Source of the DNA: Deltaproteobacteria bacterium
GTDB lineage: Bacteria > UBA10199 > DSSB01 > JACPFA01
Length of the DNA: 64,000 nucleotides
Direction of reading: 5' to 3'
Assembly: GCA_016183235.1 (NCBI GenBank)
Contig: JACPFA010000014.1
Span: 1-64,000, forward strand
Shown: one piece after another, positions 1 to 64,000 of the stretch
Layout of the letters: the number at the start of each line of letters is the position of its first letter
Numbering within the stretch: the stretch's first letter is position 1
Program-made: the position numbers and the translations under genes
Notes under the pieces: generated by a model
Database searches by the model: none
What the model was told of the DNA's origin: nothing
What the model saw: only the letters and a program-made list of their open reading frames with translations

Positions 1-108
1 CCCTATGCCTACATGAGGCACTTGCTGACTGAACTGCCCCGATGCCAAACCGCCGATCAAATCGAAAAACTCGTGCCCCACAAAATTGATTCCAAGATTT
101 TAAGGTAA
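1..108 (+). pseudogene. IS66-family transposase, C-terminal fragment
   Basis: The window opens inside a reading frame that ends with TAA at 106-108. Its 35 residues begin PYAYMRHLLTELPRC and continue to LVPHKIDSKILR. This matches the usual C-terminus of IS66-family transposases, where a P-Y-x-Y-x-R-x-(V/L)-L-x-x-(L/I)-P motif precedes the end. Upstream sequence is outside the window, so it may be the tail of a complete gene or a remnant. The adjacent ATPase frame is broken just downstream, which makes an insertion junction likely. Family assignment rests on this short C-terminal motif only. Confidence 0.6.
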
Positions 109-147
109 GGTGTAGGGTGGGTTTGGTGATCGCTTACTATCCAAGTC

Positions 148-1215
148 TTGTTGGGCCCAAGACAAGTAGGCAAAACCACAGCCATTTTCCAAACCTTAAA
201 AAAATGCCCTCTCCCTACTCATTATGCCACTGCAGATGATCTGGTGGGCAACCCTCAAAACTGGATCTTAGAACAATGGCAAGTTGCCAAAACCCTTGGC
301 ACCCATGGCATCTTGGTACTAGATGAAATTCAAAAGATTCCTAACTGGTCAGAAACCATTAAAAAGTTGTGGGATGATCAAAACCGCCTGACTAAAAAAC
401 ATCTTTCTCTCTTTTTACTGGGATCTAGTAGTTTCAACCTACAACAAGGGCTCACGGAAAGTTTGACAGGTCGTTTTGAGGTGGTTCGATTTTATCATTG
501 GAATTTCAATGAATCCAAAAAACTTTATCCTTTTACCCTTCAGGATTATTATAAGTATGGAGGCTACCCGGGAAGTTACACCTTACTTAAAGATCCGGCT
601 CGTTGGAAAAGCTACCTTCGTGAGGCCATTATTGAAACCGTTATCGGCAAAGATATTCTTTCCCAACGTAGTGTTCGTAATCCCATTCTATTTAGACAAG
701 CCTTTGAAATTCTGTGCGCTTATCCTGCCCAGGAAATAAGTTATCATAAACTGTTAGGGCAACTTCAAGAACGTGGGAATGTAGAACTGATTAAACACTA
801 TATTGAACTGTATAAGTACGCCTTCCTTCTAACCGAACTTCCAAAATTTTCTAATAAAGTGCATTTAAAAAAGGCCTCTTCCCCTAAAATCCTACCCTTG
901 AGCCCTGCCCTGGTAACCTATCACTACCGTGATATTGATCCAGGAAGGCTATTCGAAATGGCGGTGGGATTGGAACTCCTCCGTCTTCCTGGAGAACTCA
1001 GCTATTGGCGAGAAGGCAACCAAGAAGTGGATTATATTCTTAAAACCGATCACCATCTTTACGCCATTGAAGTAAAATCAGGACATAAAAAGGGGACCAA
1101 AGGCCTTCAATTTTTCTGCAAACAATTCCCTAAGGCTAGACCCATTATTTTGTCAGAAGACCTTTTCCCCCATTTGAGCGCAAAAGGGCTCACTTTTTTA
1201 AAGGAAATGGAATAA
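148..1215 (+). pseudogene. DUF4143-type AAA ATPase, N-terminally truncated
   Basis: The protein has a Walker A motif (GPRQVGKTT, residues 3-11), a Walker B segment (LVLDE, 56-60) and a C-terminal DUF4143 region ending in a PD-(D/E)xK-like motif (EVDY at about 293, EVKSG at about 308). Intact relatives carry 20-30 residues before the P-loop; the copy at 24197-25324 has 23. Here the frame can start only at a TTG at 148, and an in-frame TGA lies at 127-129 next to the IS66 tail. The 5' end therefore appears to have been lost, although the ATP-binding site remains. The family is common in accessory regions and its cellular role is not established. A short functional version started at TTG cannot be excluded. 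Confidence 0.65.
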
Positions 1216-1216
1216 A

Positions 1217-1966
1217 CTATTTTTCTCCCACATAAGATTCGCGGAGTTTGATAGGGGCACGGGTTTTGGCGCGCAGGCGGATGTTAAGCATTTCAACGAA
1301 TACTGAAAAACCCATGGCGAAATAAAGATAGCCTTTGGGCACGTGGATGGAAAAACCATCGGCGATCAGGGAAAAACCAATCAACAGCAAAAAACTTAAC
1401 GCTAACATTTTTAGGGTGGGATGCCGGTGCACAAAATCGCTAATTTTAGTCGACGATAACATCATAACGCCAACTGCAATCACAACGGCGATAATCATAA
1501 TAATAACCGATTCTGCCATGCCCACCGCGGTTACAACAGAATCGACCGAAAAAATAATATCGAGCAAAATAATCTGCAAAACCACCCCAAAGAAAGAAGC
1601 CTGCACTTTTGTTGAAGCGTGCCCCTCCTCACCTTCTAATTTATCGTGAATTTCAAAGGTGCTCTTGGCGAGTAAAAACAATCCCCCCAAGATTAAAATC
1701 AAATCTTTACCCGAAATTGATTTTGCAAATACCGAAAACAAGGGGGTTTGAAGACGCATGACCCAAGAAATAGAAAGCAACAACAGGATCCGCATGAACA
1801 TGGCCAAAAGTAAACCAACGCCTCTGGCCTTCGCTCGTTGGGCAGTGGGCAATTTGCCCGATAAAATTGAAATAAAAATGATATTATCAACCCCCAACAC
1901 TACCTCAAGGGCAGTCAATGTCCCTAAGGCAATCCATGCATCAGGATTACTTATCCAATCGATCAT
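1217..1966 (-). CDS. TerC/YgdQ-family integral membrane protein
   Basis: The 249-residue protein has about seven hydrophobic segments and the two hallmark acidic membrane motifs of the TerC family: [11 protein letters not shown] at residues 21-31 and [16 protein letters not shown] near 135-150. TerC proteins are linked to metal (especially manganese) homeostasis or tellurite resistance, and this short single-domain form resembles E. coli YgdQ. The start codon overlaps the ccr stop in an ATGA junction (1963-1966), so it is probably translated by coupling as the last gene of the ecm-ccr operon. No functional link to the carbon pathway is evident. Metal export is inferred from family knowledge. 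Confidence 0.85.
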
Positions 1967-3216
1967 CGACTTTCACTTAAATTTCTTAAACCGCGTTTTT
2001 TAGCATTGACCAAAATGGCCATGTTGCCACTGGGATGTTTATTTTCTTTCATGAGTTGATGGCATTTGCCGGTTTCTTTAAATTCAAAAACCGAAGAAAG
2101 ACATGGGTCAACTTTGCCCGCAATCACGAGGTCGTTGATTCCCTTGGCTTGGCTATCATTAGCAAAATGCGAACCTTGAAATCGCTTTTGGCGCATCCAT
2201 AAGTAACGCAAATCAACGGTTGCATTGTAACCAGTTGTGCCTGCACAAATCACAACCATCCCACCATTTTCACACATAAAGGTAGAAGTTGGAACGGTAT
2301 CTTCACCCGGGTGTTCAAAAACAATAACCGGGTTTTTCTTTTCGCCCAACGCCTCCCAAAAGGCCTTGCCAAAAGCCTTGGCGCCTTCGAGCCATGTGGC
2401 ATAACCTTCGGTATCTTTCCAATGGGGCAGCATACCCCAATGGTTAAATTTCTTACGATTGATCACCCCCACTGCCCCTAATCTCTTGCAATATTCAAAT
2501 TTATCTTCTCCTGAAACCACAGCCACCGGCTTGCCCCCCGCTGCCTTGACAATTTGAATCGCCATGGAACCCAAGCCACCCGCACTTCCCCAAATCAAAA
2601 CTGCATCGCCTGGCTTCACCACATTGGGTGGCCAACCATGCAGCATACGATAGGCGGTCGCACCCACCAACATGTAACAAGCGGCTTCTTCCCAACTCAG
2701 GTTTTTAGGCTTAGGCAAACACATATGATCTTGCACACGAGTGAATTGGGCAAAACTACCGTAGTTCGTTTCATAACCCCAAATCAACTGACTGGATGCT
2801 AGCATGGGATCTTTGCCCGCCTTCACGTGAGGATCTTCCGGGTCCCACCACCCACAATGCACCACAACTTCATCCCCTACTTTAACATTAGTAACTTGAT
2901 TCCCAACTTGGTAAACGATGCCACTTGCATCACTACCCCCAACATGAAAATTTTCCGGCTCACCTTTTTTGTTGCGAGCTGCAATCACGTTGACGGGAAC
3001 CCCTATCGCTGCCCAAACATTATTGTAATTGACCCCTGCCGCCATTACATAAACCAAAACTTCTTTGGGCCCAATTTCTGGGACATTAATAACTTCTTCT
3101 TGAAAGGCACTGACCGGTTCGCCAAATCTTTCTGCACGAATAACCTGTGCAACCATTTTTTTAGGGACATTACCCACCTCGGGGATATCACCTAGATTGT
3201 ATAATTCTTGAGTCAT
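1963..3216 (-). CDS. ccr: Crotonyl-CoA carboxylase/reductase
   Basis: This 417-residue medium-chain dehydrogenase/reductase performs the NADPH-dependent reductive carboxylation of crotonyl-CoA to (2S)-ethylmalonyl-CoA, the signature reaction of the ethylmalonyl-CoA pathway. Supporting sequence includes the N-terminal GroES-like domain with [11 protein letters not shown], the nucleotide-binding loop [15 protein letters not shown] near residue 210, and the family-specific segments [16 protein letters not shown] and [10 protein letters not shown]. The last contains the histidine that probably corresponds to a CO2-contacting residue of characterised enzymes (position inferred, not aligned). Length and colinearity match known Ccr. 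A GAGGAG ribosome-binding site precedes the ATG. It follows ecm by 15 bp and overlaps terC, and mcd, mch, epi and mcl1 nearby make the assignment firm. Confidence 0.96.
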
Positions 3217-3231
3217 TGTTTTCTCCTCTCT

Positions 3232-5199
3232 TTAGAATTGTTCCAGGACTTCATCGATTATCTCGCTCATGATGCGATTTATTTCGAAATCTTTTGGGGT
3301 ATAAACCCTTGCCACACCCATTTCAAGCAGAGATTCTCGATCTTCATCAGGAATGATACCACCCACCACCACAGGAATCTTTTGCAGGCCTATTTTTTTG
3401 AGCCGAGCCATAATATCTTTTAACAAGTCGAGATGAGAACCGGATAATATGGATAAACCAATCACCTGAACACCTTCGTCGCGGGCAGCATTGACAATTT
3501 GTTCGGGGGTTAAACGAATACCTTGATAAATAACTTCAAAACCTGCATCGCGCGCCCGCACGGCAATTTGTTCAGCCCCGTTCGAATGGCCATCTAACCC
3601 AGGCTTACCTACTAAGATTCGAATGCGCCCACCTAATTTTTTACTCGCAGCTTCAACTTTTTCACGCAAATTTTTAAATGAATCTGAATGAATTTGAATT
3701 GCACTTTGTGCATTCACTCCGGTTGGCGCTCGATATTCCCCAAAAATCTCTCGCAAGGTATTGGCCCATTCACCCGTCGTCACACCTGCTTTGGCGGCCT
3801 GAATAGAAGCCGGCATAATATTAGCACCCGATTCAGCAGCATCTTTTAAAGCAACTAAGGCTGCACGGACTGTCTTTTCATTTCTTTTGCTGCGATAAGC
3901 TTGCAAAGCTTGAATTTGCTGCATGACGGCTTGTTCGTTTATTTTCAAGATCCCCGCATCACCACCCGCCGTAAGGGGTGAAGGTGCCGTGTCTTCGTAA
4001 CAATTAATCCCCACTACTTTAGTTACCCCCTCTTCAATGGCCGCAAACCTTCTGGCGTTGGCACTCACCAATTGTTGTTTCATATAGTCTAGCGCCTTAA
4101 CTGAACCACCCACTGACAAAACTTTTTGCAGCTCGGTTTGAGCTTCGGCCATCAAGCTTTTTGTTTTAGCTTCAATCACCTTTGAGCCTTCAAAAATATC
4201 TTCGTATTCTAAAAGATCTGTCTCTAAAGCCAACACTTGCTGCATGCGTAAAGACCACTGCTGATCCCAGGGGCGCGGCAAACCCAACGCCTCATTCCAA
4301 CAAGGCAATTGAATGGCCCGGGCCCGAGCCGTTTTGGAAAGGGTCACTCCCAACATTTCTAAAATAATTCGTTGCACATTATTTTCGGGCTGACGCTCCG
4401 TAAGACCCAAAGAATTCACCTGCACCCCATAACGGAACAAACGATATTTTGGATTTTTGACCCCGTAGCGTTCTTGAGTAATCTTATCCCACATTTTTAC
4501 AAAGGCTCGCATTTTGCAGATTTCCTCCACAAAATGGATAGAAGAATCCATGAAAAAAGAAATTCTTCCCACCGATTTTTCAAAATCTTCACCCACCACT
4601 TGCCCGCTGGCTTTTAAAGCATCTAAAAAACAAATGGCATTGGCCAACCCATAGGCCAATTCTTGCACCGGTGTGGCACCCGCTTCTTGTAAGTGATAGG
4701 GGCAAACATTCATGGGGTTCCATTTGGGAAGATTTTTAACCGTATAACTGATCACATCGGTGGTGAGTTTGATGGAAGGTTCTGGTGGAAAAATGAAAGT
4801 GCCACGTGAAAGATATTCTTTTAAAATATCGTTTTGTGTAGTGCCGGAAAGTGTTGCCTGATCCACGCCTTGCTGTTCGGCCACTGCAATGTAAAGGGCC
4901 AATAACCATGGTGCTGTAGCATTGATGGTCATGGAGGTATTCATTTTATCAAGGGGGATCTCTTTAAAGAGTGCGCGCATGTCTTCGATATGGCAAATAG
5001 GCACACCAACCTTCCCCACTTCAGCGATCGCTAAGGGGTGATCGCTATCGTAACCGGTTTGAGTAGGTAGATCAAAGGCAACAGACAAGCCCGTTTGCCC
5101 ACGAACTAAGTTAGTGCGATAAAGTTCGTTGCTTGCCTTGGCATTGCTGTGCCCTGAATAGGTACGCATCAACCATGTTTCATCATGTTTCACTGCCAT
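3232..5199 (-). CDS. ecm: Ethylmalonyl-CoA mutase (coenzyme B12-dependent)
   Basis: The 655-residue protein converts (2R)-ethylmalonyl-CoA to (2S)-methylsuccinyl-CoA. The N-terminal TIM-barrel catalytic part begins WLMRTYSGHSNAKASN and contains [19 protein letters not shown] and [16 protein letters not shown]. The C-terminal cobalamin-binding domain starts near residue 528, with the base-off ligand motif D536-G-H538-S-N-G541, then SILSGSH and VVGGIIPDED. The YSGHS..ASN N-terminus and single-chain layout are typical of Ecm rather than methylmalonyl-CoA mutase, which is present separately at 49703. It heads the ecm-ccr-terC transcription unit. The gene is divergent from the nucleotidyltransferase module. 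The 49-bp gap upstream is too short for a cobalamin riboswitch. Confidence 0.94.
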   Translation of the reverse strand: MAVKHDETWLMRTYSGHSNAKASNELYRTNLVRGQTGLSVAFDLPTQTGYDSDHPLAIAEVGKVGVPICHIEDMRALFKEIPLDKMNTSMTINATAPWLLALYIAVAEQQGVDQATLSGTTQNDILKEYLSRGTFIFPPEPSIKLTTDVISYTVKNLPKWNPMNVCPYHLQEAGATPVQELAYGLANAICFLDALKASGQVVGEDFEKSVGRISFFMDSSIHFVEEICKMRAFVKMWDKITQERYGVKNPKYRLFRYGVQVNSLGLTERQPENNVQRIILEMLGVTLSKTARARAIQLPCWNEALGLPRPWDQQWSLRMQQVLALETDLLEYEDIFEGSKVIEAKTKSLMAEAQTELQKVLSVGGSVKALDYMKQQLVSANARRFAAIEEGVTKVVGINCYEDTAPSPLTAGGDAGILKINEQAVMQQIQALQAYRSKRNEKTVRAALVALKDAAESGANIMPASIQAAKAGVTTGEWANTLREIFGEYRAPTGVNAQSAIQIHSDSFKNLREKVEAASKKLGGRIRILVGKPGLDGHSNGAEQIAVRARDAGFEVIYQGIRLTPEQIVNAARDEGVQVIGLSILSGSHLDLLKDIMARLKKIGLQKIPVVVGGIIPDEDRESLLEMGVARVYTPKDFEINRIMSEIIDEVLEQF

Positions 5200-5248
5200 A
5201 GACTTTGACTTTTAAAGAGTTTTAAGGGTAGGGTCAAGGGAGTTTATT

Positions 5249-5785
5249 ATGAAGTTTGTTGATCTTCTTAAAGAATTAAACCGAGAAAAAATACGCTACT
5301 TACTCGTTGGTGGAATTGCAGTTAATTTGTATGGGGTCATTCGGTCAACCAAAGACATTGATTTAGTAGTATACCTTGAAAATAAAAACTTACTCAAATT
5401 TTGCCACCTAATGACCCGCCTCGGTTATAAGCCAAAGGTGCCTGTAAAAGCAGAAGATTTTGCTGATGCTAAAAATAGACAAGATTGGATCGAAAACAAA
5501 AACATGATTGTTTTTTCTTTTTACCATGAACAAGATTTGATGAATGTCGTCGACGTATTTGTCAAACACCCCCTACCATTTGAATCAATCTATAAACGGA
5601 AAGAGTTGATCCCTTTAGATAGGCGGGTAAATATTCCTGTCATTAGCATCCCTGATTTGATAAAATTAAAAACAGAAGCTAGCCGACAACAGGATTTAGC
5701 TGATATCAGGGCTCTAAAGGAAATTTTACGTATCCGAAAACAGAATGAAAAAACAAAAACCCTTAAAAAAAAGAAAAGGGTTTGA
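5249..5785 (+). CDS. MNT-like nucleotidyltransferase (module 1)
   Basis: The 178-residue protein has the minimal nucleotidyltransferase core: LVGGIAVNLYG (residues 19-29) followed by R-S-T-K-D-I-D (32-38), with D36 and D38 as the expected metal ligands and a third acidic position in NVVDVFV. A basic, lysine-rich C-terminus (KTKTLKKKKRV) follows. Such domains occur in MNT/AbiEii-type toxin-antitoxin or adenylylating modules. An AAGGGAG ribosome-binding site precedes ATG. The gene overlaps the small ORF at 5745 by 41 bp, so the two are likely co-translated. It splits the ethylmalonyl-CoA gene cluster between ecm and srkA, which suggests a later insertion. Toxin or antitoxin role is inferred. 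Confidence 0.7.
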   Translation: MKFVDLLKELNREKIRYLLVGGIAVNLYGVIRSTKDIDLVVYLENKNLLKFCHLMTRLGYKPKVPVKAEDFADAKNRQDWIENKNMIVFSFYHEQDLMNVVDVFVKHPLPFESIYKRKELIPLDRRVNIPVISIPDLIKLKTEASRQQDLADIRALKEILRIRKQNEKTKTLKKKKRV

Positions 5786-5945
5786 TTATTATCGAACCCG
5801 AGAACAACTCTTAGAGTACATGCAAGTTCCTGCCAAAAAGAAATTAGCATGGCTTGAAGACATGCGTGAGTTTAATAATCTTGTAGCCAAATCCAATCCT
5901 GATATTGCAGAAATCCAAGAAAAATTCCGCAAAGGGGAAATATAA
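5745..5945 (+). CDS. Small partner of nucleotidyltransferase module 1
   Basis: This 66-residue ORF overlaps the 3' end of the nucleotidyltransferase gene by 41 bp in another frame. It reads YYRTREQLLEYMQVPAKKKL, then AWLEDMREFNNLVAK, and ends in a charged helix. Its PAKKKLAWLEDM segment resembles SVEKRLNVLEEL in the small ORF at 20612, which also sits beside a nucleotidyltransferase. The recurrence argues that both are real partners rather than chance ORFs. No known catalytic motif is visible. It could be the antitoxin or toxin of the pair, or a substrate-recruiting subunit; function is not recognised. Confidence 0.55.
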   Translation: MKKQKPLKKRKGFDYYRTREQLLEYMQVPAKKKLAWLEDMREFNNLVAKSNPDIAEIQEKFRKGEI

Positions 5946-5957
5946 TTTAACCGCTGT

Positions 5958-6932
5958 TCATCCCCACGTTGCCTCTTGCAAAAGTGCAATTTGTTCACGA
6001 ATCTCTTGCAAATAAGCTTCCCAGTAGCGCCGTTCCTTATAATAGGGGAAGGCGATCTTAAATGCGCTTTCTTCATAGCGTTGGCCAATCCAAGCCGCAT
6101 GCCGAATCATACGTAAAGTACGAAGGGCTTCGGTTAACCTAAGCGTTGAATAATCAAATTCTCGAAATACTTCGTAACCTTCAAAAAAGGCTTCACGCTG
6201 TTTTTGTTTTTCGTCGACTGTGCCGTGAAACAACATCCATATGTCTTGCACCGGGGGTGCTATGACCATGTCATCAAAATCCAGTAAGTAGGGCCCTACT
6301 TGATTCCATAAGATATTACCCGGGTGACAATCGCCATGCACGGTAATGATTTTAAGTTGGGGAACAAAATACGGTTCACACAATTCCAAGGCTTGTTCTA
6401 AGTGCAACTCAAGTTTTGATTTCAATTCATCGGGCACATCGTTATGATTGAGAATAAATTCTAGACTATCGTAACCAAAAGTTTGTGGATTTAAATGCAA
6501 GCGATGTTTAGCCGGAAATGTTTCTCCGATATTATGCAAGCGGCCTAAACTTCGGCCTAACCAACGCAGATCGTCTAAAGTATATTCTGCCCGTTCGCGC
6601 CCTCTAAACTTTGGATAAAAAGAATAATAGAGATCTTGATATTGGGCTAAGGTGCTTAAGGCCGGAATAGGCTTTTTCAAAACGAGTGGCGAAACAACCG
6701 GAATCTCGGCTTCTGCCAAGGCCTCAATAAAATGATGCTCATCGGCGATGGCCCCAACCCTCCAACGCCCGGTTCGATAATACTTGGCAATGATGGGCTC
6801 CCCTTCTTCTACCCCAATTTCGTAAACTCGATTCTCATAACTGCTCAAAGGAAACAACGCACCCGTAGGTTGATAACCTTGGCAACTCGCCGTTTCAAAA
6901 ATAATGTCAGGCAGAAGGTCTTTGAATTTCAA
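5958..6932 (-). CDS. srkA: Stress-response serine/threonine kinase, SrkA/RdoA (YihE) family
   Basis: The 324-residue protein has the aminoglycoside-phosphotransferase-like kinase fold. Motifs include a lysine in EPIIAKYYRTGRW, the catalytic loop ITVHGDCHPGNILW and the metal-binding LLDFDDMVIAPPVQDIW, all characteristic of SrkA. In E. coli this cytosolic kinase protects against stress-induced programmed death and helps in envelope stress responses. The ATG is 7 bp after the mch stop on the same strand, so it is probably the distal gene of the epi-mcd-mch operon. A functional relation to the carbon pathway is not obvious from sequence. Confidence 0.85.
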   Translation of the reverse strand: MKFKDLLPDIIFETASCQGYQPTGALFPLSSYENRVYEIGVEEGEPIIAKYYRTGRWRVGAIADEHHFIEALAEAEIPVVSPLVLKKPIPALSTLAQYQDLYYSFYPKFRGRERAEYTLDDLRWLGRSLGRLHNIGETFPAKHRLHLNPQTFGYDSLEFILNHNDVPDELKSKLELHLEQALELCEPYFVPQLKIITVHGDCHPGNILWNQVGPYLLDFDDMVIAPPVQDIWMLFHGTVDEKQKQREAFFEGYEVFREFDYSTLRLTEALRTLRMIRHAAWIGQRYEESAFKIAFPYYKERRYWEAYLQEIREQIALLQEATWG

Positions 6933-6939
6933 AAGGCAT

Positions 6940-8097
6940 TTACCTTTTTTTAATCAAAAGGCGGCGTTCGATTTCGAAGATTTTTTCGGGGATTTTTTCT
7001 TTGCCCAGATCTTTTTTATTATTTTCTTTGATGAAAAGATCTGCACCGTATTTTTCTAAGGCCGGTTTGGCACGGATATTTTTAACGCCAATGAGTTGAA
7101 AGGTCACAATGCCAGCCTCATAGCCTTGTGGGCCTGCGTCTTTGGCAAGCACTCGGGAGATAGCATAAACCGTATCGCCCGAAATCGCTGGCTGGGTGTG
7201 ATAGCCTTCGGTGTAACCAAAATCGACTAATGAATTTTCTGAAATATCGCGACTCGCCAGGCCAGCTAACCAAGCAAACACCAAACCACCATAAACAATA
7301 GGTTCACCGCTCATCGCACCGGTGCGGGCGGTTGAATAAAGGCGATCATAATGCAAGGGATGGGTATTCATCACCCGATAGGTCCAAGGAAAATGCTCAT
7401 CGGTGATGGTGCGACCATTGGCATGCACAATAATATCCCCTACTTTGAAATCTTCGAAATAACTGCGCACCCCCGTGAGATTTTTGGGATAGGCTTTTTT
7501 AGCTTCAGGCAATTCGATCGATAATTGTTTCAATTCTGGAAATGGCTCACCAGCCAACGTTGAGGCTTCACTCTTTTTACCCACCCCTGCTACCATGATT
7601 TTGCGATCGTATTGTAAAACCGTTTCTCCTTGTTGATTGACCGCCAAGGTACGAATGGTAACGATCCCAGGCTTACCCTCTTTAACTTTTCGATCCAAAA
7701 CTAAGGTTTTAGAATGCAACGTGTCGCCAGGATAAACCGGCTTAGCAAAACAAACATTGTAATAACCCAGATTAGCGATGGCCTTTTCAGAATCATTTTG
7801 CACCCCCAAGCTCAAGGCAACATTCATCACCAATAGAGGTGAAACGACTAAATCTTTAAACCCATGAGCCTTGGCATATTCTCGGTTGAGATAAAGCGGG
7901 TTGGCTTCCATAAAGGTAGTGGCAAATTCAATAGCAAAACTTTCAGTGATCGTAATGCCACGGGGATGACAAAAAACCTCTCCGACTTCAAAATCTTCTA
8001 GCACCCGGCCATATTCGGGATATTTGGTTTGGGTTAAATCAATTTTTTGATGGGGAGCTTGTTCATCAAAGATAGGATACGAAATATGAGTCATCAT
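6940..8097 (-). CDS. mch: Mesaconyl-C1-CoA hydratase (beta-methylmalyl-CoA dehydratase)
   Basis: This 385-residue protein contains two MaoC-like hot-dog repeats: one around [20 protein letters not shown] (residues 30-50) through [15 protein letters not shown], and a second around [20 protein letters not shown] through [12 protein letters not shown]. It interconverts mesaconyl-CoA and beta-methylmalyl-CoA, the step between Mcd and Mcl1. Architecture agrees with known Mch, with an extra charged C-terminal tail ([20 protein letters not shown]). It lies in the epi-mcd-(EF-hand ORF)-mch-srkA series. Neighbouring pathway genes make this specific assignment much more likely than a generic MaoC dehydratase. 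Confidence 0.93.
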
Positions 8098-8109
8098 TTC
8101 TCCATTTTG

Positions 8110-8691
8110 TTACGGAGTGCGACTAGGCACTTCAACTTTATGCATGAGGATATCAAACTTAGCTAAAATGCCTGCCACTGCTTTATCTGTCTTCTTATCA
8201 CGAAAAATATCATGACATACTTTTCTTTGATGATAGGGTTCACTGTATAAGACACTCTCTCCAATTGTATACTTAACCCCATCAACCATAAAAATAGCAT
8301 AATCTGTTTTGGCATCGTTGTTAAGCTCTAACACCTCATAGTTCTCTCCGACATACTGAATACCAAAATTACTTGTATTAGATCGATCGCAATGATTGAC
8401 ATCTAATTCGGTACCTTGTGCCTTTGATTTCTTAATTTGATCAGAGACTTTTTTTGCAACAATTGAAACCTTCTTCTTGGAATAATCTTCAACAAATTTG
8501 TTAATTTGTTCTCGGTATTGATTAGCAGTGCGGAATTGCCCTGCTCCTAAAGACTCCATGATCGTCTCAAATTTTTCGATTTTTCCGTTTCCATTTCCAT
8601 CAAAAGCAATTAATAATTTATCATCATGAAACACTTGGTATTGGGCTTTTCCATCCAGATCCATCCTAACTGCTCTCATTTTCATATTCAT
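8110..8691 (-). CDS. EF-hand-like hypothetical protein inside the ethylmalonyl-CoA operon
   Basis: The 193-residue protein is not recognised. Near its N-terminus a canonical calcium-loop pattern is visible, D31-G-N-G-N-G-K-I-E-K-F-E42, preceded by a weaker acidic segment MDLDGK (10-15). The rest is mixed alpha/beta with two cysteines and no signal peptide. The ATG lies 3 bp after the mcd stop and the gene ends 12 bp before mch, so it is transcribed with the pathway genes. No enzyme of the pathway is missing that it could replace. The large protein at 37244 also opens with EF-hand loops, so the two may share a lineage-specific calcium-binding module. Role unknown. Confidence 0.55.
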   Translation of the reverse strand: MNMKMRAVRMDLDGKAQYQVFHDDKLLIAFDGNGNGKIEKFETIMESLGAGQFRTANQYREQINKFVEDYSKKKVSIVAKKVSDQIKKSKAQGTELDVNHCDRSNTSNFGIQYVGENYEVLELNNDAKTDYAIFMVDGVKYTIGESVLYSEPYHQRKVCHDIFRDKKTDKAVAGILAKFDILMHKVEVPSRTP

Positions 8692-8694
8692 ATT

Positions 8695-10302
8695 TTAACC
8701 TTTCATTTTCTGATCTACCAACGTACGCGCAATCACTCGCAATGCCAACACATCCTCCGCACCTTCAAAAATACTGAACACGCGAGCATCGACAAAATAA
8801 CGACTGACTGGGAATTCTTCGGCATAACCCATACCACCGTGGAGTTGCAGGGCCTCGCGCGTAACCCATTCGGCCATTTTAGAAGCATAAAATTTAACCA
8901 AACTCGCTTCCATTTGGCCTTTGCCATCATCCATTAATTGAGCCGCATAATAGGTCAATTGTCGACAGGCCTGTAAAATCGCCGCCATTTTGGCAATTTT
9001 ATATTGAGTGAGTTGGTAATTAATAATCGGCTGTTTAAATACCTTGCGATCATTGCTGTAATTCAAAGCAGCTTCTAAAGCAGCTTGCATGACCCCATTG
9101 GCCCGAGCCGCAGTTTGAATACGACCACCAGCAAAGCCTTCCATTTGCAAATAAAAACCTTTGCCCAACCCCGCCTCACCACCAATTAAATTTTCTGCCG
9201 GCACAAAATAATTTTCAAAAGCCACTTCGTAGCTATGCATGCCCCGATAGCCAATGGTCGCAATGGCCCTGCCTTCAATCTTGCCACCGCTCTCTTGAGT
9301 ATGACTAAAAGCATGCCCATCAAATCTGGGTTTTTCGGCAATGAGAATGGAAAGCCCACGGTGACCCGCACTCAAATCGGGATTGGTGCGCGCTAGCACC
9401 ATGAGCGAATCGGCATAACCCGCAAAGGTGCACCAAGTCTTGACCCCATTGATTAAATACCCACCCTCGGTAGGATTGGCCGCTACCCGCATGCCTGCCA
9501 CATCAGAGCCAAAATCAGGCTCGGTCACTGCCACGGCAGCCATCCGCTCCCCACTAGCCAAGAGTGGCAACCATTTTTGTTTTTGTTCCTCAGTGCCACC
9601 TTTTAAAATCGCCTTGGATAAAATTTCGGGGCGGGTGATCAAACTACCAGCAATCCCCAACGAAGCCCGCGATAATTCTTCGGTCACAATCAACATACCC
9701 ATGTGATCGGGTTTGGCATCGTCTTGAAAACCGCCGTAACGCTGCGGGATCGAAAGCCCAAAGCAACCCAATTCTTTTAACCCATTAATGATTTCTTGGG
9801 GAATGAGCAGATCTTGACGATGCACTTTTTCAGTTAAAGGTTTAACAACATCTTCTGCAAACTTTTTAAAAGTTTCTCGGATCATTTGTTGATCTTCAGT
9901 TAAGCCGTAATTTCCAAAACTTTGGGTATCATGAATGAGTTGGGTAACTTTTTCATAAACCGACAAATCAATTTCTGGTGAAAAAAAATGCCCCATTCCA
10001 ATTTGTTTGGCCTTAGGCGTAAGTTTACTATTGGCATCGACCAAGGCCTCACCCACAAAAATGCTCGCCAAACCCTTTTCTAACTCACCTTTATTTTCAG
10101 CCCATTCCACAATCTGGCTCGCTGCCACCAATTCACTTTTAACCCACGCCACATCATAGGCCAGCACCTGATGACGATCGAGCTTGGGCACACTCACCTC
10201 ACCCTTTTCTTCACACTCACGAGCTAAATAACTAATCGCCAAGTCTAAAGCCGCTTCGGCCTTTTGAATATCGGCTAAAATTTTTTCTTTTTGAAATTCC
10301 AT
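8695..10302 (-). CDS. mcd: (2S)-Methylsuccinyl-CoA dehydrogenase
   Basis: A 535-residue FAD-dependent acyl-CoA dehydrogenase that oxidises methylsuccinyl-CoA to mesaconyl-CoA and passes electrons to ETF. About 150 N-terminal residues precede the dehydrogenase core; this extension distinguishes Mcd from ordinary 380-residue acyl-CoA dehydrogenases. Core motifs include AVAVTEPDFGSDVAGMRV, WCTFAGYADSLMVLART and the C-terminal LQLHGGMGYAEEFPVSRYFV region with a downstream SIFEGAEDVLALRVIAR. Gene order (epi 12 bp upstream, mch downstream) supports the substrate. The start was kept because the extension is homologous in character to known Mcd. Confidence 0.94.
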   Translation of the reverse strand: MEFQKEKILADIQKAEAALDLAISYLARECEEKGEVSVPKLDRHQVLAYDVAWVKSELVAASQIVEWAENKGELEKGLASIFVGEALVDANSKLTPKAKQIGMGHFFSPEIDLSVYEKVTQLIHDTQSFGNYGLTEDQQMIRETFKKFAEDVVKPLTEKVHRQDLLIPQEIINGLKELGCFGLSIPQRYGGFQDDAKPDHMGMLIVTEELSRASLGIAGSLITRPEILSKAILKGGTEEQKQKWLPLLASGERMAAVAVTEPDFGSDVAGMRVAANPTEGGYLINGVKTWCTFAGYADSLMVLARTNPDLSAGHRGLSILIAEKPRFDGHAFSHTQESGGKIEGRAIATIGYRGMHSYEVAFENYFVPAENLIGGEAGLGKGFYLQMEGFAGGRIQTAARANGVMQAALEAALNYSNDRKVFKQPIINYQLTQYKIAKMAAILQACRQLTYYAAQLMDDGKGQMEASLVKFYASKMAEWVTREALQLHGGMGYAEEFPVSRYFVDARVFSIFEGAEDVLALRVIARTLVDQKMKG

Positions 10303-10314
10303 AAGTCATCAACC

Positions 10315-10725
10315 CTATTTTAAAATCTTTTGTGAAAGCTCTAGCAAAATACCACCCGTTGATTTGGGATGCACAAAGGCCACTTTTTTGCCATGCGCCC
10401 CAATTCTTGGTTTTTCGTCAATGAGTTGTAAACCCTGTTTTTTTAACCTAGCCAATTCTGCGTCAATATCTTCAACTTCTACACATAAATGATGAATGCC
10501 GGGGCGGTTTTTTGCTAAAAATTTGGCGATCGGGCTCTCGGGGCTGGTGGCTTCTAACAATTCTAAGTTCGAACCCCCTATTTCATAAAAGGCCGCTTTT
10601 ACTTTTTGATCTTCAACTTCTTCAATATGATCCGCTTTTTTGCCCAGTAAAGAATCATATAATGCACAGGCCTCTTTTAAAGAGGGAACCGCAATCCCCA
10701 AATGATCGATCTTTTTAAAACCCAT
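10315..10725 (-). CDS. epi: Ethylmalonyl-CoA/methylmalonyl-CoA epimerase
   Basis: This 136-residue vicinal-oxygen-chelate protein begins KKIDHLGIAVPSLKEA and contains IHHLCVEVEDIDAE, KVAFVHPKSTGGILLELSQ and a central SNLELLEA segment. The two paired beta-alpha-beta-beta-beta modules with histidine and glutamate metal ligands (H9, H77-78 region, E near 131) are standard for methylmalonyl-CoA epimerase. In this pathway the enzyme interconverts the 2S and 2R forms of both ethylmalonyl-CoA and methylmalonyl-CoA, linking Ccr to Ecm and propionyl-CoA carboxylase to Mcm. A GAGGA ribosome-binding site precedes ATG. It is the first gene of the leftward operon and divergent from mcl1. Confidence 0.93.
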   Translation of the reverse strand: MGFKKIDHLGIAVPSLKEACALYDSLLGKKADHIEEVEDQKVKAAFYEIGGSNLELLEATSPESPIAKFLAKNRPGIHHLCVEVEDIDAELARLKKQGLQLIDEKPRIGAHGKKVAFVHPKSTGGILLELSQKILK

Positions 10726-10845
10726 AAATTCCTCTATTCAGGGGGCTTCAATAAAATGGATAGATCCCATAAGTCAACGAAAACTCAAAATTCACTTGTA
10801 TTGCCGGGCATTGCTCGATAGATAGGGCCGCAAAGTGAGGAACTC

Positions 10846-11844
10846 ATGAGTAAAAATATTCATCCTAATAAGGCCCTGTTTGAAGGTGAAAAACCCTTTC
10901 CGATTATTCCCACCTGTGAGCATTTCGCGGGCAGCGAAAAACTCATCACCAAGGCACTTGAATTACAGAATAAAAAAGGTGGGGTTTTTGATATCACCAT
11001 GGACTGCGAAGATGGTGCCCCCGCCGGCCGCGAAAAAGAACACGCTCAAATGATTTGTGATATTCAAAAAAGTGCACTGAACCAACATAAAATGAGCGGA
11101 GTAAGAATTCACGATTACACGCATGGCCATTGGAAACAAGATGTCGACATTGTCGTGCCAGCCATTGGTGATCGGATGGCCTACATCACCATCCCCAAAC
11201 CAACCTCGGTAAAACAAGTTAAAGAGATGATCAGTTACATTCAAGATAAGACCAAAGAAGTCGGGCTTAAAAGGGAAATCCCTATTCATGTATTAGTCGA
11301 AACCCATGGGGCCCTGCGGGATGCCTTTGAGATTGCCAGCCTACCTTGGATGCAAGTGCTTGACTTTGGATTGATGGATTTTATCTCGGGCCATCACGGC
11401 GCCATACCCGATGCGTGCATGAAATCTCCGGGGCAATTCGAACATGCTTTGGTGGTACGTGCCAAGGCCACCGTGGTAGCAGCTGCTCTGGCTTATGGTA
11501 TTATCCCCGCCCACAATGTAACGCTTGACTTGAAAGATAAATACAAAACCTACGAAGATGCAAAGCGAGCCAAAACCGAATTTGGGTTTTTGAGAATGTG
11601 GTCGATTTATCCCACACAAGTCGATTCTATTGTTGACGCCATGGCACCGGATTATTCCCAAGTACAAAAAGCCGCGGCTATTTTGCTAGCCGCTTACGAA
11701 GCGGATTGGGGCCCCATTCAATATGCAGGCGACCTTCATGATCGCGCTACTTATCGCTATTATTGGGAACTTGTGCAAACTGCCCAAATTTCGGGAATCA
11801 CGGTCGATGAAAAGGTAAAAACAACATTCTTTAACCCTTCTTGA
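10846..11844 (+). CDS. mcl1: L-malyl-CoA/beta-methylmalyl-CoA lyase
   Basis: The 332-residue protein belongs to the HpcH/CitE aldolase-like family. Diagnostic segments are FDITMDCEDGAPAGREKEHA (residues about 48-67, with catalytic-site acidic residues), ITIPKPTSVKQV, HVLVETHGALRDAFEIASLP and a C-terminal aromatic region YRYYWELVQTAQISG. It cleaves beta-methylmalyl-CoA to glyoxylate and propionyl-CoA, and malyl-CoA to acetyl-CoA and glyoxylate, closing the ethylmalonyl-CoA pathway. GAGGA lies just before ATG. It is transcribed away from epi from a 120-bp shared intergenic region, so both arms could be controlled together. No separate malyl-CoA thioesterase (Mcl2) is visible in the window. Confidence 0.94.
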   Translation: MSKNIHPNKALFEGEKPFPIIPTCEHFAGSEKLITKALELQNKKGGVFDITMDCEDGAPAGREKEHAQMICDIQKSALNQHKMSGVRIHDYTHGHWKQDVDIVVPAIGDRMAYITIPKPTSVKQVKEMISYIQDKTKEVGLKREIPIHVLVETHGALRDAFEIASLPWMQVLDFGLMDFISGHHGAIPDACMKSPGQFEHALVVRAKATVVAAALAYGIIPAHNVTLDLKDKYKTYEDAKRAKTEFGFLRMWSIYPTQVDSIVDAMAPDYSQVQKAAAILLAAYEADWGPIQYAGDLHDRATYRYYWELVQTAQISGITVDEKVKTTFFNPS

Positions 11845-11870
11845 CACTCCGCGCCTTCTAGCGTTACTAC
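11841..11870 (+). promoter_or_regulatory. Sigma70-like promoter, leaderless layout, for nitrite/sulfite reductase
   Basis: TTGACA at 11841-11846 and TACTAC at 11865-11870 are separated by 18 bp. Only seven pyrimidine-rich bases lie between the -10 box and the ATG at 11878, and no Shine-Dalgarno sequence is present, so the transcript would start at or beside the ATG. The -35 box overlaps the mcl1 stop codon. Confidence 0.5.
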
Positions 11871-11877
11871 TTTTTCT

Positions 11878-14163
11878 ATGGAGACCAAAAATCCAATATC
11901 CATTTTGCATCGTTCTGAATCCGACGAAATCTGGAAAGAGAAGTGTTCTGGGAAAATGCCTGAGCAATGGGCAACAGAAATTAACGAATTTGAAACCGAG
12001 CTTTTTTTAAAAAAGCAGGGCAAGATCGAAGATAGGATTTTTGCAGAAACGCGGCTGCGTCGTGGGGCTTATGGTCAACGCTACGACAATGGCACGCGCC
12101 ACGATGGCAAAGAACAACGCAAGATCCCCTTTCCCAATGCCCTAACCAAGGGCCCCAATACAATGTGGGACGCCCCTGGCATGGAACGCATCAAGATCCC
12201 CTACGGGGGAATGAATCCCGAACAAATGGACGTGATCGCGGATTTAGCCGAGGAATATTCTGACGGTATTTGTCACGTCACCACGCGCCAAGACATTCAG
12301 TTGCACTACGTGCATATCGAAGATACTCCCAGCATGTTTCGCCGATTGGCCGCAGTTGGCATTACCACTCGCGAGGCCTGTGGCAATTCGATACGCAACA
12401 TCACCGCCTGCCCCATTGTTGGAGTATGCAAAACTGAGGCCTTTGATGTCACACCTTATGCCGATGCCATGTTTCGATTTTTATTAGGCCACCCCGATGT
12501 GCAAGATTTTGGCCGCAAATTTAAAATTGCCTTCTCAGGTTGTAAACAAAACCCCTGCGGTTTAACGAACATTCACGACATGGGGTTGATCGCTAAAACC
12601 CAAGAAGTAAACGGAAAAATTAAACGGGGTTTTGAATTTTATGTGGGCGGTGGCTTAGGTGCAGTTCCCTATCAAGCTAAACTTTTAGACGAATTTGTCA
12701 CTGAAGAAGAATTGTTGGCACTCACCCAAGCGGTGTGCCGTGTTTATGCACGCTATGGCGAAAAGAAAAAACGCTCGCGCGCTCGGATTAAGTTTTTGGT
12801 CAATGATTGGGGCATTGAAAAATTCCGCCAGATGGTTTTTGAAGAGCGTGCCCGATTAAAAGAAGATCTCCGCTGGACAGACTATTTGGCAACCATCGAT
12901 CAGTTCCAAGAAAAGCCTCATCGAGCTTTAAGTGCGGCACCCACTTCTCACCAAAATAACCAAGACTACCTGGCTTGGCTTAACACCAACGTGCAACCCC
13001 AAAAACAACCAGGCTACTATATTGTCACAATCGCCCTACCACTGGGTGATATCACCAGCAATCAAATGCGGGTTTTAGCCGACCTCGTGCAAAAATTTGT
13101 TAAAGATGGAGTACGAACGACTGTTGAACAAAACATTGCACTCCGCTGGATCAACCAAGGCGACTTACCCAGTCTCTACGATGAACTTAAAAAAATTGAT
13201 CTCGTCGATGCGGTTGCCAATACCATCATCGATATCACTGCATGCCCTGGCACCGACACTTGCAAATTAGGTAACGCCTCAAGCCGCGGCTTAGCTGGTG
13301 AGTTAAGGCATCACCTGGCCACCCGCATGGTTCAGATGGATGAAGCCATCCGTCATCTTAAAATTAAAGTTTCCGGTTGTTTTAATTCTTGCGGGCAGCA
13401 TCACATCTCTGACATCGGATTTTACGGCATCAGCCGCAAAGTGGGCAATCGGATTGTACCGCACTTTCAATTGGTTTTAGGCGGACAATGGACCGAAAAC
13501 GGTGGCAGCTATGGGCTAGCCGTGGGGGGGATCCCTTCGAAGGCAGTACCTGCAACCGTCGATCTTCTAACTGAAATGTATTTACGGGAAAAACAACCAG
13601 TCGAGCCTTTCAAAACTTATATTGGCCGATTAGGTAAAGTTGAACTCAAAAACCGTTTGGTTAAACTAATGGAGATTCCGCCCTACGAAGCCGAACCCAG
13701 CTACTATGTTGATTGGGGCGATGTGCGTGAATTCACCACAAGTGACATTGGTACCGGTGAATGTGCGGGTGAAGTAGTCTCTTTAGTCGACTTTGGTTTA
13801 AAAGAGGCCGATCGGATTGTCTTTGAAGCTCAAGTACAACTTGAACAAGGTCAAACCTTGCAAGCCGTGCATACTGCTTATCGTGCCATGATCCATGCCG
13901 CGCAAGGCCTTATTAAAGGTTATAATCCCGATATTTCCAATGACCCTGAACTTATTTTACAAGAATTTAAGAAAAGTTTTTGTGACACTGAAAAGTTTTA
14001 CGATCCCTTTGCAGGGGATAAATTTGCTAATTATCTTTTCAAAACTCACGAAACCGATCTAGCCACACTTAATCAAGATCAAATGAAACAAAAAATTCAA
14101 GAAGCTCAGTTGTTTGTTGAAGCTGCTTACAATTGCTACACCCGAATGAGTATGAACAATTAA
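11878..14163 (+). CDS. Ferredoxin-type nitrite/sulfite reductase with C-terminal helical extension
   Basis: The 761-residue protein has the duplicated layout of siroheme/[4Fe-4S] reductases. The second half carries the cluster ligands as ACPGTDTC (about residue 456) and SGCFNSCG (C-x5-C and C-x3-C). The first half also has cysteines in TACPIVGVC (C178, C184) and SGCKQNPCG, as in a subset of bacterial nitrite/sulfite reductases. The six-electron reduction of nitrite to ammonia, or of sulfite to sulfide, is expected in the cytosol. Residues from about 625 form an extra helical domain (ADRIVFEAQVQLEQGQTLQ, AYRAMIHAAQGLI) resembling a HEPN fold. It follows mcl1 by 33 bp but has its own promoter. 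The choice between nitrite and sulfite is not resolvable here. Confidence 0.85.
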   Translation: METKNPISILHRSESDEIWKEKCSGKMPEQWATEINEFETELFLKKQGKIEDRIFAETRLRRGAYGQRYDNGTRHDGKEQRKIPFPNALTKGPNTMWDAPGMERIKIPYGGMNPEQMDVIADLAEEYSDGICHVTTRQDIQLHYVHIEDTPSMFRRLAAVGITTREACGNSIRNITACPIVGVCKTEAFDVTPYADAMFRFLLGHPDVQDFGRKFKIAFSGCKQNPCGLTNIHDMGLIAKTQEVNGKIKRGFEFYVGGGLGAVPYQAKLLDEFVTEEELLALTQAVCRVYARYGEKKKRSRARIKFLVNDWGIEKFRQMVFEERARLKEDLRWTDYLATIDQFQEKPHRALSAAPTSHQNNQDYLAWLNTNVQPQKQPGYYIVTIALPLGDITSNQMRVLADLVQKFVKDGVRTTVEQNIALRWINQGDLPSLYDELKKIDLVDAVANTIIDITACPGTDTCKLGNASSRGLAGELRHHLATRMVQMDEAIRHLKIKVSGCFNSCGQHHISDIGFYGISRKVGNRIVPHFQLVLGGQWTENGGSYGLAVGGIPSKAVPATVDLLTEMYLREKQPVEPFKTYIGRLGKVELKNRLVKLMEIPPYEAEPSYYVDWGDVREFTTSDIGTGECAGEVVSLVDFGLKEADRIVFEAQVQLEQGQTLQAVHTAYRAMIHAAQGLIKGYNPDISNDPELILQEFKKSFCDTEKFYDPFAGDKFANYLFKTHETDLATLNQDQMKQKIQEAQLFVEAAYNCYTRMSMNN

Positions 14164-14196
14164 GGTGAGATTGTCGCGCTATCGTTGGTTACCTCC

Positions 14197-14224
14197 CCCG
14201 ACTTGATCGGGGAATCAAGTCGGG
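14197..14224. repeat. Intergenic palindrome (CCCGACTTGAT arms)
   Basis: Perfect 11-bp arms, CCCGACTTGAT and ATCAAGTCGGG, surround a 6-bp loop, followed by TAATGAC. The arm sequence resembles the GGATCAAGTCCGG core of the palindromes at 48749 and 49565. It follows the reductase gene and could act as a terminator, though there is no T-run. Confidence 0.6.
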
Positions 14225-14251
14225 TAATGACATGGCTCGCAATGACAAAAA

Positions 14252-14821
14252 GTGGATATACAAAAAATTAACTGGAAAATTTATTTCGAAAACCCAGAAG
14301 TAGCCTCGCCTGATATTTTCTTTAAAGTCTTCAACCAGTGGATTCCTAACAGCCCTGAAATCTTTGTTGACGTAGCCGACTATCAACATGTGCACGATGG
14401 CCCTTGGACGATCCTCATTGGCCACTACACCGATTATGCCCTCGATCATACCCACCGGCGTTTGGGTTTTCAATTTAATCGCAAACAACCCTTAACTGAA
14501 AATAACCCAACTAAAATTCAACAAACTCTTCGTGAATTTCTTCAAACCTGTAAAAAATTAATTTCATCCTCAGAATTTCACCCCCCTTTAAAATTAAATA
14601 CCAACGAATTACTTTTCATGATTAATGATCGGGCTTTAAGCCCCAACAACGAATCAACTTGGGCCGCCCTACAATCTGAATTAAAAAAAGCGTTAACACC
14701 TCTCTATGGTGAAGGGCAATTTTCCTTAAGTTGGTTGAATGATCCTAAACAACGTTTTTCGGTAATGATTAAAGCCAAAAATGCCCCTTCTCTCGATGAA
14801 CTCATTTCACGATTAGGCTAA
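14252..14821 (+). CDS. Hypothetical protein, 189 aa
   Basis: Not recognised. The ORF starts at GTG (14252) just after the intergenic palindrome and is soluble, with no signal peptide or membrane segment. The N-terminal half has clustered aromatics and histidines (DVADYQHVHDGPWTILIGHY, then YALDHTHRR), which could bind metal. The C-terminal half alternates charged helices and strands (LKLNTNELLFMINDRAL, GQFSLSWLNDPKQRFSV). It lies between the nitrite/sulfite reductase and an MscS gene, on the same strand and with its own reading frame fully open, so it is probably real. A role in nitrogen or sulfur assimilation is possible only by position. Confidence 0.6.
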   Translation: MDIQKINWKIYFENPEVASPDIFFKVFNQWIPNSPEIFVDVADYQHVHDGPWTILIGHYTDYALDHTHRRLGFQFNRKQPLTENNPTKIQQTLREFLQTCKKLISSSEFHPPLKLNTNELLFMINDRALSPNNESTWAALQSELKKALTPLYGEGQFSLSWLNDPKQRFSVMIKAKNAPSLDELISRLG

Positions 14822-14825
14822 ACTC

Positions 14826-14854
14826 TTGTTATCCCGCAAGCTTTGAGTTAATAA
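14826..14854 (+). promoter_or_regulatory. Promoter with leaderless layout for the MscS-type channel
   Basis: TTGTTA (14826-14831), a 17-bp spacer and TAATAA (14849-14854) lie seven bases before the ATG at 14862. No purine-rich ribosome-binding site is present between them. Confidence 0.4.
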
Positions 14855-14861
14855 TTCCAAG

Positions 14862-15665
14862 ATGTGGTTAGGAATTGGCAGCGAAATCATCAAATACCTC
14901 TATCCTCCTCATTTAGCCAACCTATTAAGAGTTGGAGCCATTCTTTTAGCAGGGTTGCTCATATTATTTGTATTAAGGCGCAGTTTAAAATGGGTTTACC
15001 CTTACTTAACTCGCCACCAAAGCATGCTCTTAAACCGTGCCATCACCTACACCATTGTGCTGATCACCTTGGCCATGGTGCTTAACCAATTAGGCATTTC
15101 GCTCGCCGTATTACTGGGCACCGCGGGCATTCTAACTCTTGCTTTGAGTCTTGCTGCCCAAACTTCACTGGCTCATTTTATCAGTGGTATTTTTCTCATT
15201 GGTGAACGCGCTTTTTCGGTGGGAGACGTGATTGAGGTTGAAGGTGTTACCGGTGAAGTTTTATCGATTGATTTATTATCGGTAAAATTAAAAACGGGGG
15301 GGAATCTTTTTGTACGCATCCCAAATGAAACTTTATTAAAATCAAAAATCGCTAATCTTACTCATTTTCGAATTCGTGCGATTGAAATTAAGCTACGTTT
15401 TTCCTTTTCAGAAAATATCGAAAAGATTTCGAATTTAATTTCAGAAATCATTCAAAACAATTCCCTTTGTTTACCCGAACCTAAACCCACGATTATTTTA
15501 TCCGATCTAAAAAATGGAATTTTGGAAATTGATCTTTTGGTCTCAACTAAAAAAGAAAACTTTCTTCAGGCAAAAAACCAGTTGATTGAGTCTTTCCAAA
15601 AGGCCTTTTTAACGCATCAAATTAAAGTCGCCGAAAACCCTATCTTCTCTTCCTTTCGAGGTTAA
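14862..15665 (+). CDS. Small-conductance mechanosensitive channel, MscS family
   Basis: The 267-residue protein has three hydrophobic segments: about residues 20-40, 60-80, and the Gly/Ala-rich pore helix LLGTAGILTLALSLAAQTSLAHFISG at about 90-115. The beta domain follows, with AFSVGDVIEVEGVTGEVLSI and the conserved VRIPNE motif. This is the compact MscS architecture, which opens under hypo-osmotic membrane tension in the inner membrane. It is followed 2 bp later by corA, so the two membrane proteins are probably co-transcribed. Nothing unusual is seen in the pore-lining region. Confidence 0.9.
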   Translation: MWLGIGSEIIKYLYPPHLANLLRVGAILLAGLLILFVLRRSLKWVYPYLTRHQSMLLNRAITYTIVLITLAMVLNQLGISLAVLLGTAGILTLALSLAAQTSLAHFISGIFLIGERAFSVGDVIEVEGVTGEVLSIDLLSVKLKTGGNLFVRIPNETLLKSKIANLTHFRIRAIEIKLRFSFSENIEKISNLISEIIQNNSLCLPEPKPTIILSDLKNGILEIDLLVSTKKENFLQAKNQLIESFQKAFLTHQIKVAENPIFSSFRG

Positions 15666-15667
15666 TC

Positions 15668-16726
15668 ATGCCATTAAAATTGAAACGCTATTCCCAAAAA
15701 AGCGGCCTGCCGCCTGGCAGCCTCATCCATGTAGGAGAAAGAAAGACCGACGAAGTATCTCTTCAAATTTTTCAGTTCAATGAGGGTGAATTACATGAAC
15801 AAGAATTTAAAGAACTCAAAGGCCTGCCCTCCAGCACCCGAGAAAACTACATCACCTGGGTTAACATGAATGGGCTTCATCAGGTTGATTTTATCAAAAA
15901 TATTGGTGAGGCCTATGGTCTGCATCCCCTCTTATTAGAAGATATTCTTCATACCAACCAACGCCCTAAAATAGAAGAATTTGGGGACTATATTTACGTG
16001 GTGTTAAGTTCTTTCAAAGATATTGGCAAAGTGTTGGAAGCCGAACAAATCAGTCTCATCTTAGGTAATGGATATGTGTTGTCTTTCCAAGAAAAAGCCG
16101 GTGACGAGTTTGATAGAATCCGAGATCGCATCCGTAAAAATAATATCAAAATTCGTAAATTAAAGGCTGATTATTTATTTTATAATTTATTGGATTCTAT
16201 CGTTGATCAATATTTCATTGTGTTAGAAGACCTCCATGAAAAAATCGACCAAATCCAACAAGAGGTTTTGACTCAACCCGAAGATACGCTCTCGCAAGAC
16301 ATTCACGAATATCGCCAAGATATTTTTACTTTTCGTCGAGCGGTGTGGCCCTTACTTCAGGTGATTGAACGCTTACAAAAGAGCGATTCTACTTTAATTG
16401 CCACCCCAACCCGAGTTTACCTGCGTGATGTTCACGACCATCTGCTGCAAATTTCAGACGGTATTGAAACCATGGCCGAAATGTTAACTGCCATTATCGA
16501 TACCTATTTTTCATTCATGAATCGAAAGATGAACGAAGTTATCAAGATATTAACCTTATTTACAGCCCTTTTTATGCCACTGACCTTTATCGTAGGGGTT
16601 TATGGAATGAATTTTAAAAACATGCCAGAATTAAACTGGCCCTGGGGTTATTTTGGAATTTGGGGAATTATCCTCGCGGTGGCAGGTGGTATGTTCATTT
16701 ATTTCAGACGAAAAAAATGGCTGTGA
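15668..16726 (+). CDS. corA: Magnesium/cobalt transporter CorA
   Basis: At 352 residues this is a standard CorA. It has a large soluble N-terminal domain, a long helix (SQDIHEYRQDIFTFRRAVWP) and two C-terminal membrane helices, the first followed by the selectivity signature Y-G-M-N-F near residue 318 and an acidic NMPELNWPWGY loop. It forms a pentameric Mg2+ channel in the inner membrane. A GAGG ribosome-binding site precedes the ATG. The last codons overlap the greB start by 10 bp, giving an mscS-corA-greB-permease unit. Confidence 0.93.
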   Translation: MPLKLKRYSQKSGLPPGSLIHVGERKTDEVSLQIFQFNEGELHEQEFKELKGLPSSTRENYITWVNMNGLHQVDFIKNIGEAYGLHPLLLEDILHTNQRPKIEEFGDYIYVVLSSFKDIGKVLEAEQISLILGNGYVLSFQEKAGDEFDRIRDRIRKNNIKIRKLKADYLFYNLLDSIVDQYFIVLEDLHEKIDQIQQEVLTQPEDTLSQDIHEYRQDIFTFRRAVWPLLQVIERLQKSDSTLIATPTRVYLRDVHDHLLQISDGIETMAEMLTAIIDTYFSFMNRKMNEVIKILTLFTALFMPLTFIVGVYGMNFKNMPELNWPWGYFGIWGIILAVAGGMFIYFRRKKWL

Positions 16727-17199
16727 AAAATTACATCACTCCAGCTGGGGCTAAAAAATTACAAGCTGAACTCCACGATCTGCTTCATGTCAAGCGCCCG
16801 GAAATGACCGCCACGGTTGCATGGGCCGCCTCTAATGGCGATCGTTCTGAAAACGCCGACTACATTTATGGCAAAAGACGCCTACGCGAAATCGATCGCC
16901 GCATTCGCTTTCTCACCCAACGCATTGAGGCCTTTGAAATTATCGACCCTACGGCCGTTCAATCTGAGCAAGTGCTTTTTGGCGCCACCGTCACCATTTG
17001 TGATGAAGCAGGAGCAGAAAAAATTTATTCTATTGTTGGAGCCGATGAAATTGACCCATCCAAAGGGCACATTAGTTGGAATGCACCGTTGGCCAAGGCT
17101 TTATTAAAAAGCAAGGTTGGCCACATCGTAAGTTTTCAATCCCCTAAGGGCCCTCGCGAAGTAGAAGTGATTGAAATAAAATATATTAAAATTCAATGA
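16717..17199 (+). CDS. greB: Transcription elongation factor GreB
   Basis: The protein starts MAVKNYITPAGAKKLQAELH and contains AASNGDRSENADYIYGKRRL in the N-terminal coiled coil, including the acidic D/E pair at the tip, then a C-terminal FKBP-like domain ending in FQSPKGPREVEVIEIKYI. The E-N-A-D-Y-x-Y-G-K-(K/R)-R-L motif is specific for GreB over GreA. Length from this ATG is 160 residues, matching the family. An upstream in-frame start at 16660 would add residues encoded inside corA and is rejected. It rescues backtracked RNA polymerase by stimulating transcript cleavage. The start overlaps the corA end by 10 bp. Confidence 0.95.
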   Translation: MAVKNYITPAGAKKLQAELHDLLHVKRPEMTATVAWAASNGDRSENADYIYGKRRLREIDRRIRFLTQRIEAFEIIDPTAVQSEQVLFGATVTICDEAGAEKIYSIVGADEIDPSKGHISWNAPLAKALLKSKVGHIVSFQSPKGPREVEVIEIKYIKIQ

Positions 17200-17211
17200 G
17201 TGGTTTAAATT

Positions 17212-18504
17212 ATGCCTCTAGCACGTCGTTTAGGATTTGTTTCGCTTTTAATTTATGGAATCGGCAACATTCTGGGCGCAGGCATTTATGCGCTCGTGGG
17301 CAAAGTCGCTGAGGTATCTTTTCATGGTATTTGGCTCATTTTTTTATTGGCTGCCCTGATGGCCCTGCTCACCGGCATCAGCTATGCTGAGCTTTCGTCT
17401 CGTTACCCTGTCGCCGCCGGGGCAGTCGCCTTTGTCAAACGCGCCTTTCAAAGCCCCATGGTAGCAACCTTAACCGGTGTATTCGTCTTGGGAACTGGTT
17501 TAGCATCGGCTGCGACCATCACGGTTGCCTTTAGTGGTTATTTACAAAAGTTAATCATCATTAACGATGCCTTGGCAAAAATTATTTTAGTCTCTAGCCT
17601 ATGTTTTTTGAGCTTTTGGGGCATTAAAGAATCTTCTCGGGTGAATATTCTATTTACTTTTATTGAAGTCTGCGGATTAATCGCTGTTATTGTGGTGGGT
17701 GTAAAACTAATCAACCCAGCCATCCTCGAACAGTTTTCACAAAACCCCCTACAAGGCCTACAACTGAATCAGATAGGTATTGGGATCGCACTGGCTTTTT
17801 ATGCTTACATAGGATTCGAAGATTTAAGCAATTTAGCTGAAGAAGCCAAAAACCCTTCTCGCGACATCCCTCGCGTCATTTTGATTTCTATTGGAGTCTC
17901 AACCGTTCTCTATACCCTGGTTGCATTATGCTTAGTGCTGAATGTCCCTGCCCAACTCATTCATCAATCTACCACCCCACTCCTGTTAGTCTTTCAACAA
18001 ACAGGCATTGCCAATATCAATACCTACTTTAGCCTGGTGGCACTGCTGGCCATTAGCAACACAGGGCTTATTAATCTTATCATGGCCTCACGTTTACTCT
18101 ACGGTATGTCAGAAGAAAATTTACTACCTGCTTGGATCGGCAAAGTACACCATGCCCGCCAAACCCCATGGGTAGCCATACTCCTGACTTATAGTTTCGT
18201 GCTTTTATTGGTATTTACAGGCGGCGTTAAAATCCTTGCCCAAACCACTAGCCTCATGATCACCACGGTTTTTTTAATGGTTCACTTAAGCCTCATCAAA
18301 CTAAAACTAAAAAAAGCCCCCCCTGCTCCAACTCAATTTCCCATTCTGTTTCCTTTATTGGGAGCCGCAAGTTGCATTGCCTTACTAACCCAATTCCCAT
18401 GGCAGGCCTTCGCCCGTAGCCTCCTATTTTTAGCCATTGGAATTGTCATTTGGTTATTAAATCAAAAAATGACCCTTAAAAAGAAAAAATATAGGTCTTT
18501 ATAA
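17212..18504 (+). CDS. APC-superfamily amino-acid permease
   Basis: The 430-residue protein has about twelve hydrophobic segments. It opens with LGFVSLLIYGIGNILGAGIY, the unwound TM1 G-x-G-x-I motif of the amino acid-polyamine-organocation family, and has ISYAELSSRYPVAAGAVAFV after TM2 and YAYIGFEDLSNLAEEAKNPS in the TM6-7 region. It is expected in the inner membrane as an amino acid/proton symporter or exchanger; the substrate is not predictable. The gene starts 12 bp after greB and ends inside a terminator-like hairpin. Confidence 0.88.
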   Translation: MPLARRLGFVSLLIYGIGNILGAGIYALVGKVAEVSFHGIWLIFLLAALMALLTGISYAELSSRYPVAAGAVAFVKRAFQSPMVATLTGVFVLGTGLASAATITVAFSGYLQKLIIINDALAKIILVSSLCFLSFWGIKESSRVNILFTFIEVCGLIAVIVVGVKLINPAILEQFSQNPLQGLQLNQIGIGIALAFYAYIGFEDLSNLAEEAKNPSRDIPRVILISIGVSTVLYTLVALCLVLNVPAQLIHQSTTPLLLVFQQTGIANINTYFSLVALLAISNTGLINLIMASRLLYGMSEENLLPAWIGKVHHARQTPWVAILLTYSFVLLLVFTGGVKILAQTTSLMITTVFLMVHLSLIKLKLKKAPPAPTQFPILFPLLGAASCIALLTQFPWQAFARSLLFLAIGIVIWLLNQKMTLKKKKYRSL

Positions 18505-18530
18505 AAGGACCTTGATTTAAGACCTATTTT
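18491..18530 (+). terminator. Terminator-like hairpin at the permease stop codon
   Basis: ATAGGTCTT (18491-18499) and AAGACCTAT (18519-18527) form 9-bp arms followed by TTT. The permease stop (18502-18504) lies in the loop. It separates the mscS-corA-greB-permease unit from the downstream toxin-antitoxin pair, whose promoter overlaps it. Confidence 0.55.
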
Positions 18531-18541
18531 ATTGATATTAT
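18512..18541 (+). promoter_or_regulatory. Promoter with leaderless layout for the antitoxin gene
   Basis: TTGATT (18512-18517), an 18-bp spacer and TATTAT (18536-18541) precede the ATG at 18548 by six bases. There is no ribosome-binding site. The -35 region lies within the upstream hairpin. Confidence 0.45.
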
Positions 18542-18547
18542 CTGCTC

Positions 18548-18805
18548 ATGATCGCAATTAATTTACAGCAAGCTAAAGCAAAATTAAACTATTTGGTTCG
18601 CAAGGCTATTGAAGGAGAACAAGTGGTACTATTAAAGGGATCAAAAATTATTGCTTCCATCCTTCCCCTATCTGAAAAAAATTTAGAAATTGTCACCCAT
18701 CTAACCGACGAACAAGCAGAACATTTTTGGGAAGAAGTTGCCATGGCGAAACCCAAAAGATTTCGTTCGATGAAGGCTGCAGTTCAACAGCTCAAAAACC
18801 GTTAA
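18548..18805 (+). CDS. Phd/YefM-family antitoxin
   Basis: This 85-residue protein begins MIAINLQQAKAKLNYLVRKA and continues EGEQVVLLKGSKIIASILPL, the classic Phd/YefM fold with an N-terminal DNA-binding part and a short linker. Residues 45-85 are charged and helical and would wrap the toxin. It is followed 7 bp later by the RelE/ParE-like gene, the usual antitoxin-first order. It probably represses its own promoter with the toxin as co-repressor. It lacks a Shine-Dalgarno sequence and appears to be read from a leaderless transcript. Confidence 0.8.
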   Translation: MIAINLQQAKAKLNYLVRKAIEGEQVVLLKGSKIIASILPLSEKNLEIVTHLTDEQAEHFWEEVAMAKPKRFRSMKAAVQQLKNR

Positions 18806-18812
18806 CTTCCCT

Positions 18813-19091
18813 ATGAAAATCACCCTATCCGAGAGGTTTCAACGAGATTTATCCGCTTTACCAAAGCAAGAAAGCAATAGTGTGTTTTCTGTGTTATTAA
18901 AAATACCTACTATTATTAAAGATATTCATCGGCACGATGGAATGGGTTTAAGAAAGATCCATGCTTCTGGAATTTATGAAGCCCGAGTAGGTTTAGGGTT
19001 GAGGATTGTCTTTGGTTATAAAGAAAACGAAATTTTTCTACATCGAGTGGGAAATCATGATGAAATCAAACGTTATCTCAAGAATTTGTAA
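18813..19091 (+). CDS. RelE/ParE-superfamily toxin
   Basis: The 92-residue protein starts MKITLSERFQRDLSALPKQ and has MGLRKIHASGIYEARVGLGL followed by RIVFGYKENEIFLHRVGNHD, the strand-loop-strand core of RelE/ParE-type toxins with basic residues suited to mRNA or ribosome contact. The final VGNHDEIKRYLKN fits the C-terminal helix of the family. It is paired with the Phd-like antitoxin upstream. Whether it is an mRNA interferase or a gyrase poison cannot be told from the sequence. Confidence 0.78.
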   Translation: MKITLSERFQRDLSALPKQESNSVFSVLLKIPTIIKDIHRHDGMGLRKIHASGIYEARVGLGLRIVFGYKENEIFLHRVGNHDEIKRYLKNL

Positions 19092-19144
19092 TAACATCTT
19101 GAAAATCAACCGAAAGTAGTGACAGAAAATGCCAATCATGAATT

Positions 19145-19218
19145 GCGCCCGTAGCTCAGTTGGATAGAGCAACGGCCTTCTAAGCCGTAGGTCGCGTGTT
19201 CGAATCACGCCGGGCGCG
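19145..19218 (+). tRNA. tRNA-Arg (anticodon TCT)
   Basis: The acceptor strands GCGCCCG (19145-19151) and CGGGCGC (19211-19217) pair fully. The D-arm reads GCTCAGTTGGATAGAGC. The anticodon stem is ACGGC/GCCGT around loop CTTCTAA, giving anticodon TCT. The T-arm contains GTTCGAATC. The discriminator base is G and CCA is not encoded. The gene is isolated and lies just downstream of the Phd/RelE pair. Confidence 0.95.
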
Positions 19219-19219
19219 C

Positions 19220-19480
19220 ATAAATTTTGTCCGGAAGGAACAAAGTTGTCGTGGGCTGTTGACCCAAACCAGAATGATCTATGACGAAGTTACGATTTTG
19301 CTACTACTCCCAAGAACATGACTGTCCGAAAACTGAACCTTTATCATACTTTTGATATGATCATCCATTTGTCCAACCATTTTTATCCATTTGTGATAGT
19401 GCTATGGAACGATAAGGGTCATTATAATACGCCTGAGGTTGGAAGTATACCTTTGGCAGTAGGGCCCGTAAATTAAAAGG
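19220..19480. other. Gene-poor stretch between tRNA-Arg and a decayed ATPase
   Basis: No convincing gene or structured RNA is seen. It contains two ATCCATTTGT motifs (19362 and 19385 regions). The second belongs to a 20-bp sequence at 19377-19396 that recurs with two differences at 20549-20568, on the other side of the ATPase remnant. A short leftward open frame crosses the junction but has no recognisable product. The stretch looks like a site of past insertion or deletion. Confidence 0.4.
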
Positions 19481-20536
19481 TTGACTAAGTATCGAAGTCA
19501 TCCAGATCGATTGAAACAAGAAATTCAAGCTTTGATCGATGCTAAGAAGAAACCAGACAGAGTTGTGATTGACGAAGTGCAAAAAGTCCCAGCCTTACTA
19601 GATGTTGTTCATCATTTAATCGAAAAAGAAAAAATCAAGTTTGCCTTAACGGGATCTTCCGCTCGAAAATTAAAAAGAGGGGGGGCCAATCTGTTAGCTG
19701 GGAGGGCCTTTGTTTATCATTTATTCCCCCTGTGTTTTTTAGAATTAAAATCTGATTTTGATTTAAATTCCATTCTTTCTTGGGGCAGTCTGCCCGCTTT
19801 GTTTGGAGATGATTACATTCGTGTTGATGACAAGGTTAGATTTTTAAAATCGTATATCCATACTTATCTTAAAGAAGAAATTTTAATAGAACAGCTGATC
19901 AGAAATATAGATCCTTTTCATTCTTTTCTGGAAGTCTCGGCGCAAATGAATGGTGAGATTCTTAATTTTTCGAAGATTGCACGGGAGGCCAATACGAATG
20001 ATAAGTCCATAGAAAGATACTATTCTATTCTCGAAGATACTTTGCTTGGGTTTCATTTAAAACCTTACCACAGGTCAGTTCGCAAACAGCAGATTAGTAG
20101 TTCAAAGTTTTATTATTTTGACACAGGAATACTGAGGGCACTAAGAGGGTTGGCTGATCATAAAATTTCTGAATCAACATATGAGTACGGAAAAATTTTT
20201 GAAAGTTTCATGATTGGAGAAATTTATAAACTCAATAAATATTTGGAAAAAGATCATAAATTGTCATTTTTAAAAACGAAGGATGGGGTTGAGATTGATC
20301 TCATCATAGAATCATCCCCAAATAAAAAAGTGTGTATTGAGATTAAATCTGGCGAGGTGAAGAGCCTGAACGATTTTAATTCGCAGTATGCTTTGGCAAA
20401 AGAAATATCCAATTCGAAACTAATCGTGTTATCTCAAAATAAAAAAGCCATGAGTAATAGTAAAATTCATTTGTTTCCTTGGCAAGAAGGATTAAATATG
20501 ATCTTCGGGGCCGGTTTAAAAACTTTTGGTTCATAG
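19481..20536 (+). pseudogene. DUF4143-type ATPase remnant lacking Walker A
   Basis: The 351 readable residues begin TKYRSHPDRLKQEIQALID and run straight into Walker B (VVIDEVQKVP, about 28-37) and FALTGSSARKLKRGGANLLA, then the DUF4143 region ending in DGVEIDLIIE and KVCIEIKSGEV. The P-loop and everything before it are missing. An in-frame TAA lies at 469-471 of the preceding 19-kb stretch (19469-19471), so no upstream start rescues it. It cannot bind ATP normally and is best read as a 5'-deleted gene. The sequence group differs from the three other DUF4143 ATPases in the window, being closer to the form with a longer GSSARKL motif. Confidence 0.75.
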
Positions 20537-20575
20537 CGATATCCGGTGCCATCTTTATCCATTTGTAAGGTTTTA

Positions 20576-20605
20576 TTGCATGATCCATGATAAGCTGTTT
20601 ATAAT
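20576..20605 (+). promoter_or_regulatory. Strong promoter with leaderless layout for nucleotidyltransferase module 2
   Basis: TTGCAT (20576-20581), an 18-bp spacer and a consensus TATAAT (20600-20605) precede the ATG at 20612 by six bases. No ribosome-binding site can fit in the gap. It is the best -10 match among the leaderless-type promoters noted here. Confidence 0.6.
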
Positions 20606-20611
20606 GGGCCT

Positions 20612-20818
20612 ATGGCAAAATTTTCAACCTTCGAAAGTAATAACTCTCTAGAAGGTCTCAAGTGGTCTGTTGAAAAACGCCTGAATGTTTTAGAAGAACT
20701 CTATCAACGTTATTGGTTGCTTAACCCTTATCCTTTTAAACCTTTAGTAAAATCTTTTAACTCTTTCAAAGAATATGAACACTGGAAAAAGAAGCAAAAA
20801 AACCCTTGGTATCGTTAA
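20612..20818 (+). CDS. Small partner of nucleotidyltransferase module 2
   Basis: This 68-residue protein contains LKWSVEKRLNVLEELYQRYW, a helix similar to KKKLAWLEDM in the small ORF at 5745, then a proline/aromatic segment (LLNPYPFKPLVKSF) and a basic tail (YEHWKKKQKNPWYR). It precedes the nucleotidyltransferase gene and overlaps it by 44 bp, the reverse of the order in module 1. The consensus promoter immediately upstream supports expression. Function is not recognised; an antitoxin or partner role is inferred from gene order. Confidence 0.55.
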   Translation: MAKFSTFESNNSLEGLKWSVEKRLNVLEELYQRYWLLNPYPFKPLVKSFNSFKEYEHWKKKQKNPWYR

Positions 20819-21254
20819 CCTCCCATCATTTTTACATGCCTTAAAGCTATTAGCCAAGAGCAAAGCAAAATACGTGCTTGTAGGGGGCGTTGCAGCTAAT
20901 CTTCACGGATATTCAGAAGGAACCAAAGATATCGACATTCTCATCCCTAAAGATTTTGACAACACAAAGAAAATTCTAGAAGCCTTGGAAGAATTAGCAT
21001 TAGGACTAAGTAAAGAGATCACACCTGAAGAGGTGCTGGCCAAACCTATAACAATCATAGGGGATATCCCTAGAGTTGATTTGCTTTTACAAGCAGGCAA
21101 ACTTAATTTTGCAGAAGCCTTTAAAAACCGTCTCCAAAGAAAGATTGGAACTATCAAAATTAACTATGTTTCAAAGCATGATCTCATTAAATCAAAACAA
21201 ACTGGCCGTCCCAAAGACGAACTGTTGATTAAAGAATTAAAAAGTAGAAAATAA
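20775..21254 (+). CDS. MNT-like nucleotidyltransferase (module 2)
   Basis: The 159-residue protein has YVLVGGVAANLHGYSEGTKD, with GG at 37-38 and K51-D-I-D54, the nucleotidyltransferase metal site, and a third acidic residue in IPRVDLLLQAG. It resembles module 1 in size and motif spacing. The first 12-15 residues are encoded within the overlap with the small gene, and translation probably depends on termination of that gene. The C-terminus is basic (SKQTGRPKDELLIKELKSRK). It may transfer nucleotides to protein or RNA as part of a toxin-antitoxin-like pair. Confidence 0.68.
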   Translation: MNTGKRSKKTLGIVNLPSFLHALKLLAKSKAKYVLVGGVAANLHGYSEGTKDIDILIPKDFDNTKKILEALEELALGLSKEITPEEVLAKPITIIGDIPRVDLLLQAGKLNFAEAFKNRLQRKIGTIKINYVSKHDLIKSKQTGRPKDELLIKELKSRK

Positions 21255-21263
21255 ATCCTTGAT

Positions 21264-22214
21264 ATGAAAATCCTAATCACGGGTGCAGCTGGGAACTTAG
21301 GTTCCCTGTTGGCTCGATCTTTACTCCAAGAATCTACTCACACCTTGAATTTGATGTATCATACCGCCTCCCTTGCACAAGATCTGCTGAACGATGAGCG
21401 GACCCACACTTTTCAATGTGACCTGGGTAACATCACAAGCTTACAAGAGGTATGCGAAGCTAGTGACGTCATCGTGCATTTTGCGGGTGTGCTCTTTGCA
21501 CCTCAGCCTGAAAAATTTCTTCATAAAACTAATTTTGAATATGCAAAAAATTTGATTGATGCAGCCATAACTGCAAAAGTAAAAAGATTTGTCTTGATTA
21601 GCTTTCCGCACGTAGAAGGCCCAACCTCACAAAAAAATCCCTGTACCAACCAACAAGACAAAAATCCCATCAGTGCCCATGCCACAACACGCCTAAAAGC
21701 TGAAAAATATTTATTTGAAGCTTGCCAATCAAGTGCCATGCAACCCATCTCCCTTCGGGCCGGCATGATTTACGGCAAAGATATTTTGATGGTAGCCTTT
21801 GCCAAAAAATTAGCCCTCATTTGGCTGTTAGGGATATGGAGAAAACCCACCGCTATTCACCTACTTTCAATTGATGATTTTCTCGCCTGTTGCAAATCGG
21901 CTATTGAAAACCCCCACGCTTCGGGAATTTATCCGTTAGGTGATGATGCACCTATTACTTTACAAAATTTTCTTGACGAGGCTTGCCAAAAATGGCGTTG
22001 CAAAAAACCATGGCGAGTCCCCTTATGGAGCGTTTATACCGTCGCATGGTTATGCGAACGATTTGCGCAACTCTTTGCAACAAAAACCCCTTTTACAAAG
22101 GATCTCATCAAAATTGGCTCGGTTCCCTATTACTGCAATACCCAACGCATGAAAGAAGACCTTTTACCAAAATTAAAATATCCATCGTTTCATTTGGGAA
22201 AAGATATTATTTAG
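21264..22214 (+). CDS. NAD-dependent epimerase/dehydratase (extended SDR) family protein
   Basis: The 316-residue protein begins MKILITGAAGNLGSLLARSL, the GxxGxxG Rossmann loop of extended short-chain dehydrogenases, and has DVIVHFAGVLFAPQPEKF after beta-strand 4. The catalytic Tyr-x-x-x-Lys motif is not obvious: the expected region reads NPISAHATTRLKAEKYLFEA, so this may be an atypical (NmrA or complex-I-subunit-like) SDR that only binds NAD(P). It starts 9 bp after the nucleotidyltransferase gene. The substrate is unknown. Confidence 0.7.
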   Translation: MKILITGAAGNLGSLLARSLLQESTHTLNLMYHTASLAQDLLNDERTHTFQCDLGNITSLQEVCEASDVIVHFAGVLFAPQPEKFLHKTNFEYAKNLIDAAITAKVKRFVLISFPHVEGPTSQKNPCTNQQDKNPISAHATTRLKAEKYLFEACQSSAMQPISLRAGMIYGKDILMVAFAKKLALIWLLGIWRKPTAIHLLSIDDFLACCKSAIENPHASGIYPLGDDAPITLQNFLDEACQKWRCKKPWRVPLWSVYTVAWLCERFAQLFATKTPFTKDLIKIGSVPYYCNTQRMKEDLLPKLKYPSFHLGKDII

Positions 22215-22215
22215 A

Positions 22216-22239
22216 GCACCTCTAATAACTTGGATTTGG
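22216..22239 (+). repeat. 24-bp interspersed motif, copy 1
   Basis: The 24-bp sequence starting GCACCTCTAATAACTTGG is identical to 46688-46711 and, inverted, to 31249-31272. At the other two sites it directly flanks a MITE-like palindromic element; here it stands alone. It covers the last codons (NPSY) and stop of the leftward secreted-protein gene. Confidence 0.75.
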
Positions 22240-24114
22240 ATCTCCCCCACCAGGACCTATGGGCGGAACAGGTGCCCTGCCCCCTCCGGGACCAAAGGGA
22301 TTGTCTTCCTCGTTAGGAGTGACGCAACATCCCTCATCTGTTAGAATTTGCCCCTCTTGGCATTGCATACGACCACACTGACCTGATGCTGATAAGACAT
22401 CGATGTCTTCTTTACTACCAAGTGCTTGGCGACACGTACAGGTTCCATTGGGACCCTCAACCGGTGTGTTGGGAAATGCACACTGTACATGAGCACATTG
22501 ATTTTGAGATGCCGGCGCAGATGGAAGATTTGCTATAAGGCATTCTTGCAAGGCATTGAGTTCTCCGGCCTGATCGGGCAAAGGTTGGCTAACAAGTGGA
22601 TATGGAGCACCCCCGCTACCATGAAGTGGCTCTCTGCGAAAACCCGGGCCTTTTGCTTTAAGTATATTATCCTTCATGCAATCAAGATAAGTCTGTTTGC
22701 GCAAGTCATCTGTCGTACACGCCGAGGAACAGGCTCTGCTTCCTTCAGCGCAATCAAACACGCCTCCTATAACAAATCCAGGTTTCTGTTCCTTCGTGTT
22801 ATCATCAGGCCCAACCATTGCGGGATGAGCTCTGTTAAATGTAATAGGACCTATCGTTACACTTGGTGGCCTGTTTTTACTAAGTCTCTCTGCAATCTGT
22901 TCGCTGGGACTGGGCGGTGGTGGCGGTGGTGGTGGTGGCGGTGGTGGCGGTGGCGGTGGTGGCGGTGGTGACGACGGGGCCGGGGGCGGTGGCGTATCAT
23001 CACCATCCTCCATTAAGGGATTTGCACTTTGGCAGTCTCGAACCGCCCTCTCTTCTCGAATACGAGCAAGGGGATCAATTGTAAAATTATCTCGATCAAG
23101 TTCTCCCTGCAGGTACCCCATGGTACAAGACAACCCGCCATCTATAGTATCCTCTGAGCTAGGTAAAATAACATTTGCCGTACACCCAGCATGTTTTGCG
23201 AGTAGGGCATTCGCATCCCCCGTCCCTCCCAGCGAATGATTGGCTTGACAAATCCGTTGTAATAAAACCCGTTGAGCCTCAGATACGTTCGGGTTTCTTT
23301 GTTTTTCGCCATTTAATAAGTCACAGGCCATTTCACAATAAAATTGATGCACATCGGGCCCCTGACTTCGGTCTGGCACAAGATCCTTTGTCTGACAAAC
23401 GCCTGTCAGCCAAAGATGCTTATCAAAAGAACGCAGGAGTGCTGGAATGGGGTTACAATCCCCCGCTTCTTGTACTGACTTACATTGAGTAGAAATAGCG
23501 ACCAATTCGCCCTCATTATTACGAATCCATACCCCCAGTTGGTTAAAGGGTGAATTTTGTCTTGAAACTGCTCCAAGGTACAAACGTTCTCGCCTCTTGA
23601 TCGCCGTTCTAGCCAAATCACTATAACTTTGCGTCCACTCATGAAGCCGCAGGAGAAGATTAAAATTGATTTCTTCAAATGAATAATAGGCGCTTTGAGA
23701 AGACTCATCAGAAAACTGCTTGTAGTGCCGATTGGTAAAACTCGTTAAAGTATAAAAAAAAGCTTGATGAAAACGGTTTAACTGCCTAGCGCTCATGCAC
23801 TGAAACTGTCCCTCTATTTCAGTTAGAATTTTTATGGCTTGAGGATAAGAACCTGACTGGGCAAAAATTAAATATCGGTCAATCAAACGATCCTGGACAA
23901 TGTCCCCGTGGCACTCAAGACTATCCCTCAAATCAGGCACTTCCGTGTGCAAAGATAAGGGGAGGTTCCTTCTTAATTCGTTGATAAAATCATTGATCAA
24001 AAGATTAGAATTAGCAAAAGAAAACCCTAACCATCCTATATGTGTCTTTTGCTGAGCCCCCACAGGGCTAACGAACAATATTATGAAGGCTAATAAAAAC
24101 AACACCCTTTTCAA
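22222..24114 (-). CDS. Secreted polyproline- and cysteine-rich hypothetical protein
   Basis: Starting at TTG 24114, which has AAAGGG eight bases upstream, gives about 630 residues with a clean signal peptide (MKRVLFLLAFIILFVSPVGA). A longer start at TTG 24138 would add eight residues. The mature protein has an N-terminal helical domain of about 350 residues, then an almost pure proline run (about 20 prolines) as a linker, and a cysteine-rich C-terminal half (RACSSACTTDDL, QCGRMQCQEGQILTDEGCC) suggestive of disulfide-bonded EGF-like or knottin-like modules. It is presumably exported and perhaps surface-anchored. No enzyme motif is seen. The last codons lie in the 24-bp interspersed repeat. Confidence 0.6.
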   Translation of the reverse strand: MKRVLFLLAFIILFVSPVGAQQKTHIGWLGFSFANSNLLINDFINELRRNLPLSLHTEVPDLRDSLECHGDIVQDRLIDRYLIFAQSGSYPQAIKILTEIEGQFQCMSARQLNRFHQAFFYTLTSFTNRHYKQFSDESSQSAYYSFEEINFNLLLRLHEWTQSYSDLARTAIKRRERLYLGAVSRQNSPFNQLGVWIRNNEGELVAISTQCKSVQEAGDCNPIPALLRSFDKHLWLTGVCQTKDLVPDRSQGPDVHQFYCEMACDLLNGEKQRNPNVSEAQRVLLQRICQANHSLGGTGDANALLAKHAGCTANVILPSSEDTIDGGLSCTMGYLQGELDRDNFTIDPLARIREERAVRDCQSANPLMEDGDDTPPPPAPSSPPPPPPPPPPPPPPPPPPPSPSEQIAERLSKNRPPSVTIGPITFNRAHPAMVGPDDNTKEQKPGFVIGGVFDCAEGSRACSSACTTDDLRKQTYLDCMKDNILKAKGPGFRREPLHGSGGAPYPLVSQPLPDQAGELNALQECLIANLPSAPASQNQCAHVQCAFPNTPVEGPNGTCTCRQALGSKEDIDVLSASGQCGRMQCQEGQILTDEGCCVTPNEEDNPFGPGGGRAPVPPIGPGGGDPNPSY

Positions 24115-24153
24115 AATAAACCCTTTACACCCCGCCAATTGTATTATCGAAAT

Positions 24154-24203
24154 AAAGGGATAGGGAGTTGACTACACTAAAGGGATAGGGAGTTGACTAC
24201 ACC
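24154..24203. repeat. Two tandem 25-bp units at the ATPase 3' end
   Basis: Units 24154-24178 and 24179-24203 differ only in the last base; each contains AGGGATAGGGAGTTGACTAC. The second unit includes the stop codon of the ATPase gene (24197-24199), so one copy lies outside the gene. This resembles a duplication created at the boundary of an inserted gene. Confidence 0.75.
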
Positions 24204-25324
24204 AAACCCACTTCTTTGCAAAAGTTTTTAAATGGTAGAACATGTATTGTATCTGAGACAGCAAAATCTTTTTGGCCCCGATGTACTTGATAAAATTTGG
24301 GAATGTTTGTTCTTTCCTGAAAGTACTTTAAATGGGGTGATACCTTTTTTTCTCCACTTTTACACTCAACTGCAAAGAGTGGTTTTTTCTTCTCCAAGAC
24401 AACAAAGTCCACTTCGCGGCCGTCCGTATCCCGTAAGAACCGTAGCTCCATTTTTACACCCTCCGTATCCTCACGATAGTGACAATATTTTAAGAGATGA
24501 GAAGCGACAAGATTCTCCCAACGAGTACCCGTCTCTTCTACTTCACTCCAGTCCCAAAGGTAGAGCTTTTGTTCTTTTTTAACAGCACGAATCTTGGGGG
24601 CGCCATAAGGTGGAATACGAAAACAATAATAGACGTTTTCAAGAATCGCAATCCATCTTTCAATCGTTTTGAAATCCAGCTCTAGATCTTGAGCCAAATT
24701 TTTCCGAGAGAGGGGAGACCCAACCCTTTCCGGAAGCGCTTCGGCTAATAATTGTATCAAGGAGATTTCCTTTACACGTTCCAGATCACGCACATCGGAA
24801 TATAAGATGCGCTCACTGCGTTGCTTGTGCCACCTCCTTAATTCGATTTCATTTTTTTTCAGGTAGGGTTCAGGAAATCCTCCGAACTGAAGGAGCCTTT
24901 CAAGATTTTCGTAATGAAGCTCAGGCAAACTCAAAGGATGCAATCGATAGTAATAATAACGCCCCAAAAGAGAGTCACCACTTTTTCGATAGTAATCCAA
25001 CCGGGCAGAACCGGTAACAAAAAATTTGTGGGTATTTTTCAACTTATCATAGTGACCCTTGATCATTTGTCTCCAACGGGCAAATTTGTGAATTTCGTCA
25101 AGAACGATCAGGGGTTCCGCTCGGGGCCATGCAGCCTCTCGAATGGACTTGCGATCTTGGGTGACATCCCAATTGAGATAAGCAGGATGACCATCGCAGA
25201 AATTTTCGATGAACCCCTGGGCAAAGGTGGTTTTTCCAACTTGCCGCGGCCCCCCCAAAAAAACCATTTTATTCTCCAGATCCTTCGCGATACTACCTCG
25301 CAGGTATCTTGATAAAGTAGACAT
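24197..25324 (-). CDS. DUF4143-type AAA ATPase, intact
   Basis: The 375-residue protein has a complete N-terminus (MSTLSRYLRGSIAKDLENKM), Walker A GGPRQVGKTT (24-33), Walker B LIVLDE (72-77), the sensor-like FFVTGSARLDYYRKSGDSLL, and a C-terminal DUF4143 domain with VDFVVLEKKKPLFAVECKSG, a PD-(D/E)xK-like signature. It is closely similar in layout to the ATPase at 46865. The family is widespread and patchily distributed; an association with mobile or selfish behaviour is suspected but no function is established. The start codon lies inside a perfect 20-bp palindrome, which suggests autoregulation. Its 3' end carries a 25-bp tandem repeat. Confidence 0.85.
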   Translation of the reverse strand: MSTLSRYLRGSIAKDLENKMVFLGGPRQVGKTTFAQGFIENFCDGHPAYLNWDVTQDRKSIREAAWPRAEPLIVLDEIHKFARWRQMIKGHYDKLKNTHKFFVTGSARLDYYRKSGDSLLGRYYYYRLHPLSLPELHYENLERLLQFGGFPEPYLKKNEIELRRWHKQRSERILYSDVRDLERVKEISLIQLLAEALPERVGSPLSRKNLAQDLELDFKTIERWIAILENVYYCFRIPPYGAPKIRAVKKEQKLYLWDWSEVEETGTRWENLVASHLLKYCHYREDTEGVKMELRFLRDTDGREVDFVVLEKKKPLFAVECKSGEKKVSPHLKYFQERTNIPKFYQVHRGQKDFAVSDTIHVLPFKNFCKEVGLV

Positions 25325-25334
25325 ATGTCTACTT
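25315..25334. promoter_or_regulatory. Perfect 20-bp palindrome overlapping the ATPase start codon
   Basis: AAGTAGACATATGTCTACTT is its own reverse complement. The leftward ATPase ATG is at 25324-25322, inside it. A binding protein here could block both transcription and translation initiation. Confidence 0.6.
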
Positions 25335-25412
25335 TACTCATTATTAAAGTGGAGTCAAGTCTATACTTCATTAACTATTGCCCTTTTAAAACAAAAAGTG
25401 GACAATCAGCAG

Positions 25413-26555
25413 ATGCCAATTCAATTTAAAGAAAATCTAAATCCGACTTTAGGGGTTGAGCTTGAGCTCCAATTGATTGACCGCACCACTAAAGATTTGG
25501 CCTCGATGGCCCCACTTATTTTAAGTGACGCCGCAAAAAATCCTAATTTAAACGCAACGGCTGAATTGACCCAAGGCATGATTGAAATCAAAACCGATAT
25601 TTGTCAAAACGTAAAAGAAGTAGGTCAAAAACTACAAAACCAATCGGCGTTGATTCGAACGCTTGCCGATCGGAGAGGTGTAGAAATCGCCATTGCAGGG
25701 ACTCATCCTTTTCAACATTGGTGGGAGCGAAAAATTTTTCCTGATCAGCGGCATTTGGGGATTTACGAAAAATTTCAATGGCTGGCCCGCAGGCTCACCA
25801 CATTTGGTTTACATGTTCATGTGGGCGTACGTAATGGTGATCGGGCCATTCACATCATTAATTCCATGATTAACTATATTCCTCATCTCCTAGCACTGTC
25901 TGCCAGTTCTCCCTTCTGGGGTGGAAGAGACACCGGGCTTGCCTCTTGTCGAACCGCTGTTTTTGAATCTTTTCCTACCGGAGGCTTGCCTTACTTCCTG
26001 CTTGATTGGAAAGAGTTTGAAAAATGTTACAACACTCTTTTGCAAACTGGCGCCATTGGTGGAATTAAAGACCTCTACTGGGACATCCGCCCCCACTTTG
26101 ATTTTGGTACCGTTGAAGTACGCATTTGTGATGGTGTGCCCACGCTTAAAGAAACACTCGCGCTTGCGGCACTCATTCAATGCCTTATCGTTTGGATTGA
26201 TGATCAATTTGAAAAAGGCAAGCGCTCCAGAAAGGTGGTTATGCCTCGTTATTGGCTGGCCCCCGAAAATAAATGGCAAGCTGCTCGCTATGGAATCGAA
26301 GGGCGTATCATTAATCCTGAATCTTGGCAGACCTGCACGATTAAAGAAGAAATTGAAAAATTGTTAGAACTTTTAAAACCTGTCTCAGCATCGCTTGGTT
26401 GTGGAAAAGAACTCGCATCGGTCTCCGACATTTTACACGTTGGCTCCAGCAGCTTGCGCCAGCGCAAAGTTTTTCAGCAAACCCAATCACTACCGGCTGT
26501 AGTTAGCGCTCTGATTAGCGAACTCAAAACGAACGAACCTATGTTGGGCCGTTGA
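25413..26555 (+). CDS. Carboxylate-amine ligase / glutamate-cysteine ligase, GCS2 (YbdK) family
   Basis: From ATG 25413 the protein is 380 residues. It starts with NPTLGVELELQLIDRTTKDL, the GCS2 signature, and has AGTHPFQHWWERKIFPDQRH and FGLHVHVGVRNGDRAIHIIN, then YWDIRPHFDFGTVEVRICD, all conserved in YbdK-type ATP-dependent carboxylate-amine ligases. The family makes gamma-glutamyl bonds; many members have weak glutamate-cysteine ligase activity and an unknown physiological substrate. The frame is open further upstream (to 25209) but that part overlaps the ATPase gene on the other strand and lacks family similarity. Confidence 0.88.
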   Translation: MPIQFKENLNPTLGVELELQLIDRTTKDLASMAPLILSDAAKNPNLNATAELTQGMIEIKTDICQNVKEVGQKLQNQSALIRTLADRRGVEIAIAGTHPFQHWWERKIFPDQRHLGIYEKFQWLARRLTTFGLHVHVGVRNGDRAIHIINSMINYIPHLLALSASSPFWGGRDTGLASCRTAVFESFPTGGLPYFLLDWKEFEKCYNTLLQTGAIGGIKDLYWDIRPHFDFGTVEVRICDGVPTLKETLALAALIQCLIVWIDDQFEKGKRSRKVVMPRYWLAPENKWQAARYGIEGRIINPESWQTCTIKEEIEKLLELLKPVSASLGCGKELASVSDILHVGSSSLRQRKVFQQTQSLPAVVSALISELKTNEPMLGR

Positions 26556-26618
26556 CTTTGAATACTTGACAAATGAACCTAAATTAAACGAGATTTCTTC
26601 TTAGAGGAATTCTATCGA

Positions 26619-28433
26619 GTGCGTTCTGCGTGGCAAAACCTATTCCAACTGGATTCTAAGAAAATCTATATTCTCTCTCTCTTGATCGGGCTTGGCTCTG
26701 GCCTCATGGCGGTCCTGTTTTATTATCTTTTATCGTTGGCCACCCATTGGACTTATGGCTACCTGCTTCACATACCCTTCCTGCACGCAACTGGAGAAAC
26801 CATTTTTTTTCCTCAACTACCCATAGGTACACCCAGGCGTTGGCTATTCTTTATTTTACCGACCGCTGGTGGCCTATTAGTTGGCTTATTCACCTTCTTT
26901 TTAGCACCCGAGGTCAAAGGCACTGGTACCGACGCATTTTTAGAAGCCTTCCATAACCGACGTGGTTTGGTTCGTAAGAGAATCTCGATTGTAAAAGGGC
27001 TTGCAACGTTAATTACACTAGGCAGTGGGGGAAGTGCCGGGAAAGAAGGCCCCATGGCTCAAATGGGGGCTAGTCTTGGCGGATTGATGGGTTGGTGGTT
27101 CAAAGCAGGAGAAAGAGCACGCCGCACTTTTTTATTGGCTGGTGTTGCGGGTGGGCTAGGAGCCATTTTCAAAGCACCGCTGGGCGCCGCTTTGACTGCG
27201 GTTGAAATCCCCTACAAAGAAGATCTTGAATCCGACGCCCTCATTCCTTGCTTACTCTCATCGATCATGGCCTATACCATATTTGGATCCTTCCTAGGGT
27301 TTGGTCACATTTTTCAAATGAAACAAGAAATGTTTCGCGAACCTACTTTGTTAATTTTTTACGCCTTACTGGGATTAGTATGTGCAGCGGTGGGTTATAT
27401 TTATGTTTCATTTTTTCATGGCATAAAAAAATATTTTTTCGATCGATTAAAACTCCCTCTTTATCTCATACCAACCTTAGGCGGATTACTCACTGGCTGC
27501 GTGGGGTATTTCTTCCCTGAGGTAACTGGCGGCAGTTTGGGGATGATTCAACAAGCCATCAACGGAAAAGTTACTTTGGCATTGTGGCCAGGTTTGGGAA
27601 TTTTTGGACTCTTCGCTTTAATGCAAATTTTAGCCACCTCTTTCACCGTTTCTTCGGGGGGCTCAGGAGGAGTGTTTGGCCCCTCGTTATTTATTGGTGG
27701 AATGTTGGGCGGCGCCGTTGGAACCATTGCGCATCACTTCTTTCCTGCCCTCGCTCCCAACGTGGCACCTTTTGTCGTTGTAGGAATGGGGGCATTCTTC
27801 GCAGGAGTGGCTAATGCACCCTTTGCCTCACTCATTATGGTGAGCGAAATGACCGGCGGTTATGAGCTCTTGCCCCCCCTCATGCTGGTAGCAGCAATGG
27901 CCTTTATTTTTACCCGTCGCTGGTCTATTTACAAAAATCAGGTGATCAACAAATTCTATTCTAAAGCCCACGATTGGGAAATAAATCCAAACCTCTTAAA
28001 AAAAATCCCCATTGAAACCGCCTTTGGCAATCGCTTCCATCGCGAAGCCATCATTCCTCGCCATACTCCCATGACTCAAATTCGGGCCTTGGCCACTTCG
28101 CTACATACTCCCTATTTGATGGTAGAAAACGAATCGGGAGAGTTAAGAGGGGTTATCAGTTTGCATGATCTTGGCATGACCGCTGAACTTGACGAGGCAA
28201 GTTCTTTAATTGTGGCCGAAGATATTTTAACCCAAAATGTTGGCCGGGTTACCGTCAACGATAACCTTTATACAGCCTTGGAAAAATTAGCCAGTATGGA
28301 ATACGACAAAGTGGCGGTTATTGATCCCAAAGAGCAAAAAAACAAACTACTCGGATATCTGCGTGAAAAGGACATTCTACGTTTTTACCAAAAACACTAC
28401 CAAGGAACACAAAAGCCTCCCGCACGTAGCTAG
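26619..28433 (+). CDS. ClC-family chloride channel/antiporter with CBS domains
   Basis: The 604-residue protein begins at GTG with AGAGGAA upstream. Membrane motifs are GSGGSAGKEGPMAQMG (selectivity filter with gating glutamate E143) and GGSGGVFGPSLFIGG, plus the internal GVAGGLGAIFKAPLGAALTA. The gating glutamate indicates a Cl-/H+ antiporter rather than a pure channel, although the proton-glutamate region was not resolved. After about residue 440 there are two cytosolic CBS modules (ETAFGNRFHREAIIPRHTPM and AEDILTQNVGRVTVNDNLYT) that may sense adenine nucleotides. It is followed by a palindromic repeat and the rhodanese-ThiF gene. Confidence 0.93.
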   Translation: MRSAWQNLFQLDSKKIYILSLLIGLGSGLMAVLFYYLLSLATHWTYGYLLHIPFLHATGETIFFPQLPIGTPRRWLFFILPTAGGLLVGLFTFFLAPEVKGTGTDAFLEAFHNRRGLVRKRISIVKGLATLITLGSGGSAGKEGPMAQMGASLGGLMGWWFKAGERARRTFLLAGVAGGLGAIFKAPLGAALTAVEIPYKEDLESDALIPCLLSSIMAYTIFGSFLGFGHIFQMKQEMFREPTLLIFYALLGLVCAAVGYIYVSFFHGIKKYFFDRLKLPLYLIPTLGGLLTGCVGYFFPEVTGGSLGMIQQAINGKVTLALWPGLGIFGLFALMQILATSFTVSSGGSGGVFGPSLFIGGMLGGAVGTIAHHFFPALAPNVAPFVVVGMGAFFAGVANAPFASLIMVSEMTGGYELLPPLMLVAAMAFIFTRRWSIYKNQVINKFYSKAHDWEINPNLLKKIPIETAFGNRFHREAIIPRHTPMTQIRALATSLHTPYLMVENESGELRGVISLHDLGMTAELDEASSLIVAEDILTQNVGRVTVNDNLYTALEKLASMEYDKVAVIDPKEQKNKLLGYLREKDILRFYQKHYQGTQKPPARS

Positions 28434-28507
28434 CGAATCGAATGACCTCGCCTTGACCTTTCTGAGTCTACTTGATACATGTTCTGCTAAGGGGTGTGTT
28501 GAGAAAT

Positions 28508-28576
28508 GTCATTCCTGCGAAGGCAGGAATCTAAAACTGCCTGCAATCACTGGATCCCTGCCTGCGCAGGGATGAC
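28508..28576. repeat. Dispersed palindromic repeat (two hairpins with GTCAT ends)
   Basis: It begins GTCATTCCTGCGAAGGCAGG and ends CTGCCTGCGCAGGGATGAC, so the ends are inverted repeats and each half folds on itself. Similar short hairpins with ATGAC borders occur at 48749, 49565 and 52811. This is the common REP/BIME-like type of intergenic repeat; it may act as a terminator after the ClC gene. Confidence 0.7.
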
Positions 28577-28615
28577 AGAAGATACATTTTTCAACAACCC
28601 CCCAAGGAGTTCTCA

Positions 28616-29779
28616 ATGGCTAACACCGTTCAAGATTTATTAAGCAATGTTAAAAAAGGAATTCGCGAAATTTCTACAGAACATGCAGAGGTGCAACTGC
28701 ACAGCAACCCTGCCATCCAGGTCGTAGATGTCCGTGAAAAAGATGAACAAGAAAAAGGCGTAATTCCCGGCGCATTACTGATTCCTCGCGGTTTTTTAGA
28801 GCTTAAAATCGAAGATGCCGTCCCCGATCGTAATGCCGAAATTATTCTTTATTGTGCCGGTGGCAATCGCTCTGCTTTAGCGGCAAAATCTTTGCAAGAT
28901 TTAGGTTATAAAAATGTTAGCTCACTCATCGGTGGTTTTACCAAATGGGCCCGCGAAGGCCGTAAAACCGCGGTAAAAAAATTTCTCAATAAAGAACAGC
29001 TCGAACGCTACAACCGCCATATCCTCATGCCCGAAGTAGGCGAAGCTGGGCAAATCAAACTATTACAAGCCAAAGTTCTATTGATTGGTGCAGGCGGCCT
29101 AGGATGCCCAGCTGCTCTCTATTTAGGGGCAGCCGGGGTTGGAACCCTCGGCATTATTGATGACGACGTAGTTGATAAATCCAATTTGCAACGCCAAATT
29201 TTACACTCGGAGGCACGCATTGGCGAACCTAAGGTCGAATCGGCTAAACAAACTTTAAAGGGAATTAATTCCGATTTAAATATTGTAACCTATCGCGAAC
29301 GTTTAAATCGTGATAATGTGCAACGTATTATTAAAGATTACGACATTGTGGTGAATGGTTGTGATAATTTTCCCACTCGTTATTTAATTAACGATGCTTG
29401 TGTATTTGCAAAAAAACCATTGGTCGATGCCAGTATTTTTCGTTTTGAAGGCCAGGTGAGTATAACCCTGCCAGGAATCGGCCCTTGTTATCGTTGTCTT
29501 TACCCTGAACCTCCGCCCCCTGAAATGGCACCTAGCTGCCAGGAAGCAGGCGTATTTGGTGTATTGCCTGGCATTGTGGGTTCTATTCAAGCTGTCGAAA
29601 CTTTAAAATTAATTCTTGGCATTGGCGAGCCCTTAGTTGGAAAACTTTTGATCATGGACACCCTACGCATGAATACTCGGATTTTAAAAATTAAAAAAGA
29701 TCCGCACTGCCCCGTATGCGGTGACAAACCTACGATCAAAGAATTGATTGATTACGAAGGTTTTTGTCGGGTGAACTAA
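28616..29779 (+). CDS. Rhodanese-ThiF/MoeB fusion sulfurtransferase/adenylyltransferase
   Basis: The 387-residue protein has an N-terminal rhodanese domain (VVDVREKDEQEKG at 37-49, active loop CAGGNRS with C80) followed by an E1-like domain from about 130: RYNRHILMPEVGEAGQIKLL, the nucleotide loop GAGGLGC (158-164), DDDVVDKSNLQRQILH, the catalytic-cysteine region APSCQEAGVFG, and paired CxxC motifs (CYRC, CPVC) for zinc. It should adenylate the C-terminal Gly-Gly of a ThiS/MoaD-like protein and transfer sulfur from the rhodanese cysteine. The rhodanese domain is N-terminal, the opposite of the eukaryotic MOCS3 order. Which carrier it serves is not shown. AAGGAG precedes ATG. Confidence 0.88.
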   Translation: MANTVQDLLSNVKKGIREISTEHAEVQLHSNPAIQVVDVREKDEQEKGVIPGALLIPRGFLELKIEDAVPDRNAEIILYCAGGNRSALAAKSLQDLGYKNVSSLIGGFTKWAREGRKTAVKKFLNKEQLERYNRHILMPEVGEAGQIKLLQAKVLLIGAGGLGCPAALYLGAAGVGTLGIIDDDVVDKSNLQRQILHSEARIGEPKVESAKQTLKGINSDLNIVTYRERLNRDNVQRIIKDYDIVVNGCDNFPTRYLINDACVFAKKPLVDASIFRFEGQVSITLPGIGPCYRCLYPEPPPPEMAPSCQEAGVFGVLPGIVGSIQAVETLKLILGIGEPLVGKLLIMDTLRMNTRILKIKKDPHCPVCGDKPTIKELIDYEGFCRVN

Positions 29780-29843
29780 TTTGAAAACTTACCGATATTG
29801 CAATACTTTTTCTAAAATGCGCAAAATTTTTTAAAAATAGGGG

Positions 29844-29910
29844 TTGACTTGTTAGACCTTTTGTCTACCCTGGAGCGTATCTTTTTAAAAAAGCGTATCT
29901 TTTAAAAAAT
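29844..29910 (+). promoter_or_regulatory. Possible promoter and 18-bp tandem repeat upstream of the BON gene
   Basis: TTGACT (29844-29849) and TACCCT (29866-29871) lie 16 bp apart, a modest sigma70 match. Immediately after, two near-identical 18-bp units beginning GCGTATCTTTT occupy 29875-29892 and 29893-29910. The units may be a protein-binding site or a simple slippage product. Confidence 0.3.
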
Positions 29911-29960
29911 AGAATACTTCTTTTACAATTCTTAAAAATTACATTCCCATAACACTGACT

Positions 29961-30017
29961 CTTCCTAATACTTAAGCTCACTGAAGCCTCATAAGCTTTT
30001 TTGGCTTGCGTAGGAAG
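29961..30017 (+). promoter_or_regulatory. Possible leader hairpin before the BON gene
   Basis: Outer arms CTTCCTA (29961-29967) and TAGGAAG (30011-30017) enclose an inner pair AAGCC/GGCTT. The hairpin ends 13 bp before the strong AAAGGAGG ribosome-binding site, so it could influence translation of the BON protein. No known riboswitch class is recognised. Confidence 0.3.
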
Positions 30018-30039
30018 CTGTCTGAAAAAGGAGGAACTA

Positions 30040-30492
30040 ATGAAAGCTAAGCTAAAAAAATGCGCGATTGGAGGAATAACCCTATCATTCCTGTTGGGGT
30101 TAAGCCTTGCATCGGCCCCAACCCTAGCGCAAGTCCTAAAGACCCCTGAAACAAAGCCCACTGAAAAAACTATGCCTCCCCCTGGGCCAAAAACCGAATA
30201 CCAAAAACCGGGTGCTGCATCCGATCAAGACTTGAGTCAGAATATCCGACAATCGATTAATTCGGATATCACACTCTCGAACATGGCCAAGGATGTGAAG
30301 GTAAATGCTAACAACGGCATTGTTACTTTAAGTGGGGCTGTGCAAAACCAGCATGAAAAAGAGGTCATTGAAAACAAGGCCAAAAACATCGCTGGACAAG
30401 ATAAGGTAAAGAGTCAACTCCAGGTGGCAAGTCAACAACAAAAACCAGCGAATCAGGACCCAAGCAAACAAAAACCCTCTTCGCTACAATAA
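30040..30492 (+). CDS. Exported BON-domain protein
   Basis: Starting at ATG 30040, eight bases after AAAGGAGG, the protein is 150 residues with a signal peptide (KKCAIGGITLSFLLGLSLAS, cleavage near APTLA-Q). A proline/threonine-rich linker is followed by one BON domain: QNIRQSINSDITLSNMAKDV, VKVNANNGIVTLSGAVQNQH, EKEVIENKAKNIAGQDKVKS. BON domains bind phospholipid or other envelope partners in OsmY-like stress proteins. The tail is glutamine/proline-rich. An earlier in-frame TTG at 30001 is rejected because it lacks the ribosome-binding site and would spoil the signal peptide. Confidence 0.85.
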   Translation: MKAKLKKCAIGGITLSFLLGLSLASAPTLAQVLKTPETKPTEKTMPPPGPKTEYQKPGAASDQDLSQNIRQSINSDITLSNMAKDVKVNANNGIVTLSGAVQNQHEKEVIENKAKNIAGQDKVKSQLQVASQQQKPANQDPSKQKPSSLQ

Positions 30493-30516
30493 CCCTAGGT
30501 AAAAATTTCTCCTCTG

Positions 30517-30549
30517 ACCGGTAATAGCGCTCATTTGTGTATTACCGGT
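30517..30549. terminator. Bidirectional terminator between convergent bon and nuoI
   Basis: ACCGGTAATA (30517-30526) and TATTACCGGT (30540-30549) are perfect 10-bp arms. AAAATTT-type and AAAATTTT tracts flank them outside. The position between convergent genes fits a shared terminator. Confidence 0.65.
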
Positions 30550-30564
30550 TGTGGGGGGAAAATT

Positions 30565-31074
30565 TTAATACAAAGCGATGGAGAAAGGTGATTTATCTTG
30601 GGGATGATTTTGCAGAAGGTAATCTTTATCGGCAATGAAACCTTGGCGAGTGTAGCCGGCATTTTCGATCTTTTTTGTATCCATGCGAATGGCATCGCAG
30701 GGGCAGGCCTCGACACACAGCCCACAGTAAACACAACGTAAAAGATTAATATTATAAATCGTGGGAAATTTTTCAACCTTGGGGTCTTCGTGTTCACTGG
30801 CTACAATTTCAATACAATGAGCAGGGCAAGCCGTGGCACATAACATACATGCGGTGCAGCGGACCGACCCATCAGGCCTTTGCATCAGGCGATGCTCAGC
30901 GCGGTATTGATCGGGGATGGGTTTCTTTTCTTCGGGATATTCGTAAGTAATAATGCCTTGTTGATAAAAAATATTAGACAGGGCATGGCGGATGGTAATC
31001 ATCATGCCCCGCAACACAGCACCTACGTACATGCGATCAAAAAGATTTAATTGGGGACGTTTGACTACCACCAT
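30565..31074 (-). CDS. nuoI: NADH-quinone oxidoreductase subunit I-type ferredoxin
   Basis: The 169-residue protein has an N-terminal amphipathic segment (RGMMITIRHALSNIFYQQ) and two [4Fe-4S] motifs, CTACMLCATACP and CVYCGLCVEACPCDAI, spaced as in NuoI (TYKY) subunits. QRPDGSVRCTACMLC and YNINLLRCVYCGLC fit this family rather than small soluble ferredoxins. It would carry clusters N6a and N6b in the peripheral arm of complex I. No other nuo gene lies in the window, so it is either an isolated extra copy or belongs to a dispersed complex I set. It converges on the bon gene across a terminator. Confidence 0.85.
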   Translation of the reverse strand: MVVVKRPQLNLFDRMYVGAVLRGMMITIRHALSNIFYQQGIITYEYPEEKKPIPDQYRAEHRLMQRPDGSVRCTACMLCATACPAHCIEIVASEHEDPKVEKFPTIYNINLLRCVYCGLCVEACPCDAIRMDTKKIENAGYTRQGFIADKDYLLQNHPQDKSPFSIALY

Positions 31075-31120
31075 GCAAAAACGAATAAATCATCCCCCTG
31101 GCGAAGACAAGAGATTTTTC

Positions 31121-32449
31121 TTAGGGGACCTCTAAAAACGACCCATCTGCCGCGTTGCCCGCAAAGCCGCGATCCTCACGTATTTCCATATACGCTCCGG
31201 TCGCGTCTTTGCGGGCGCCTTGCATCTGGGCCCTTTTTAGAGGTCCCCCCAAATCCAAGTTATTAGAGGTGCCCCCGCTCGTGGTTTTCATGAGTGCACC
31301 GGTATTGCTGGAACTATTAGCACAAGCTGCATACCCGGTATTTTCATCGATCATGTAAATGGCTTGCACGGGATAAGTTGAAATATCGGTGGTTTGCTCA
31401 GTCCAGGTTACACCTGCATCCGAAGAATAAAGGATCGTACCAGCAGCACCACCGGCCCAAATTTTAGTCGTTCCGGTAACATAATCCAACGCACCTAATT
31501 CATTCGTGGTTCCACAATCCACCGTTGACCACGATGCTCCTGCATCCGTACTACGCAAACAAGTCCCAGCACCACCTACTGCCATGCAAATACTATCGTC
31601 GATGCATTTAACATCTAAAAGATTTTGGGTGGTACCACTGGTGATTTGGGTCCAACCTGCTGTGGTTGTAAAATCCGTACTTACCGTGCCAACTTTTCTA
31701 AGAATGACACCACCATTCCCAACCGCAAGGATCAGAAATGAATTGTCACCCGCAACTTTAAGTTCAACCCCGTGAAGTTCATCATCGGTACCTGTCGTTT
31801 GAGCAAGATAAGATTCTACCCAATCACTACCCGTACCTGCACCACCATCAGTTGTTGTCCAAATCAAGTTGTAATTATTCCCATAACCTCCCACAGCTAC
31901 TCCAGTTACATTATCGGTTTGAAAGGCAAACATGTTCATACGATCTTGAGTGGCACCCGTTCTGGTTTCTCCTGTTCTTGCTAACCAGGTGGCATCGGTA
32001 TTGACCTGAAGCTCCCAGGTAGTTCCACCATCGCTACTATGCCAAATCGAAGCCCCACTACCATAATTTAAAGCCCCCGACCCATTGTCTTGGCAAGCCA
32101 CCCAAACATGATTACTTGACGACATAACAACAGCTCGACAAGTGCTGCTGGTCCCTAGATCATCAATGCTAGTAGAACTAGTCCCACCATTCACGGATTT
32201 ATCCACCGTCCCCGTATTACCCACAAAAAACCCAATGGAGCTATCAGCAGGGCTAAAACTAATGTCAAAAAAACCTGTCATCACGGTGGAAAAACTCCCC
32301 ACCACCGAAGTTTCTGAAACGGTCGTCCAGCCAGAATTTGTATTATTGGTAGTTCCCCCACCACAACCTAACTGAATAAAACCACTCGAAAAAAGGGCGA
32401 GATTTAAAACAAAAAATGACAAAAACCCCACAACTTTCAACTTTTTCAT
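31121..32449 (-). CDS. Ycf48/HCF136-like beta-propeller lipoprotein with repeat-derived C-terminus
   Basis: The 442-residue protein has a signal sequence (KVVGFLSFFVLNLALFSSGF) with a lipobox-like LGC at about residue 29. Its body contains BNR/Ycf48-type blades: SIWHSSDGGTTWELQVNTDA, VILRKVGTVSTDFTTTAGWT, CLRSTDAGASWSTVDCGT, ILYSSDAGVTWTEQ. Such propellers bind proteins in the periplasm or outer membrane. The last 40-odd residues (from about LDLGGPLKRAQMQGA to SFLEVP) are encoded by the 24-bp motif and the palindromic element at 31124-31248, which also occurs at 46712. The original C-terminus was therefore probably replaced by an insertion that stayed in frame. Confidence 0.75.
   Translation of the reverse strand: MKKLKVVGFLSFFVLNLALFSSGFIQLGCGGGTTNNTNSGWTTVSETSVVGSFSTVMTGFFDISFSPADSSIGFFVGNTGTVDKSVNGGTSSTSIDDLGTSSTCRAVVMSSSNHVWVACQDNGSGALNYGSGASIWHSSDGGTTWELQVNTDATWLARTGETRTGATQDRMNMFAFQTDNVTGVAVGGYGNNYNLIWTTTDGGAGTGSDWVESYLAQTTGTDDELHGVELKVAGDNSFLILAVGNGGVILRKVGTVSTDFTTTAGWTQITSGTTQNLLDVKCIDDSICMAVGGAGTCLRSTDAGASWSTVDCGTTNELGALDYVTGTTKIWAGGAAGTILYSSDAGVTWTEQTTDISTYPVQAIYMIDENTGYAACANSSSNTGALMKTTSGGTSNNLDLGGPLKRAQMQGARKDATGAYMEIREDRGFAGNAADGSFLEVP
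31124..31248 (-). mobile_element. MITE-like palindromic element, copy 1
   Basis: The 125-bp element has perfect 15-bp terminal inverted repeats, GGGGACCTCTAAAAA and TTTTTAGAGGTCCCC. Inside, CCCGCAAAG and CTTTGCGGG form a second nested inverted repeat, so the whole unit can fold into one long hairpin. It encodes no protein of its own but is read through in frame by the lipoprotein gene. A copy at 46712 is almost identical over the first 90 bases and has about 25 extra bases near its right end. It is presumably non-autonomous and moved by a transposase elsewhere. Confidence 0.75.
31249..31272 (-). repeat. 24-bp interspersed motif, copy 2 (inverted)
   Basis: Exact reverse complement of 22216-22239. 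It abuts the palindromic element at 31124-31248, as copy 3 does at 46688, and lies within the lipoprotein coding region, where it encodes SNNLDLG. Confidence 0.75.
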
Positions 32450-32616
32450 GACAACCCCCTCTACCTTATATGCCCCATTAGAATTATTATTCTCTCTTTT
32501 TTAACAACGCAGTGCAACTAATTTCTATTATATTCCTACATGATTATAATCATTTGAACTTTCTGATTCTCAAGACTAGGATAGTGGTTGAAAATACCTT
32601 GTTTTCAAGGCATAAG

Positions 32617-32643
32617 TTTTATTGATGCTCTGCATCAATAAAA
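32617..32643. promoter_or_regulatory. Perfect inverted repeat upstream of the CBS-kor operon
   Basis: TTTTATTGATGC and GCATCAATAAAA are perfect 12-bp arms around TCT. It lies between divergent genes (the lipoprotein to the left, the CBS gene to the right), so it is upstream of both. It may be an operator or a 5' hairpin rather than a terminator. Confidence 0.45.
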
Positions 32644-32680
32644 AGAGTGCTTATTAACCCTCTGAATTTAAACGAGATTT

Positions 32681-33145
32681 ATGGATTTTAAAGAAGCCCT
32701 CCGAACAGATATTTTAAGAAGCATTGGAACCAAGCCCCCGATTATTGTTGAACCCGATGCTACCGTCGCTGACAGTCTTTCTCTCTTAAAACGTTATAAA
32801 AAAGGCTGTGTGCTGGTGGTAGATCAAGACAAACTAGTCGGTATTTGCACCGAACGGGATTTGATGAAAAAAATAGTAGACCCTCATCGATTATACTCCA
32901 CTCGAATTTCTGAGATCATGACCCCTAACCCTCAAACCCTTACCATCACCGACTCGATCGAGAAAATCATTCAGCTCATGCACAAAGGGGGTTATCGTCA
33001 TGTGCCTATCGTTGAACAAGGCAAGCTCATTGGTTATATCTCGGTCATTGATGTTATCGATTATTTAGCCGAAAATTTCCCTCACGGAATTTTTAATTTG
33101 CCACCTATCTTTCGACAAGTGAACACAAGCCAAGAAGGAGCCTAA
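32681..33145 (+). CDS. CBS-pair protein, first gene of the kor operon
   Basis: The 154-residue protein is essentially two CBS motifs: IIVEPDATVADSLSLLKRYK with LVGICTERDLMKKI, and PQTLTITDSIEKIIQLMHKG with LIGYISVIDVIDYL. Such pairs bind adenine nucleotides or S-adenosyl compounds and regulate partner proteins. Its stop is 6 bp before korA, and a second CBS protein closes the operon, so a regulatory role on the 2-oxoacid oxidoreductase is a reasonable inference. No catalytic domain is attached. Confidence 0.85.
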   Translation: MDFKEALRTDILRSIGTKPPIIVEPDATVADSLSLLKRYKKGCVLVVDQDKLVGICTERDLMKKIVDPHRLYSTRISEIMTPNPQTLTITDSIEKIIQLMHKGGYRHVPIVEQGKLIGYISVIDVIDYLAENFPHGIFNLPPIFRQVNTSQEGA

Positions 33146-33151
33146 TTTAAA

Positions 33152-35035
33152 ATGGAACCTAACTCTTCGCCTAATAAAAACAAAACCATTCAAGAATTAG
33201 CCGATGTCATTATACGTTTTGCGGGCGACTCCGGTGATGGCATGCAACTCACAGGCAGCCAATTCACCACCACCTCGGCTTACATCGGAAACGATGTTAG
33301 CACCTTGCCTGACTTTCCTGCCGAAATACGCGCACCCGCTGGCTCGCTGGCTGGGGTTAGTTCCTTTCAACTCAATTTTTCAAGACGAAACATTCGCACC
33401 CCGGGCGATCAACCTCATGTGTTAGTGGCGATGAATCCAGCCGCTTTACTCGTTCACCAAAAAGATGTGCTTAAAGGTGGCACCATCATTGTTAACAAAG
33501 ACGCTTTTAACGAGCGCAATTTTCAACGCGCCGGCATTACCCAAGACCCCTTGACCCAAGAAAGTATAAAAGATTTTAAAGTTATTCAAATTCCCATCAG
33601 CACGCTCAACATGAACGGCCTCAAAGATATTGATTTATCTAGCAAGGATAAGGACCGTTGTAAAAATTTCTTTGCATTGGGACTATTGTATTGGATGTAT
33701 TCCCGACCGCTTGAGCTTACGGTCGATTGGATCGAGAAAAAATTTAAAAAAAATCCGCTTATTGTAGAATCGAACATCAAGGCCCTAAAAGCCGGCTTTT
33801 ATTATGGAGAAACCACCGAAGAAATTCCTACCCACTTTAGGGTAAAAAAGGCTGATCTTCCGCCGGGGATTTATCGCAATATCACAGGGAATGAGGCTTT
33901 GGCTTGTGGGCTCACGGCGGCTAAAGAACTTGCTAACGACAATTTAATTTATTGTTCTTATCCCATCACACCCGCTTCTGATGTTTTGCACGAATTATCA
34001 AAACTGAAAAATTTTGGGGTTAAGACCATTCAATGTGAAGATGAAATTGCCGCCATGGGCGCTGCTATTGGGGTTGCCTTTGGAGGTGGAATCGGTGTCA
34101 CCGGCACCAGTGGCCCTGGTTTATGTTTAAAATCGGAAGCCATTGGTTTGGCTATCATGACCGAATTACCCGTGGTTATTTTAAATGTGCAACGCGGCGG
34201 CCCCTCGACCGGCTTACCTACCAAGACCGAACAGGCCGATCTATTACAGGCTATTTATGGGCGAAATGGCGAAAGCCCACTCGTCGTACTTTCTTGCTCA
34301 GGGCCAGCCGATTGTTTTTACATGGCCATTGAAGCGGTTCGCATTGCTATTACCCACATGACCCCTGTGATTTTACTCTCGGATGGTTACATTGCCAATA
34401 GCTCAGAACCGTGGCTTTTGCCCGATATTGCATCCTTGTCCAAAATTAACATTAGTCATCCCCAAGGCCCGCTTAACGGAACTTTTATGCCTTATGAACG
34501 CAATGCTGAAACCTTGGCAAGGCCCTGGGCTCTGCCTGGAACCGCAGGTTATGAACATCGCATTGGTGGTTTAGAAAAGGCCCATCGCACCGGCAATGTA
34601 AGTTATGACTCCATGAATCACGAATTCATGATAAAAATGCGAGCTGAAAAGGTTGCCAAAGTTGCCGACTATATCCCCGATGCCAAAGTCTTTGGTGAAG
34701 AAAAAGGTGATGTGCTAATCGTAGGATGGGGTGGAACCCATGGCGCCATCCTCACCGCAGTGGAAAAATTGCAACAAGAAGGCCATGCGGTTTCAAGCCT
34801 GCATTTAAATTACCTCAACCCTTTTCCGAAAAATCTCGGTACTATTTTAAATAATTTTAACAAAGTCATCGTTGCTGAGCTTAACTTAGGCCAATTAGCT
34901 TTATTGCTTCGGGCAAAATATTTAATCGATGCCATCGGCATTAATAAAGTCCAAGGTCAACCTTTTAAGGTTCAAGATATCCTCGATGGAGTAGCCCAAT
35001 ATTTGTCAAAAAAAAAGAAGGTAGCCAATGTCTGA
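33152..35035 (+). CDS. korA: 2-Oxoacid:ferredoxin oxidoreductase, fused gamma-alpha subunit
   Basis: The 627-residue chain begins with the gamma domain (VIIRFAGDSGDGMQLTGSQF), followed near residue 250 by the alpha pyrimidine-binding domain (GNEALACGLTAAKELANDNL, YCSYPITPASDVLHELSKL), with GPGLCLKSEAIGLAIMTELP and GPSTGLPTKTEQADL. The C-terminal domain has GWGGTHGAILTAVEKL. With KorB it catalyses oxidative decarboxylation of a 2-oxoacid, most likely 2-oxoglutarate, to the acyl-CoA with ferredoxin reduction, or the reverse carboxylation. AAGGAG precedes ATG, and the gene overlaps korB by 8 bp. Substrate preference (2-oxoglutarate versus others) is inferred from overall similarity. Confidence 0.9.
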   Translation: MEPNSSPNKNKTIQELADVIIRFAGDSGDGMQLTGSQFTTTSAYIGNDVSTLPDFPAEIRAPAGSLAGVSSFQLNFSRRNIRTPGDQPHVLVAMNPAALLVHQKDVLKGGTIIVNKDAFNERNFQRAGITQDPLTQESIKDFKVIQIPISTLNMNGLKDIDLSSKDKDRCKNFFALGLLYWMYSRPLELTVDWIEKKFKKNPLIVESNIKALKAGFYYGETTEEIPTHFRVKKADLPPGIYRNITGNEALACGLTAAKELANDNLIYCSYPITPASDVLHELSKLKNFGVKTIQCEDEIAAMGAAIGVAFGGGIGVTGTSGPGLCLKSEAIGLAIMTELPVVILNVQRGGPSTGLPTKTEQADLLQAIYGRNGESPLVVLSCSGPADCFYMAIEAVRIAITHMTPVILLSDGYIANSSEPWLLPDIASLSKINISHPQGPLNGTFMPYERNAETLARPWALPGTAGYEHRIGGLEKAHRTGNVSYDSMNHEFMIKMRAEKVAKVADYIPDAKVFGEEKGDVLIVGWGGTHGAILTAVEKLQQEGHAVSSLHLNYLNPFPKNLGTILNNFNKVIVAELNLGQLALLLRAKYLIDAIGINKVQGQPFKVQDILDGVAQYLSKKKKVANV

Positions 35036-36041
35036 AACCGCCGTAAAATTAACTCGTAAAGATTTTATTTCTAGCAATGATGTGCGCTGGTGCCCTGGCT
35101 GTGGTGATTACGCCATCTTAGCCATGATGCAAAGCACACTGCCCAATTTAGGAATACCTAAAGAAAAATTTGTGTTCGTCTCGGGGATTGGCTGCTCGAG
35201 CCGTTTCCCCTACTACATGAACACTTATGGTTTTCATAGTATCCACGGGCGTGCCCCAACCGTTGCCACCGGGCTAAAATGTTTAAACCCTGACCTGTCG
35301 GTTTGGGTCATCACAGGAGATGGTGATGGATTAAGCATTGGCGGCAATCACCTGATTCATATTTTGCGACGTAACGTAGATGTTAAAATTATTTTGTTTA
35401 ACAACAAAATTTATGGCCTTACCAAAGGGCAATACAGCCCAACTTCTGAGTTTGGGTTAAAAACTAAATCTACCCCACACGGTTCTATTGATTATCCGAT
35501 GAATCCCATCTCGATTGCCTTGGCGGCTGAGGCTAGCTTTGTGGCTAGAACGGTTGATACCGATGTGAAACATATGGGCCAAGTTTTTGAGGCCGCTGGC
35601 CGGCATAAAGGCACAGCCTTTGTAGAGGTTTTACAAAATTGTGTTATTTTTAACGATGGTGCCCATGCTGAGGTTTCAGACCGAGAGAAAAAAGACGACC
35701 ATTTTCTTAAACTCGAACATGGCAAACCCCTCATTTTTGGTAAAACGGTCAATAAAGGCATCCGCATGAATGGGGTACAACCCGAGGTGGTAGAATTTGA
35801 CCCCGCAAATCCACCCCAAGATTTGATTGCCCATGATCAACACGCAACCGGGGTTTCTTATGCCGACATGCTGGCCCGTTTTGCCTTGCCCAACTTTCCA
35901 GTAGCTTTTGGTGTTTTGCGATCGGTGAACCGCCCTACTTATGATGAACTCTTACAACAACAAATAGAAGCAAGTGTAAAATTAGGCCGCGGTGACTTAA
36001 AAAAACTCATCCATAGTGGTGATGTTTGGGAGATTAAATAA
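35028..36041 (+). CDS. korB: 2-Oxoacid:ferredoxin oxidoreductase, beta subunit
   Basis: The 337-residue protein binds thiamine diphosphate through GDGDGLSIGGNHLIHILRRN followed by NNKIYGLTKGQYSPTS. Cysteines in WCPGCGDY (CxxC), SGIGCSSRFP and VLQNCVIFNDGA correspond to the four ligands of its [4Fe-4S] cluster. The N-terminal SNDVRWCPGCGDYAIL is typical for KorB-type subunits. It starts 8 bp inside the korA end, so the two subunits are translationally coupled, and its stop lies 1 bp before the next CBS gene. Confidence 0.92.
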   Translation: MSETAVKLTRKDFISSNDVRWCPGCGDYAILAMMQSTLPNLGIPKEKFVFVSGIGCSSRFPYYMNTYGFHSIHGRAPTVATGLKCLNPDLSVWVITGDGDGLSIGGNHLIHILRRNVDVKIILFNNKIYGLTKGQYSPTSEFGLKTKSTPHGSIDYPMNPISIALAAEASFVARTVDTDVKHMGQVFEAAGRHKGTAFVEVLQNCVIFNDGAHAEVSDREKKDDHFLKLEHGKPLIFGKTVNKGIRMNGVQPEVVEFDPANPPQDLIAHDQHATGVSYADMLARFALPNFPVAFGVLRSVNRPTYDELLQQQIEASVKLGRGDLKKLIHSGDVWEIK

Positions 36042-36042
36042 C

Positions 36043-36549
36043 ATGATGAAATGTCCTTCTTGCCGTCATACCAATTTAGCTGGCGCTGATACTTGTGAAA
36101 AATGCGGGCAAGAATTAACTTCGGTTAACATCTATTTGCCCAAATCAGAACTCGAAGCAACGTTGATCCAAGAACCGGTTACAAAATTAAAACCTCGTTC
36201 TGCGTTAGTGGCTACTCCTGAAACGAGTATTTACGATGTGGCTCACACTATCACCATTAATAAGAGCAGCGTTTTGGTGGTTGAAGCCCAAAAACTGCTT
36301 GGGATTGTTACCGAACGCGATATCCTTTACAAGGCCATGAGTGAGGGCCTCGATATGGACAAAACTCCCGTCAAACAAATCATGACTCAAGACCCCGAAA
36401 CTATTTGCAGCGATGATTCTATCGCCTGCGCCCTGCATATTATGTCGGTGGGAGGGTTTCGCAATGTGCCCGTGTTAGAAGGCGAAAAACCGGTTTACGT
36501 CGTGACAATCTGGGATATCTTGCGCTACATTGCCGAATCGACAGATTAA
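36043..36549 (+). CDS. Zinc-ribbon plus CBS-pair protein, last gene of the kor operon
   Basis: From ATG 36043 the protein is 168 residues. It opens with a zinc ribbon (CPSCRHTNLAGADTCEKCGQ, CxxC-x11-CxxC), then two CBS motifs (PETSIYDVAHTITINKSSVL with LLGIVTERDILYKAM; PETICSDDSIACALHIMSVG with VYVVTIWDILRYI). It differs from the first CBS protein of the operon by the metal-binding head. A role as a regulatory subunit of KorAB is inferred from the operon. The longer start at 36016 overlaps korB and adds no conserved sequence. Confidence 0.82.
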   Translation: MMKCPSCRHTNLAGADTCEKCGQELTSVNIYLPKSELEATLIQEPVTKLKPRSALVATPETSIYDVAHTITINKSSVLVVEAQKLLGIVTERDILYKAMSEGLDMDKTPVKQIMTQDPETICSDDSIACALHIMSVGGFRNVPVLEGEKPVYVVTIWDILRYIAESTD

Positions 36550-36624
36550 GACTTGACGCCTCCTCAAAAGCTTGATTTATTTTCCATCCTAAAGAGGAAC
36601 CTCATTTAAGGAAGGAAAATAATT

Positions 36625-37212
36625 ATGTTACAAGTTCAACAAAAGGCCCCTGACTTTAAAGCCACGGCGGTCATGGAAAATAACGAGTTCAAACAAATCA
36701 GCTTAGCCGATTACCGCGGAAAACACGTGGTGCTTTTCTTTTATCCGTTAGATTTCACCTTTGTTTGCCCAACCGAAATTATCGCCTTTAGTGAAGCCAT
36801 TGAAGAATTCAAAAAGCGCAACGTACAAGTGCTGGGCGCTTCAATCGATAGTCATTTTTCTCACTTGGCCTGGAAAAATACTGCTCGTAAAGACGGCGGT
36901 CTTGGTTCCATTAATTATCCCTTAATTGCCGACACCAACAAGGAAATTTCCCGCAAATACGGCGTGCTATTAGAAGACGCAGGTATTGCCTTACGCGGTC
37001 TTTTCCTAATCGATAAAGAAGGCATTTTACGCCAACAAACGGTAAACGATTTGCCTTTGGGCCGCAACGTCGAAGAAACCTTGCGCCTGGTAGATGCCTT
37101 ACAATTTGTGGAAAAACATGGTGAAGTTTGCCCAGCCAATTGGAAACCCGGGGCTGACACGATTAAGCCTAACGTGAAAGACTCCAAACAATACTTCGGC
37201 AAGCATGGTTGA
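36625..37212 (+). CDS. 2-Cys peroxiredoxin (AhpC/Prx1 type)
   Basis: The 195-residue protein has the peroxidatic motif [11 protein letters not shown] (C48) and the resolving cysteine in GEVCPANW (C169), plus [20 protein letters not shown] and a C-terminal YF motif (KQYFGKHG) that fits the redox-sensitive Prx1 subfamily. It reduces H2O2, organic peroxides or peroxynitrite with thioredoxin or AhpF as reductant. GGAAGG precedes ATG, and TTGACG about 70 bp upstream may be its -35 box. It may protect the oxygen-sensitive oxidoreductase encoded before it. Confidence 0.93.
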
Positions 37213-37243
37213 TTATTTTTTATCGGGGCCTTTTTTGTAACCC

Positions 37244-40207
37244 TTATATCTCGTGCTTCTTTAATTCACTCACCAAGTAGGCTTCTACCTTGCCAGAATT
37301 AAGAAAGTTAGTAAGCCGCCGAGTAATTAAGGCAAAGTCCGCTTCATTGAGTTGATTCGTTGGGTATGGTCTATAAAAATTTATTAATACAAGTGTTGTC
37401 TGTTCTATCTTCAGTTCGTTCAGTTGACGAACATATTTCCCGGATGGAGGCTTAAAATCTTCTGCTAAAAGTTGGTAAGGGTTCCCCCCTTCACGTTCCA
37501 TGACAATATCTTGCACTACATTACCAAAAATCTCTTCTAAAATAACCATCTGCATTTTCTTTTCAACTTCTGTAGCCTCTTCCTGCACCTCCATTTTTTC
37601 AAGTTCCAACTGTGATTGTTCCGCCGATAATGAGTCATAGGATACATCCGACAAAATATGAATGCCTTCATGAACAAGAACTCCTAAAACAAATATATCC
37701 GGATCAATGCCCTCCATGCGAGCATGTCGAACCAGGGCATTCATATTAAAATAAACCACACGGGAACCCTTATAGGTTGCAGCACCCACCCGCCCATTCA
37801 TAATCCACCTAACACTGAGAGGAATTTGAGGATCATCTTCATCGTAGGTTATAAACTGATATCCTTTTCCCTCGACAGCTTTAATTATTTTTTGAACCAC
37901 AGGGTATTTTTTGGCTAGTTTTTGGAGATCGGCCAAGAGGGTTTTATGTAGATCTTCCCCTTGATAACGTTGGAGTTGAGGGTCCACCACTTCTAATACA
38001 CCCCTTAATTGTTCAAGCTCAGATGAATAAAGATGTCTCACCCCTCCACTGCCAGGAGATTGAAAAGCAGTGGTCAAACCTGCTAAGGGGTTCGCCGTGT
38101 TTGTATTAAAAAAGGTCACATGAGAACCGCGGGTACGGGGATTATTAATCTGTAATTTTGTAAGATGTAAATCCATGGTCCATAAATGAGGAGCTCTTTC
38201 CTTAAAGACTTGAATGACCGCTTGATTATTTTCGTAAAAAGCACGGTCAAGGCAATTTGTAAGCCTAGATATTGATTCAAAAAGTAGTTCTCCTTGCCCC
38301 TCTTGGTTTTCCTGCTCTGAAAGGGTGATTACATTCGCATAATCGATGAGCTGAGTCGCCGCTGTTGGGGTTCCCAGGTAAGCAAGGTGACTCAACGAGC
38401 TTATAATCATATAAGCGTCATCCCAATCTCGATCATGGTCATAGTTATTACGCCCCTCTCCCTTTAAAAAATGGTTCAAACGGGCATCAATCGCCTGAGT
38501 TAAATATTTTTCAATGGTTTCATTAGGCGCATGGATGCCTTTTAAAATCCTAAAAATATAAGACTCATCTAAGTTATTTTTGTTTTGCAACTTTTGGCTG
38601 TCCCTAAAAGCTTGTCGTGTTACTCTATCAACAAAATCTAAAAATTCTGGGTGCGTCATTGAATGAATATCAACATCAAACCGTTTATTAACATCATCGG
38701 CAATAAAAAGTTCCTCTTTGGGAATTATAATCGGCCGTTCGGCAGGAGAAAGTTGATTGATTGTATGGATAAGTTGAGTTCGTTCTTCAGGGGTTAATTC
38801 TTGCACAAATAATTTGGCATAACTCTTTCGAGCCTCTGCGGGCTTTCCATCAACAATCGCATGGGCAAGGCCCGTTTGTTGCTCCTTAACTTGCTGTCGA
38901 AGCTGATCGTAAGCTCTTTGGCGGGTTGGGCCACGTTGCAAAAGATAAATTTCATAATCCCCTTGTAAAATCTTTTCTCCTTGTGGAGGGTCAAAATAAT
39001 CATGGGCATCCCCAAATATTTTGCTTGCCCCAGTCACCAAAGTTTCAAGACGTATCACATCTCCCACCTCAGGCTTTTTATCATCGACGTTGTCTGACAA
39101 GGGAGAAGGAACATAAGTTTGGTCAGCATGAACATAGATGAAAATTTTTCGACCATCGGATAATTGAAGAGTAATTTTCTTGTCTCTAGGCTTATGTGTT
39201 TCACCATCCCACCAAGTCACGGTCGTTTCATCAAGGATAGTCCCCTCTAAAACCATTTTGCTCCCATAGGGGAGATTGGCCACAACCCCAGGGGCTTCTA
39301 TACCCATGGGATTGGTGTCATAGGCTGGGGTGAGTGTTATTACTTTTGCCGGGTAGATAAACACATTTGAATAACCATATTTTCCATCACCCGTAATTTC
39401 AATCCCCCCCTTTAAAGGAATGCCTTGAAGGGCACCCCAACGTTGATATTCTTCCTTGGTCACAGAAATTAAATACTCATCCGTAAGTCTTCCATCAATA
39501 TCATTGGGACGGACCATAATTTGAGTGGGATCTTCCCTGCGAAAGTCTATGAAAAAAATCCCTTGAATTCGGTCGCCTTTTCGAAAAGGGGGTATTCTTG
39601 GATCTACTTCTTCAGAACGATTTTTCTGAATTTCAAATTTATCTTCAAAAGATAAATGACGCCCAGAACTAGAATCAGGCACTGGAAAAATGTTACCAAA
39701 CAATGCCCAATAAGGAACCCATCCTTCCATGGTTTCTATATTGGCATTTAAATCAGAGCGATATTGGTGATGATCATGGTCCAAAATTCGAACTAAGACA
39801 CAAGGCTGACCATCTATGATCTTAACATCTCTAGATAACAAAATGGCTGCATCGCCCTTATAAAATAAATCTAACCTTTTTTTGCCATGATCTATTCGGT
39901 TAAAATTACCATCTTCCAAAAAGTTTGTGGGATTGTTTAATTCTTTATCTTGAAGTAAATCCTGATAAAATCTTTCGGTTTGGGATGAATCTCTGATTTT
40001 TTGAATAAGATGGTGGGAAAATAAGGCGTGTTCTACAGAAATTCGTTGTTGATCGTCCCAGCCTTTCGGAAACAACTGAGCATCGATATAGCCATCTTCA
40101 TTGTGATCAATTTCTTTTACCTCGAGGCTTCCATCCCCATTAGCATCTAGCTGAACGAGGAGTTTCTGCACATCTTCATTTGGAGATAATGAACGAATGG
40201 GTTTCAT
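37244..40207 (-). CDS. Large unknown protein with EF-hand loops and an HExxH motif
   Basis: The 987-residue protein is not recognised as a whole. Two EF-hand-type loops lie at the N-terminus (D21-A-N-G-D-G-S-L-E-V-K-E and D34-H-N-E-D-G-Y-I-D-A). The middle is mixed alpha/beta with repeated beta-rich segments. Near the C-terminus VLVHEGIHILSDVSYDS contains HEGIH (846-850), and an EEIFGNVVQDIVME helix about 45 residues later could supply a glutamate, the pattern of a gluzincin-like metallopeptidase. No signal peptide is visible. It starts 2 bp after the 277-residue gene and is the last of three co-directional genes. Peptidase activity is an inference from one motif. Confidence 0.65.
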   Translation of the reverse strand: MKPIRSLSPNEDVQKLLVQLDANGDGSLEVKEIDHNEDGYIDAQLFPKGWDDQQRISVEHALFSHHLIQKIRDSSQTERFYQDLLQDKELNNPTNFLEDGNFNRIDHGKKRLDLFYKGDAAILLSRDVKIIDGQPCVLVRILDHDHHQYRSDLNANIETMEGWVPYWALFGNIFPVPDSSSGRHLSFEDKFEIQKNRSEEVDPRIPPFRKGDRIQGIFFIDFRREDPTQIMVRPNDIDGRLTDEYLISVTKEEYQRWGALQGIPLKGGIEITGDGKYGYSNVFIYPAKVITLTPAYDTNPMGIEAPGVVANLPYGSKMVLEGTILDETTVTWWDGETHKPRDKKITLQLSDGRKIFIYVHADQTYVPSPLSDNVDDKKPEVGDVIRLETLVTGASKIFGDAHDYFDPPQGEKILQGDYEIYLLQRGPTRQRAYDQLRQQVKEQQTGLAHAIVDGKPAEARKSYAKLFVQELTPEERTQLIHTINQLSPAERPIIIPKEELFIADDVNKRFDVDIHSMTHPEFLDFVDRVTRQAFRDSQKLQNKNNLDESYIFRILKGIHAPNETIEKYLTQAIDARLNHFLKGEGRNNYDHDRDWDDAYMIISSLSHLAYLGTPTAATQLIDYANVITLSEQENQEGQGELLFESISRLTNCLDRAFYENNQAVIQVFKERAPHLWTMDLHLTKLQINNPRTRGSHVTFFNTNTANPLAGLTTAFQSPGSGGVRHLYSSELEQLRGVLEVVDPQLQRYQGEDLHKTLLADLQKLAKKYPVVQKIIKAVEGKGYQFITYDEDDPQIPLSVRWIMNGRVGAATYKGSRVVYFNMNALVRHARMEGIDPDIFVLGVLVHEGIHILSDVSYDSLSAEQSQLELEKMEVQEEATEVEKKMQMVILEEIFGNVVQDIVMEREGGNPYQLLAEDFKPPSGKYVRQLNELKIEQTTLVLINFYRPYPTNQLNEADFALITRRLTNFLNSGKVEAYLVSELKKHEI

Positions 40208-40209
40208 AT

Positions 40210-41043
40210 TTATTTTTTAGGAATTTCTTGGAAATCTTCCACGATTAGGAGAGTTGTTGCGGCTTCATCATTAATGATTTTTTTTGCGGAAGCAAAAATT
40301 CTTACGAATTCAGACCTGTCATAATTGTAAGCAACAGACTCCTTTGAAATAGCTTGATATTCATCCCCCCTTTTCCGAAGGATCAACAGTTCATTTTGCT
40401 CGTTGCGAATGATTAAACTTAAAGTCCCTGTCCATATAATTGTTCCAACAAACGCTTCATCATTTAGTTTAAGGCTTACTTGATCGCCAACCTCCGGGGT
40501 TTTGCGATCAGCTTCTTTTAATGCAACGATCAATGTATCATCAACAACCGGTGAATCTGAATGAGATGAACTGAGATAACCTAAGGTTTGCAAAGCGCCT
40601 CGAACAGCAGCTATTTTGGCAGGCTCCAAGGGTTGAGCAAACTCATAAGCCCCATAATAGTTCTGTATAGGAGCACCAAATGAAGGGACCGGCCTTGCCT
40701 CAAATTTTCCTACATACTCACCTGAATCTGAATATTCTGATGGCACACAAGCTACCCCTGCATCAGAGCGTGGATAAAGCTGCCCTTCACGATCAAAGGC
40801 CCAATGAGTAACGGATTGTGTGCTGGTTCCTTTAATTGCTTCCTCTTGCAAATCAAGCGTGACCTCAACAAAACAGTTAGGATTTTCAGCCACGTTAATT
40901 TTGTCATGGCTTTTCCCCTCAGGGTTCATTTTGGGCAATTCAGTATCAACCCTTAAAGATAATCGGCCCCTGTCATAATATAATTCTGAATTCCCCTCTG
41001 GCAGCCCTAGATATTTGGCAATGACGCTAGCAACTCCCCCCAT
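40210..41043 (-). CDS. Unknown 277-aa protein with the shared N-terminal tag
   Basis: The protein opens with MGGVASVIAKYLGLPEGN, identical to the first 18 residues of the 1536-residue protein at 41207, and then diverges completely. The remainder looks beta-rich, with VSLKLNDEAFVGTIIWTGTL and LSLIIRNEQNELLILRKRG. No family is recognised. The shared start extends upstream: promoter, leader and ribosome-binding site (AAGGAG) are also nearly identical to those of the other gene. It lies directly before the EF-hand/HExxH gene, probably in one transcript. The tag could direct localisation or processing, or only mark a recent 5' duplication. Confidence 0.65.
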   Translation of the reverse strand: MGGVASVIAKYLGLPEGNSELYYDRGRLSLRVDTELPKMNPEGKSHDKINVAENPNCFVEVTLDLQEEAIKGTSTQSVTHWAFDREGQLYPRSDAGVACVPSEYSDSGEYVGKFEARPVPSFGAPIQNYYGAYEFAQPLEPAKIAAVRGALQTLGYLSSSHSDSPVVDDTLIVALKEADRKTPEVGDQVSLKLNDEAFVGTIIWTGTLSLIIRNEQNELLILRKRGDEYQAISKESVAYNYDRSEFVRIFASAKKIINDEAATTLLIVEDFQEIPKK

Positions 41044-41146
41044 AGCAATCTCCTTTTCAATCGTAAGTTAAGCTCCTGCTCTTGTTCTCGGCAAAAAGGA
41101 GATTTGAGTTCTCTAATCATGCACAAAGAGTATACAGATAGTATAC
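40981..41146 (-). repeat. Duplicated promoter-leader-tag block, copy A
   Basis: About 166 bp, including the operator-like palindrome, the leader, the ribosome-binding site and the first 21 codons of the 277-residue gene, are nearly identical to 45755-45924. The match stops just after the tag codons. The main differences are a 4-base length change and a few substitutions in the leader. Confidence 0.8.
41130..41146. promoter_or_regulatory. GTATAC-N5-GTATAC operator-like site, copy A
   Basis: GTATAC (41130-41135), AGATA and GTATAC (41141-41146) form a symmetric pair of self-complementary hexamers about 90 bp upstream of the 277-residue gene. TATACT on the leftward strand may also serve as a -10 box. 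The same 17 bp occur at 45908-45924. Confidence 0.5.
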
Positions 41147-41206
41147 ATGTGCTATTTTTGTGCCCTGCCTGATCAGTCTAAAAAATTGATGATATCCTAT
41201 TTCCTA

Positions 41207-44200
41207 TCAATCAATATCAATCAATTCAAAACGATCTTTTCCTTTTCCTTCATTGGGATTGGGAGTCGGAGAGGCCACTTTTTTGTCGGCCTTTGGCGCC
41301 ACCACGCCTGCACCACCGTCTTCTACCCACCCTTCTTCATGTGCCAACATGGTAAATCGTCCAGCCGGGGCTCCATCTTCATGACGAATACCTTTACGAG
41401 GGGAAGCTGCTTCTCTCTGAGGCTGGGGATTTCTAAGCGCAGCTTGGGGAGCTGGTGCCGGCTGGGCTCTTCTTATACGTCCCCTCTCTTGCAAAGATCG
41501 CAGCAAAGGTTCCATCCATTCGCCCACCCTCCGAAGACCATCCTGCGCACGCTCAGGCAGGAGTCTAGCCACAGCCATATCAGGGTTTCTTAGAGGTAAC
41601 AAAGCTCTTTCACCTAAGTGAAAATAGTTACCGATGACCAAATCTGTTAACCGACCCCCTAATTCCACTAGTTTTTCTGGAAGGTACAAGGCTACCCAGC
41701 GTTGCAGAGTTAGTACTTTATCGCCATGTTCCTGACTGCACCGTTTATTTTTGGGTAGCTCTGAAAATATTCTCACAATATGACCGGTGGTAAAATAGTC
41801 GGGGTGGGCTTTTAAAATAGAAGTTAAGCTTCTTAGGGAAAAACCTGTTTCTTGGCTAATCAGTTGATCGATGATGAGGCTCCTTAAATCAGGGCGCGCC
41901 ACAACAAGGTATGCTAGTGCATTTGCTGCCTTAGCACTTGCATGGCAAAGCGCGGCAAGTTCACGGACATGTCTTTGTGTTATTTCTTCAGGGTGCTCCA
42001 TCACGTGCTGACGCACAGAAGCTCTGACACCTCGATTAGTTTTGGCAGTTTCAATCAATCTTGAAAAATTATGATGGGCCTCTCGAATACTTCTGACAAA
42101 ACCAAGGCCTCGGGATGCCACAATTATAGCTTCTCGCAAATCAGAACGTCTTTCTGCAAGGTCTACCAAGGCTCTTGCTGCCTTGACGCTTGTCTTTGCA
42201 AGTTCGGCTAACGCTAAAATATGTGCCGGTTTTACCTGATCGGCGTGGTATCTTACGTGCTCGAGAACAGTAATCCGAGCGCTTCGATCAGTCTTAGCTC
42301 TTTGAATTAATTTTGAAAGCTCATCGAGCACACGGACTTCAGGCCCTTTAACAATGTCCTCCTCCTCAATATCATCGGTGTCAAGTAGGTCATCATCGGT
42401 GTCAAATGGGTCAAAGCCTTCAGCCCCAGACCCAAGAGCCTCCAGTTTAATGCTTTTTGCTCTGCGAATATCGCCTTCTAATGATGGATCGGAAATCCCA
42501 TCTAAAAATGATTTTATCGCCCCAGCTTGAGCTGGTGAAATCTTTTCGGCTATTGCTCCAAGTTTTTCTCTAGCTTTTTTATTACGTGGATTGATTGTGA
42601 GCGCGTATTGATAGTATTCAACGGCTTTTGTAAAATCCTGTTCTCCTTCATACATTTTTCCAAGAATTACATAAAGACCGGCAGTAGAGGGTAATAGCTC
42701 GATTGCTTTCTCAAATAATTCACGGGCCCTTGTGCGATTTCCCTGCAGTAAAGAAGCTGCTAAATTATTTATCCTCCCCACAAAGGAGAAATAAGCCGGC
42801 CTTGCTTGACATTCTTCTCCAGAAACACGGAGGTTAGGCTCAGCACTTGAAGCAGCTGCATAAGATCTTGTTGTTTCAACGACAAGGTCAGCGGCTTGGT
42901 AGTAGAGAAAAACATGCGATTGATAAGTTCTAACGGCAATGTCTAAATGTGCGAGTGATGCAAAATGTGCAAATAAAATGGTCAAGTTTTCACATACTCC
43001 CTCGCCTGACAAAATAAGATTTGTAAACGAAACATCAGACTCCACATATCGGTTTAATTTTCGAGAATTGAGAAATCTAGACACTTGGTATAGACCAAAT
43101 AAGTTGTCGAGTAAGCTTGAGTTTGTTTGAGCCGTCTCTAAAAGAACTTTAAATTCTTCAGGCATGTATTCGCCAACGAGGCCCTCTTGTTTTAAGTAAT
43201 CCGCTACAAGGGTCAGTTTTTCATGCATAGTAACGGTGGATGGATCTTTATAATAATGAAAAAACTCCCTTTCAAGCGCTGCAAGCCTGCCCCTGGCCTC
43301 AGAAAAATTACCTTGATGAGCACGATCGAGATGCAATTCTTCCCATGCAATAACCAAATCAGCTAAATTACCGGATGCATAGGCCCTTTCTAATGCTGCA
43401 AGTGCTTCCTCTCGAGGAAGGGCTAAGATATTCTTGGCGATCTCTTCAACTGATACCGCAGTTTTCCTTGCAACTAGAGCTTGATATTTTGGGGAAGGCG
43501 CAATCTCCGGCGAACTTTGCTCTGTTGAGGTAAATCGTATGCTCGTTTCATCAATGGTTACTAAAATTTCTAATTTACTAAGATGGTCTTTAATCACATC
43601 ACCATCCTGTAGTAGTTGTCCCCAAGATCTAATACGCAGTTCAGCTCCATCTCTTTCAACAACAAGCGCTCTGGGATACCCGAAGACCACCTCACCTAGA
43701 CTAATCCATGCCCCACTTAAATCAGTCTCCACTTTAACTTGGGGAGGAAGCTTCGCTGCTCCTATTAGAGACTTCATCTCTCTTGGCGCTGTTGTAGTTT
43801 CAAAATGACCTTTGCCCCCCTCTATTTCAAACCTGAAATGGGTATCATAAATCGAGATAATGTCCCCCGGTTCTAAGGCCGTACAAACATCTTCTTCAAT
43901 TCTCCAGCTCTTGTTATCTCGAGTTACAATAGTGGATCTATCAGGGTAATTATTTGCTATCCAATAAGAGCCATCGGTATCAATCTTGACTACAGCATGA
44001 TAACTTCTTGCCCTCGCATCATGGACAATGATTCCATTTTCGCCTGGGTTTCTACCTATGTAGAACTTCCCATCAAAAGCATAGTCCCTGGGCAAAGTTG
44101 CCACTGGTTTGTTTGTCTTCGCTTCCCCATCCGCCCCATCCGCTGGTGCACTGGCTGGACTTCCAGAGTCAGCCGAATTAACAATTTTAAGACCTTTAAG

Positions 44201-45817
44201 CGAAGGTTCCGTGTTATCGGGTGAAGATGAATCCTCCCGCAATTGCCCCAACCTAAACCCCAGCAATCTTGCTAGATCTTCATTTCCATTAGACTTGTGC
44301 CTTTGGATCTCACTTTCTAGCCACCCAATCATCCGTCGGCGTTCCTCTTCTTTGCTTTTAGCGTCTTCTGCTTGACGTTGTGTCAAGCGTTCTTGAGCTA
44401 AGCGCTCACTGTCAGTTAAAGCATTTCCTCTCCAAAGCGTAGGAATCCCAGGCTTTGATGATGATGCTTCCGGTCTTGAGCTAGTCTTTGCTTGGGGGTT
44501 CAAATAGGTCATGCCTACGGGAGCTGGGTTAGTTTGGTTAGTTTGAATTAGAAAATAAGCTGCTTGGTTTGTTGGCTTAGGCCCGCTTGCCTGATTGATA
44601 ACCCAAGGCGCCGCTGGAGCAGAGGGCGGCACAACAGGTGCCGGCCTAGCCGGTTCTGGTGTTGGGGCTGTCGGTTGATTCAGAGAAATTAGAGATCGCT
44701 TCCAAGGAATTCCAGACGAAAATGGCTTGGCATCCGCGTATGCCCGATATCTTCGTGAAGAATTGCCTCGCCCAAGCTGGAAATAAATACTGTTGATGCG
44801 CTCTTCTATAGAAGTTCGTGGATTTCTAATGTAACCCAGCTGGCTGGAAGCCCGTGGTGTGCGAGATGTCTTCGGCCGGGCTTTTTTGGAAAACTTCGAA
44901 TCCGGCTTCGGCTCTCTTCCTGAGGGCTCTGGTTTCTGAGCTCGGTAATCTCGCCGCTCTTCTGTGGATGTTCTATCCCGAGGGTTAGGGCTTATCCTGG
45001 CATCCGGCACATCCGGTAAGGTACCTTTCTTAGCTCCATTGATTTTCCCCACTCTGGCAGCTCCCGCAGCCAAGGCAACGTCTCCCAAGGCCGAGCCAGC
45101 GTTCCACCAATCCAGGTCGGTAGTAGCTTCTACTTGGGGCCAGACAAAAGAGCTTTCCAAGCGAATTCCATCTTCAAGCAGGAGTTTCATTACGATACTG
45201 CTTTCTCGACTTCCAACCCGGGTAATCGCGCCTTCTTCGATAATCTCCATTTGAGCAAACTCTTCACGGGGGATGCTAAAGGCAAAGGGTTTTCCTTCAG
45301 CCAAGGCACTCCGAAATTCAGTCGAGCGGTCTTTAGAATCTGAGTCTCTTAGCTTGCCTACAATCATCCGGCGCGAGCCCTTGGCTTGAGGATCCACAAG
45401 GAGATAAATGGTATTACTTTTAGGTTCCACTAAAACAATGGGATCAGGGCTTCCATCCGCCAAGCGAATCAGATCTTCTTGAATCTGGGCCAGCGATCCG
45501 TACTCCGGTATCATTTCACCAGCAGCTCGAGGAACCTCTGCTAGCATTTTATCCAAGCCCTCCAAGTTCAGCGAAGAAACTTTTTCGGATAGTTTTCCAA
45601 ATAAAGTCAGGCCTTGAGAAGCTAGCTTCGGCAAAGGACCCAGGAAGTATTGCAACACTTTAAATGTAGAGACCGGCTCTTGATCAACAGTTAATTTACT
45701 TAACTCGAGGGGGGTGTCAGTATGCTCACCCACGGGCAAACCAGTTTCACGACCTAATTCTGCATTCCCCTCTGGCAGCCCTAGATATTTGGCAATGACG
45801 CTAGCAACTCCCCCCAT
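41207..45817 (-). CDS. Giant FHA/transglutaminase-like/TPR protein with the shared N-terminal tag
   Basis: The 1536-residue protein begins MGGVASVIAKYLGLPEGN. A low-complexity proline/arginine-rich stretch spans about 280-450. An FHA domain lies at about 575-665 (FYIGRNPGENGIIVHDARAR, then SYHAVVKIDTDGSYWIANN), suggesting phosphothreonine binding. A transglutaminase-like segment follows (SGEGVCENLTILFAHFASLA with Cys near 942 and YQSHVFLYY with His near 967). A TPR block lies at about 1030-1085 (LYVILGKMYEGEQDFTKAVE). Two helical repeats of about 66 residues begin near 1169 and 1252 (IQRAKTDRSARITVLEHV; IETAKTNRGVRASVRQHV). No signal peptide is seen. The combination suggests a signalling or effector scaffold; its function is unknown. 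Confidence 0.7.
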   Translation of the reverse strand: MGGVASVIAKYLGLPEGNAELGRETGLPVGEHTDTPLELSKLTVDQEPVSTFKVLQYFLGPLPKLASQGLTLFGKLSEKVSSLNLEGLDKMLAEVPRAAGEMIPEYGSLAQIQEDLIRLADGSPDPIVLVEPKSNTIYLLVDPQAKGSRRMIVGKLRDSDSKDRSTEFRSALAEGKPFAFSIPREEFAQMEIIEEGAITRVGSRESSIVMKLLLEDGIRLESSFVWPQVEATTDLDWWNAGSALGDVALAAGAARVGKINGAKKGTLPDVPDARISPNPRDRTSTEERRDYRAQKPEPSGREPKPDSKFSKKARPKTSRTPRASSQLGYIRNPRTSIEERINSIYFQLGRGNSSRRYRAYADAKPFSSGIPWKRSLISLNQPTAPTPEPARPAPVVPPSAPAAPWVINQASGPKPTNQAAYFLIQTNQTNPAPVGMTYLNPQAKTSSRPEASSSKPGIPTLWRGNALTDSERLAQERLTQRQAEDAKSKEEERRRMIGWLESEIQRHKSNGNEDLARLLGFRLGQLREDSSSPDNTEPSLKGLKIVNSADSGSPASAPADGADGEAKTNKPVATLPRDYAFDGKFYIGRNPGENGIIVHDARARSYHAVVKIDTDGSYWIANNYPDRSTIVTRDNKSWRIEEDVCTALEPGDIISIYDTHFRFEIEGGKGHFETTTAPREMKSLIGAAKLPPQVKVETDLSGAWISLGEVVFGYPRALVVERDGAELRIRSWGQLLQDGDVIKDHLSKLEILVTIDETSIRFTSTEQSSPEIAPSPKYQALVARKTAVSVEEIAKNILALPREEALAALERAYASGNLADLVIAWEELHLDRAHQGNFSEARGRLAALEREFFHYYKDPSTVTMHEKLTLVADYLKQEGLVGEYMPEEFKVLLETAQTNSSLLDNLFGLYQVSRFLNSRKLNRYVESDVSFTNLILSGEGVCENLTILFAHFASLAHLDIAVRTYQSHVFLYYQAADLVVETTRSYAAASSAEPNLRVSGEECQARPAYFSFVGRINNLAASLLQGNRTRARELFEKAIELLPSTAGLYVILGKMYEGEQDFTKAVEYYQYALTINPRNKKAREKLGAIAEKISPAQAGAIKSFLDGISDPSLEGDIRRAKSIKLEALGSGAEGFDPFDTDDDLLDTDDIEEEDIVKGPEVRVLDELSKLIQRAKTDRSARITVLEHVRYHADQVKPAHILALAELAKTSVKAARALVDLAERRSDLREAIIVASRGLGFVRSIREAHHNFSRLIETAKTNRGVRASVRQHVMEHPEEITQRHVRELAALCHASAKAANALAYLVVARPDLRSLIIDQLISQETGFSLRSLTSILKAHPDYFTTGHIVRIFSELPKNKRCSQEHGDKVLTLQRWVALYLPEKLVELGGRLTDLVIGNYFHLGERALLPLRNPDMAVARLLPERAQDGLRRVGEWMEPLLRSLQERGRIRRAQPAPAPQAALRNPQPQREAASPRKGIRHEDGAPAGRFTMLAHEEGWVEDGGAGVVAPKADKKVASPTPNPNEGKGKDRFELIDID

Positions 45818-45924
45818 GGCAATCTCCTTTTCAACCGTAAGTTAGGTGCCTGCTCTTTTTCTTTCTCGGCAAAAAGGAGATTTGAGTTCTCTAATCATGC
45901 ACAAAGAGTATACAGATAGTATAC
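45755..45924 (-). repeat. Duplicated promoter-leader-tag block, copy B
   Basis: This is the counterpart of 40981-41146, in front of and inside the 1536-residue gene. The first 21 codons differ by one amino acid (Ala for Ser at residue 19), while the codons after them are unrelated. Confidence 0.8.
45908..45924. promoter_or_regulatory. GTATAC-N5-GTATAC operator-like site, copy B
   Basis: Same 17-bp arrangement as at 41130-41146, about 90 bp upstream of the 1536-residue gene. It lies only 9 bp from the elbB stop codon, so the giant gene must carry its own promoter in this short gap. Confidence 0.5.
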
Positions 45925-45932
45925 GGCACTTA

Positions 45933-46586
45933 TTAAGCCAGCTTCAAAACTGCGGTAACTAATTTCTCAATCCCATCGGCAGCTTCTTTGATGCTACGGG
46001 CACACATGTAAGCGGGGGTTGAAACAATTTTATTTTGTTTATCAATCACAATTTCACTTGCCGTCACTGCAACATGTCTTGCCCCCATTTTTTCTAAAGC
46101 CGCAGCAGTGCCGGCATCATTGCCAATCGTTAGTTCGGGATGAAGTTCTCGACCTAAGATGCAGGCCATCAAGGCTGGGGCAATGCAAAGAGCTCCAATG
46201 GGTTTCTTAGCAGCATAGACTTCTTTAACCAAACGAGCCACCTCGGGGTGAGGTTTTGCTTCAGCCCCTTTTGTTGCAAAGTCACAGAGGTTTTTAGCTG
46301 CACCATAGCCACCCGGGAAAATTAATCCATCAACATCACTGGCTTTCACCACTGCGATGTCTTTAATATCACCACGGGCTATGCGCGCCGACTCTTGCAG
46401 CACATTACGTTTTTTACCTGTGGGTTGATTGGTTAAGTGGTTAATCTCCTCTAATTCTATATTGGGAGCGATCTTAATAGCCTGAGCACCCGCACGATCT
46501 AAGGCTAATAAAGTTATCACCGCTTCATGAATCTCAGAACCATCCATCACTCCACAACCCGATAAAACCACAGCTATTTTTTTCAT
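45933..46586 (-). CDS. elbB: ElbB-type DJ-1/PfpI-family glyoxalase
   Basis: The 217-residue protein matches ElbB (enhancing lycopene biosynthesis protein 2): MKKIAVVLSGCGVMDGSEIH at the N-terminus, VDGLIFPGGYGAAKNLCDFA in the middle and the nucleophile elbow KPIGALCIAPALMACILG with the conserved cysteine. E. coli ElbB has glyoxalase activity and its overexpression raises isoprenoid output. Length is as expected. A GAGGTGA ribosome-binding site precedes ATG. It is divergent from the DUF4149 gene fragment to its right; an inserted ATPase cassette now separates it from the intact DUF4149 gene. Confidence 0.92.
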   Translation of the reverse strand: MKKIAVVLSGCGVMDGSEIHEAVITLLALDRAGAQAIKIAPNIELEEINHLTNQPTGKKRNVLQESARIARGDIKDIAVVKASDVDGLIFPGGYGAAKNLCDFATKGAEAKPHPEVARLVKEVYAAKKPIGALCIAPALMACILGRELHPELTIGNDAGTAAALEKMGARHVAVTASEIVIDKQNKIVSTPAYMCARSIKEAADGIEKLVTAVLKLA

Positions 46587-46604
46587 AAATCACCTCACTG
46601 TTTA

Positions 46605-46678
46605 GTGCGAATAAAGGTTATTTTTACTCTTCCAAGTCGTTATAGACAATGAAATGATAAAATTTCTACAGGTTATTT
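46605..46678 (+). repeat. 74-bp duplication, left copy, carrying the broken start of the DUF4149 gene
   Basis: About 66 of 74 bases match 48163-48236. The copy includes ATGATAAAATTTCTACAG, the first codons of the DUF4149 gene, but runs into a stop after ten codons. The two copies bracket the repeat-plus-ATPase cassette, so the insertion or rearrangement duplicated the gene's 5' end. Confidence 0.75.
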
Positions 46679-46687
46679 GTCTTTAGG

Positions 46688-46711
46688 GCACCTCTAATAA
46701 CTTGGATTTGG
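46688..46711 (+). repeat. 24-bp interspersed motif, copy 3
   Basis: Identical to 22216-22239. It immediately precedes the second palindromic element, in the same relative arrangement as at 31249-31272. Confidence 0.75.
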
Positions 46712-46857
46712 GGGGACCTCTAAAAAGGGCCCAGATGCAAGGCGCCCGCAAAGACGCGACCGGAGCATATATGGAAATACGTGAGGATCGCGGCTTTGCG
46801 GGCAATCCTTCGCTTGCGCTCTGGACAGGCTCTGCAGATGGGTCGTTTTTAGAGGTC
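46712..46857 (+). mobile_element. MITE-like palindromic element, copy 2
   Basis: It begins GGGGACCTCTAAAAAGGGCC and ends with TTTTTAGAGGTCA, so the right terminal repeat has a base change compared with copy 1. The first 90 or so bases match copy 1 with a single difference. A segment of about 25 bases (CTTCGCTTGCGCTCTGGACA region) is present here but absent from copy 1. An internal open frame across it is the same one the lipoprotein uses at 31.1 kb. It lies 7 bp from the ATPase stop. Confidence 0.7.
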
Positions 46858-46864
46858 ACCTTTA

Positions 46865-48052
46865 TTAAAAATGGGCGAGAAATCGAGTTGCGGGCATGAT
46901 TCGCGCGGTGCATCCGTTGATAGGAGAAGTCATCCAATCTTTATTTCCCATTAAACTAACTTGAAAGGCATAGGGAAATGAGACTCTCTCTAATAAATAT
47001 TTTAGATTAGAATCTAAGTTTTGTTCGTTTAATTTCACCTCAATAGCTGCCCATGGTTTGCCTTGTTTAAGCAAAATAAAGTCTACTTCATGCCCCACCA
47101 CATCCCTAAAATATCGCAATTCCCATTTTTCGCCTTCTACATCCTGTCGCCAGTGAACAAATCGCAACAAATGGAGAGCAACCAGGTTTTCAAAACGACT
47201 GGCTTCATTCTCTACTTTGCTCCAGTCCCAAAAATAAAGTTTTTGTTCTTTCTTAACAGCCTTGATTCGAGGGGCTCCAAAAGGAGCGACTCGAAAAATA
47301 GCATATAATTTTTCAAAAATGGCGACCCAATGACGAACGGTTTCGAAAGCAACTTCTAGATCCTCTTTGAGACTATTGATGGATAAAACAGAACCTACTG
47401 TAACCGGCAATCGATCTAAAAGTAGCTCCATTTTATCTAAATCCACAACCTTTTCGAGGGTTCGAATTTCATCTCGAATTAATCTAGCTCCATAGGCCAG
47501 CCTCCAACGACCTGCTTCTTTCTCAGACCCAGAAAATAAAGGTTCTGGAAACCCTCCTAGCACCAAAAGATCCTTAAGTTGCCGATGCAGGGAGGTTGGA
47601 ATTTTCATTTCAAACTTAACTATTTCTTCTAATGGGAGAAGTTTTTTTTGATGAAGTTCTGATAAAGTAAAAGGATGAAGCCGGTGAAAATAGTACCTGC
47701 CCTGTAGAGAATCACCGCCTCGACTATAGGCATCTAATTTGGCACTACCCGTCACTAAAATACGATGATCGTCATGAAATTGATCGTATTTCCCTTTAAG
47801 CCAATTTCGCCACCTGGAATATTTGTGCAACTCATCAAAAATCCATAATTGCGAATGGACATCCAGACGATTTTTTAACAGGTCTAATCTTTGTTCATCA
47901 ATATCCCAGCTGTAATAGCTAAAAGGAATTTTGACCTTTTTTGTGATGGCCTTAGCCAAGGTAGTCTTGCCACATTGCCGTGGACCCGCAATAAAAACCA
48001 TCTTTTTTTTGAGATCATTAATAATAATGGGTTCTAATTGGCGAGGTAGCAT
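46865..48052 (-). CDS. DUF4143-type AAA ATPase, intact, in a duplicated cassette
   Basis: The 395-residue protein has a complete N-terminus, Walker A GPRQCGKTTLAK (23-34), Walker B LWIFDELHKY, RILVTGSAKLDAYSRGGDSL, and the C-terminal nuclease-like VDFILLKQGKPWAAIEVKL. It is clearly related to the 24197 ATPase over its whole length (for example KAVKKEQKLYFWDWSKVENE). It is flanked by a MITE-like element on its 3' side and enclosed by 74-bp direct repeats. An inverted repeat lies just upstream of its start. The architecture is that of an ATP-dependent molecular switch joined to a PD-(D/E)xK fold; its biological role is unknown. Confidence 0.85.
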   Translation of the reverse strand: MLPRQLEPIIINDLKKKMVFIAGPRQCGKTTLAKAITKKVKIPFSYYSWDIDEQRLDLLKNRLDVHSQLWIFDELHKYSRWRNWLKGKYDQFHDDHRILVTGSAKLDAYSRGGDSLQGRYYFHRLHPFTLSELHQKKLLPLEEIVKFEMKIPTSLHRQLKDLLVLGGFPEPLFSGSEKEAGRWRLAYGARLIRDEIRTLEKVVDLDKMELLLDRLPVTVGSVLSINSLKEDLEVAFETVRHWVAIFEKLYAIFRVAPFGAPRIKAVKKEQKLYFWDWSKVENEASRFENLVALHLLRFVHWRQDVEGEKWELRYFRDVVGHEVDFILLKQGKPWAAIEVKLNEQNLDSNLKYLLERVSFPYAFQVSLMGNKDWMTSPINGCTARIMPATRFLAHF

Positions 48053-48067
48053 AAAAGTTAATCACAT

Positions 48068-48091
48068 TATTTTAGCTTGAGGTCTAAAATA
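48068..48091. promoter_or_regulatory. Inverted repeat upstream of the ATPase gene
   Basis: TATTTTAG (48068-48075) and CTAAAATA (48084-48091) are separated by 8 bp, and a third related half-site CTAAAATAATA lies near 48116. It starts 16 bp upstream of the leftward ATPase ATG, as expected for an operator. Confidence 0.45.
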
Positions 48092-48162
48092 CATCGAACT
48101 TTTTTAGAGTCCTATCTAAAATAATACAACTAGCACAACCTGTCAAGCGCAAATTGGTTTTG

Positions 48163-48236
48163 GTGCGAATAAAGGTTGTTCTTACTCTTTCAAATCGTTA
48201 TAAATAGTGAAATGATAAAATTTCTACAGATTATTT
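48163..48236 (+). repeat. 74-bp duplication, right copy, start of the intact DUF4149 gene
   Basis: Matches 46605-46678 at about 89 percent by eye. It contains the presumed promoter region and first eight codons of the intact DUF4149 gene. Confidence 0.75.
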
Positions 48237-48685
48237 ATTTGTTGGCTCTGAGTTTATGGACCGGGGGCATGGTTTATTTCAGTGCCTTTTTAGCCCCCAT
48301 GGCCTTTCGCCATTTGGCTAAAGAAATTGCGGGTGAATTTGTTGGGGTATTATTTCCAACCTATTATCATATTGGGTATGGCCTAGGTGGGGTCATGCTC
48401 ATTGCCACAGTTCTCGAAACCATGATCGATCGAGAGGCCCATTGGTTTAGAATGATTGCTATTGTCATTATGTTGGGATGCTCTTTTTATGCGGGAGTCA
48501 AAATTTTGCCCCAAACCCATCAAATAAAACAAGAACTGAAGACCATGTCTGAACAACCTTCAGAGTTAGCCCAAACTAAACAAGCCATCTTCCGCCGTTT
48601 ACATCGACAAGCTGTGATTTTAAACGGCCTTACGTTAATTCTTGGAATTATTTTGATTACCAATTTTTCACTTCGGATCAGGTAA
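48212..48685 (+). CDS. DUF4149-family membrane protein
   Basis: From ATG 48212 the protein is 157 residues with four hydrophobic segments, beginning IKFLQIIYLLALSLWTGGMV and containing FSAFLAPMAFRHL and PTYYHIGYGLGGVMLIATVL. The pattern W-(T/I)-G-G-x-V-x(n)-P-x-A-F is typical of DUF4149 (TMEM205-like) proteins of unknown role. The start was chosen because the 74-bp duplication and homology begin there; an in-frame TTG-type start at 48176 would be upstream of conserved sequence. The 5' end is duplicated at 46605. Confidence 0.78.
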   Translation: MIKFLQIIYLLALSLWTGGMVYFSAFLAPMAFRHLAKEIAGEFVGVLFPTYYHIGYGLGGVMLIATVLETMIDREAHWFRMIAIVIMLGCSFYAGVKILPQTHQIKQELKTMSEQPSELAQTKQAIFRRLHRQAVILNGLTLILGIILITNFSLRIR

Positions 48686-48707
48686 GAGATTCTTCGCCCA
48701 AGGCTCA

Positions 48708-48747
48708 GAATGAATGAATGAATGAATGAATGAATGAATGAATGAAT
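48708..48747 (+). repeat. GAAT tetranucleotide microsatellite (10 units)
   Basis: Ten perfect GAAT units lie 23 bp after the DUF4149 stop codon, between it and a palindromic repeat. It is intergenic, so slippage would not switch a reading frame directly. Confidence 0.9.
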
Positions 48748-48748
48748 G

Positions 48749-48808
48749 GATGCCGGATCAGGTCCGGCATGACGGTATTGCGTCATCCCGGGCTAGACCC
48801 GGGATCCA
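48749..48808. repeat. Palindromic repeat pair, left copy
   Basis: Two hairpins in tandem: TGCCGGATCAGGTCCGGCA and ATCCCGGGCTAGACCCGGGAT. Nearly the same 60 bp recur in the same orientation at 49565-49622, on the other side of the 242-residue gene. Confidence 0.8.
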
Positions 48809-48818
48809 TATATGACAA

Positions 48819-49547
48819 CTATAAAATTTTAGCACCTGAAATTAAACCGTGGCAACTGGAGATGGTTGCAATGGCAAAAGATTCAATCTTTTGATTTTTA
48901 ATTTTATTTAATAATTTTTCGAACTCTTGATAAATCTGCATCATCGGAATTGTACCCACGGCATGACAGAGATGTTGGCATTGTAAATAATGAAAGGAAT
49001 CAAAGCTGGTTTTTTGCAAATGAGCTTGCATGGTATCGCGCATTTCCCAAGTGCGAGCATCTTGAATAGCGGGGCACCGCGTAGGTTCAATGCAATTCAT
49101 GGGGCAACGCCACTCTGCAAAACTCACCGCCATATCACCACTCGCCAGTTCTAGGCGCACCGGTGTATGGAACGGTTCTTGAAATGAAATCGAAACGATA
49201 TCTTGATGAGAACCAATGGCTTCTAAAAGTTTGATCGCCTTAATAAAACTATGAAAGAGGATGTGAGGTGCCATGTGCGAAGGGATCCAATGATCTTGTT
49301 GGGCATTAGCATCTTGATAATGATTAATAATTAACTGTGGAAAAAAATCATACCATTCTGCACATTCTAACTGCACACGAGGGTCTTGAATTTCTTTTGT
49401 AACTTTGCACTGGGGGTTTTTATCCACACAAATAATTTTTTCAAAAGTTAGCCAATTTAATTTTACCGAACGAAGCAACCATTGGGTATATTGGGTGGCA
49501 AAGCAACCCCCTCCTACCACATAAAAATTACGTATTTGGTGTGCCAT
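48819..49547 (-). CDS. Hypothetical protein, 242 aa, with GGGC loop and cysteine cluster
   Basis: Starting at ATG 49547 gives 242 residues beginning MAHQIRNFYVVGGGCFATQY, a short Rossmann-like Gly-rich start. A cysteine cluster, WRCPMNCIEPTRCPAIQDAR, lies in the middle and QCQHLCHAVGTIPM follows, which could bind metal or an iron-sulfur cluster. A longer start at 49586 is rejected because its extra residues (MPDLIRHPF) are a translation of the flanking palindromic repeat. No family is recognised. It is bracketed by two near-identical 60-bp repeats. Confidence 0.6.
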   Translation of the reverse strand: MAHQIRNFYVVGGGCFATQYTQWLLRSVKLNWLTFEKIICVDKNPQCKVTKEIQDPRVQLECAEWYDFFPQLIINHYQDANAQQDHWIPSHMAPHILFHSFIKAIKLLEAIGSHQDIVSISFQEPFHTPVRLELASGDMAVSFAEWRCPMNCIEPTRCPAIQDARTWEMRDTMQAHLQKTSFDSFHYLQCQHLCHAVGTIPMMQIYQEFEKLLNKIKNQKIESFAIATISSCHGLISGAKIL

Positions 49548-49564
49548 AAGGTTAAAAATGAATG

Positions 49565-49622
49565 GATGCCGGATCAAGTCCGGCATGACGGCATTACGTC
49601 ATCCCGGACCCCGATCCGGGAT
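49565..49622. repeat. Palindromic repeat pair, right copy
   Basis: ATGCCGGATCAAGTCCGGCA and ATCCCGGACCCCGATCCGGG hairpins, matching 48749-48808 with a few substitutions. Located in the divergent region upstream of both the 242-residue gene and the mutase gene. Confidence 0.8.
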
Positions 49623-49667
49623 CCACTCATGCCATGAATCTTACCATTAAATCTAGACTTTTTTGCA

Positions 49668-49695
49668 TTGCGCTTATCGGAAAACCCGCTATATA
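49668..49695 (+). promoter_or_regulatory. Promoter with leaderless layout for methylmalonyl-CoA mutase
   Basis: TTGCGC (49668-49673), a 16-bp spacer and TATATA (49690-49695) precede the ATG at 49703 by seven bases (AAACCTC). No ribosome-binding site is present. Confidence 0.45.
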
Positions 49696-49702
49696 AAACC
49701 TC

Positions 49703-51277
49703 ATGTCTCATGATGAAAAATTTAAAAAAGCCCATGATCACCTCTATTTGCCCAAAGACCCCGACCATGAATATTTAGAGCAACTTGGCTTTCCTGGCGC
49801 TTACCCCTTCACGCGTGGGGTACAACCCACCATGTACCGTGGGCGCCATTGGACGATGCGCATGTATGCTGGGTTTGGCACGGCCGAAGAATCTAACCAA
49901 CGCTATCGTTACCTGATCGAAAAGGGTGGCACGGGGCTTTCGGTGGCCTTTGATCTGCCAACTCAGATGGGCTACGATTCCGATCACCCTCGTTCGCGTG
50001 GCGAAGTGGGTAAATCAGGTGTCGCCATTGATTCGCTGGCCGACATGGAAGTACTTTTTAAAAATATTCCCCTTGATAAAGTCTCCACCTCAATGACCAT
50101 CAACGCAACAGCGGCCATTCTCCTTGCCCTCTACATTGCAGTGGCCGAAAAACAAGGGGTCCCTTGCGAAAAGTTATCGGGCACGATTCAAAATGATTTG
50201 CTGAAAGAATACATCGCTCGTGGCACCTATATTTACCCACCCAAACATTCAATGCGTATCATTACGGATGTATTTGCCTATTGCAAAGACCATGTGCCCA
50301 ATTGGAATACCATTTCTATTTCGGGTTATCATATTCGTGAAGCTGGCTCGACGGCGGTACAAGAAGTGGCCTTTACCTTAGCTAATGGCCTAGCCTATGT
50401 TCAAGCCGCCCTCGATTCGGGCCTGAAAGTCGACGACTTTGCTAAACGGCTTTCTTTCTTTTTTAATGCCCATAATAATTTTTTAGAAGAAATTGCTAAA
50501 TTCCGCGCCGCACGAAGGCTATGGGCCAGACTCATGAAAGAACGTTTTCATGCCAATGAGCGTAGCTGTGCCTTACGTTTTCATACTCAAACCGGTGGTT
50601 CTACCCTACAGGCCCAACAAATTGACAACAATGTTGTACGGGTTGCCTATCAGGCTATGGCCGCTGTATTGGGTGGCACGCAAAGTTTACATACCAATTC
50701 ACGTGATGAAGCTTTGGCCCTCCCCACCGAAGCCTCAGCCATGCTCGCTTTGCGAACCCAACAAATCTTAGCCTATGAAACCGGAATCACTGAAACCATC
50801 GATCCCTTGGGCGGCTCTTATTTCATTGAACACTTAACCGACGAAATCGAAAAAAAGGCGCATGAGTATATCGAAAAAATTGATGCACTAGGGGGTGCGG
50901 TTGCAGCTATTGAGCAAGGGTTTCAACAAAGAGAGATTCAAGAATCGGCATACCAATACCAAAAAGGTATCGAAGAAGAAAAGATTATCATCGTAGGGGT
51001 AAATAAATTCCAAAATCACGAAGAATCGCAACCCGAGATTTTAAAAGTTGATCCAAAATTAGAATCTTCGCAAATTGCCAGATTAAAATCGTTGAAGCAA
51101 AACCGTGATCAGAAAAAAGTTAATGAGGCTTTATTACAATTAGAAAAGGCTGCCCGAGCTAGCGAAAATTTAATGCCGTTGATCCTTAATGCCGTGCGTT
51201 GTTACGGAACTTTAGGAGAAATCAGCGACGTACTTCGCAAAACCTTTGGGCTTTATCAGGAAAACGTAGTCCTTTAA
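49703..51277 (+). CDS. Methylmalonyl-CoA mutase, large (catalytic) subunit
   Basis: The 524-residue protein has the N-terminal signature [20 protein letters not shown] and [20 protein letters not shown], then [20 protein letters not shown] and [20 protein letters not shown], all specific for methylmalonyl-CoA mutase rather than Ecm. It ends after the TIM-barrel/linker region and has no cobalamin-binding domain, so it needs a separate small subunit of about 135 residues that is not in this window. It converts (2R)-methylmalonyl-CoA to succinyl-CoA, consuming the propionyl-CoA released by Mcl1. The Epi encoded at 10315 may serve both mutases. Confidence 0.93.
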
Positions 51278-51282
51278 ATCTT

Positions 51283-52785
51283 GTGTATAATCTTGCCTAC
51301 GACATTTGTGATCGTCATGCCCACCACCATCACCATAAAAATTGGGCTGCCCTTTATTGGGAAAATGAAGCCGGCAAAAAAATCCAATTAAAATTCGAAC
51401 AAGTGGCTAGGCTCAGCAATCGCTTTGCCAACTTGTTAGCATCGTTAACGTTAGAAAAAGAAACTCGAATTCTTTTTCATTTGCCTAATATCCCCTTTTT
51501 TCAAATCGCATTCTTAGGTTGTTTAAAATCTAGAATTCTTCCTATCCCTACAAGCACTCAATTAACCGAGCCTGAATTAGAGGCCATTCTTCAAGATAGT
51601 AAAGCTAGAGTTGTTTTGACCCACGCAACTCAAATAAAAAAATTTATTCCCCTACAACCCTATCTTGATCACATCTTGGTTCTAGAATCCCCCCATACCG
51701 ATTTTCCTTCTGCCCAATACCATCGTATCGAAGATTTACTAAAAAATTCTTCCCAAAATTTTAATATCTCCCCTACTCACCCCAATGACCCGGCATTTAT
51801 TCTTTACACTTCGGGGGCTTCTGGAAAGTCAAAGGGAGTTTTGCATGCTCATCGCAGCATTCCTGCCCATGATGAACGCATTGAAAAATGGCACAGTCTA
51901 AAATCACGCCAAGTCATTTTTAACACCAGCCCGCTCAATTGGTCTTATGCCCTAACCAGCAATTTCTTAGATGCTTGGCGCCACGGCATCACAACCCTCA
52001 CCTGTGATGGCAACTTGACAGCAGAAAAAATCATTGAGCTCATTAAGCGCTATCATGTTCATACTTTCATGTCGGTCCCGGGGATTTTTCGCCGACTCAT
52101 TAACCATTTAGAGCAAAAGCCTATCTCGCTGCCTCATCTTAAAGTGGCCAATAGTGCCGGCGAAAGTCTTAACCCAGAACTGAAAGAAAAGTTTTTACTC
52201 CTCACAGGGATTCTGATTTTAGAAGGGCTGGGAATGACCGAAAACTCGGTGTATATTACAGAACGTTATGGTGAAATCAGCAGACCCGGTAGTTGTGGAA
52301 AGCCCTATTTTCCAGAATGGGTCAAGATCTTAGACGGAGAGATTGCTATTCACCGCAATCATCCAGGGCTTATGTTGGGTTATTTGAACCCAAAGGGCGA
52401 ATTAGAAAACCCTTTTCAGGGGGATTGGTTTTTAACCAGAGACCTGGCTTATCAAGACGAAGAGGGTTACATCTTTTACCAGGGAAGAAGCGACGACATT
52501 TTTAACAGCGGTGGATTTAAAATTTCGCCCTTGGAAATTGAAAATGTGCTGAATCAGTACCCTGAAGTTCAAGAAAGTGCGGTGATAGGAAAAGAACTGC
52601 AGCCCGGCAAAACCATCACGATGGCTTATGTGGTGTATAAAAAATCGGTGGATGATTATTTGCAATTAAAAAAATCTATTCTAGATTTTTGCGGTGAACG
52701 ACTTGCAAAATACAAAATTCCGCATGAGATTGCTTTTGTAGGAAGCTTAGCTAAAACAGCCAATGGGAAAATAAAAAGAAATTAA
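51283..52785 (+). CDS. AMP-forming acyl-CoA synthetase
   Basis: From GTG 51283 the protein is 500 residues. It has the P-loop-like FILYTSGASGKSKGVLHAHR, the adenylate-binding LEGLGMTENSVYITERYGEI, the hinge motif TRDLAYQDEEGYIFYQGRSD and the C-terminal catalytic lysine in KTANGKIKRN. This identifies the ANL superfamily. The size and lack of a long N-terminus favour a benzoate/medium-chain or short-chain acyl-CoA ligase over acetyl-CoA synthetase; the substrate is unknown. An upstream start at 51199 would overlap the mutase gene by 79 bp. Position directly after the mutase suggests supply of an acyl-CoA to the same pathway. Confidence 0.8.
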   Translation: MYNLAYDICDRHAHHHHHKNWAALYWENEAGKKIQLKFEQVARLSNRFANLLASLTLEKETRILFHLPNIPFFQIAFLGCLKSRILPIPTSTQLTEPELEAILQDSKARVVLTHATQIKKFIPLQPYLDHILVLESPHTDFPSAQYHRIEDLLKNSSQNFNISPTHPNDPAFILYTSGASGKSKGVLHAHRSIPAHDERIEKWHSLKSRQVIFNTSPLNWSYALTSNFLDAWRHGITTLTCDGNLTAEKIIELIKRYHVHTFMSVPGIFRRLINHLEQKPISLPHLKVANSAGESLNPELKEKFLLLTGILILEGLGMTENSVYITERYGEISRPGSCGKPYFPEWVKILDGEIAIHRNHPGLMLGYLNPKGELENPFQGDWFLTRDLAYQDEEGYIFYQGRSDDIFNSGGFKISPLEIENVLNQYPEVQESAVIGKELQPGKTITMAYVVYKKSVDDYLQLKKSILDFCGERLAKYKIPHEIAFVGSLAKTANGKIKRN

Positions 52786-52810
52786 ATGGAAGATTCTTCA
52801 CCATCATGGG

Positions 52811-52828
52811 TCCCCGCCTTCGCGGGGA
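52811..52828. repeat. Short palindrome TCCCCGCCTTCGCGGGGA
   Basis: A GC-rich hairpin with a TGAC border, the same class as at 28508. It lies between the convergent acyl-CoA ligase and zinc-ribbon genes and could end both transcripts. Confidence 0.6.
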
Positions 52829-52851
52829 TGACATGGTTCAGAATAATTTAG

Positions 52852-53133
52852 TTATTTCTTAAACAATGCAGCTAATTTAGCTTTGGCATCAAGGGTTGAA
52901 TCTTTGCCTGGCTTTTTATCACCTTGGGATGGCGAAAAATAATCGCAAAAATTAGATTTTTCTTTTTCTAATACCCGATCAGCTTGAGTTTCCCGGCATT
53001 CATTATAAGAAGATTTATCATAATGCTGGCAATTATAACAAACATGAAGGTCCCATCCACAATGGGCGCAAGTTTCTCGCCGCCCTACTCGGTCGCCGAC
53101 TTCACTATTCTTTTGGCAATGATGGCATTGCAT
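52852..53133 (-). CDS. Small zinc-ribbon protein
   Basis: The 93-residue protein carries three CxxC-type pairs (QCHHCQK, CAHCGWDLHVCYNC) and a later HYDKSSYNECRE...NFCDYF pattern, giving up to two zinc sites. The C-terminal quarter is lysine-rich (DAKAKLAALFKK). Similar small proteins are widespread and uncharacterised. GAAGGA precedes the ATG. It is flanked by palindromic repeats on both sides. Confidence 0.7.
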   Translation of the reverse strand: MQCHHCQKNSEVGDRVGRRETCAHCGWDLHVCYNCQHYDKSSYNECRETQADRVLEKEKSNFCDYFSPSQGDKKPGKDSTLDAKAKLAALFKK

Positions 53134-53137
53134 ATAA

Positions 53138-53190
53138 GATCCTTCAGCTTCGCTTCAGGATGAGATCCTTCGCCTACGGCTCAGGATGAC
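53138..53190. repeat. Two tandem GATCCTTC...AGGATGA hairpins
   Basis: Two units, each starting GATCCTTC and ending CAGGATGA with a short symmetric centre (AGCTTCGCTT and GCCTACGGCT), lie side by side upstream of the zinc-ribbon gene. They are of the same general intergenic repeat class. Confidence 0.65.
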
Positions 53191-53230
53191 AGGAGGGCTG
53201 TAGTATTTACAATACTACAGCCCTCCTGTC
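53188..53230. terminator. Perfect 20-bp-arm hairpin at the phosphodiesterase 3' end
   Basis: GACAGGAGGGCTGTAGTATT and its exact complement (53211-53230) are separated by TAC. The right arm contains the last codons and stop of the leftward phosphodiesterase gene, so the left arm is an inverted copy of the gene end. There is no T-run after it on the leftward strand, so intrinsic termination would be imperfect. Confidence 0.55.
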
Positions 53231-54582
53231 ACCTCTGGAATAAAGAACGGAAAAAGTTGATCATAGCGTAAAGCAATGGGCAACACCCTTTTAGTACCCC
53301 AATCGGTCATCATAAAACCCCAAGTGCTTTCTTTAAATAATCCCCCATGAGTACCTTGATGACCGAAATGAGTCCATGTACCAACTAGGGCTGCCAATGA
53401 ACCATATTCATATTCCTTTTCAGTACTAATTAAAATAGAACCCGGATTTTCAATTAAATTTGTTAAGCCATCATAAAGGCGATACCCTGCATCAGGGTAT
53501 TCATGATCATAGGTCATTCGAAACCATGTATCTTCGTCTATCCATTGCCCCACCTTTAAATTATTTTTTTCGAGTACTGGAATATAATTCAAAGGATCGC
53601 CTGTGATGATTTGATAACGATACATTTGCTCCGACTTAAATTCAAACCCTGCTTCTTCGCCTTTAGAATTTAAGACAAAAATCTTTTTGGGATCCTCATT
53701 ATACCAAAAAACTAAATCCACCCCTTTTGTTTGAGCGAGTATTCTGGCTACCTTCTCACGTTGGGCGCTCTGAGTTGTGAAAAAAACCCCAGAGTTAAGT
53801 TGCCCAAAACGGGTTGTCACAACATCGTAAGGCGATTGAATCGATTTGGCGATACGAAACCCATTTTCTTTCAAACGTTGTTTTAATAGGCCGAGCCTAA
53901 TATTTTTGGCCTTTTTGTGGAGAAAACCGTGGTCGGAAAATAGCACCACTCGAAGGTCTCTGCCCGTACGCTCATGGTATCGCTGTTTTATTTCATGCAA
54001 ATAACCATCGAGATAAATCAAAAACCGTTTAGTACGTTCTCTACCTAACAAATGACTAGAACCATCAGTCCCCCCTACATAGCTGAGCAGCACGTTTTTA
54101 CCATTTTCATAGAGTAATTCTTCTGTTTTTTTGAGATCTTGTTTGCCAGCCAGCCCGGGGAAGGCGTACATAAGGCCCTTCTCTTCTACCTTATGACGGT
54201 ATCGATCAAAAAATAACTTAAAATCAAAAATTATTTTGTAAACCTCGCTTAATTTGCCGCCTTCCATTTTATTATCTTTTAGGGAATAAAACTTTAGTTC
54301 ATAACCTGGCACCTTTTTTACCCCGAGGGGTTTAAAGATCCCTGTAAAACCAATGCCGGTGACCGAAGGAAAAGTTGAAATGAAAGGAGCGGGGTTAAAA
54401 AAATCTTTGAAATACCCTTCTTTTTTGAGCTCTGCGATGAGAAAATAATCTACCCCATCAAGGGCTAAAAATAAAGTGCGTGGTTCAACTTTACCAATGT
54501 TAGGCAGCTGATGAACCGGATGAGGGTGATAACAAGCACTCTGAAAAACAAAGATCCAAACGATCAAGCTAAATTTCTTCAT
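53215..54582 (-). CDS. Type I phosphodiesterase/alkaline-phosphatase-superfamily lipoprotein
   Basis: From ATG 54582 the protein is 455 residues with a signal sequence MKKFSLIVWIFVFQSAC whose cysteine fits a lipoprotein. Metal-site motifs of the nucleotide pyrophosphatase/phosphodiesterase superfamily are visible: LFLALDGVDYF, the nucleophile region STFPSVTGIGFTG, VGGTDGSSHLLG, VVLFSDHGFLHK and GTWTHFGHQGTHGG. It probably hydrolyses a phosphodiester or removes a phospho-group at the cell envelope. The frame also allows a GTG start at 54603, directly after the kinase stop. It is the last gene of the USP-kinase operon, linking an envelope enzyme with the sensor genes. Confidence 0.78.
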   Translation of the reverse strand: MKKFSLIVWIFVFQSACYHPHPVHQLPNIGKVEPRTLFLALDGVDYFLIAELKKEGYFKDFFNPAPFISTFPSVTGIGFTGIFKPLGVKKVPGYELKFYSLKDNKMEGGKLSEVYKIIFDFKLFFDRYRHKVEEKGLMYAFPGLAGKQDLKKTEELLYENGKNVLLSYVGGTDGSSHLLGRERTKRFLIYLDGYLHEIKQRYHERTGRDLRVVLFSDHGFLHKKAKNIRLGLLKQRLKENGFRIAKSIQSPYDVVTTRFGQLNSGVFFTTQSAQREKVARILAQTKGVDLVFWYNEDPKKIFVLNSKGEEAGFEFKSEQMYRYQIITGDPLNYIPVLEKNNLKVGQWIDEDTWFRMTYDHEYPDAGYRLYDGLTNLIENPGSILISTEKEYEYGSLAALVGTWTHFGHQGTHGGLFKESTWGFMMTDWGTKRVLPIALRYDQLFPFFIPEVTGGL

Positions 54583-54603
54583 AACTAATCTGACTTTGAC
54601 CAC

Positions 54604-56064
54604 TTATTGGCTTGAAATGGGAAAATGTAAAGAAAAAGTAGACCCCTTCCCTATTTGAGATTTAACTTCTGTTTTACCCCCCAAAGCTGTCATAAAATCG
54701 CTAACCAGTGTTAAACCTAGCCCATGCCCTTTAACATTACCGGTGCGGAATTTGTCGATCTGATAAAATAATTCAAAAATCTTTTCTTGTTCTTCAGGTG
54801 GAATGCCCATGCCATTGTCGGTTACGGCTAAGATTAATTCCCCTTCACGCTTTTCCATCGTTATTTGAACCTGAGCTTGAACATTAGCATTAAATTTCAG
54901 GGCATTTTCTAAAAGACTTTTAATTATTAATTCAAAATATTCTGAATTCACTCTTAGAGTAAGGGATACCTCGTTGGAAGGATAGCTAAGTTCAATCTTT
55001 TTATCAGGAAATTGCCTTTCGAATAATTTTTTTAGGATGCCTATTTTTTCCTGGAAAAAAGCGCTCAATCCTAAGGTAGCCTCATGCTGACGGGCTTTAC
55101 CCGCATGAATCCCCAAAATCCCTAATTGTTTTTCAAAGGTATGAATCAATTCGCTCGATTTATCCCACACGGAATGCACGGCTTCTTGTTGTTTCTCTGA
55201 TAGTGGGCCTAACACACCATCTTTTAATAAATTGGCATAGCCATCAATCACCATCATGGGGGTTCTTAATTTGTGAGAGATAAGATCCAAAAATTTTAAT
55301 TCAGTAAATTCTTTACGCCGACTTTCAGTAATATCGGTCAACAATAAAATAATGGTTGTCAATTCTCCCACTGGGTTTCGGATGGGCGAACTATGGAGCG
55401 AAAGAATTAATGGCCTAAACTCTTTTGTCTCAGGCCTTTCTAATTCAAAAGTCGAATCATACAAAAGAATGCCGCGTAAGTTCTGCCCAGATGGAATTTG
55501 AAATTGGCTTGTTAAAAAATCGGTAAAATTTTTGGGTAAGTTTTGCTTGTTGAGCCCTAACAACTCCATGGCTTTTTTATTACAATTTTCGAGTTGGAAC
55601 TTGGGAGAAAGCAAAACAATCCCCAAGGGGGCACGATCCATGACATATTCGAATTTTTCTTTTTCATCTAAGAGGCTACGAAAGTAATTCATCCGCAACA
55701 ATGTCTTGACCCGAGCTAAAACTTCACTTGCTTCAAAAGGTTTAGAAATAAAATCATCACAACCGGCTTCGATACCTCGCACTCTATCCTCAGTGCTACT
55801 CAATGCCGTCACCAAGATGATAGGAATGAGGCGTGTGCCTCGATGCTTGCGAATTTGTTTGGTGACAGCAAACCCATCCATCTCGGGCATCATCACGTCT
55901 AACAAGACTAGATCAATGGGTTGTTTGGCTAATTGCTCTAAGGCTTCTTTTCCTGAATATGCACGAACCACCTGATAGCCTTGTGGAATTAAATGAGCTT
56001 CCAATAATTTAACATTCTTGGGCTCATCATCAACAACTAAGATGGTAGCTGAAGCTTCTGTCAT
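54604..56064 (-). CDS. Hybrid receiver-PAS-histidine kinase
   Basis: The 486-residue protein has an N-terminal receiver domain (ILVVDDEPKNVKLLEAHLIP; phosphoacceptor in LVLLDVMMPEMDG; VTALSS; KPFEASEVLARV), a PAS-like region with RAPLGIVLLSPKFQLENCNK, then HisKA (LDLISHKLRTPMMVIDGYAN, with the phospho-histidine) and HATPase (NALKFNANVQAQV, DNGMGIPPEEQEKIFELFYQ, GHGLGLTLV). The H-box reads SHKLRTP instead of SHELRTP. With the receiver first, it can take phosphate from the kinase encoded just upstream, whose stop overlaps its start (ATGA). No DNA-binding output domain is present. Confidence 0.9.
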   Translation of the reverse strand: MTEASATILVVDDEPKNVKLLEAHLIPQGYQVVRAYSGKEALEQLAKQPIDLVLLDVMMPEMDGFAVTKQIRKHRGTRLIPIILVTALSSTEDRVRGIEAGCDDFISKPFEASEVLARVKTLLRMNYFRSLLDEKEKFEYVMDRAPLGIVLLSPKFQLENCNKKAMELLGLNKQNLPKNFTDFLTSQFQIPSGQNLRGILLYDSTFELERPETKEFRPLILSLHSSPIRNPVGELTTIILLLTDITESRRKEFTELKFLDLISHKLRTPMMVIDGYANLLKDGVLGPLSEKQQEAVHSVWDKSSELIHTFEKQLGILGIHAGKARQHEATLGLSAFFQEKIGILKKLFERQFPDKKIELSYPSNEVSLTLRVNSEYFELIIKSLLENALKFNANVQAQVQITMEKREGELILAVTDNGMGIPPEEQEKIFELFYQIDKFRTGNVKGHGLGLTLVSDFMTALGGKTEVKSQIGKGSTFSLHFPISSQ

Positions 56065-57098
56065 ACACTCACTTTCAAACGGTGCTTGGCTGGATCACGA
56101 AGCAACGTAAAATTAAAACTCGTCCCCTGATCAACCCCTGGGCTATCAAACCAGATCTTACCCCCATGCAGTTCTACCAATTTTTTGGTTAGGGCTAGCC
56201 CTAGCCCAGTGCCTGTGGTTTTGCGGGTATAGGCATTGTCAATGCGAACAAATTCTTGAAAAACTTTGGCTTGGTCTCTTGGGTCGATCCCAATGCCTGT
56301 ATCCCACACCGTTAATAATACCGCCTCTCCATCATAAGGCTTTACGGTGAGACCCACACAACCACCATCGGGGGTAAATTTGGCAGCATTCGACAAGAGA
56401 TTAAAAAGTATTTGTTTAATTTTACGCTCATCACCTCGAATTTCGCTCGCCGCTTCTTCAATATGAACTTCTATTTTTAAATTATGATTAAGGGCCCGCT
56501 CTTTAATCATGAGTAAACTATTCTTAACCACCCAATTTAAATCAATTTTGCTTAAGTAAAGATCCATTTTGCCGGCTTCTACTTTAGAAAGATCTAAAAT
56601 ATCATTAATCAGTAGCAACAAATGTTTACCGCTTTCCCAAACATCGTGAACATATTCCCGTTGCTTTTCATTCAATGGGCCAAAATTCATATTGAGCAAC
56701 ACTTCGGAAAACCCAATGATGGCATTGAGTGGCGTGCGCAATTCATGGGACATAGTTGCCAAAAATTCACTCTTGGTAAGATTTGCCTGTTCAGCCGACT
56801 TAAGAGCTAAATTAAGTTGTTCTTCATGTTCTTGCAGCTCTTGAATAATATCGAGGTAAACTCGGTCGACTTTGCTCAGCAATCGTTGATGAAGCACGAT
56901 CAACATCATAAACAAAGAACCACTGAGTAAAAGAACCACGCCTAGGAACCAAGGATTGGGCTGTAAATATCTGTGGGTATAAGCACTTAAGAGAAGCCAT
57001 AAACCCAACAGTAAAAGAAGGATACATAAGGCCAACGACCCTTTTTGCAAGGTTGTTAGATAGTTTTTGTTTTTATGAGTAGCCATATAACCAATCAA
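56061..57098 (-). CDS. Membrane sensor histidine kinase
   Basis: The 345-residue protein has two N-terminal membrane helices (LALCILLLLLGLWLLLSAYT and FLGVVLLLSGSLFMMLIVLH) with only a short periplasmic loop, so it probably senses a membrane or cytosolic signal. A coiled linker leads to HisKA (FLATMSHELRTPLNAIIGFS) and HATPase (LFNLLSNAAKFTPDGGCVGL, WDTGIGIDPRDQAKVFQEFV, TGTGLGLALTKKLVELHGGK). The start overlaps the USP stop (ATGA, 57095-57098) and the end overlaps the hybrid kinase start in the same way. No HAMP domain is seen. Confidence 0.9.
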   Translation of the reverse strand: MIGYMATHKNKNYLTTLQKGSLALCILLLLLGLWLLLSAYTHRYLQPNPWFLGVVLLLSGSLFMMLIVLHQRLLSKVDRVYLDIIQELQEHEEQLNLALKSAEQANLTKSEFLATMSHELRTPLNAIIGFSEVLLNMNFGPLNEKQREYVHDVWESGKHLLLLINDILDLSKVEAGKMDLYLSKIDLNWVVKNSLLMIKERALNHNLKIEVHIEEAASEIRGDERKIKQILFNLLSNAAKFTPDGGCVGLTVKPYDGEAVLLTVWDTGIGIDPRDQAKVFQEFVRIDNAYTRKTTGTGLGLALTKKLVELHGGKIWFDSPGVDQGTSFNFTLLRDPAKHRLKVSV

Positions 57099-58036
57099 TC
57101 GCCCACACCCGTTTCGGCATCGGTTTCGGTTAAACGGGATAGCACCCTTTGACGAGCTTCAACCGTTGAGGGGAGATGATAGACCAATGTCGTACAAGGA
57201 ATATAACGCACCACTTGTTCGGCAACACTTCCAATCAATAAATGACTTAAGCCTTCATGCCCGTGAGTTGAAAGGATTACCAAATCGATTTGGTTTTCTT
57301 CTGCAAAGCGACAAATTTCTTGGGCCGGCGACCCCAAGACCACATGAGTTTTCATTTCTAAGTTAGGATAAGAGGCTCGCAATTGATCCATTTGACTTAA
57401 CGATTGATGTTCAAGTTCTTTGGGGTCGTAAAACAAACCATCATCACCCAAAAAAGTTGGATTGGCGGGAATAAAGAGTGGCATCACATGAAGCAAATGA
57501 ATTTCAATAGAATGCTGGCTGCTCATACGAGTTAAAATCTCAAAAATTTCCGTTGAATAATCTAAAACATCAACTGGCACCAAGACTTTAGCTGGCGGCC
57601 AATGAAAATCTTTTCTCGGAATTAAAATCGGAAAAGGTGAATGCCTCACAACTTTTTCTGCCACACCACCCAATAAATGAGGGAGTAACCCGACACGACT
57701 ATGGCCCCCCAATACAACTAAATCAGGTGCTTGCGCCTTAAGGTAGGGAAGAATCGTTTTAATAGGCTTACCCGTAGCTACTTCAATTTCAACTTTTTCT
57801 AACGCTAATTGATTTTCACGCGTAGAAAATTGGCGAACATCTTTATCGATTTCTGTTCGGATATGATTGACGAGCTGCTGACTCTTTTCAAGGGGCAGAC
57901 GGTCTGGCTTTGTTTCTTCGATAACCGAAAGCACTTTAAGGTCAGCATGGTAAATCTCACCCAACTTAACAGCCCATTCCAGGGCCAGTTGGCTAGGTTT
58001 AGACCCATTGTATAAAGACAAAAGCCGCTTAAACAT
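57095..58036 (-). CDS. Tandem universal stress protein
   Basis: From ATG 58036 the protein has 313 residues in two USP domains. The first (FKRLLSLYNGSKPSQLALEW to VVLGGHSRVGLLPHLLGGVA) and the second (KVLVPVDVLDYSTEIFEILT to VILSTHGHEGLSHLLIGSVA) both end with the G-x2-G-x9-G(S/V)xA ATP-binding pattern. The start is fixed by GGGAGGT five bases upstream, inside the end of the 59-residue gene. A longer frame from 58057 would place residues inside that gene. Tandem USPs bind ATP and respond to stress; here the gene leads directly into two kinases by ATGA overlap, suggesting a shared signalling task. Confidence 0.88.
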   Translation of the reverse strand: MFKRLLSLYNGSKPSQLALEWAVKLGEIYHADLKVLSVIEETKPDRLPLEKSQQLVNHIRTEIDKDVRQFSTRENQLALEKVEIEVATGKPIKTILPYLKAQAPDLVVLGGHSRVGLLPHLLGGVAEKVVRHSPFPILIPRKDFHWPPAKVLVPVDVLDYSTEIFEILTRMSSQHSIEIHLLHVMPLFIPANPTFLGDDGLFYDPKELEHQSLSQMDQLRASYPNLEMKTHVVLGSPAQEICRFAEENQIDLVILSTHGHEGLSHLLIGSVAEQVVRYIPCTTLVYHLPSTVEARQRVLSRLTETDAETGVGD

Positions 58037-58037
58037 A

Positions 58038-58217
58038 TTACCTCCCGCGGGGTACATTTTTGGGAGCTAACTTAGTTTGCAATCGACCACGATCTTCCCG
58101 AATATCCTTGGATTGAGAAAAATTTTTTGTTGTCTTGCGATGTTTTACTGCCCATTCATTACGATTAGCCCCAAGTTTATGAGAGGGGGCTTTTTCTCTT
58201 TGAACTTTTTGAACCAT
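58038..58217 (-). CDS. Basic 59-aa microprotein coupled to the universal stress protein
   Basis: This short frame runs from ATG 58217 to TAA at 58040-58038. It begins MVQKVQREKAPSHKLGANRN and ends KLAPKNVPRGR. It has about 18 Lys/Arg residues against few acidic ones, so it is strongly basic and could bind nucleic acid. Its last codons hold the GGGAGGT ribosome-binding site of the USP gene, whose ATG follows after one base, implying translational coupling. AAGG lies about nine bases before its own ATG. No family is recognised. It would be the first gene of the five-gene operon. Confidence 0.6.
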   Translation of the reverse strand: MVQKVQREKAPSHKLGANRNEWAVKHRKTTKNFSQSKDIREDRGRLQTKLAPKNVPRGR

Positions 58218-58314
58218 GATTAAAGCCTTTTTATCTATGAGAAGTATACCTTAACCCAACTCAACAAAATATGATTTCTCTCATACTATTTCAGCGCTAG
58301 TATGGCTCACTTTA

Positions 58315-58794
58315 TTAGAGGTGGCAACTGCCCCTGCCTGTTTTAAGTAAATATTTTTGATGGTATTCTTCTGCAGGATAAAAGGTTTTGGCAGGTATGA
58401 TATCCGTTACCACGGGGCGTTTAAATTTGCCTGATTTTTCTAAGGCTTGCTTACTTGCTGAGGCCTTCATTTGTTGTTCAGGGGTATGATAAAAAATGAC
58501 CGACCGGTATTGAGAGCCAATATCGAGACCTTGACGATTGGATGTGGTGGGGTCATGACATTGCCAAAATACCTCCAATAATTTTTCATAGGCAACTTCA
58601 CCAGGGTCAAACTCAACCTGCACCACTTCAGCATGACCGGTCTGATCAGAACAAACATCTTCGTAGGTCGGATTTGCCAAATGCCCACCCGAATATCCAA
58701 CCCTAGTCGATTTCACGCCAGGCAAAACCCGAAATTTTTCCTCTACCCCCCAAAAACACCCCGCCCCAAAAGTCGCTTGTTCTAAAGTCTTCAT
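58315..58794 (-). CDS. msrA: Peptide methionine-S-sulfoxide reductase MsrA
   Basis: The 159-residue protein has the catalytic motif [11 protein letters not shown] (Cys13) and [35 protein letters not shown] and [13 protein letters not shown], all diagnostic of MsrA. It repairs the S-epimer of methionine sulfoxide with thioredoxin. A further C-terminal cysteine (GRGSCHL) may act as a recycling residue. AAGGAAA precedes ATG. The stop region reads CCACCTCTAATAA, sharing 12 bases with the 24-bp interspersed motif found at 22216, 31249 and 46688; this may be coincidence. Confidence 0.95.
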
Positions 58795-58872
58795 GCCATT
58801 TCCTTACCAAACATAAGAAGCATTGTACACAATCAGCATGATCTTACATCAATTTTTTATAAATATAAATTA

Positions 58873-58951
58873 TTAGTGTAATTTTTTTAAGTTGATTAGA
58901 TAACAGACTTGTTTTACACTAAAAATAATATATTTTATATATTTAGTGTAA
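58873..58951. promoter_or_regulatory. Three TTAGTGTAA sites upstream of the GSU2403-like pair
   Basis: TTAGTGTAA occurs at 58873-58881 and 58943-58951, and its reverse complement at 58914-58922. The second and third form a larger inverted repeat (TTACACTAAA/TTTAGTGTAA) spanning an AT-rich centre. The last site ends 6 bp before the ATG at 58958. This arrangement fits cooperative binding of an autorepressor. Confidence 0.55.
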
Positions 58952-58957
58952 TTACTT

Positions 58958-59278
58958 ATGGAAACAATTATTATCGCGCTAAAAGAGGAGCTAATTGAAG
59001 CCAAAAAACTGGTAAAAAAATATGCCGATGAATTAGCAAAACTCCCCAAAGGTACTTTTTTTATTCGCAAGCTTGGGCAAAACCAGTATGGGTATATTAC
59101 CCGTTCCGAACATGGCCAAATCAAACAAGAATATTTAGGTTTAATAAAAGATGATGAGCTTGCAAGCGTAAAAGAAAAATTTAAACGGCAAAAAAAAATA
59201 AAAGCTTTGCTTAAACAAACAAAAATACAATTAGCCTTTTTACAAAAGGCCTTACGCCATGCTAACAAAGAAAGTTAA
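58958..59278 (+). CDS. Helical 106-aa partner of a GSU2403-like nucleotidyltransferase
   Basis: The protein is mostly charged helix. It contains KKYADELAKLPKGTFFIRKL and GQNQYGYITRSEHGQIKQEY, then a lysine-rich coiled-coil-like C-terminus. The central aromatic segment (FFIRKLGQNQYGYITRSEHG) looks like a small beta-hairpin. It overlaps the following nucleotidyltransferase gene by 20 bp and lies right behind three operator-like sites, so it may be the regulatory member of the pair. The family name is not recognised with certainty. Confidence 0.6.
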   Translation: METIIIALKEELIEAKKLVKKYADELAKLPKGTFFIRKLGQNQYGYITRSEHGQIKQEYLGLIKDDELASVKEKFKRQKKIKALLKQTKIQLAFLQKALRHANKES

Positions 59279-59945
59279 AGAAGTACTCAACAGCTTACAA
59301 AAAGCAGGTGTACTTGAACAATGTATGCTTATTGGAAGTTGGTGTAACCATTTTTACCAATTTTATTTTAAGAACATCAATTACAAGCCTGTCATCCAAA
59401 CCTTGGATATCGACTTTTTGATTCCCGATGTAAAAAAGAAAACGGTTAAGCCTATTTCTGTTGAACAATTGCTAAAAGACTTAGATTTTGAAACTGATTT
59501 TGGTGGATCAGGTTGGGTTAGATATATTCATCCTGAATTGCGTGTAGAATTTTTAGCACCAAGATTGGGGCTACAACCAGATACACCCAAATTTGTGGCT
59601 TTTTTCAAGATAAATGCCATGCCACTACGACACACCGCCACACTAACTGAGCATGTCATTGAAGTTGAAGGTGATGGGATAAAAGTTAAATTACCACATC
59701 CTGCAGCTTTTGCATTACATAAACTATTCATTTCAGAAAGACGTAAGGAGCTAGGCAAAAAAATACGCGACTTCGAAAGTGCGATAAGGGTTTTAGAAAG
59801 TTTAAAATCCCTCGATAAATATAATGAAATTAACAAAATATGGCTAACCATGACGAAAAAAGAACGAAAGGGTGTTTTAATAGCATTGAAAAACAATAAA
59901 ACAATCCACGAAGTTGAGTGGTTAGTTAATTTGCTTAAAAATTAA
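59259..59945 (+). CDS. GSU2403-like nucleotidyltransferase-fold protein
   Basis: The 228-residue protein has CMLIGSWCNHFYQFYF followed by QTLDIDFLIPD, a nucleotidyltransferase-like G-S plus D-x-D metal site, and VRYIHPELRVEFLAPRLG supplying a third acidic residue. LPHPAAFALHKLFISERRKE follows, as in GSU2403/MNT-like proteins. The ORF overlaps the preceding helical gene by 20 bp. Such pairs are found in mobile or defence-associated regions; here they lie near a putative integration site. Enzymatic activity is inferred from the motif. Confidence 0.6.
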   Translation: MLTKKVKEVLNSLQKAGVLEQCMLIGSWCNHFYQFYFKNINYKPVIQTLDIDFLIPDVKKKTVKPISVEQLLKDLDFETDFGGSGWVRYIHPELRVEFLAPRLGLQPDTPKFVAFFKINAMPLRHTATLTEHVIEVEGDGIKVKLPHPAAFALHKLFISERRKELGKKIRDFESAIRVLESLKSLDKYNEINKIWLTMTKKERKGVLIALKNNKTIHEVEWLVNLLKN

Positions 59946-59977
59946 AGAGAGGTAAAGCATTATTGTGTTGGACTAGC

Positions 59978-60565
59978 CTAATCCTCAACTTTTAATTTTA
60001 ATCCTAATGCATTTAAAATCTTTAACAAATTCCCAAAACGAATATCTCTTTTAGCTTTAAAATTACTAAGAGAAACTTGAGTAAGCCCCGTTAATTCTGA
60101 AACCTGTCTTAGTGTCAGTTTCTGTTTTGCTATAGCGGAAAAAACAATATCGACTGCATCAACCAAAGTGGTAATTGTCTTATCTTGTTTATTGATCGTC
60201 TTAGTAAGATTAGCTTTTTTAAGCAGAGAGTAGAATTTGTTATCAAGCTCAGCAAGTTTTTGCATATTGTCTTTTTGTAATCTCGACAACATTAAAAAAT
60301 GGGTCACTAACTGCCAATCGACTAAATGAGTATCCTGAATAAAATAACTATTTCTTTGTTTATTCCACTGCCCAGGGAAAAGCTGTTGAAAAGATAGCAA
60401 CCCTTGATCATCCTCTTCAACCGAATCAAAATGGATAATCATTTGGTTGCTGCTTGGAATCGTATAACGACCCACCTGACTTTTGATTGAAAGTTGTAGG
60501 GCATTAATAAACTGCGTAATTTCTTCTGGAGAAGGGGATTTTTGATTTGACTCTGTCAATTTCAT
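59978..60565 (-). CDS. HTH protein paired with a PI4K/HipA-like kinase
   Basis: The 195-residue protein ends in an XRE-like helix-turn-helix (LTLRQVSELTGLTQVSLSNF, then KAKRDIRFGNLLKILNALGL). The N-terminal 140 residues form an unrecognised helical domain that includes a CBS-free, strand-containing stretch (QVGRYTIPSSNQMIIHFDSV). It follows the kinase gene by 1 bp, the reverse of hipB-hipA order. As in HipBA it may bind the upstream promoter and neutralise the kinase, but the extended N-terminus is unusual for an antitoxin. Confidence 0.7.
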   Translation of the reverse strand: MKLTESNQKSPSPEEITQFINALQLSIKSQVGRYTIPSSNQMIIHFDSVEEDDQGLLSFQQLFPGQWNKQRNSYFIQDTHLVDWQLVTHFLMLSRLQKDNMQKLAELDNKFYSLLKKANLTKTINKQDKTITTLVDAVDIVFSAIAKQKLTLRQVSELTGLTQVSLSNFKAKRDIRFGNLLKILNALGLKLKVED

Positions 60566-60566
60566 A

Positions 60567-61301
60567 TTATGACTTACTTCGATATAAATTGATAAGGTCG
60601 ATTAAACAGTTCACTTGTTTAAGACTCAATAACCTATTGGACAATGCCTCTTTTTCTTCTTCATTCTTTAAGGGGACTAATTTTATTAATTTCTTCATGG
60701 AAAGATTCTGAATGATATCAAAAACTGGTGTAAATACCTTTTTAGTAAGTTCTCGAGGATAAGCAATTTCAAAGACTTTTAAATAATCAGGCAGCGTCCC
60801 ATCATATTTCAAAAAAGCATGCCCAGAATCAATAAGAATTATTTTCGAATTCACATAGTCATAAAGATAATTGGCATCGTGTCGATCTATCTGCGCGCTT
60901 AACCAATCAAACAAGGTACAATCAAAGATGTTCTCAGTTTTGAATTTCATAACTCCTTGGCTAGTTGAATATTGATGGGCATCTGGAAAATCTAACCATT
61001 GCTGTAAGGTCGTGTAGGAATCAAATAAAACAAGTTGGGGGACATTCAATTTAAGAAAAAGTGCCAATCGATAAGCCCAATATTCCCGTTCAGCTAACGT
61101 GCCATACTTAGGATTAACTTGGCATTCCTGATGATTTCTTTTGGAAGAACGTTTTAAAAATAATTTGCCAAGCTTGGTTTGATATAATTCCTGAACACTG
61201 GTTTGCCCACGGGAAGGATAATGCTTTATGGCAAGAGGAAGCTGAACCCCTTCTTCTAAGAGTTTCACAATCTGGGCCGAATCCTTGGGAAAGCGAAACA
61301 T
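60567..61301 (-). CDS. PI3/4-kinase/HipA-like protein kinase
   Basis: The 244-residue protein shows the landmarks of a small kinase: GKLFLK with K50, AEREYWAYRLALFLKLNVPQ with E71, the catalytic D139-R-H-x-x-N144 in SAQIDRHDANYLYD, and a metal-binding D158 in IILIDSGHAF. D-R-H-x-x-N followed by I-D-x-G-x-A-F is the PI3/4-kinase and HipA-superfamily pattern, but the chain is much shorter than HipA (about 440 residues). It could phosphorylate a protein, as HipA or HipT does. The HTH gene follows at once. It starts from a promoter with a leaderless layout. Confidence 0.68.
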   Translation of the reverse strand: MFRFPKDSAQIVKLLEEGVQLPLAIKHYPSRGQTSVQELYQTKLGKLFLKRSSKRNHQECQVNPKYGTLAEREYWAYRLALFLKLNVPQLVLFDSYTTLQQWLDFPDAHQYSTSQGVMKFKTENIFDCTLFDWLSAQIDRHDANYLYDYVNSKIILIDSGHAFLKYDGTLPDYLKVFEIAYPRELTKKVFTPVFDIIQNLSMKKLIKLVPLKNEEEKEALSNRLLSLKQVNCLIDLINLYRSKS

Positions 61302-61310
61302 AGTATATAA

Positions 61311-61339
61311 ATAATACTTTATAAAGAATAGTTTATCAA
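61311..61339 (-). promoter_or_regulatory. Promoter with leaderless layout for the kinase/HTH pair
   Basis: On the leftward strand TTGATA (61339-61334), a 17-bp spacer and TATTAT (61316-61311) precede the ATG (61301) by nine bases, so the transcript would have at most a few leader bases. The spacer contains the palindrome CTTTATAAAG, a plausible operator for the HTH protein. Confidence 0.5.
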
Positions 61340-61468
61340 GTTATTTTGTATAGCACGGTTTTGGAAGGTCACCCCAGGGGCTAATGGGTGATCCCTATTT
61401 TGTTCCTTCAGGTAAAATTAATTGTCGCGCTTGAAGAAAGATCTTTTCTAAGACTTTTTGGTAGTGGG

Positions 61469-61675
61469 TCAGTTTGATTTTTTTAATTTAATGAACTCCA
61501 TTACCTGTGATATTTCAGTCTGTAGCTCTCGTAACTGCGTTTGAAGTGATTCTATCTTTTTATGATCGTGTGGAAATTGCTCATTGAGACAATCTATTTC
61601 TTTGATAGCTTTACGAGCTTTTTGAAGAAAGCCATCTCGTATCTCTAGTAAATTTTTCTTGTATTCATCATTCAT
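61469..61675 (-). CDS. Small coiled-coil protein following a transposase remnant
   Basis: The 68-residue frame is a single amphipathic helix (LLEIRDGFLQKARKAIKEID, LQTQLRELQTEISQVMEFIK). Its ATG overlaps the stop of a transposase fragment in an ATGA junction (61672-61675). A further open stretch in another frame downstream, reading HYQKVLEKIFLQARQ, could be its original continuation after a frameshift. Function is unknown, and it may be part of a decayed element. Confidence 0.4.
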   Translation of the reverse strand: MNDEYKKNLLEIRDGFLQKARKAIKEIDCLNEQFPHDHKKIESLQTQLRELQTEISQVMEFIKLKKSN

Positions 61676-61842
61676 AGGCCCCCCTTATTGACCCAATATA
61701 AGTTCACAATTTCTTCTAAACTCCAAACATGATCGCTTGTACCCGCTTCCATCGCAGGTATCAACCTTAAAGTCTGATGAACCCACGCAAAATTATAGTG
61801 CATAAAGTGTAAGGCAATCGCCGTTTCATGATTGGCTGATCT
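61672..61842 (-). pseudogene. DDE transposase, C-terminal fragment (IS1-like type)
   Basis: On the leftward strand the 56 residues before the stop at 61674-61672 read ANHETAIALHFMHYNFAWVH, then QTLRLIPAMEAGTSDHVWSL and EEIVNLYWVNKGGL. The patterns HYNFxxxHQTLR and (T/I)PAM(A/E)AGxxDHVW-(T/S)-(L/I)-E-E are typical of the C-terminus of a widespread DDE transposase group related to IS1. The frame is cut at 61842 exactly where a 34-bp hairpin begins. No N-terminal part is present in the window. Confidence 0.6.
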
Positions 61843-61875
61843 GACCCCGGTTTCCTGGACAGGAAATCGGGGTCA
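61842..61875. repeat. 34-bp hairpin with TGACCCCG ends
   Basis: TGACCCCGGTTTCCTG and CAGGAAATCGGGGTCA pair over 16 positions with one G-T wobble and a 2-base loop. TGACCCCG-type sequences occur as terminal repeats of IS3-like elements, so this may be two abutted element ends left after a deletion (inference). It forms the boundary of the transposase fragment. Confidence 0.5.
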
Positions 61876-61920
61876 AATCAAATAGCTTATTTAAAACGGC
61901 CTTAATTGTTTTTTTCATGT

Positions 61921-61964
61921 CGGGGAGACAGGATTTGAACCTGCGACCTCCAGCTCCCAAAGCT
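61921..61964 (-). pseudogene. 3' fragment of tRNA-Pro(TGG): putative attachment site
   Basis: Read leftward, the segment gives AGC-TTTGGGA-GCTGG (anticodon loop with TGG), the variable loop, the T-arm GCAGGTTCAAATCCTGT and the acceptor strand CTCCCCG. The 5' half of a tRNA is absent: bases beyond 61964 do not complete the anticodon stem, and there is no D-arm or GGGG acceptor strand. A 44-bp 3' tRNA half is the usual footprint left by site-specific integration. The regions on both sides carry mobile-type genes. Confidence 0.7.
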
Positions 61965-62119
61965 TCGCAGATCGACCCTGCCTTCAATAGCCAAGCAGTT
62001 AATATTCAAATGGATTTAAGCATCATTCTTTTATTTAGGCAAATCAATTTTGACCTGTTTTGGAGTGGTTTTTGAACATGTTGGGAGTAAATAGGGAGTA
62101 AAAAAATTAATCTGGAGAA

Positions 62120-62734
62120 ATGATGAGTTATCAAGTCAATTTGAGATTCGATGAAGTAGAAATCGATCAATTAAAAGAAATTGCTGAACGGAACGATATT
62201 AAAGGGAGTGGCAAACAAGAACCCCACACTAAACTCATTCGAGAAACTATCCAGGCTGTGCATTTTGCTTCAGCAAAGGAGCAAGATAGGTTTTTAAAAA
62301 AGTATGCCTATCGTAAGAATATCAAACCCATACCGCATTCAAAAATTATAGGCGAATGGGAATCAATAAATGCTTCTTTAAGCTCCTATGGGCTTACTCC
62401 TGAAACATTTGAGCAGGAATGGCTACCTCTTATCACAACAATCCAAGAATTAGGATTGGATACAAAAAGCCAACCTCAGGAGCTTTTCCAAAAAGGCAGT
62501 CGCATTTGTGCAATTAGAATGATTACCCATGCCCTCACCGCAAAATCGGAAGCTGTCCGACAAAAAGCCGTTGCTGATCTGCTTGACCGTGCAGGCTACA
62601 AACCCGTGGAACGAATCGCCTCGATGAATGTGGAAGTCATGTCTGAACCAGAAATTGATGCATTGCTTAGAAGCAAGCTGGAGGAGTTAGGCATTAATGT
62701 TCCGGAACCCTTATTGAGCTCTAATAGAATGTAG
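62120..62734 (+). CDS. Hypothetical protein next to the tRNA-Pro fragment
   Basis: The 204-residue protein begins MMSYQVNLRFDEVEIDQLKE, has a basic helical middle (DRFLKKYAYRKNIKPIPHSK) and ends MITHALTAKSEAVRQKAVAD, LLDRAGYKPVERIASMNVEV. The last part resembles helical segments seen in phage terminase small subunits and related DNA-packaging proteins, but this is weak. GGAG precedes the tandem ATGATG start. Its location beside an attachment-site-like tRNA fragment suggests it belongs to an integrated element. Confidence 0.5.
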   Translation: MMSYQVNLRFDEVEIDQLKEIAERNDIKGSGKQEPHTKLIRETIQAVHFASAKEQDRFLKKYAYRKNIKPIPHSKIIGEWESINASLSSYGLTPETFEQEWLPLITTIQELGLDTKSQPQELFQKGSRICAIRMITHALTAKSEAVRQKAVADLLDRAGYKPVERIASMNVEVMSEPEIDALLRSKLEELGINVPEPLLSSNRM

Positions 62735-62773
62735 CATAGCAAGCAAAGACTACGTTTTGAGGAAGAAGAGGCC

Positions 62774-62983
62774 TTATCTCAATAGATCTGGCAAATTACA
62801 TTTTAGAGTATTTGCTAACCTTACAAGCGTATCTAAGGTCACATTAACATGCCCTGCTTCAATTTTTTGAAAATATCTATAATTAAATCCTAAATCCCTC
62901 ATTTTTTCTTGAGTTAATCCCCTTGAAATTCTTAGACTTTTCACATTTTTGGCTAAAGCTTTCATCGCTTTGGGAAGATCCAT
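62774..62983 (-). CDS. XRE-family HTH regulator, 69 aa
   Basis: The protein is a single helix-turn-helix domain: LRISRGLTQEKMRDLGFNYR followed by YFQKIEAGHVNVTLDTLVRL, a Cro/C1-type fold without a dimerisation extension. It is likely a repressor of the local element. Two related inverted sites lie 30-55 bp upstream of its start. TTAAAT seven bases before the ATG and the lack of a Shine-Dalgarno sequence hint at a leaderless transcript like those of phage repressors. Confidence 0.75.
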   Translation of the reverse strand: MDLPKAMKALAKNVKSLRISRGLTQEKMRDLGFNYRYFQKIEAGHVNVTLDTLVRLANTLKCNLPDLLR

Positions 62984-63013
62984 TCTTTACATTTAAGCTA
63001 ATACGTTGCATAG

Positions 63014-63037
63014 GAACACGTGTTCTTAAAAACATGT
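63014..63037. promoter_or_regulatory. Operator-like sites upstream of the XRE gene
   Basis: GAACACGTGTTC (63014-63025) is a perfect 12-bp palindrome, and AACATGTT (63030-63037) is a shorter one. Seen leftward they form a direct repeat of AAGAACA(T/C)GT with 14-bp spacing. They lie between the XRE gene and the rightward small exported protein and may control both. Confidence 0.5.
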
Positions 63038-63148
63038 TCTTATAAATATAAATAAGACACCCATATTTTAGCATGGCTTTTTTAAAATTATGGGGATATG
63101 GCACCTATCTGTTCTTATGCAAGGCTCGATGCTGGGGGAGTGTAAAGA

Positions 63149-63448
63149 ATGCGTCGCTCAATTGTAGTAATAATAGTCTTTCTATTTATTCCACTTCTTA
63201 TTTCTTCCCAAGCCTACACACATCCTGGTCGTACAGCAGCAGATGGATGCCATTACTGTCGAACGCGTTGCGATTATTGGGGGGTCCCTTGGTATGAGAG
63301 GCATTGTCATAACTCAAAAACTGGTAAATATTTTAAATTTAGAAACATTTCCTATGAGATAACTAATGCCCAAAAATCCAATTCTAAAAATATTTCTCAA
63401 GAATTAAATATTAGTATCGCAACTTATGGCATTAGTGAAATTAACTGA
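63149..63448 (+). CDS. Exported YHYH-type small protein
   Basis: The 99-residue protein has a signal peptide (MRRSIVVIIVFLFIPLLISS) and then HPGRTAADGCHYCRTRCDYW, GVPWYERHCHNSKTG. The HPGRT-x3-GCHxCRTxC-x(n)-RHCH pattern is found in small secreted proteins annotated as YHYH-domain, with conserved His and Cys probably binding metal. The polar C-terminal 50 residues are variable. GGGGGAG precedes ATG. Confidence 0.65.
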   Translation: MRRSIVVIIVFLFIPLLISSQAYTHPGRTAADGCHYCRTRCDYWGVPWYERHCHNSKTGKYFKFRNISYEITNAQKSNSKNISQELNISIATYGISEIN

Positions 63449-63480
63449 ATTTAACTGAAAGATTAAAATTTAAAAAATTC

Positions 63481-63831
63481 ATGAATAGTAACACAAAGAT
63501 ATTACTGGGTTATTTGGCTATATGTTTCATTGTCAGCTTCTTAATCGTAACACGCAAAAAAGCAACTACGGAGGCATGCTCAGAAAAAACAGTTATTCTC
63601 GTATATTTGTTAACAGTTTTTTACTTATCAACAGCAGGGGTTATGCTGTTTTTTTGTGTCATTGGTTTGTTCGAAAACATTAGTTCTGTCTACGAATTCT
63701 TGGCCAAATATTCAAAGCCTATAATAGTGAATAAATTAAAAATAGAAGATTTAGCTGCAGGAGGTTTTGGATTAATCATCGTACTAATAATGGTTTCAAT
63801 ATTACATGTGCTCAATAGACCAAAGAACTAG
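63481..63831 (+). CDS. Small membrane protein, 116 aa
   Basis: Three hydrophobic segments are visible (ILLGYLAICFIVSFLIVTRK, VILVYLLTVFYLSTAGVMLF, LIIVLIMVSILHVLNRPKN), the first in uncleaved signal-anchor style. No family is recognised. It follows the YHYH protein gene and precedes another membrane ORF; base composition is AT-rich across this whole end of the window. Confidence 0.5.
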   Translation: MNSNTKILLGYLAICFIVSFLIVTRKKATTEACSEKTVILVYLLTVFYLSTAGVMLFFCVIGLFENISSVYEFLAKYSKPIIVNKLKIEDLAAGGFGLIIVLIMVSILHVLNRPKN

Positions 63832-63858
63832 AAAATTAAACTTTAGTGATCTGATTGT

Positions 63859-64000
63859 ATGAAAAAAATTTTATTATTTATTCTGTTAGTAATAATATTG
63901 AACATGGTTGTTATGAGTATCCAATGGCTCAAAGATATTTTTCCTATATTACCAATTGGGGGGATTCTATTGACATACAGTTTAATTGGTTTTGTAGTTT
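63859..64000 (+). CDS. Membrane protein, 5' part only (window ends)
   Basis: An ATG at 63859 opens a frame that continues past the window edge: MKKILLFILLVIILNMVVMS, then IQWLKDIFPILPIGGILLTY. Two hydrophobic segments are present. There is not enough sequence to assign a family. Confidence 0.45.
   Translation, partial: MKKILLFILLVIILNMVVMSIQWLKDIFPILPIGGILLTYSLIGFVV

What the first reader, a model, noticed from the sequence alone, without database searches (positions are those of the whole stretch)
40981..45924. Two unrelated large proteins share an identical promoter, leader and 18-residue N-terminal tag
The 277- and 1536-residue proteins both begin MGGVASVIAKYLGLPEGN and then share nothing. 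The 166-170 bp block upstream and into the tag (operator GTATAC-N5-GTATAC, leader, AAGGAG, 21 codons) is nearly identical. This looks like a modular 5' cassette that puts different cargo under one control and one N-terminal tag. The tag could be a sorting, encapsulation or processing signal. A neutral alternative is a simple recent duplication of a gene's 5' end.
Basis: partly seen in the sequence, partly recalled or inferred. Interest (0 to 1): 0.78.

Follow-up and report, generated by a model that had tools for sequence, protein, structure and literature searches.

The report
Regulon promoter copied onto unrelated genes
Two neighbouring unrelated genes share the same on-switch plus the first 21 codons, most likely because one gene's front end was copied; the on-switch is one of about 20 in this uncultured bacterium that look like targets of an uncharacterised family of gene regulators (DUF4423/TIGR02147), for which a DNA-binding site can now be proposed.

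Summary
In detail: a ~170-bp block (promoter 0/58 differences, 5'UTR 6/45 plus a 4-nt indel, 18-codon tag 0/54) precedes the 277- and 1536-aa genes, which then share nothing. The interpretation splits. (1) The control half is a true module. GTATAC-N5-GTATAC occurs 19 times in this UBA10199 genome (about 0.2 expected; 0-1 in each of 45 relatives). A CCGATAA-like -10 usually follows at 37-38 or 47-49 bp, one helical turn apart, and most sites precede unrelated lineage-specific genes. Across the class, boxes of this design lie just upstream of DUF4423/TIGR02147 regulator genes, and box letters vary with the regulator's predicted HTH residues. So the block is most likely a DUF4423-regulator box plus core promoter. 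(2) The tag half is found only at these two loci, so 5'-end duplication (promoter capture) is the best account; a third copy (C25, 76%) carries promoter and UTR without the tag. Whether the tag does anything is open. The genome holds a type III secretion-like cluster whose operons carry a similar core promoter, so an export signal spread by terminal reassortment is not excluded. Microcompartment targeting is unlikely: no shell gene was found.

The parts
45908..45924 (-). operator GTATAC-N5-GTATAC of the 1536-aa gene (proposed DUF4423-regulator box)
   Evidence: class-wide link to DUF4423 genes
45886..45889 (-). -35-like GAAC, 17 bp before the -10 (weak element)
   Evidence: read from sequence; promoter alignment
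45863..45868 (-). -10-like CGAGAA (within GCCGAGAA), 37 bp after the operator counted from the 8-mer
45824..45829 (-). Shine-Dalgarno AAGGAG of the 1536-aa gene
45764..45817 (-). 18-codon tag MGGVASVIAKYLGLPEGN, copy 1
41207..45817 (-). 1536-aa protein: tag, low-complexity region, weak FHA-like domain (586-656), TPR (~1023-1092), helical C-terminal region partly shared with a C38 protein
41130..41146 (-). operator GTATAC-N5-GTATAC of the 277-aa gene
41108..41111 (-). -35-like GAAC, second copy
   Evidence: read from sequence
41085..41090 (-). -10-like CGAGAA, second copy
41050..41055 (-). Shine-Dalgarno AAGGAG of the 277-aa gene
40990..41043 (-). 18-codon tag, copy 2 (54/54 nt identical to copy 1)
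40210..41043 (-). 277-aa protein; no relative found in the class, in GTDB contigs or on plasmids
37244..40207 (-). 987-aa protein with EF-hand-like N-terminus, 2 bp after the 277-aa gene, probably the same operon

Best explanation
The shared block is a complete expression unit: a 17-bp palindromic operator, a core promoter with a CCGATAA-type -10, a short 5'UTR, a Shine-Dalgarno and the first ~21 codons. It belongs to a genome-wide regulon whose operator is most likely bound by the DUF4423/TIGR02147 regulator encoded at C34:9590-10414, probably as an activator that meets RNA polymerase from one helical face at distances about one turn apart. One gene's 5' end was copied about 4.8 kb away and so brought the 277-aa/987-aa operon into the regulon; the tag came along as the first codons of the copy. 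Shown: the block, the genome-wide set of sites, the preferred spacings, the link of this operator class to DUF4423 genes, and the absence of the tag elsewhere in what was searched. Inferred: that this particular regulator binds here, that it activates, that duplication made the second copy, and that the tag is a passenger.
For: 19 exact sites against 0 for the reversed pattern and 0-1 in each of 45 relatives. -10 at phased spacings in 24/37 sites versus 1.05 in shuffles (windows chosen after seeing the data). 5 of 26 one-mismatch GTATAC sites and 11 of 28 exact GTATTC-N5-GAATAC sites lie within 200 bp upstream of TIGR02147 genes. 18 of 80 TIGR02147 upstream regions have >=10/12 matches, about 1.1 expected. 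Box letters vary with predicted recognition-helix residues. Same box, 48 bp, TTCGATAA before a lipoprotein in an order-level relative, with a DUF4423 gene two genes downstream. Tag only at these two loci. Promoter+UTR copied a third time without the tag. Further promoter duplications at C8 and C26.
Against: No binding or transcription data. Only one of the two own DUF4423 genes carries the GTATAC box. Some sites (C12, C17, C36, C29) lack a clear -10 or an obvious target. The tag (0/54) is more conserved than the UTR (6/45; P=0.007), which leaves room for selection on the tag, although three UTR changes are clustered and may be one event. The direction and mechanism of copying cannot be read from one genome.
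Confidence: 0.72

Rival explanations
1. The tag is a working N-terminal export signal for the type III secretion-like system of this genome, and the block spread by terminal reassortment: promoter plus signal joined to new cargo, as known for type III effectors.
For: The genome has a T3SS-like cluster with SctJ-type lipoprotein, SctN, SctT, SctS and a FliA/WhiG-type sigma factor; three operons there carry a similar core promoter. Neither tagged protein has a Sec signal by eye. The tag is unchanged while the UTR drifted. The 987-aa N-terminal module recurs on different bodies in other families behind similar promoters. Shared N-terminal secretion signals between effector families are described for Pseudomonas (PMC6460904).
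Against: Only two tagged proteins, side by side. About half the regulon are lipoproteins or Sec-type proteins. The T3SS operons lack the GTATAC box. The tag's composition was not tested with an effector predictor; its hydrophobic moment is unremarkable (P=0.25).
Confidence: 0.15
2. The second copy is a purely neutral recent 5'-end duplication with no regulatory meaning.
For: Two copies only, near-identical even at synonymous sites; tag absent from relatives.
Against: The block starts exactly at an operator that recurs 19 times, and the promoter half exists as an older third copy before an expressed-looking gene; the copied promoter has all parts in register.
Confidence: 0.1
3. The operator works mainly as a repressor site rather than an activator site.
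For: Autoregulatory boxes upstream of DUF4423 genes and a close 15-bp spacing at C34 would also suit repression.
Against: Most sites lie 37-49 bp upstream of the -10, outside the usual footprint of polymerase on -35/-10, with helical phasing.
Confidence: 0.25
4. The tag is an encapsulation peptide for a bacterial microcompartment.
For: Length and N-terminal position resemble such peptides (general knowledge).
Against: No BMC shell protein (PF00936) in a 98%-complete genome while positive controls ring; weak amphipathicity. Encapsulin was not tested.
Confidence: 0.02

Closest known systems
TIGR02147 (Fsuc_second) / PF14394 DUF4423 protein family
   Same: The C34 gene is a member (PF14394 E=4.9e-35; TIGR02147 above cut-off), and genes of this family across the class carry boxes of the same design.
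   Different: No DNA target was found for the family in the literature held here: no paper names TIGR02147 and one lists DUF4423 in passing.
Controller (C) proteins and XRE/lambda-repressor-type regulators with short palindromic operators
   Same: 17-bp palindrome, autoregulatory position, N-terminal helical domain with weak fold matches to XRE-type proteins such as C.Esp1396I.
   Different: Fold E-values are weak (0.3-0.9); the DUF4423 part has no solved relative by sequence.
Terminal reassortment of type III effectors (Stavrinides et al. 2006, cited in PMC6460904)
   Same: Shared promoter plus N-terminal stretch joined to unrelated bodies.
   Different: Two copies only, no evidence of export, lipoproteins and Sec proteins in the same regulon.
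Needleless T3SS* of Myxococcus (PMC12075869)
   Same: T3SS basal-body genes; no secretin or needle was recognised among the proteins scanned here.
   Different: No Kil/Tad link examined; a FliG-like part is present; SctU and SctV were not found in the region examined; function unknown.

Membership tests
DUF4423/TIGR02147-controlled promoter | operator of the class found upstream of DUF4423 genes | tested here: met
   identical 12 fixed bases at the own C34 regulator gene
DUF4423/TIGR02147-controlled promoter | -10 CCGATAA-like at a phased distance | tested here: met
   GCCGAGAA at 37 bp in both window copies
DUF4423/TIGR02147-controlled promoter | physical binding of the regulator | not testable with these tools
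   needs gel shift or footprint
Type III effector made by terminal reassortment | T3SS present in the genome | tested here: inconclusive
   T3SS-like cluster with SctJ, SctN, SctT, SctS; secretin, needle, SctU and SctV not found in the 40 kb examined
Type III effector made by terminal reassortment | N-terminal signal shared by several otherwise unrelated cargos | tested here: inconclusive
   two cargos only
Type III effector made by terminal reassortment | secretion of the protein | not testable with these tools
   needs experiment
Microcompartment cargo | shell protein genes in the genome | tested here: not met
   PF00936 absent
5'-end duplication | tag limited to near-identical copies in one genome | tested here: met
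   the promoter half has an older third copy

The most novel reading that the evidence does not exclude
A FliA/WhiG-type sigma factor of a T3SS-like locus and a DUF4423 activator jointly run a 'promoter plus N-terminal export signal' cassette that adds new lineage-specific cargo to a type III export pathway by terminal reassortment in the uncultured phylum UBA10199.
Probability: 0.13. Interest if true: 0.82.

Novelty: new variant of a known kind. Interest (0 to 1): 0.55.

Why it matters
TIGR02147/DUF4423 proteins occur in 37 of 46 genomes of this class, yet no function for them was found in the literature held here. A concrete operator, variants of it matched to recognition residues, a phased core promoter and a regulon of lipoproteins and large lineage-specific proteins make the family directly testable. 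The window pair shows how an unrelated operon can be drawn into such a regulon by copying a promoter together with a gene's first codons.

Tried and rejected
SD-sequestering RNA leader: AATCTCCTTTT upstream can pair with AAAAGGAGATT at the SD, but the upstream arm lies between the inferred -35 and -10 and is probably not transcribed, so it was dropped. Microcompartment tag: no shell gene. Homology beyond the tag: none. Single-sequence fold of the 277-aa protein: pLDDT 43, uninformative. Relatives of the 277-aa protein: none in the class, in GTDB contigs or on plasmids. Operator plus spaced CGATAA in 84,980 species: 11 hits, one per contig, only one of them in UBA10199, the rest about what chance would give. 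N-myristoylation-like MGxxxS start: not shared by the other MG-starting proteins, taken as coincidence. Sequence search of solved structures for the 987-aa protein and the regulator: nothing useful.

Full report
Observation. Both proteins start MGGVASVIAKYLGLPEGN and the ~170-bp block is present at the stated places. By segment the copies differ at 0/58 promoter positions, 6/45 UTR positions plus a 4-nt indel, and 0/54 tag positions. Similarity starts at the first base of the operator and ends near codon 21. In the whole genome the second copy scores E=2e-69; a third region, C25:54392-54477, matches the promoter and UTR at 76% (E=6.5e-8) but not the coding part. The C25 copy stands before a matrixin-like secreted protein.

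The operator is genome-wide. GTATAC-N5-GTATAC occurs 19 times in this 2.6-Mb genome against none for the reversed control, about 0.16 expected for 12 fixed bases at equal base frequencies, and 0-1 times in each of 45 other genomes of the class. Five further own sites have one mismatch. Most stand 30-130 bp upstream of an ORF: small lipoproteins, a 1493-aa protein with thrombospondin-type repeats, a LamG protein, a beta-propeller lipoprotein, several large proteins without a Sec signal by eye, and one DUF4423 regulator. Apart from a helical domain shared by the 1536-aa protein and a C38 protein, and the tag itself, the direct targets compared are unrelated.

The 'leader' is mostly core promoter. 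A -10-like CGATAA, CGAAAA or CGAGAA follows the operator at 47-49 bp in most sites, at 37-38 bp in the window pair, C11 and C25, and at 15 bp at C34. Over own and class sites, 24 of 37 fall in phased windows versus 1.05 in shuffles (the windows were chosen after seeing the data), and the spacings cluster on one helical face (redundant sites inflate this, and unique spacings alone give only P about 0.05). A weak -35-like (G/C/A)AAC lies ~17 bp before the -10. The geometry suggests an activator at about -60 and -71 from the start site (inference).

Who binds. In other class genomes near-matches sit just upstream of TIGR02147/DUF4423 genes: 5 of 26 one-mismatch GTATAC sites, and 11 of 28 exact GTATTC-N5-GAATAC sites across the class, lie within 200 bp upstream, where less than 0.01 would be expected by position alone. 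Of 80 DUF4423 upstream regions 18 carry >=10/12 matches, about 1.1 expected. Relatives show GTATTC, GTGTTC and GTACCC versions, several followed by CCGATAA at 38 bp. GTATTC boxes mostly go with regulators reading SPNFLKLVI.GKRNL, GTATAC boxes with LKLVMDGER or close variants. The model of the C34 protein has a confident N-terminal helical domain with weak fold matches to small XRE-type DNA-binding proteins; the rest is less certain. The order-level relative G006 (isolate HKST-UBA10199, named through) has the same box, 48 bp, TTCGATAA, then two lipoproteins and a DUF4423 gene.

The tag. It is absent as an exact peptide from the 59 relatives searched and from IMG/VR, and protein searches find only these two carriers in the class. 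The 277-aa body has no relative anywhere searched. The simplest history is a 5'-end duplication that brought the 277/987 operon under the regulon. The genome shows other promoter duplications: two lipoprotein paralogues with the same operator and near-identical promoters at C8, separated by a further ORF (transposase-like by its look, not tested), and a C26 pair in which a 234-aa protein is 66% identical to the first 222 residues of its 613-aa neighbour, behind near-identical promoters.

A possible export link. The only FliQ/SctS gene lies in a cluster with a SctJ-type lipoprotein, SctN, SctT, FliN/FliG-like parts and a FliA/WhiG-type sigma factor that scores below the strict family cut-off. 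Three operons there carry (G/A)(C/A)AACT-spacer-CGATAA promoters. In ~450 kb (the window and regions not chosen for the operator) similar promoters precede many lineage-specific proteins, often starting MG (6/17 versus 24/345, P=0.001, post hoc). The 987-aa protein's N-terminal module recurs on different bodies in other families behind such promoters. This keeps the export-signal reading alive but does not show it; that the sigma factor reads these promoters is inference from the sigma-28-like -10.

Verdict. Real; the control module is supported and attributed to a DUF4423 regulator; the tag is best seen as the first codons of a duplicated 5' end, with its function undecided.

Noticed in passing
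L214/L215 = G000:C42:~64.7-85.3 kb: Non-flagellar or intermediate type III secretion-like cluster (SctJ, SctN, SctT, SctS, FliN/FliG-like) with a FliA/WhiG-type sigma factor and three CGATAA-type promoters.
   Followed up: partly
L225:4583 and L225:5379 (G000:C26): Tandem genes behind near-identical promoters; the 234-aa protein matches the first 222 residues of its 613-aa neighbour, a second case of promoter plus N-terminal duplication.
   Followed up: partly
L189:2435-5110 (G000:C8): Two lipoprotein paralogues with the same operator and near-identical promoter copies, separated by another ORF that looks transposase-like.
   Followed up: partly
window 37244-40207; L220, L221, L222: The EF-hand-like N-terminal module (residues ~4-79) of the 987-aa protein recurs on otherwise different proteins in other families, each with a GCAAC..CGATA-type promoter upstream.
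   Followed up: partly
L058:4508-4654 (G000:C25): A 48-codon ORF sits between the third promoter copy and the matrixin-like gene.
   Followed up: no
L063:4563-5977 (G000:C11): The gene behind the C11 operator looks broken into three short ORFs.
   Followed up: no
window ~24138 (-): A CAAC-spacer-CGATAA promoter-like sequence precedes a 638-aa gene with a signal-peptide-like start elsewhere in the window.
   Followed up: no
L053:9249-9521 and L064:4863-5150: A similar ORF fragment (84% over 69 aa) at the ends of two contigs, probably a repeated gene that broke the assembly.
   Followed up: no
L225, L230, L233, L240, L241: Proteins behind CGATAA-type promoters start MG more often than others (6/17 versus 24/345, P=0.001, post hoc).
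   Followed up: partly

Follow-up and report, generated by a model that had tools for sequence, protein, structure and literature searches.

A compact PI3/PI4K-like kinase paired with a HipB-type HTH protein: a candidate toxin-antitoxin-like module of one bacterial phylum

Introduction

Ten gene organisations have been described for the Hip kinases (Gerdes et al. 2021, PMC8262856). The order of hipBA is known in reverse, in hipAB and hipEB, and short kinases are known as well, with HipT and HipG/M/I/J ranging from 279 to 346 aa (PMC8262856). None of these organisations combines a 244-residue kinase outside HipA_C, the reversed order and an HTH partner with the N-terminal domain described below (PMC8262856). 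Here we analyse a gene pair with these features, found in a window of 64,000 nucleotides (contig JACPFA010000014.1, positions 1 to 64,000). The PADLOC models of known defence systems gave no match to the pair, and a literature search limited to open-licence papers found no paper on the module.

Results

The two genes lie on the (-) strand of the window, separated by 1 nt. The first (60567..61301, (-)) encodes a protein of 244 aa, a compact kinase of the PI3/PI4K-HipA superfamily and the putative toxin; the second (59978..60565, (-)) encodes a protein of 195 aa, the putative antitoxin and autorepressor. Both reading frames are present where the original prediction had placed them and both are genuine genes rather than chance ORFs, since they have conserved orthologues: 12 other intact copies of the kinase, at 51-58% identity to the window protein, and 13 of the HTH protein, at 32-40%. 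We searched a kinase profile against 385 genomes, 46 from the host phylum (the host class is the entire phylum in this collection) and 339 others. The kinase occurs in 14 of the 46 and the full-length HTH protein in the identical 14; the 339 genomes outside the phylum gave zero matches. In a contig collection a single-sequence query returned nothing and an alignment query returned nine loci, all matching known phylum loci, and no relatives were found in viral contigs, phages or plasmids. Within the collections searched, the module is restricted to one phylum. The HTH gene always lies directly downstream of the kinase or of a kinase remnant, with junctions that range between loci from a 2-nt gap to a 23-nt overlap, a 4-nt ATGA overlap being the commonest. 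Adjacency, coupling and co-inheritance are those of a type II toxin-antitoxin pair. The reversal with respect to hipBA, noted before in the window, holds in all loci, and a comparison of neighbourhoods bears out that there is no third gene as in hipBST: only the kinase and HTH genes are common to the loci.

K50, R72, E73, D139, R140, H141, A143, N144 and D158 are invariant in all 13 intact kinases. K50 (61152..61154, (-)) would be the ATP-anchoring lysine; the catalytic loop D139-R-H-D-A-N144 (60870..60887, (-)) varies only at position 142, which is D or N; and D158 (60828..60830, (-)), the predicted Mg-binding Asp, sits in a LIDSGH or LIDSAH motif. The D-x-H-x-x-N loop and the Mg-binding Asp of the HipA family are thus both in place, and the product of gene 1 is predicted to be an active kinase. 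Upstream, the loop Y28-P-S-R-G-Q-T34 (61200..61220, (-)), invariant except for T34S in one of the 13, occupies the position of the Gly-rich loop of HipA kinases, and its S30 and T/S34 are candidate autophosphorylation sites. The catalytic set originally listed for these 244 residues stood for Lys50, D139-R-H-(D/N)-A-N144 and Asp158 and had to be corrected for Glu71: because E73 is invariant and E71 is replaced by Q in one sequence (L011), the alpha-C glutamate that partners K50 is probably E73. The AlphaFold model of the kinase is confident (pLDDT 85, pTM 0.85) and has its first kinase strands at residues 36-51. Its nearest solved folds are VPS34, COQ8A, actin-fragmin kinase, PI3K-gamma and PI4KIII-beta and, among bacterial proteins, CtkA of Helicobacter, all at modest TM-scores. 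The predicted fold is PI3K/PI4K/CtkA-like. One detail of the original description as a PI4K/HipA-like kinase changes, the nearest sequence kin being HipA_2 and SCO1664, not HipA or HipT.

This placement comes from several profile comparisons. All 13 members match phrog_3162 (best E 1.3e-6), and the best profile match is HipA_2 (PF20613; hhalign probability 85, E 5.7e-6), which covers about half of the protein. SCO1664-like kinases follow (probability 71, E 3.6e-5, collinear over 214 columns), and canonical HipA from the same phylum matches over residues 68-145 (probability 35, E 3.9e-4). Against HipA_C (PF07804) the window kinase scores 11.9 bits, below the gathering score of 30.5 bits; such sub-threshold matches are found in 12 of the 13 members (best E 0.00099), and the module kinases are absent from the HipA_C matches across the 46 phylum genomes. 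The N-subdomain-1 of HipA, about 100 aa before the kinase core, is missing from a protein of only 244 aa. The scores for the SCO1664 family (TIGR03843; 12.7 bits, NCBIfam cutoff 172.4) and for the Pfam PI3_PI4_kinase family are also below their curated cut-offs. Fam20C was considered as a parent family and rejected, with 16.4 of 26.8 bits in Pfam and an E of 0.01 in a PDB profile search pointing to a shared superfamily only, and Pfam matches to Mannitol_dh_C and others are at chance level. Judged by these profiles, the kinase belongs to the PI3/PI4K-HipA superfamily as a compact member outside every named family tested, with HipA_2 and SCO1664 as its apparent closest relatives; none of the characterised HipA or HipT subfamilies proved closely similar.

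Outside the phylum, a family-profile search recovered weak kin that are SCO1664-like and share the motif GTL-x-x-RE; a crude motif scan of their surroundings found no HTH partner. Several unrelated genomes carry such compact kinases near a DUF3090-like gene (L143, L144, L146, L147, L150), and we take the neighbours of SCO1664 kinases to be a DUF3090-like gene and a histidine phosphatase. These kinases are well suited as a cousin family with which to compare the module. Inside the phylum, canonical HipA genes are present in 24 of the 46 genomes, and since they coexist with the module in the same genomes, the module is an additional system and not the local form of HipA. The host itself has six HipA_C matches in a 2.6-Mb genome (G000), a large number of HipA kinases for a bacterium that is uncultured. 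In another genome, the module directly adjoins a canonical hipA of full length (405 aa), beyond which lies an HTH match (L004 2421-3638 / L058, G029:C48).

The HTH protein has a HipB-type XRE HTH domain at residues 145-191 (59993..60133, (-); HTH_3, E 2e-7). With a profile of the 14 proteins, E. coli HipB is the best of all solved chains (E 1.4e-5), in an alignment that extends towards the C-terminal strand of HipB, and HipB chains are the top matches of a fold search. The HTH is HipB-like by these comparisons, with scores for the NCBIfam HipB and Y4mF models (15.7 of 71.65 bits and 13.6 of 79) below cutoff. The N-terminus that was originally called unknown is conserved, and the first 130 residues or so have no Pfam match. 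Its domain (residues ~13-94; 60284..60529, (-)) belongs to no known family and is predicted to run helix-strand-strand-helix-strand-strand-helix, then helices, in a model (pLDDT 89) whose pTM of 0.61 leaves the relative placement of the domains unsure. A full-length fold search did not identify it, and partial matches to HicB were unconvincing (TM about 0.3-0.4). It is, as far as sequence and model can tell, a new domain of about 100 residues, and a candidate for the part that binds the kinase. Conservation is 30% in this domain versus 45% in the HTH domain, and the kinase is better conserved than its partner.

The promoter layout described before as leaderless, with a palindrome over the spacer, was seen again. 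A -35 hexamer TTGATA (61334..61339, (-)) and a -10 hexamer TATTAT (61311..61316, (-)), 17 nt apart, end 9 nt before the kinase ATG, so that a leaderless or near-leaderless start is predicted, and a putative operator of tandem imperfect palindromes, ATAAASTATASTTTAT (61308..61341, (-)), overlaps the -35, the spacer and the -10. Inverted repeats lie upstream of the kinase in all 13 loci with readable upstream DNA. Most are arrays of this type; two loci have variants (L007 and L013), and in two genomes of family f21 (L009 and L011) the array is further upstream and the leader longer. We scanned the 46 genomes for the array pattern, allowing two mismatches and using the reversed pattern as control, and obtained 22 overlapping matches at ten places versus 0. 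At nine of these places an intact kinase follows directly. The tenth (G025:C106) looked like an orphan operator but is a module scar, as its HTH remnant shows. As the array occurs only at modules or at the scar, it belongs to the module and is not a regulon site. The arrangement TTGATA-N17-TATNNT recurs in nine of the 13 loci, its -10 separated from the ATG by 6-9 nt, from which a leaderless or near-leaderless kinase mRNA is predicted. In those nine the kinase start has no Shine-Dalgarno sequence beyond AAG, itself part of the array; a Shine-Dalgarno core of 4-5 nt precedes the HTH start in ten of the 13 loci, the window copy having only AAG. A generic promoter scan of the region gave no excess over shuffles, and the promoter claim rests for that reason on conservation across loci. 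The element would let the pair repress its own promoter.

Three genomes carry decayed copies. In G021 kinase codons ~62-214 are deleted, followed by a terminal frameshift, and the HTH gene is intact. In the G025 scar the array lies ~220 bp from a fragment that still encodes residues 1-19 of the HTH protein, with 74% identity to the copy of G009 of the same family, and the kinase is gone. In G043 the HTH remnant has an internal deletion and the kinase is missing. A kinase without an HTH gene was found in none of the 46 phylum genomes. Decay that starts with the kinase is what is expected of a toxin-antitoxin pair, although the events are few (one case with an intact antitoxin and two scars). 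G021 also carries a ThyX gene with an apparent intein that includes a homing-endonuclease-like part (L014 1-1431, G021:C46; VHNC junction before KMPIFVARQW).

Neighbouring genes differ between loci (HisG, TatA/TatC, an LD-carboxypeptidase-like gene and others, named by eye). In both gene trees the copies of G018 (f12), G019 (f13) and G026 (f16) form a supported cluster that, against the family labels, stands apart from G023 (f12) and G039 (f13); most other branches lack resolution. Because this supported cluster crosses families in both trees, the two genes have probably been transferred together from family to family.

Two other features lie around the module in the host. Starting 0.6 kb upstream of the kinase is an apparently integrated element of ~6.5 kb that contains a resolvase gene (G000:C14 61922-68432); the 27-bp 3' end of tRNA-Pro is repeated at 61922 and 68406, and the intact tRNA-Pro(TGG) is at 68406. 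On the other side, convergent with the module, lies another unit of two genes (58958-59945, (+)). Its products are a protein of 106 aa and a nucleotidyltransferase of the NTP_transf_8 family (E 3e-21), and it may be a further TA-like or MNT-type pair. A long, AT-rich inverted repeat, ACTAAAAATAATATATTTTATATATTTAGT, precedes the unit, with a promoter region at ~58915-58955.

Discussion

Our preferred reading, to which we give a probability of roughly 0.62, is a two-gene autoregulated type II toxin-antitoxin-like module that follows the logic of HipBA with a different kinase. The toxin would be the product of gene 1, a minimal ATP-dependent kinase of PI3/PI4K-like type; most likely it is a protein Ser/Thr kinase and acts by inactivating a housekeeping target. 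The new N-terminal domain of the gene 2 product would bind and restrain this kinase, and the HipB-type HTH dimer would bind the tandem palindromes over the promoter, turning the operon off. The kinase start codon would lie at the predicted transcription start, with no ribosome-binding site, and the HTH gene, which usually has one, overlaps the kinase stop; we propose that more antitoxin than toxin is made as a result. The original idea of a candidate new kinase toxin-antitoxin module gained from the conserved synteny, the module-specific operator, the exchange across families and the loss of the kinase first, and was revised as to the nearest kin and the position of the glutamate. Against a toxin-antitoxin reading stands the lack of copies in the phages, viral contigs and plasmids searched, since many known modules have such copies. 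An enzyme that acts on a specific substrate would likewise explain the higher conservation of the kinase.

The same data could be read as a non-toxic, self-regulating signalling pair, in which the kinase phosphorylates its HTH partner on cue and relieves the repression of the operon. An operator that is local to the module and a kinase that is the better conserved protein both suit such a pair. However, the operator occurs at no other site in the genome, so that such signalling would have no regulon to act on, and the loss of the kinase with the HTH gene kept, together with the exchange of the pair across families, fits a toxin-antitoxin module better; we find the signalling pair unlikely, though worth keeping in mind. 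Alternatively, gene 1 could encode a kinase of lipids or small molecules that is controlled by a local repressor of its own and acts in metabolism or detoxification. The closest folds include PI3K, PI4K and COQ8A, and we know of no toxin in the cousin family SCO1664. Yet the loci have no conserved metabolic neighbour, a HipB-like HTH protein is tightly coupled to the kinase in every one of them, and the superfamily readily phosphorylates proteins, as do actin-fragmin kinase, CtkA, HipA and Fam20C relatives. This makes a metabolic kinase improbable.

That the pair is simply a HipA-family member in reversed order, such as hipAB or hipEB, seems to us very improbable. The gene order would agree with it (PMC8262856), as would the sub-threshold HipA_C matches in 12 of 13 members and the canonical-HipA match over residues 68-145. 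However, the HipA_C score stays below the gathering score, 244 aa leave no room for N-subdomain-1, the profile probability is 35 for canonical HipA against 85 for HipA_2 and 71 for the SCO1664-like kinases, and canonical HipA genes coexist in the same genomes.

If the toxin-antitoxin reading is right, kinase toxins extend beyond the homologues of HipA; 244 residues of PI4K-like core would make a minimal kinase toxin, and the partner would be a new type of kinase inhibitor. A bolder version, which we put forward as doubtful, is that the HipBA logic arose a second time, from a non-HipA PI3/PI4K-like kinase and a HipB-type repressor with a new kinase-inhibiting domain, the leaderless toxin mRNA setting the toxin:antitoxin ratio through the way ribosomes handle leaderless starts. 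About a dozen loci define the operator closely, which makes repressor binding directly testable. The predicted pairing of a leaderless toxin gene with an antitoxin gene that has a ribosome-binding site would likewise allow a connection between leaderless translation and the dose of toxin to be tested.

Compared with known systems, the best profile match, HipA_2 (PF20613)/phrog_3162, has a different N-lobe. The SCO1664 family (TIGR03843), the best kin outside the phylum, resembles the module kinase in size (~245-264 aa) but has no HTH partner that we could see and a DRKxGH catalytic loop. hipEB and hipAB put the kinase before the HTH gene, as the module does, but HipE keeps N-subdomain-1 (PMC8262856); HipG/M/I/J are short, but have 279-321 aa and Stl-like, resolvase-like or HipS/HIRAN partners (PMC8262856). 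All these Hip kinases are homologous to HipA by sequence, whereas the module kinase scores below the HipA_C gathering score. HipT shares a core kinase without N-subdomain-1 and a Ser/Thr in a loop near the N-terminus, but it has 291-346 aa (PMC8262856), and the module differs from hipBST in its two genes, without HipS, and in its reversed order. With hipBA the module shares two genes, a kinase and a HipB-type HTH protein, palindromic operators over the promoter and the catalytic D-x-H-x-x-N with the Mg-binding Asp; it differs in placing the kinase first, in a length of 244 aa versus 423-444 aa for HipA proteins (PMC8262856), without N-subdomain-1, in LIDSAH replacing the YD motif of HipA, and in the new N-terminal domain of its putative antitoxin.
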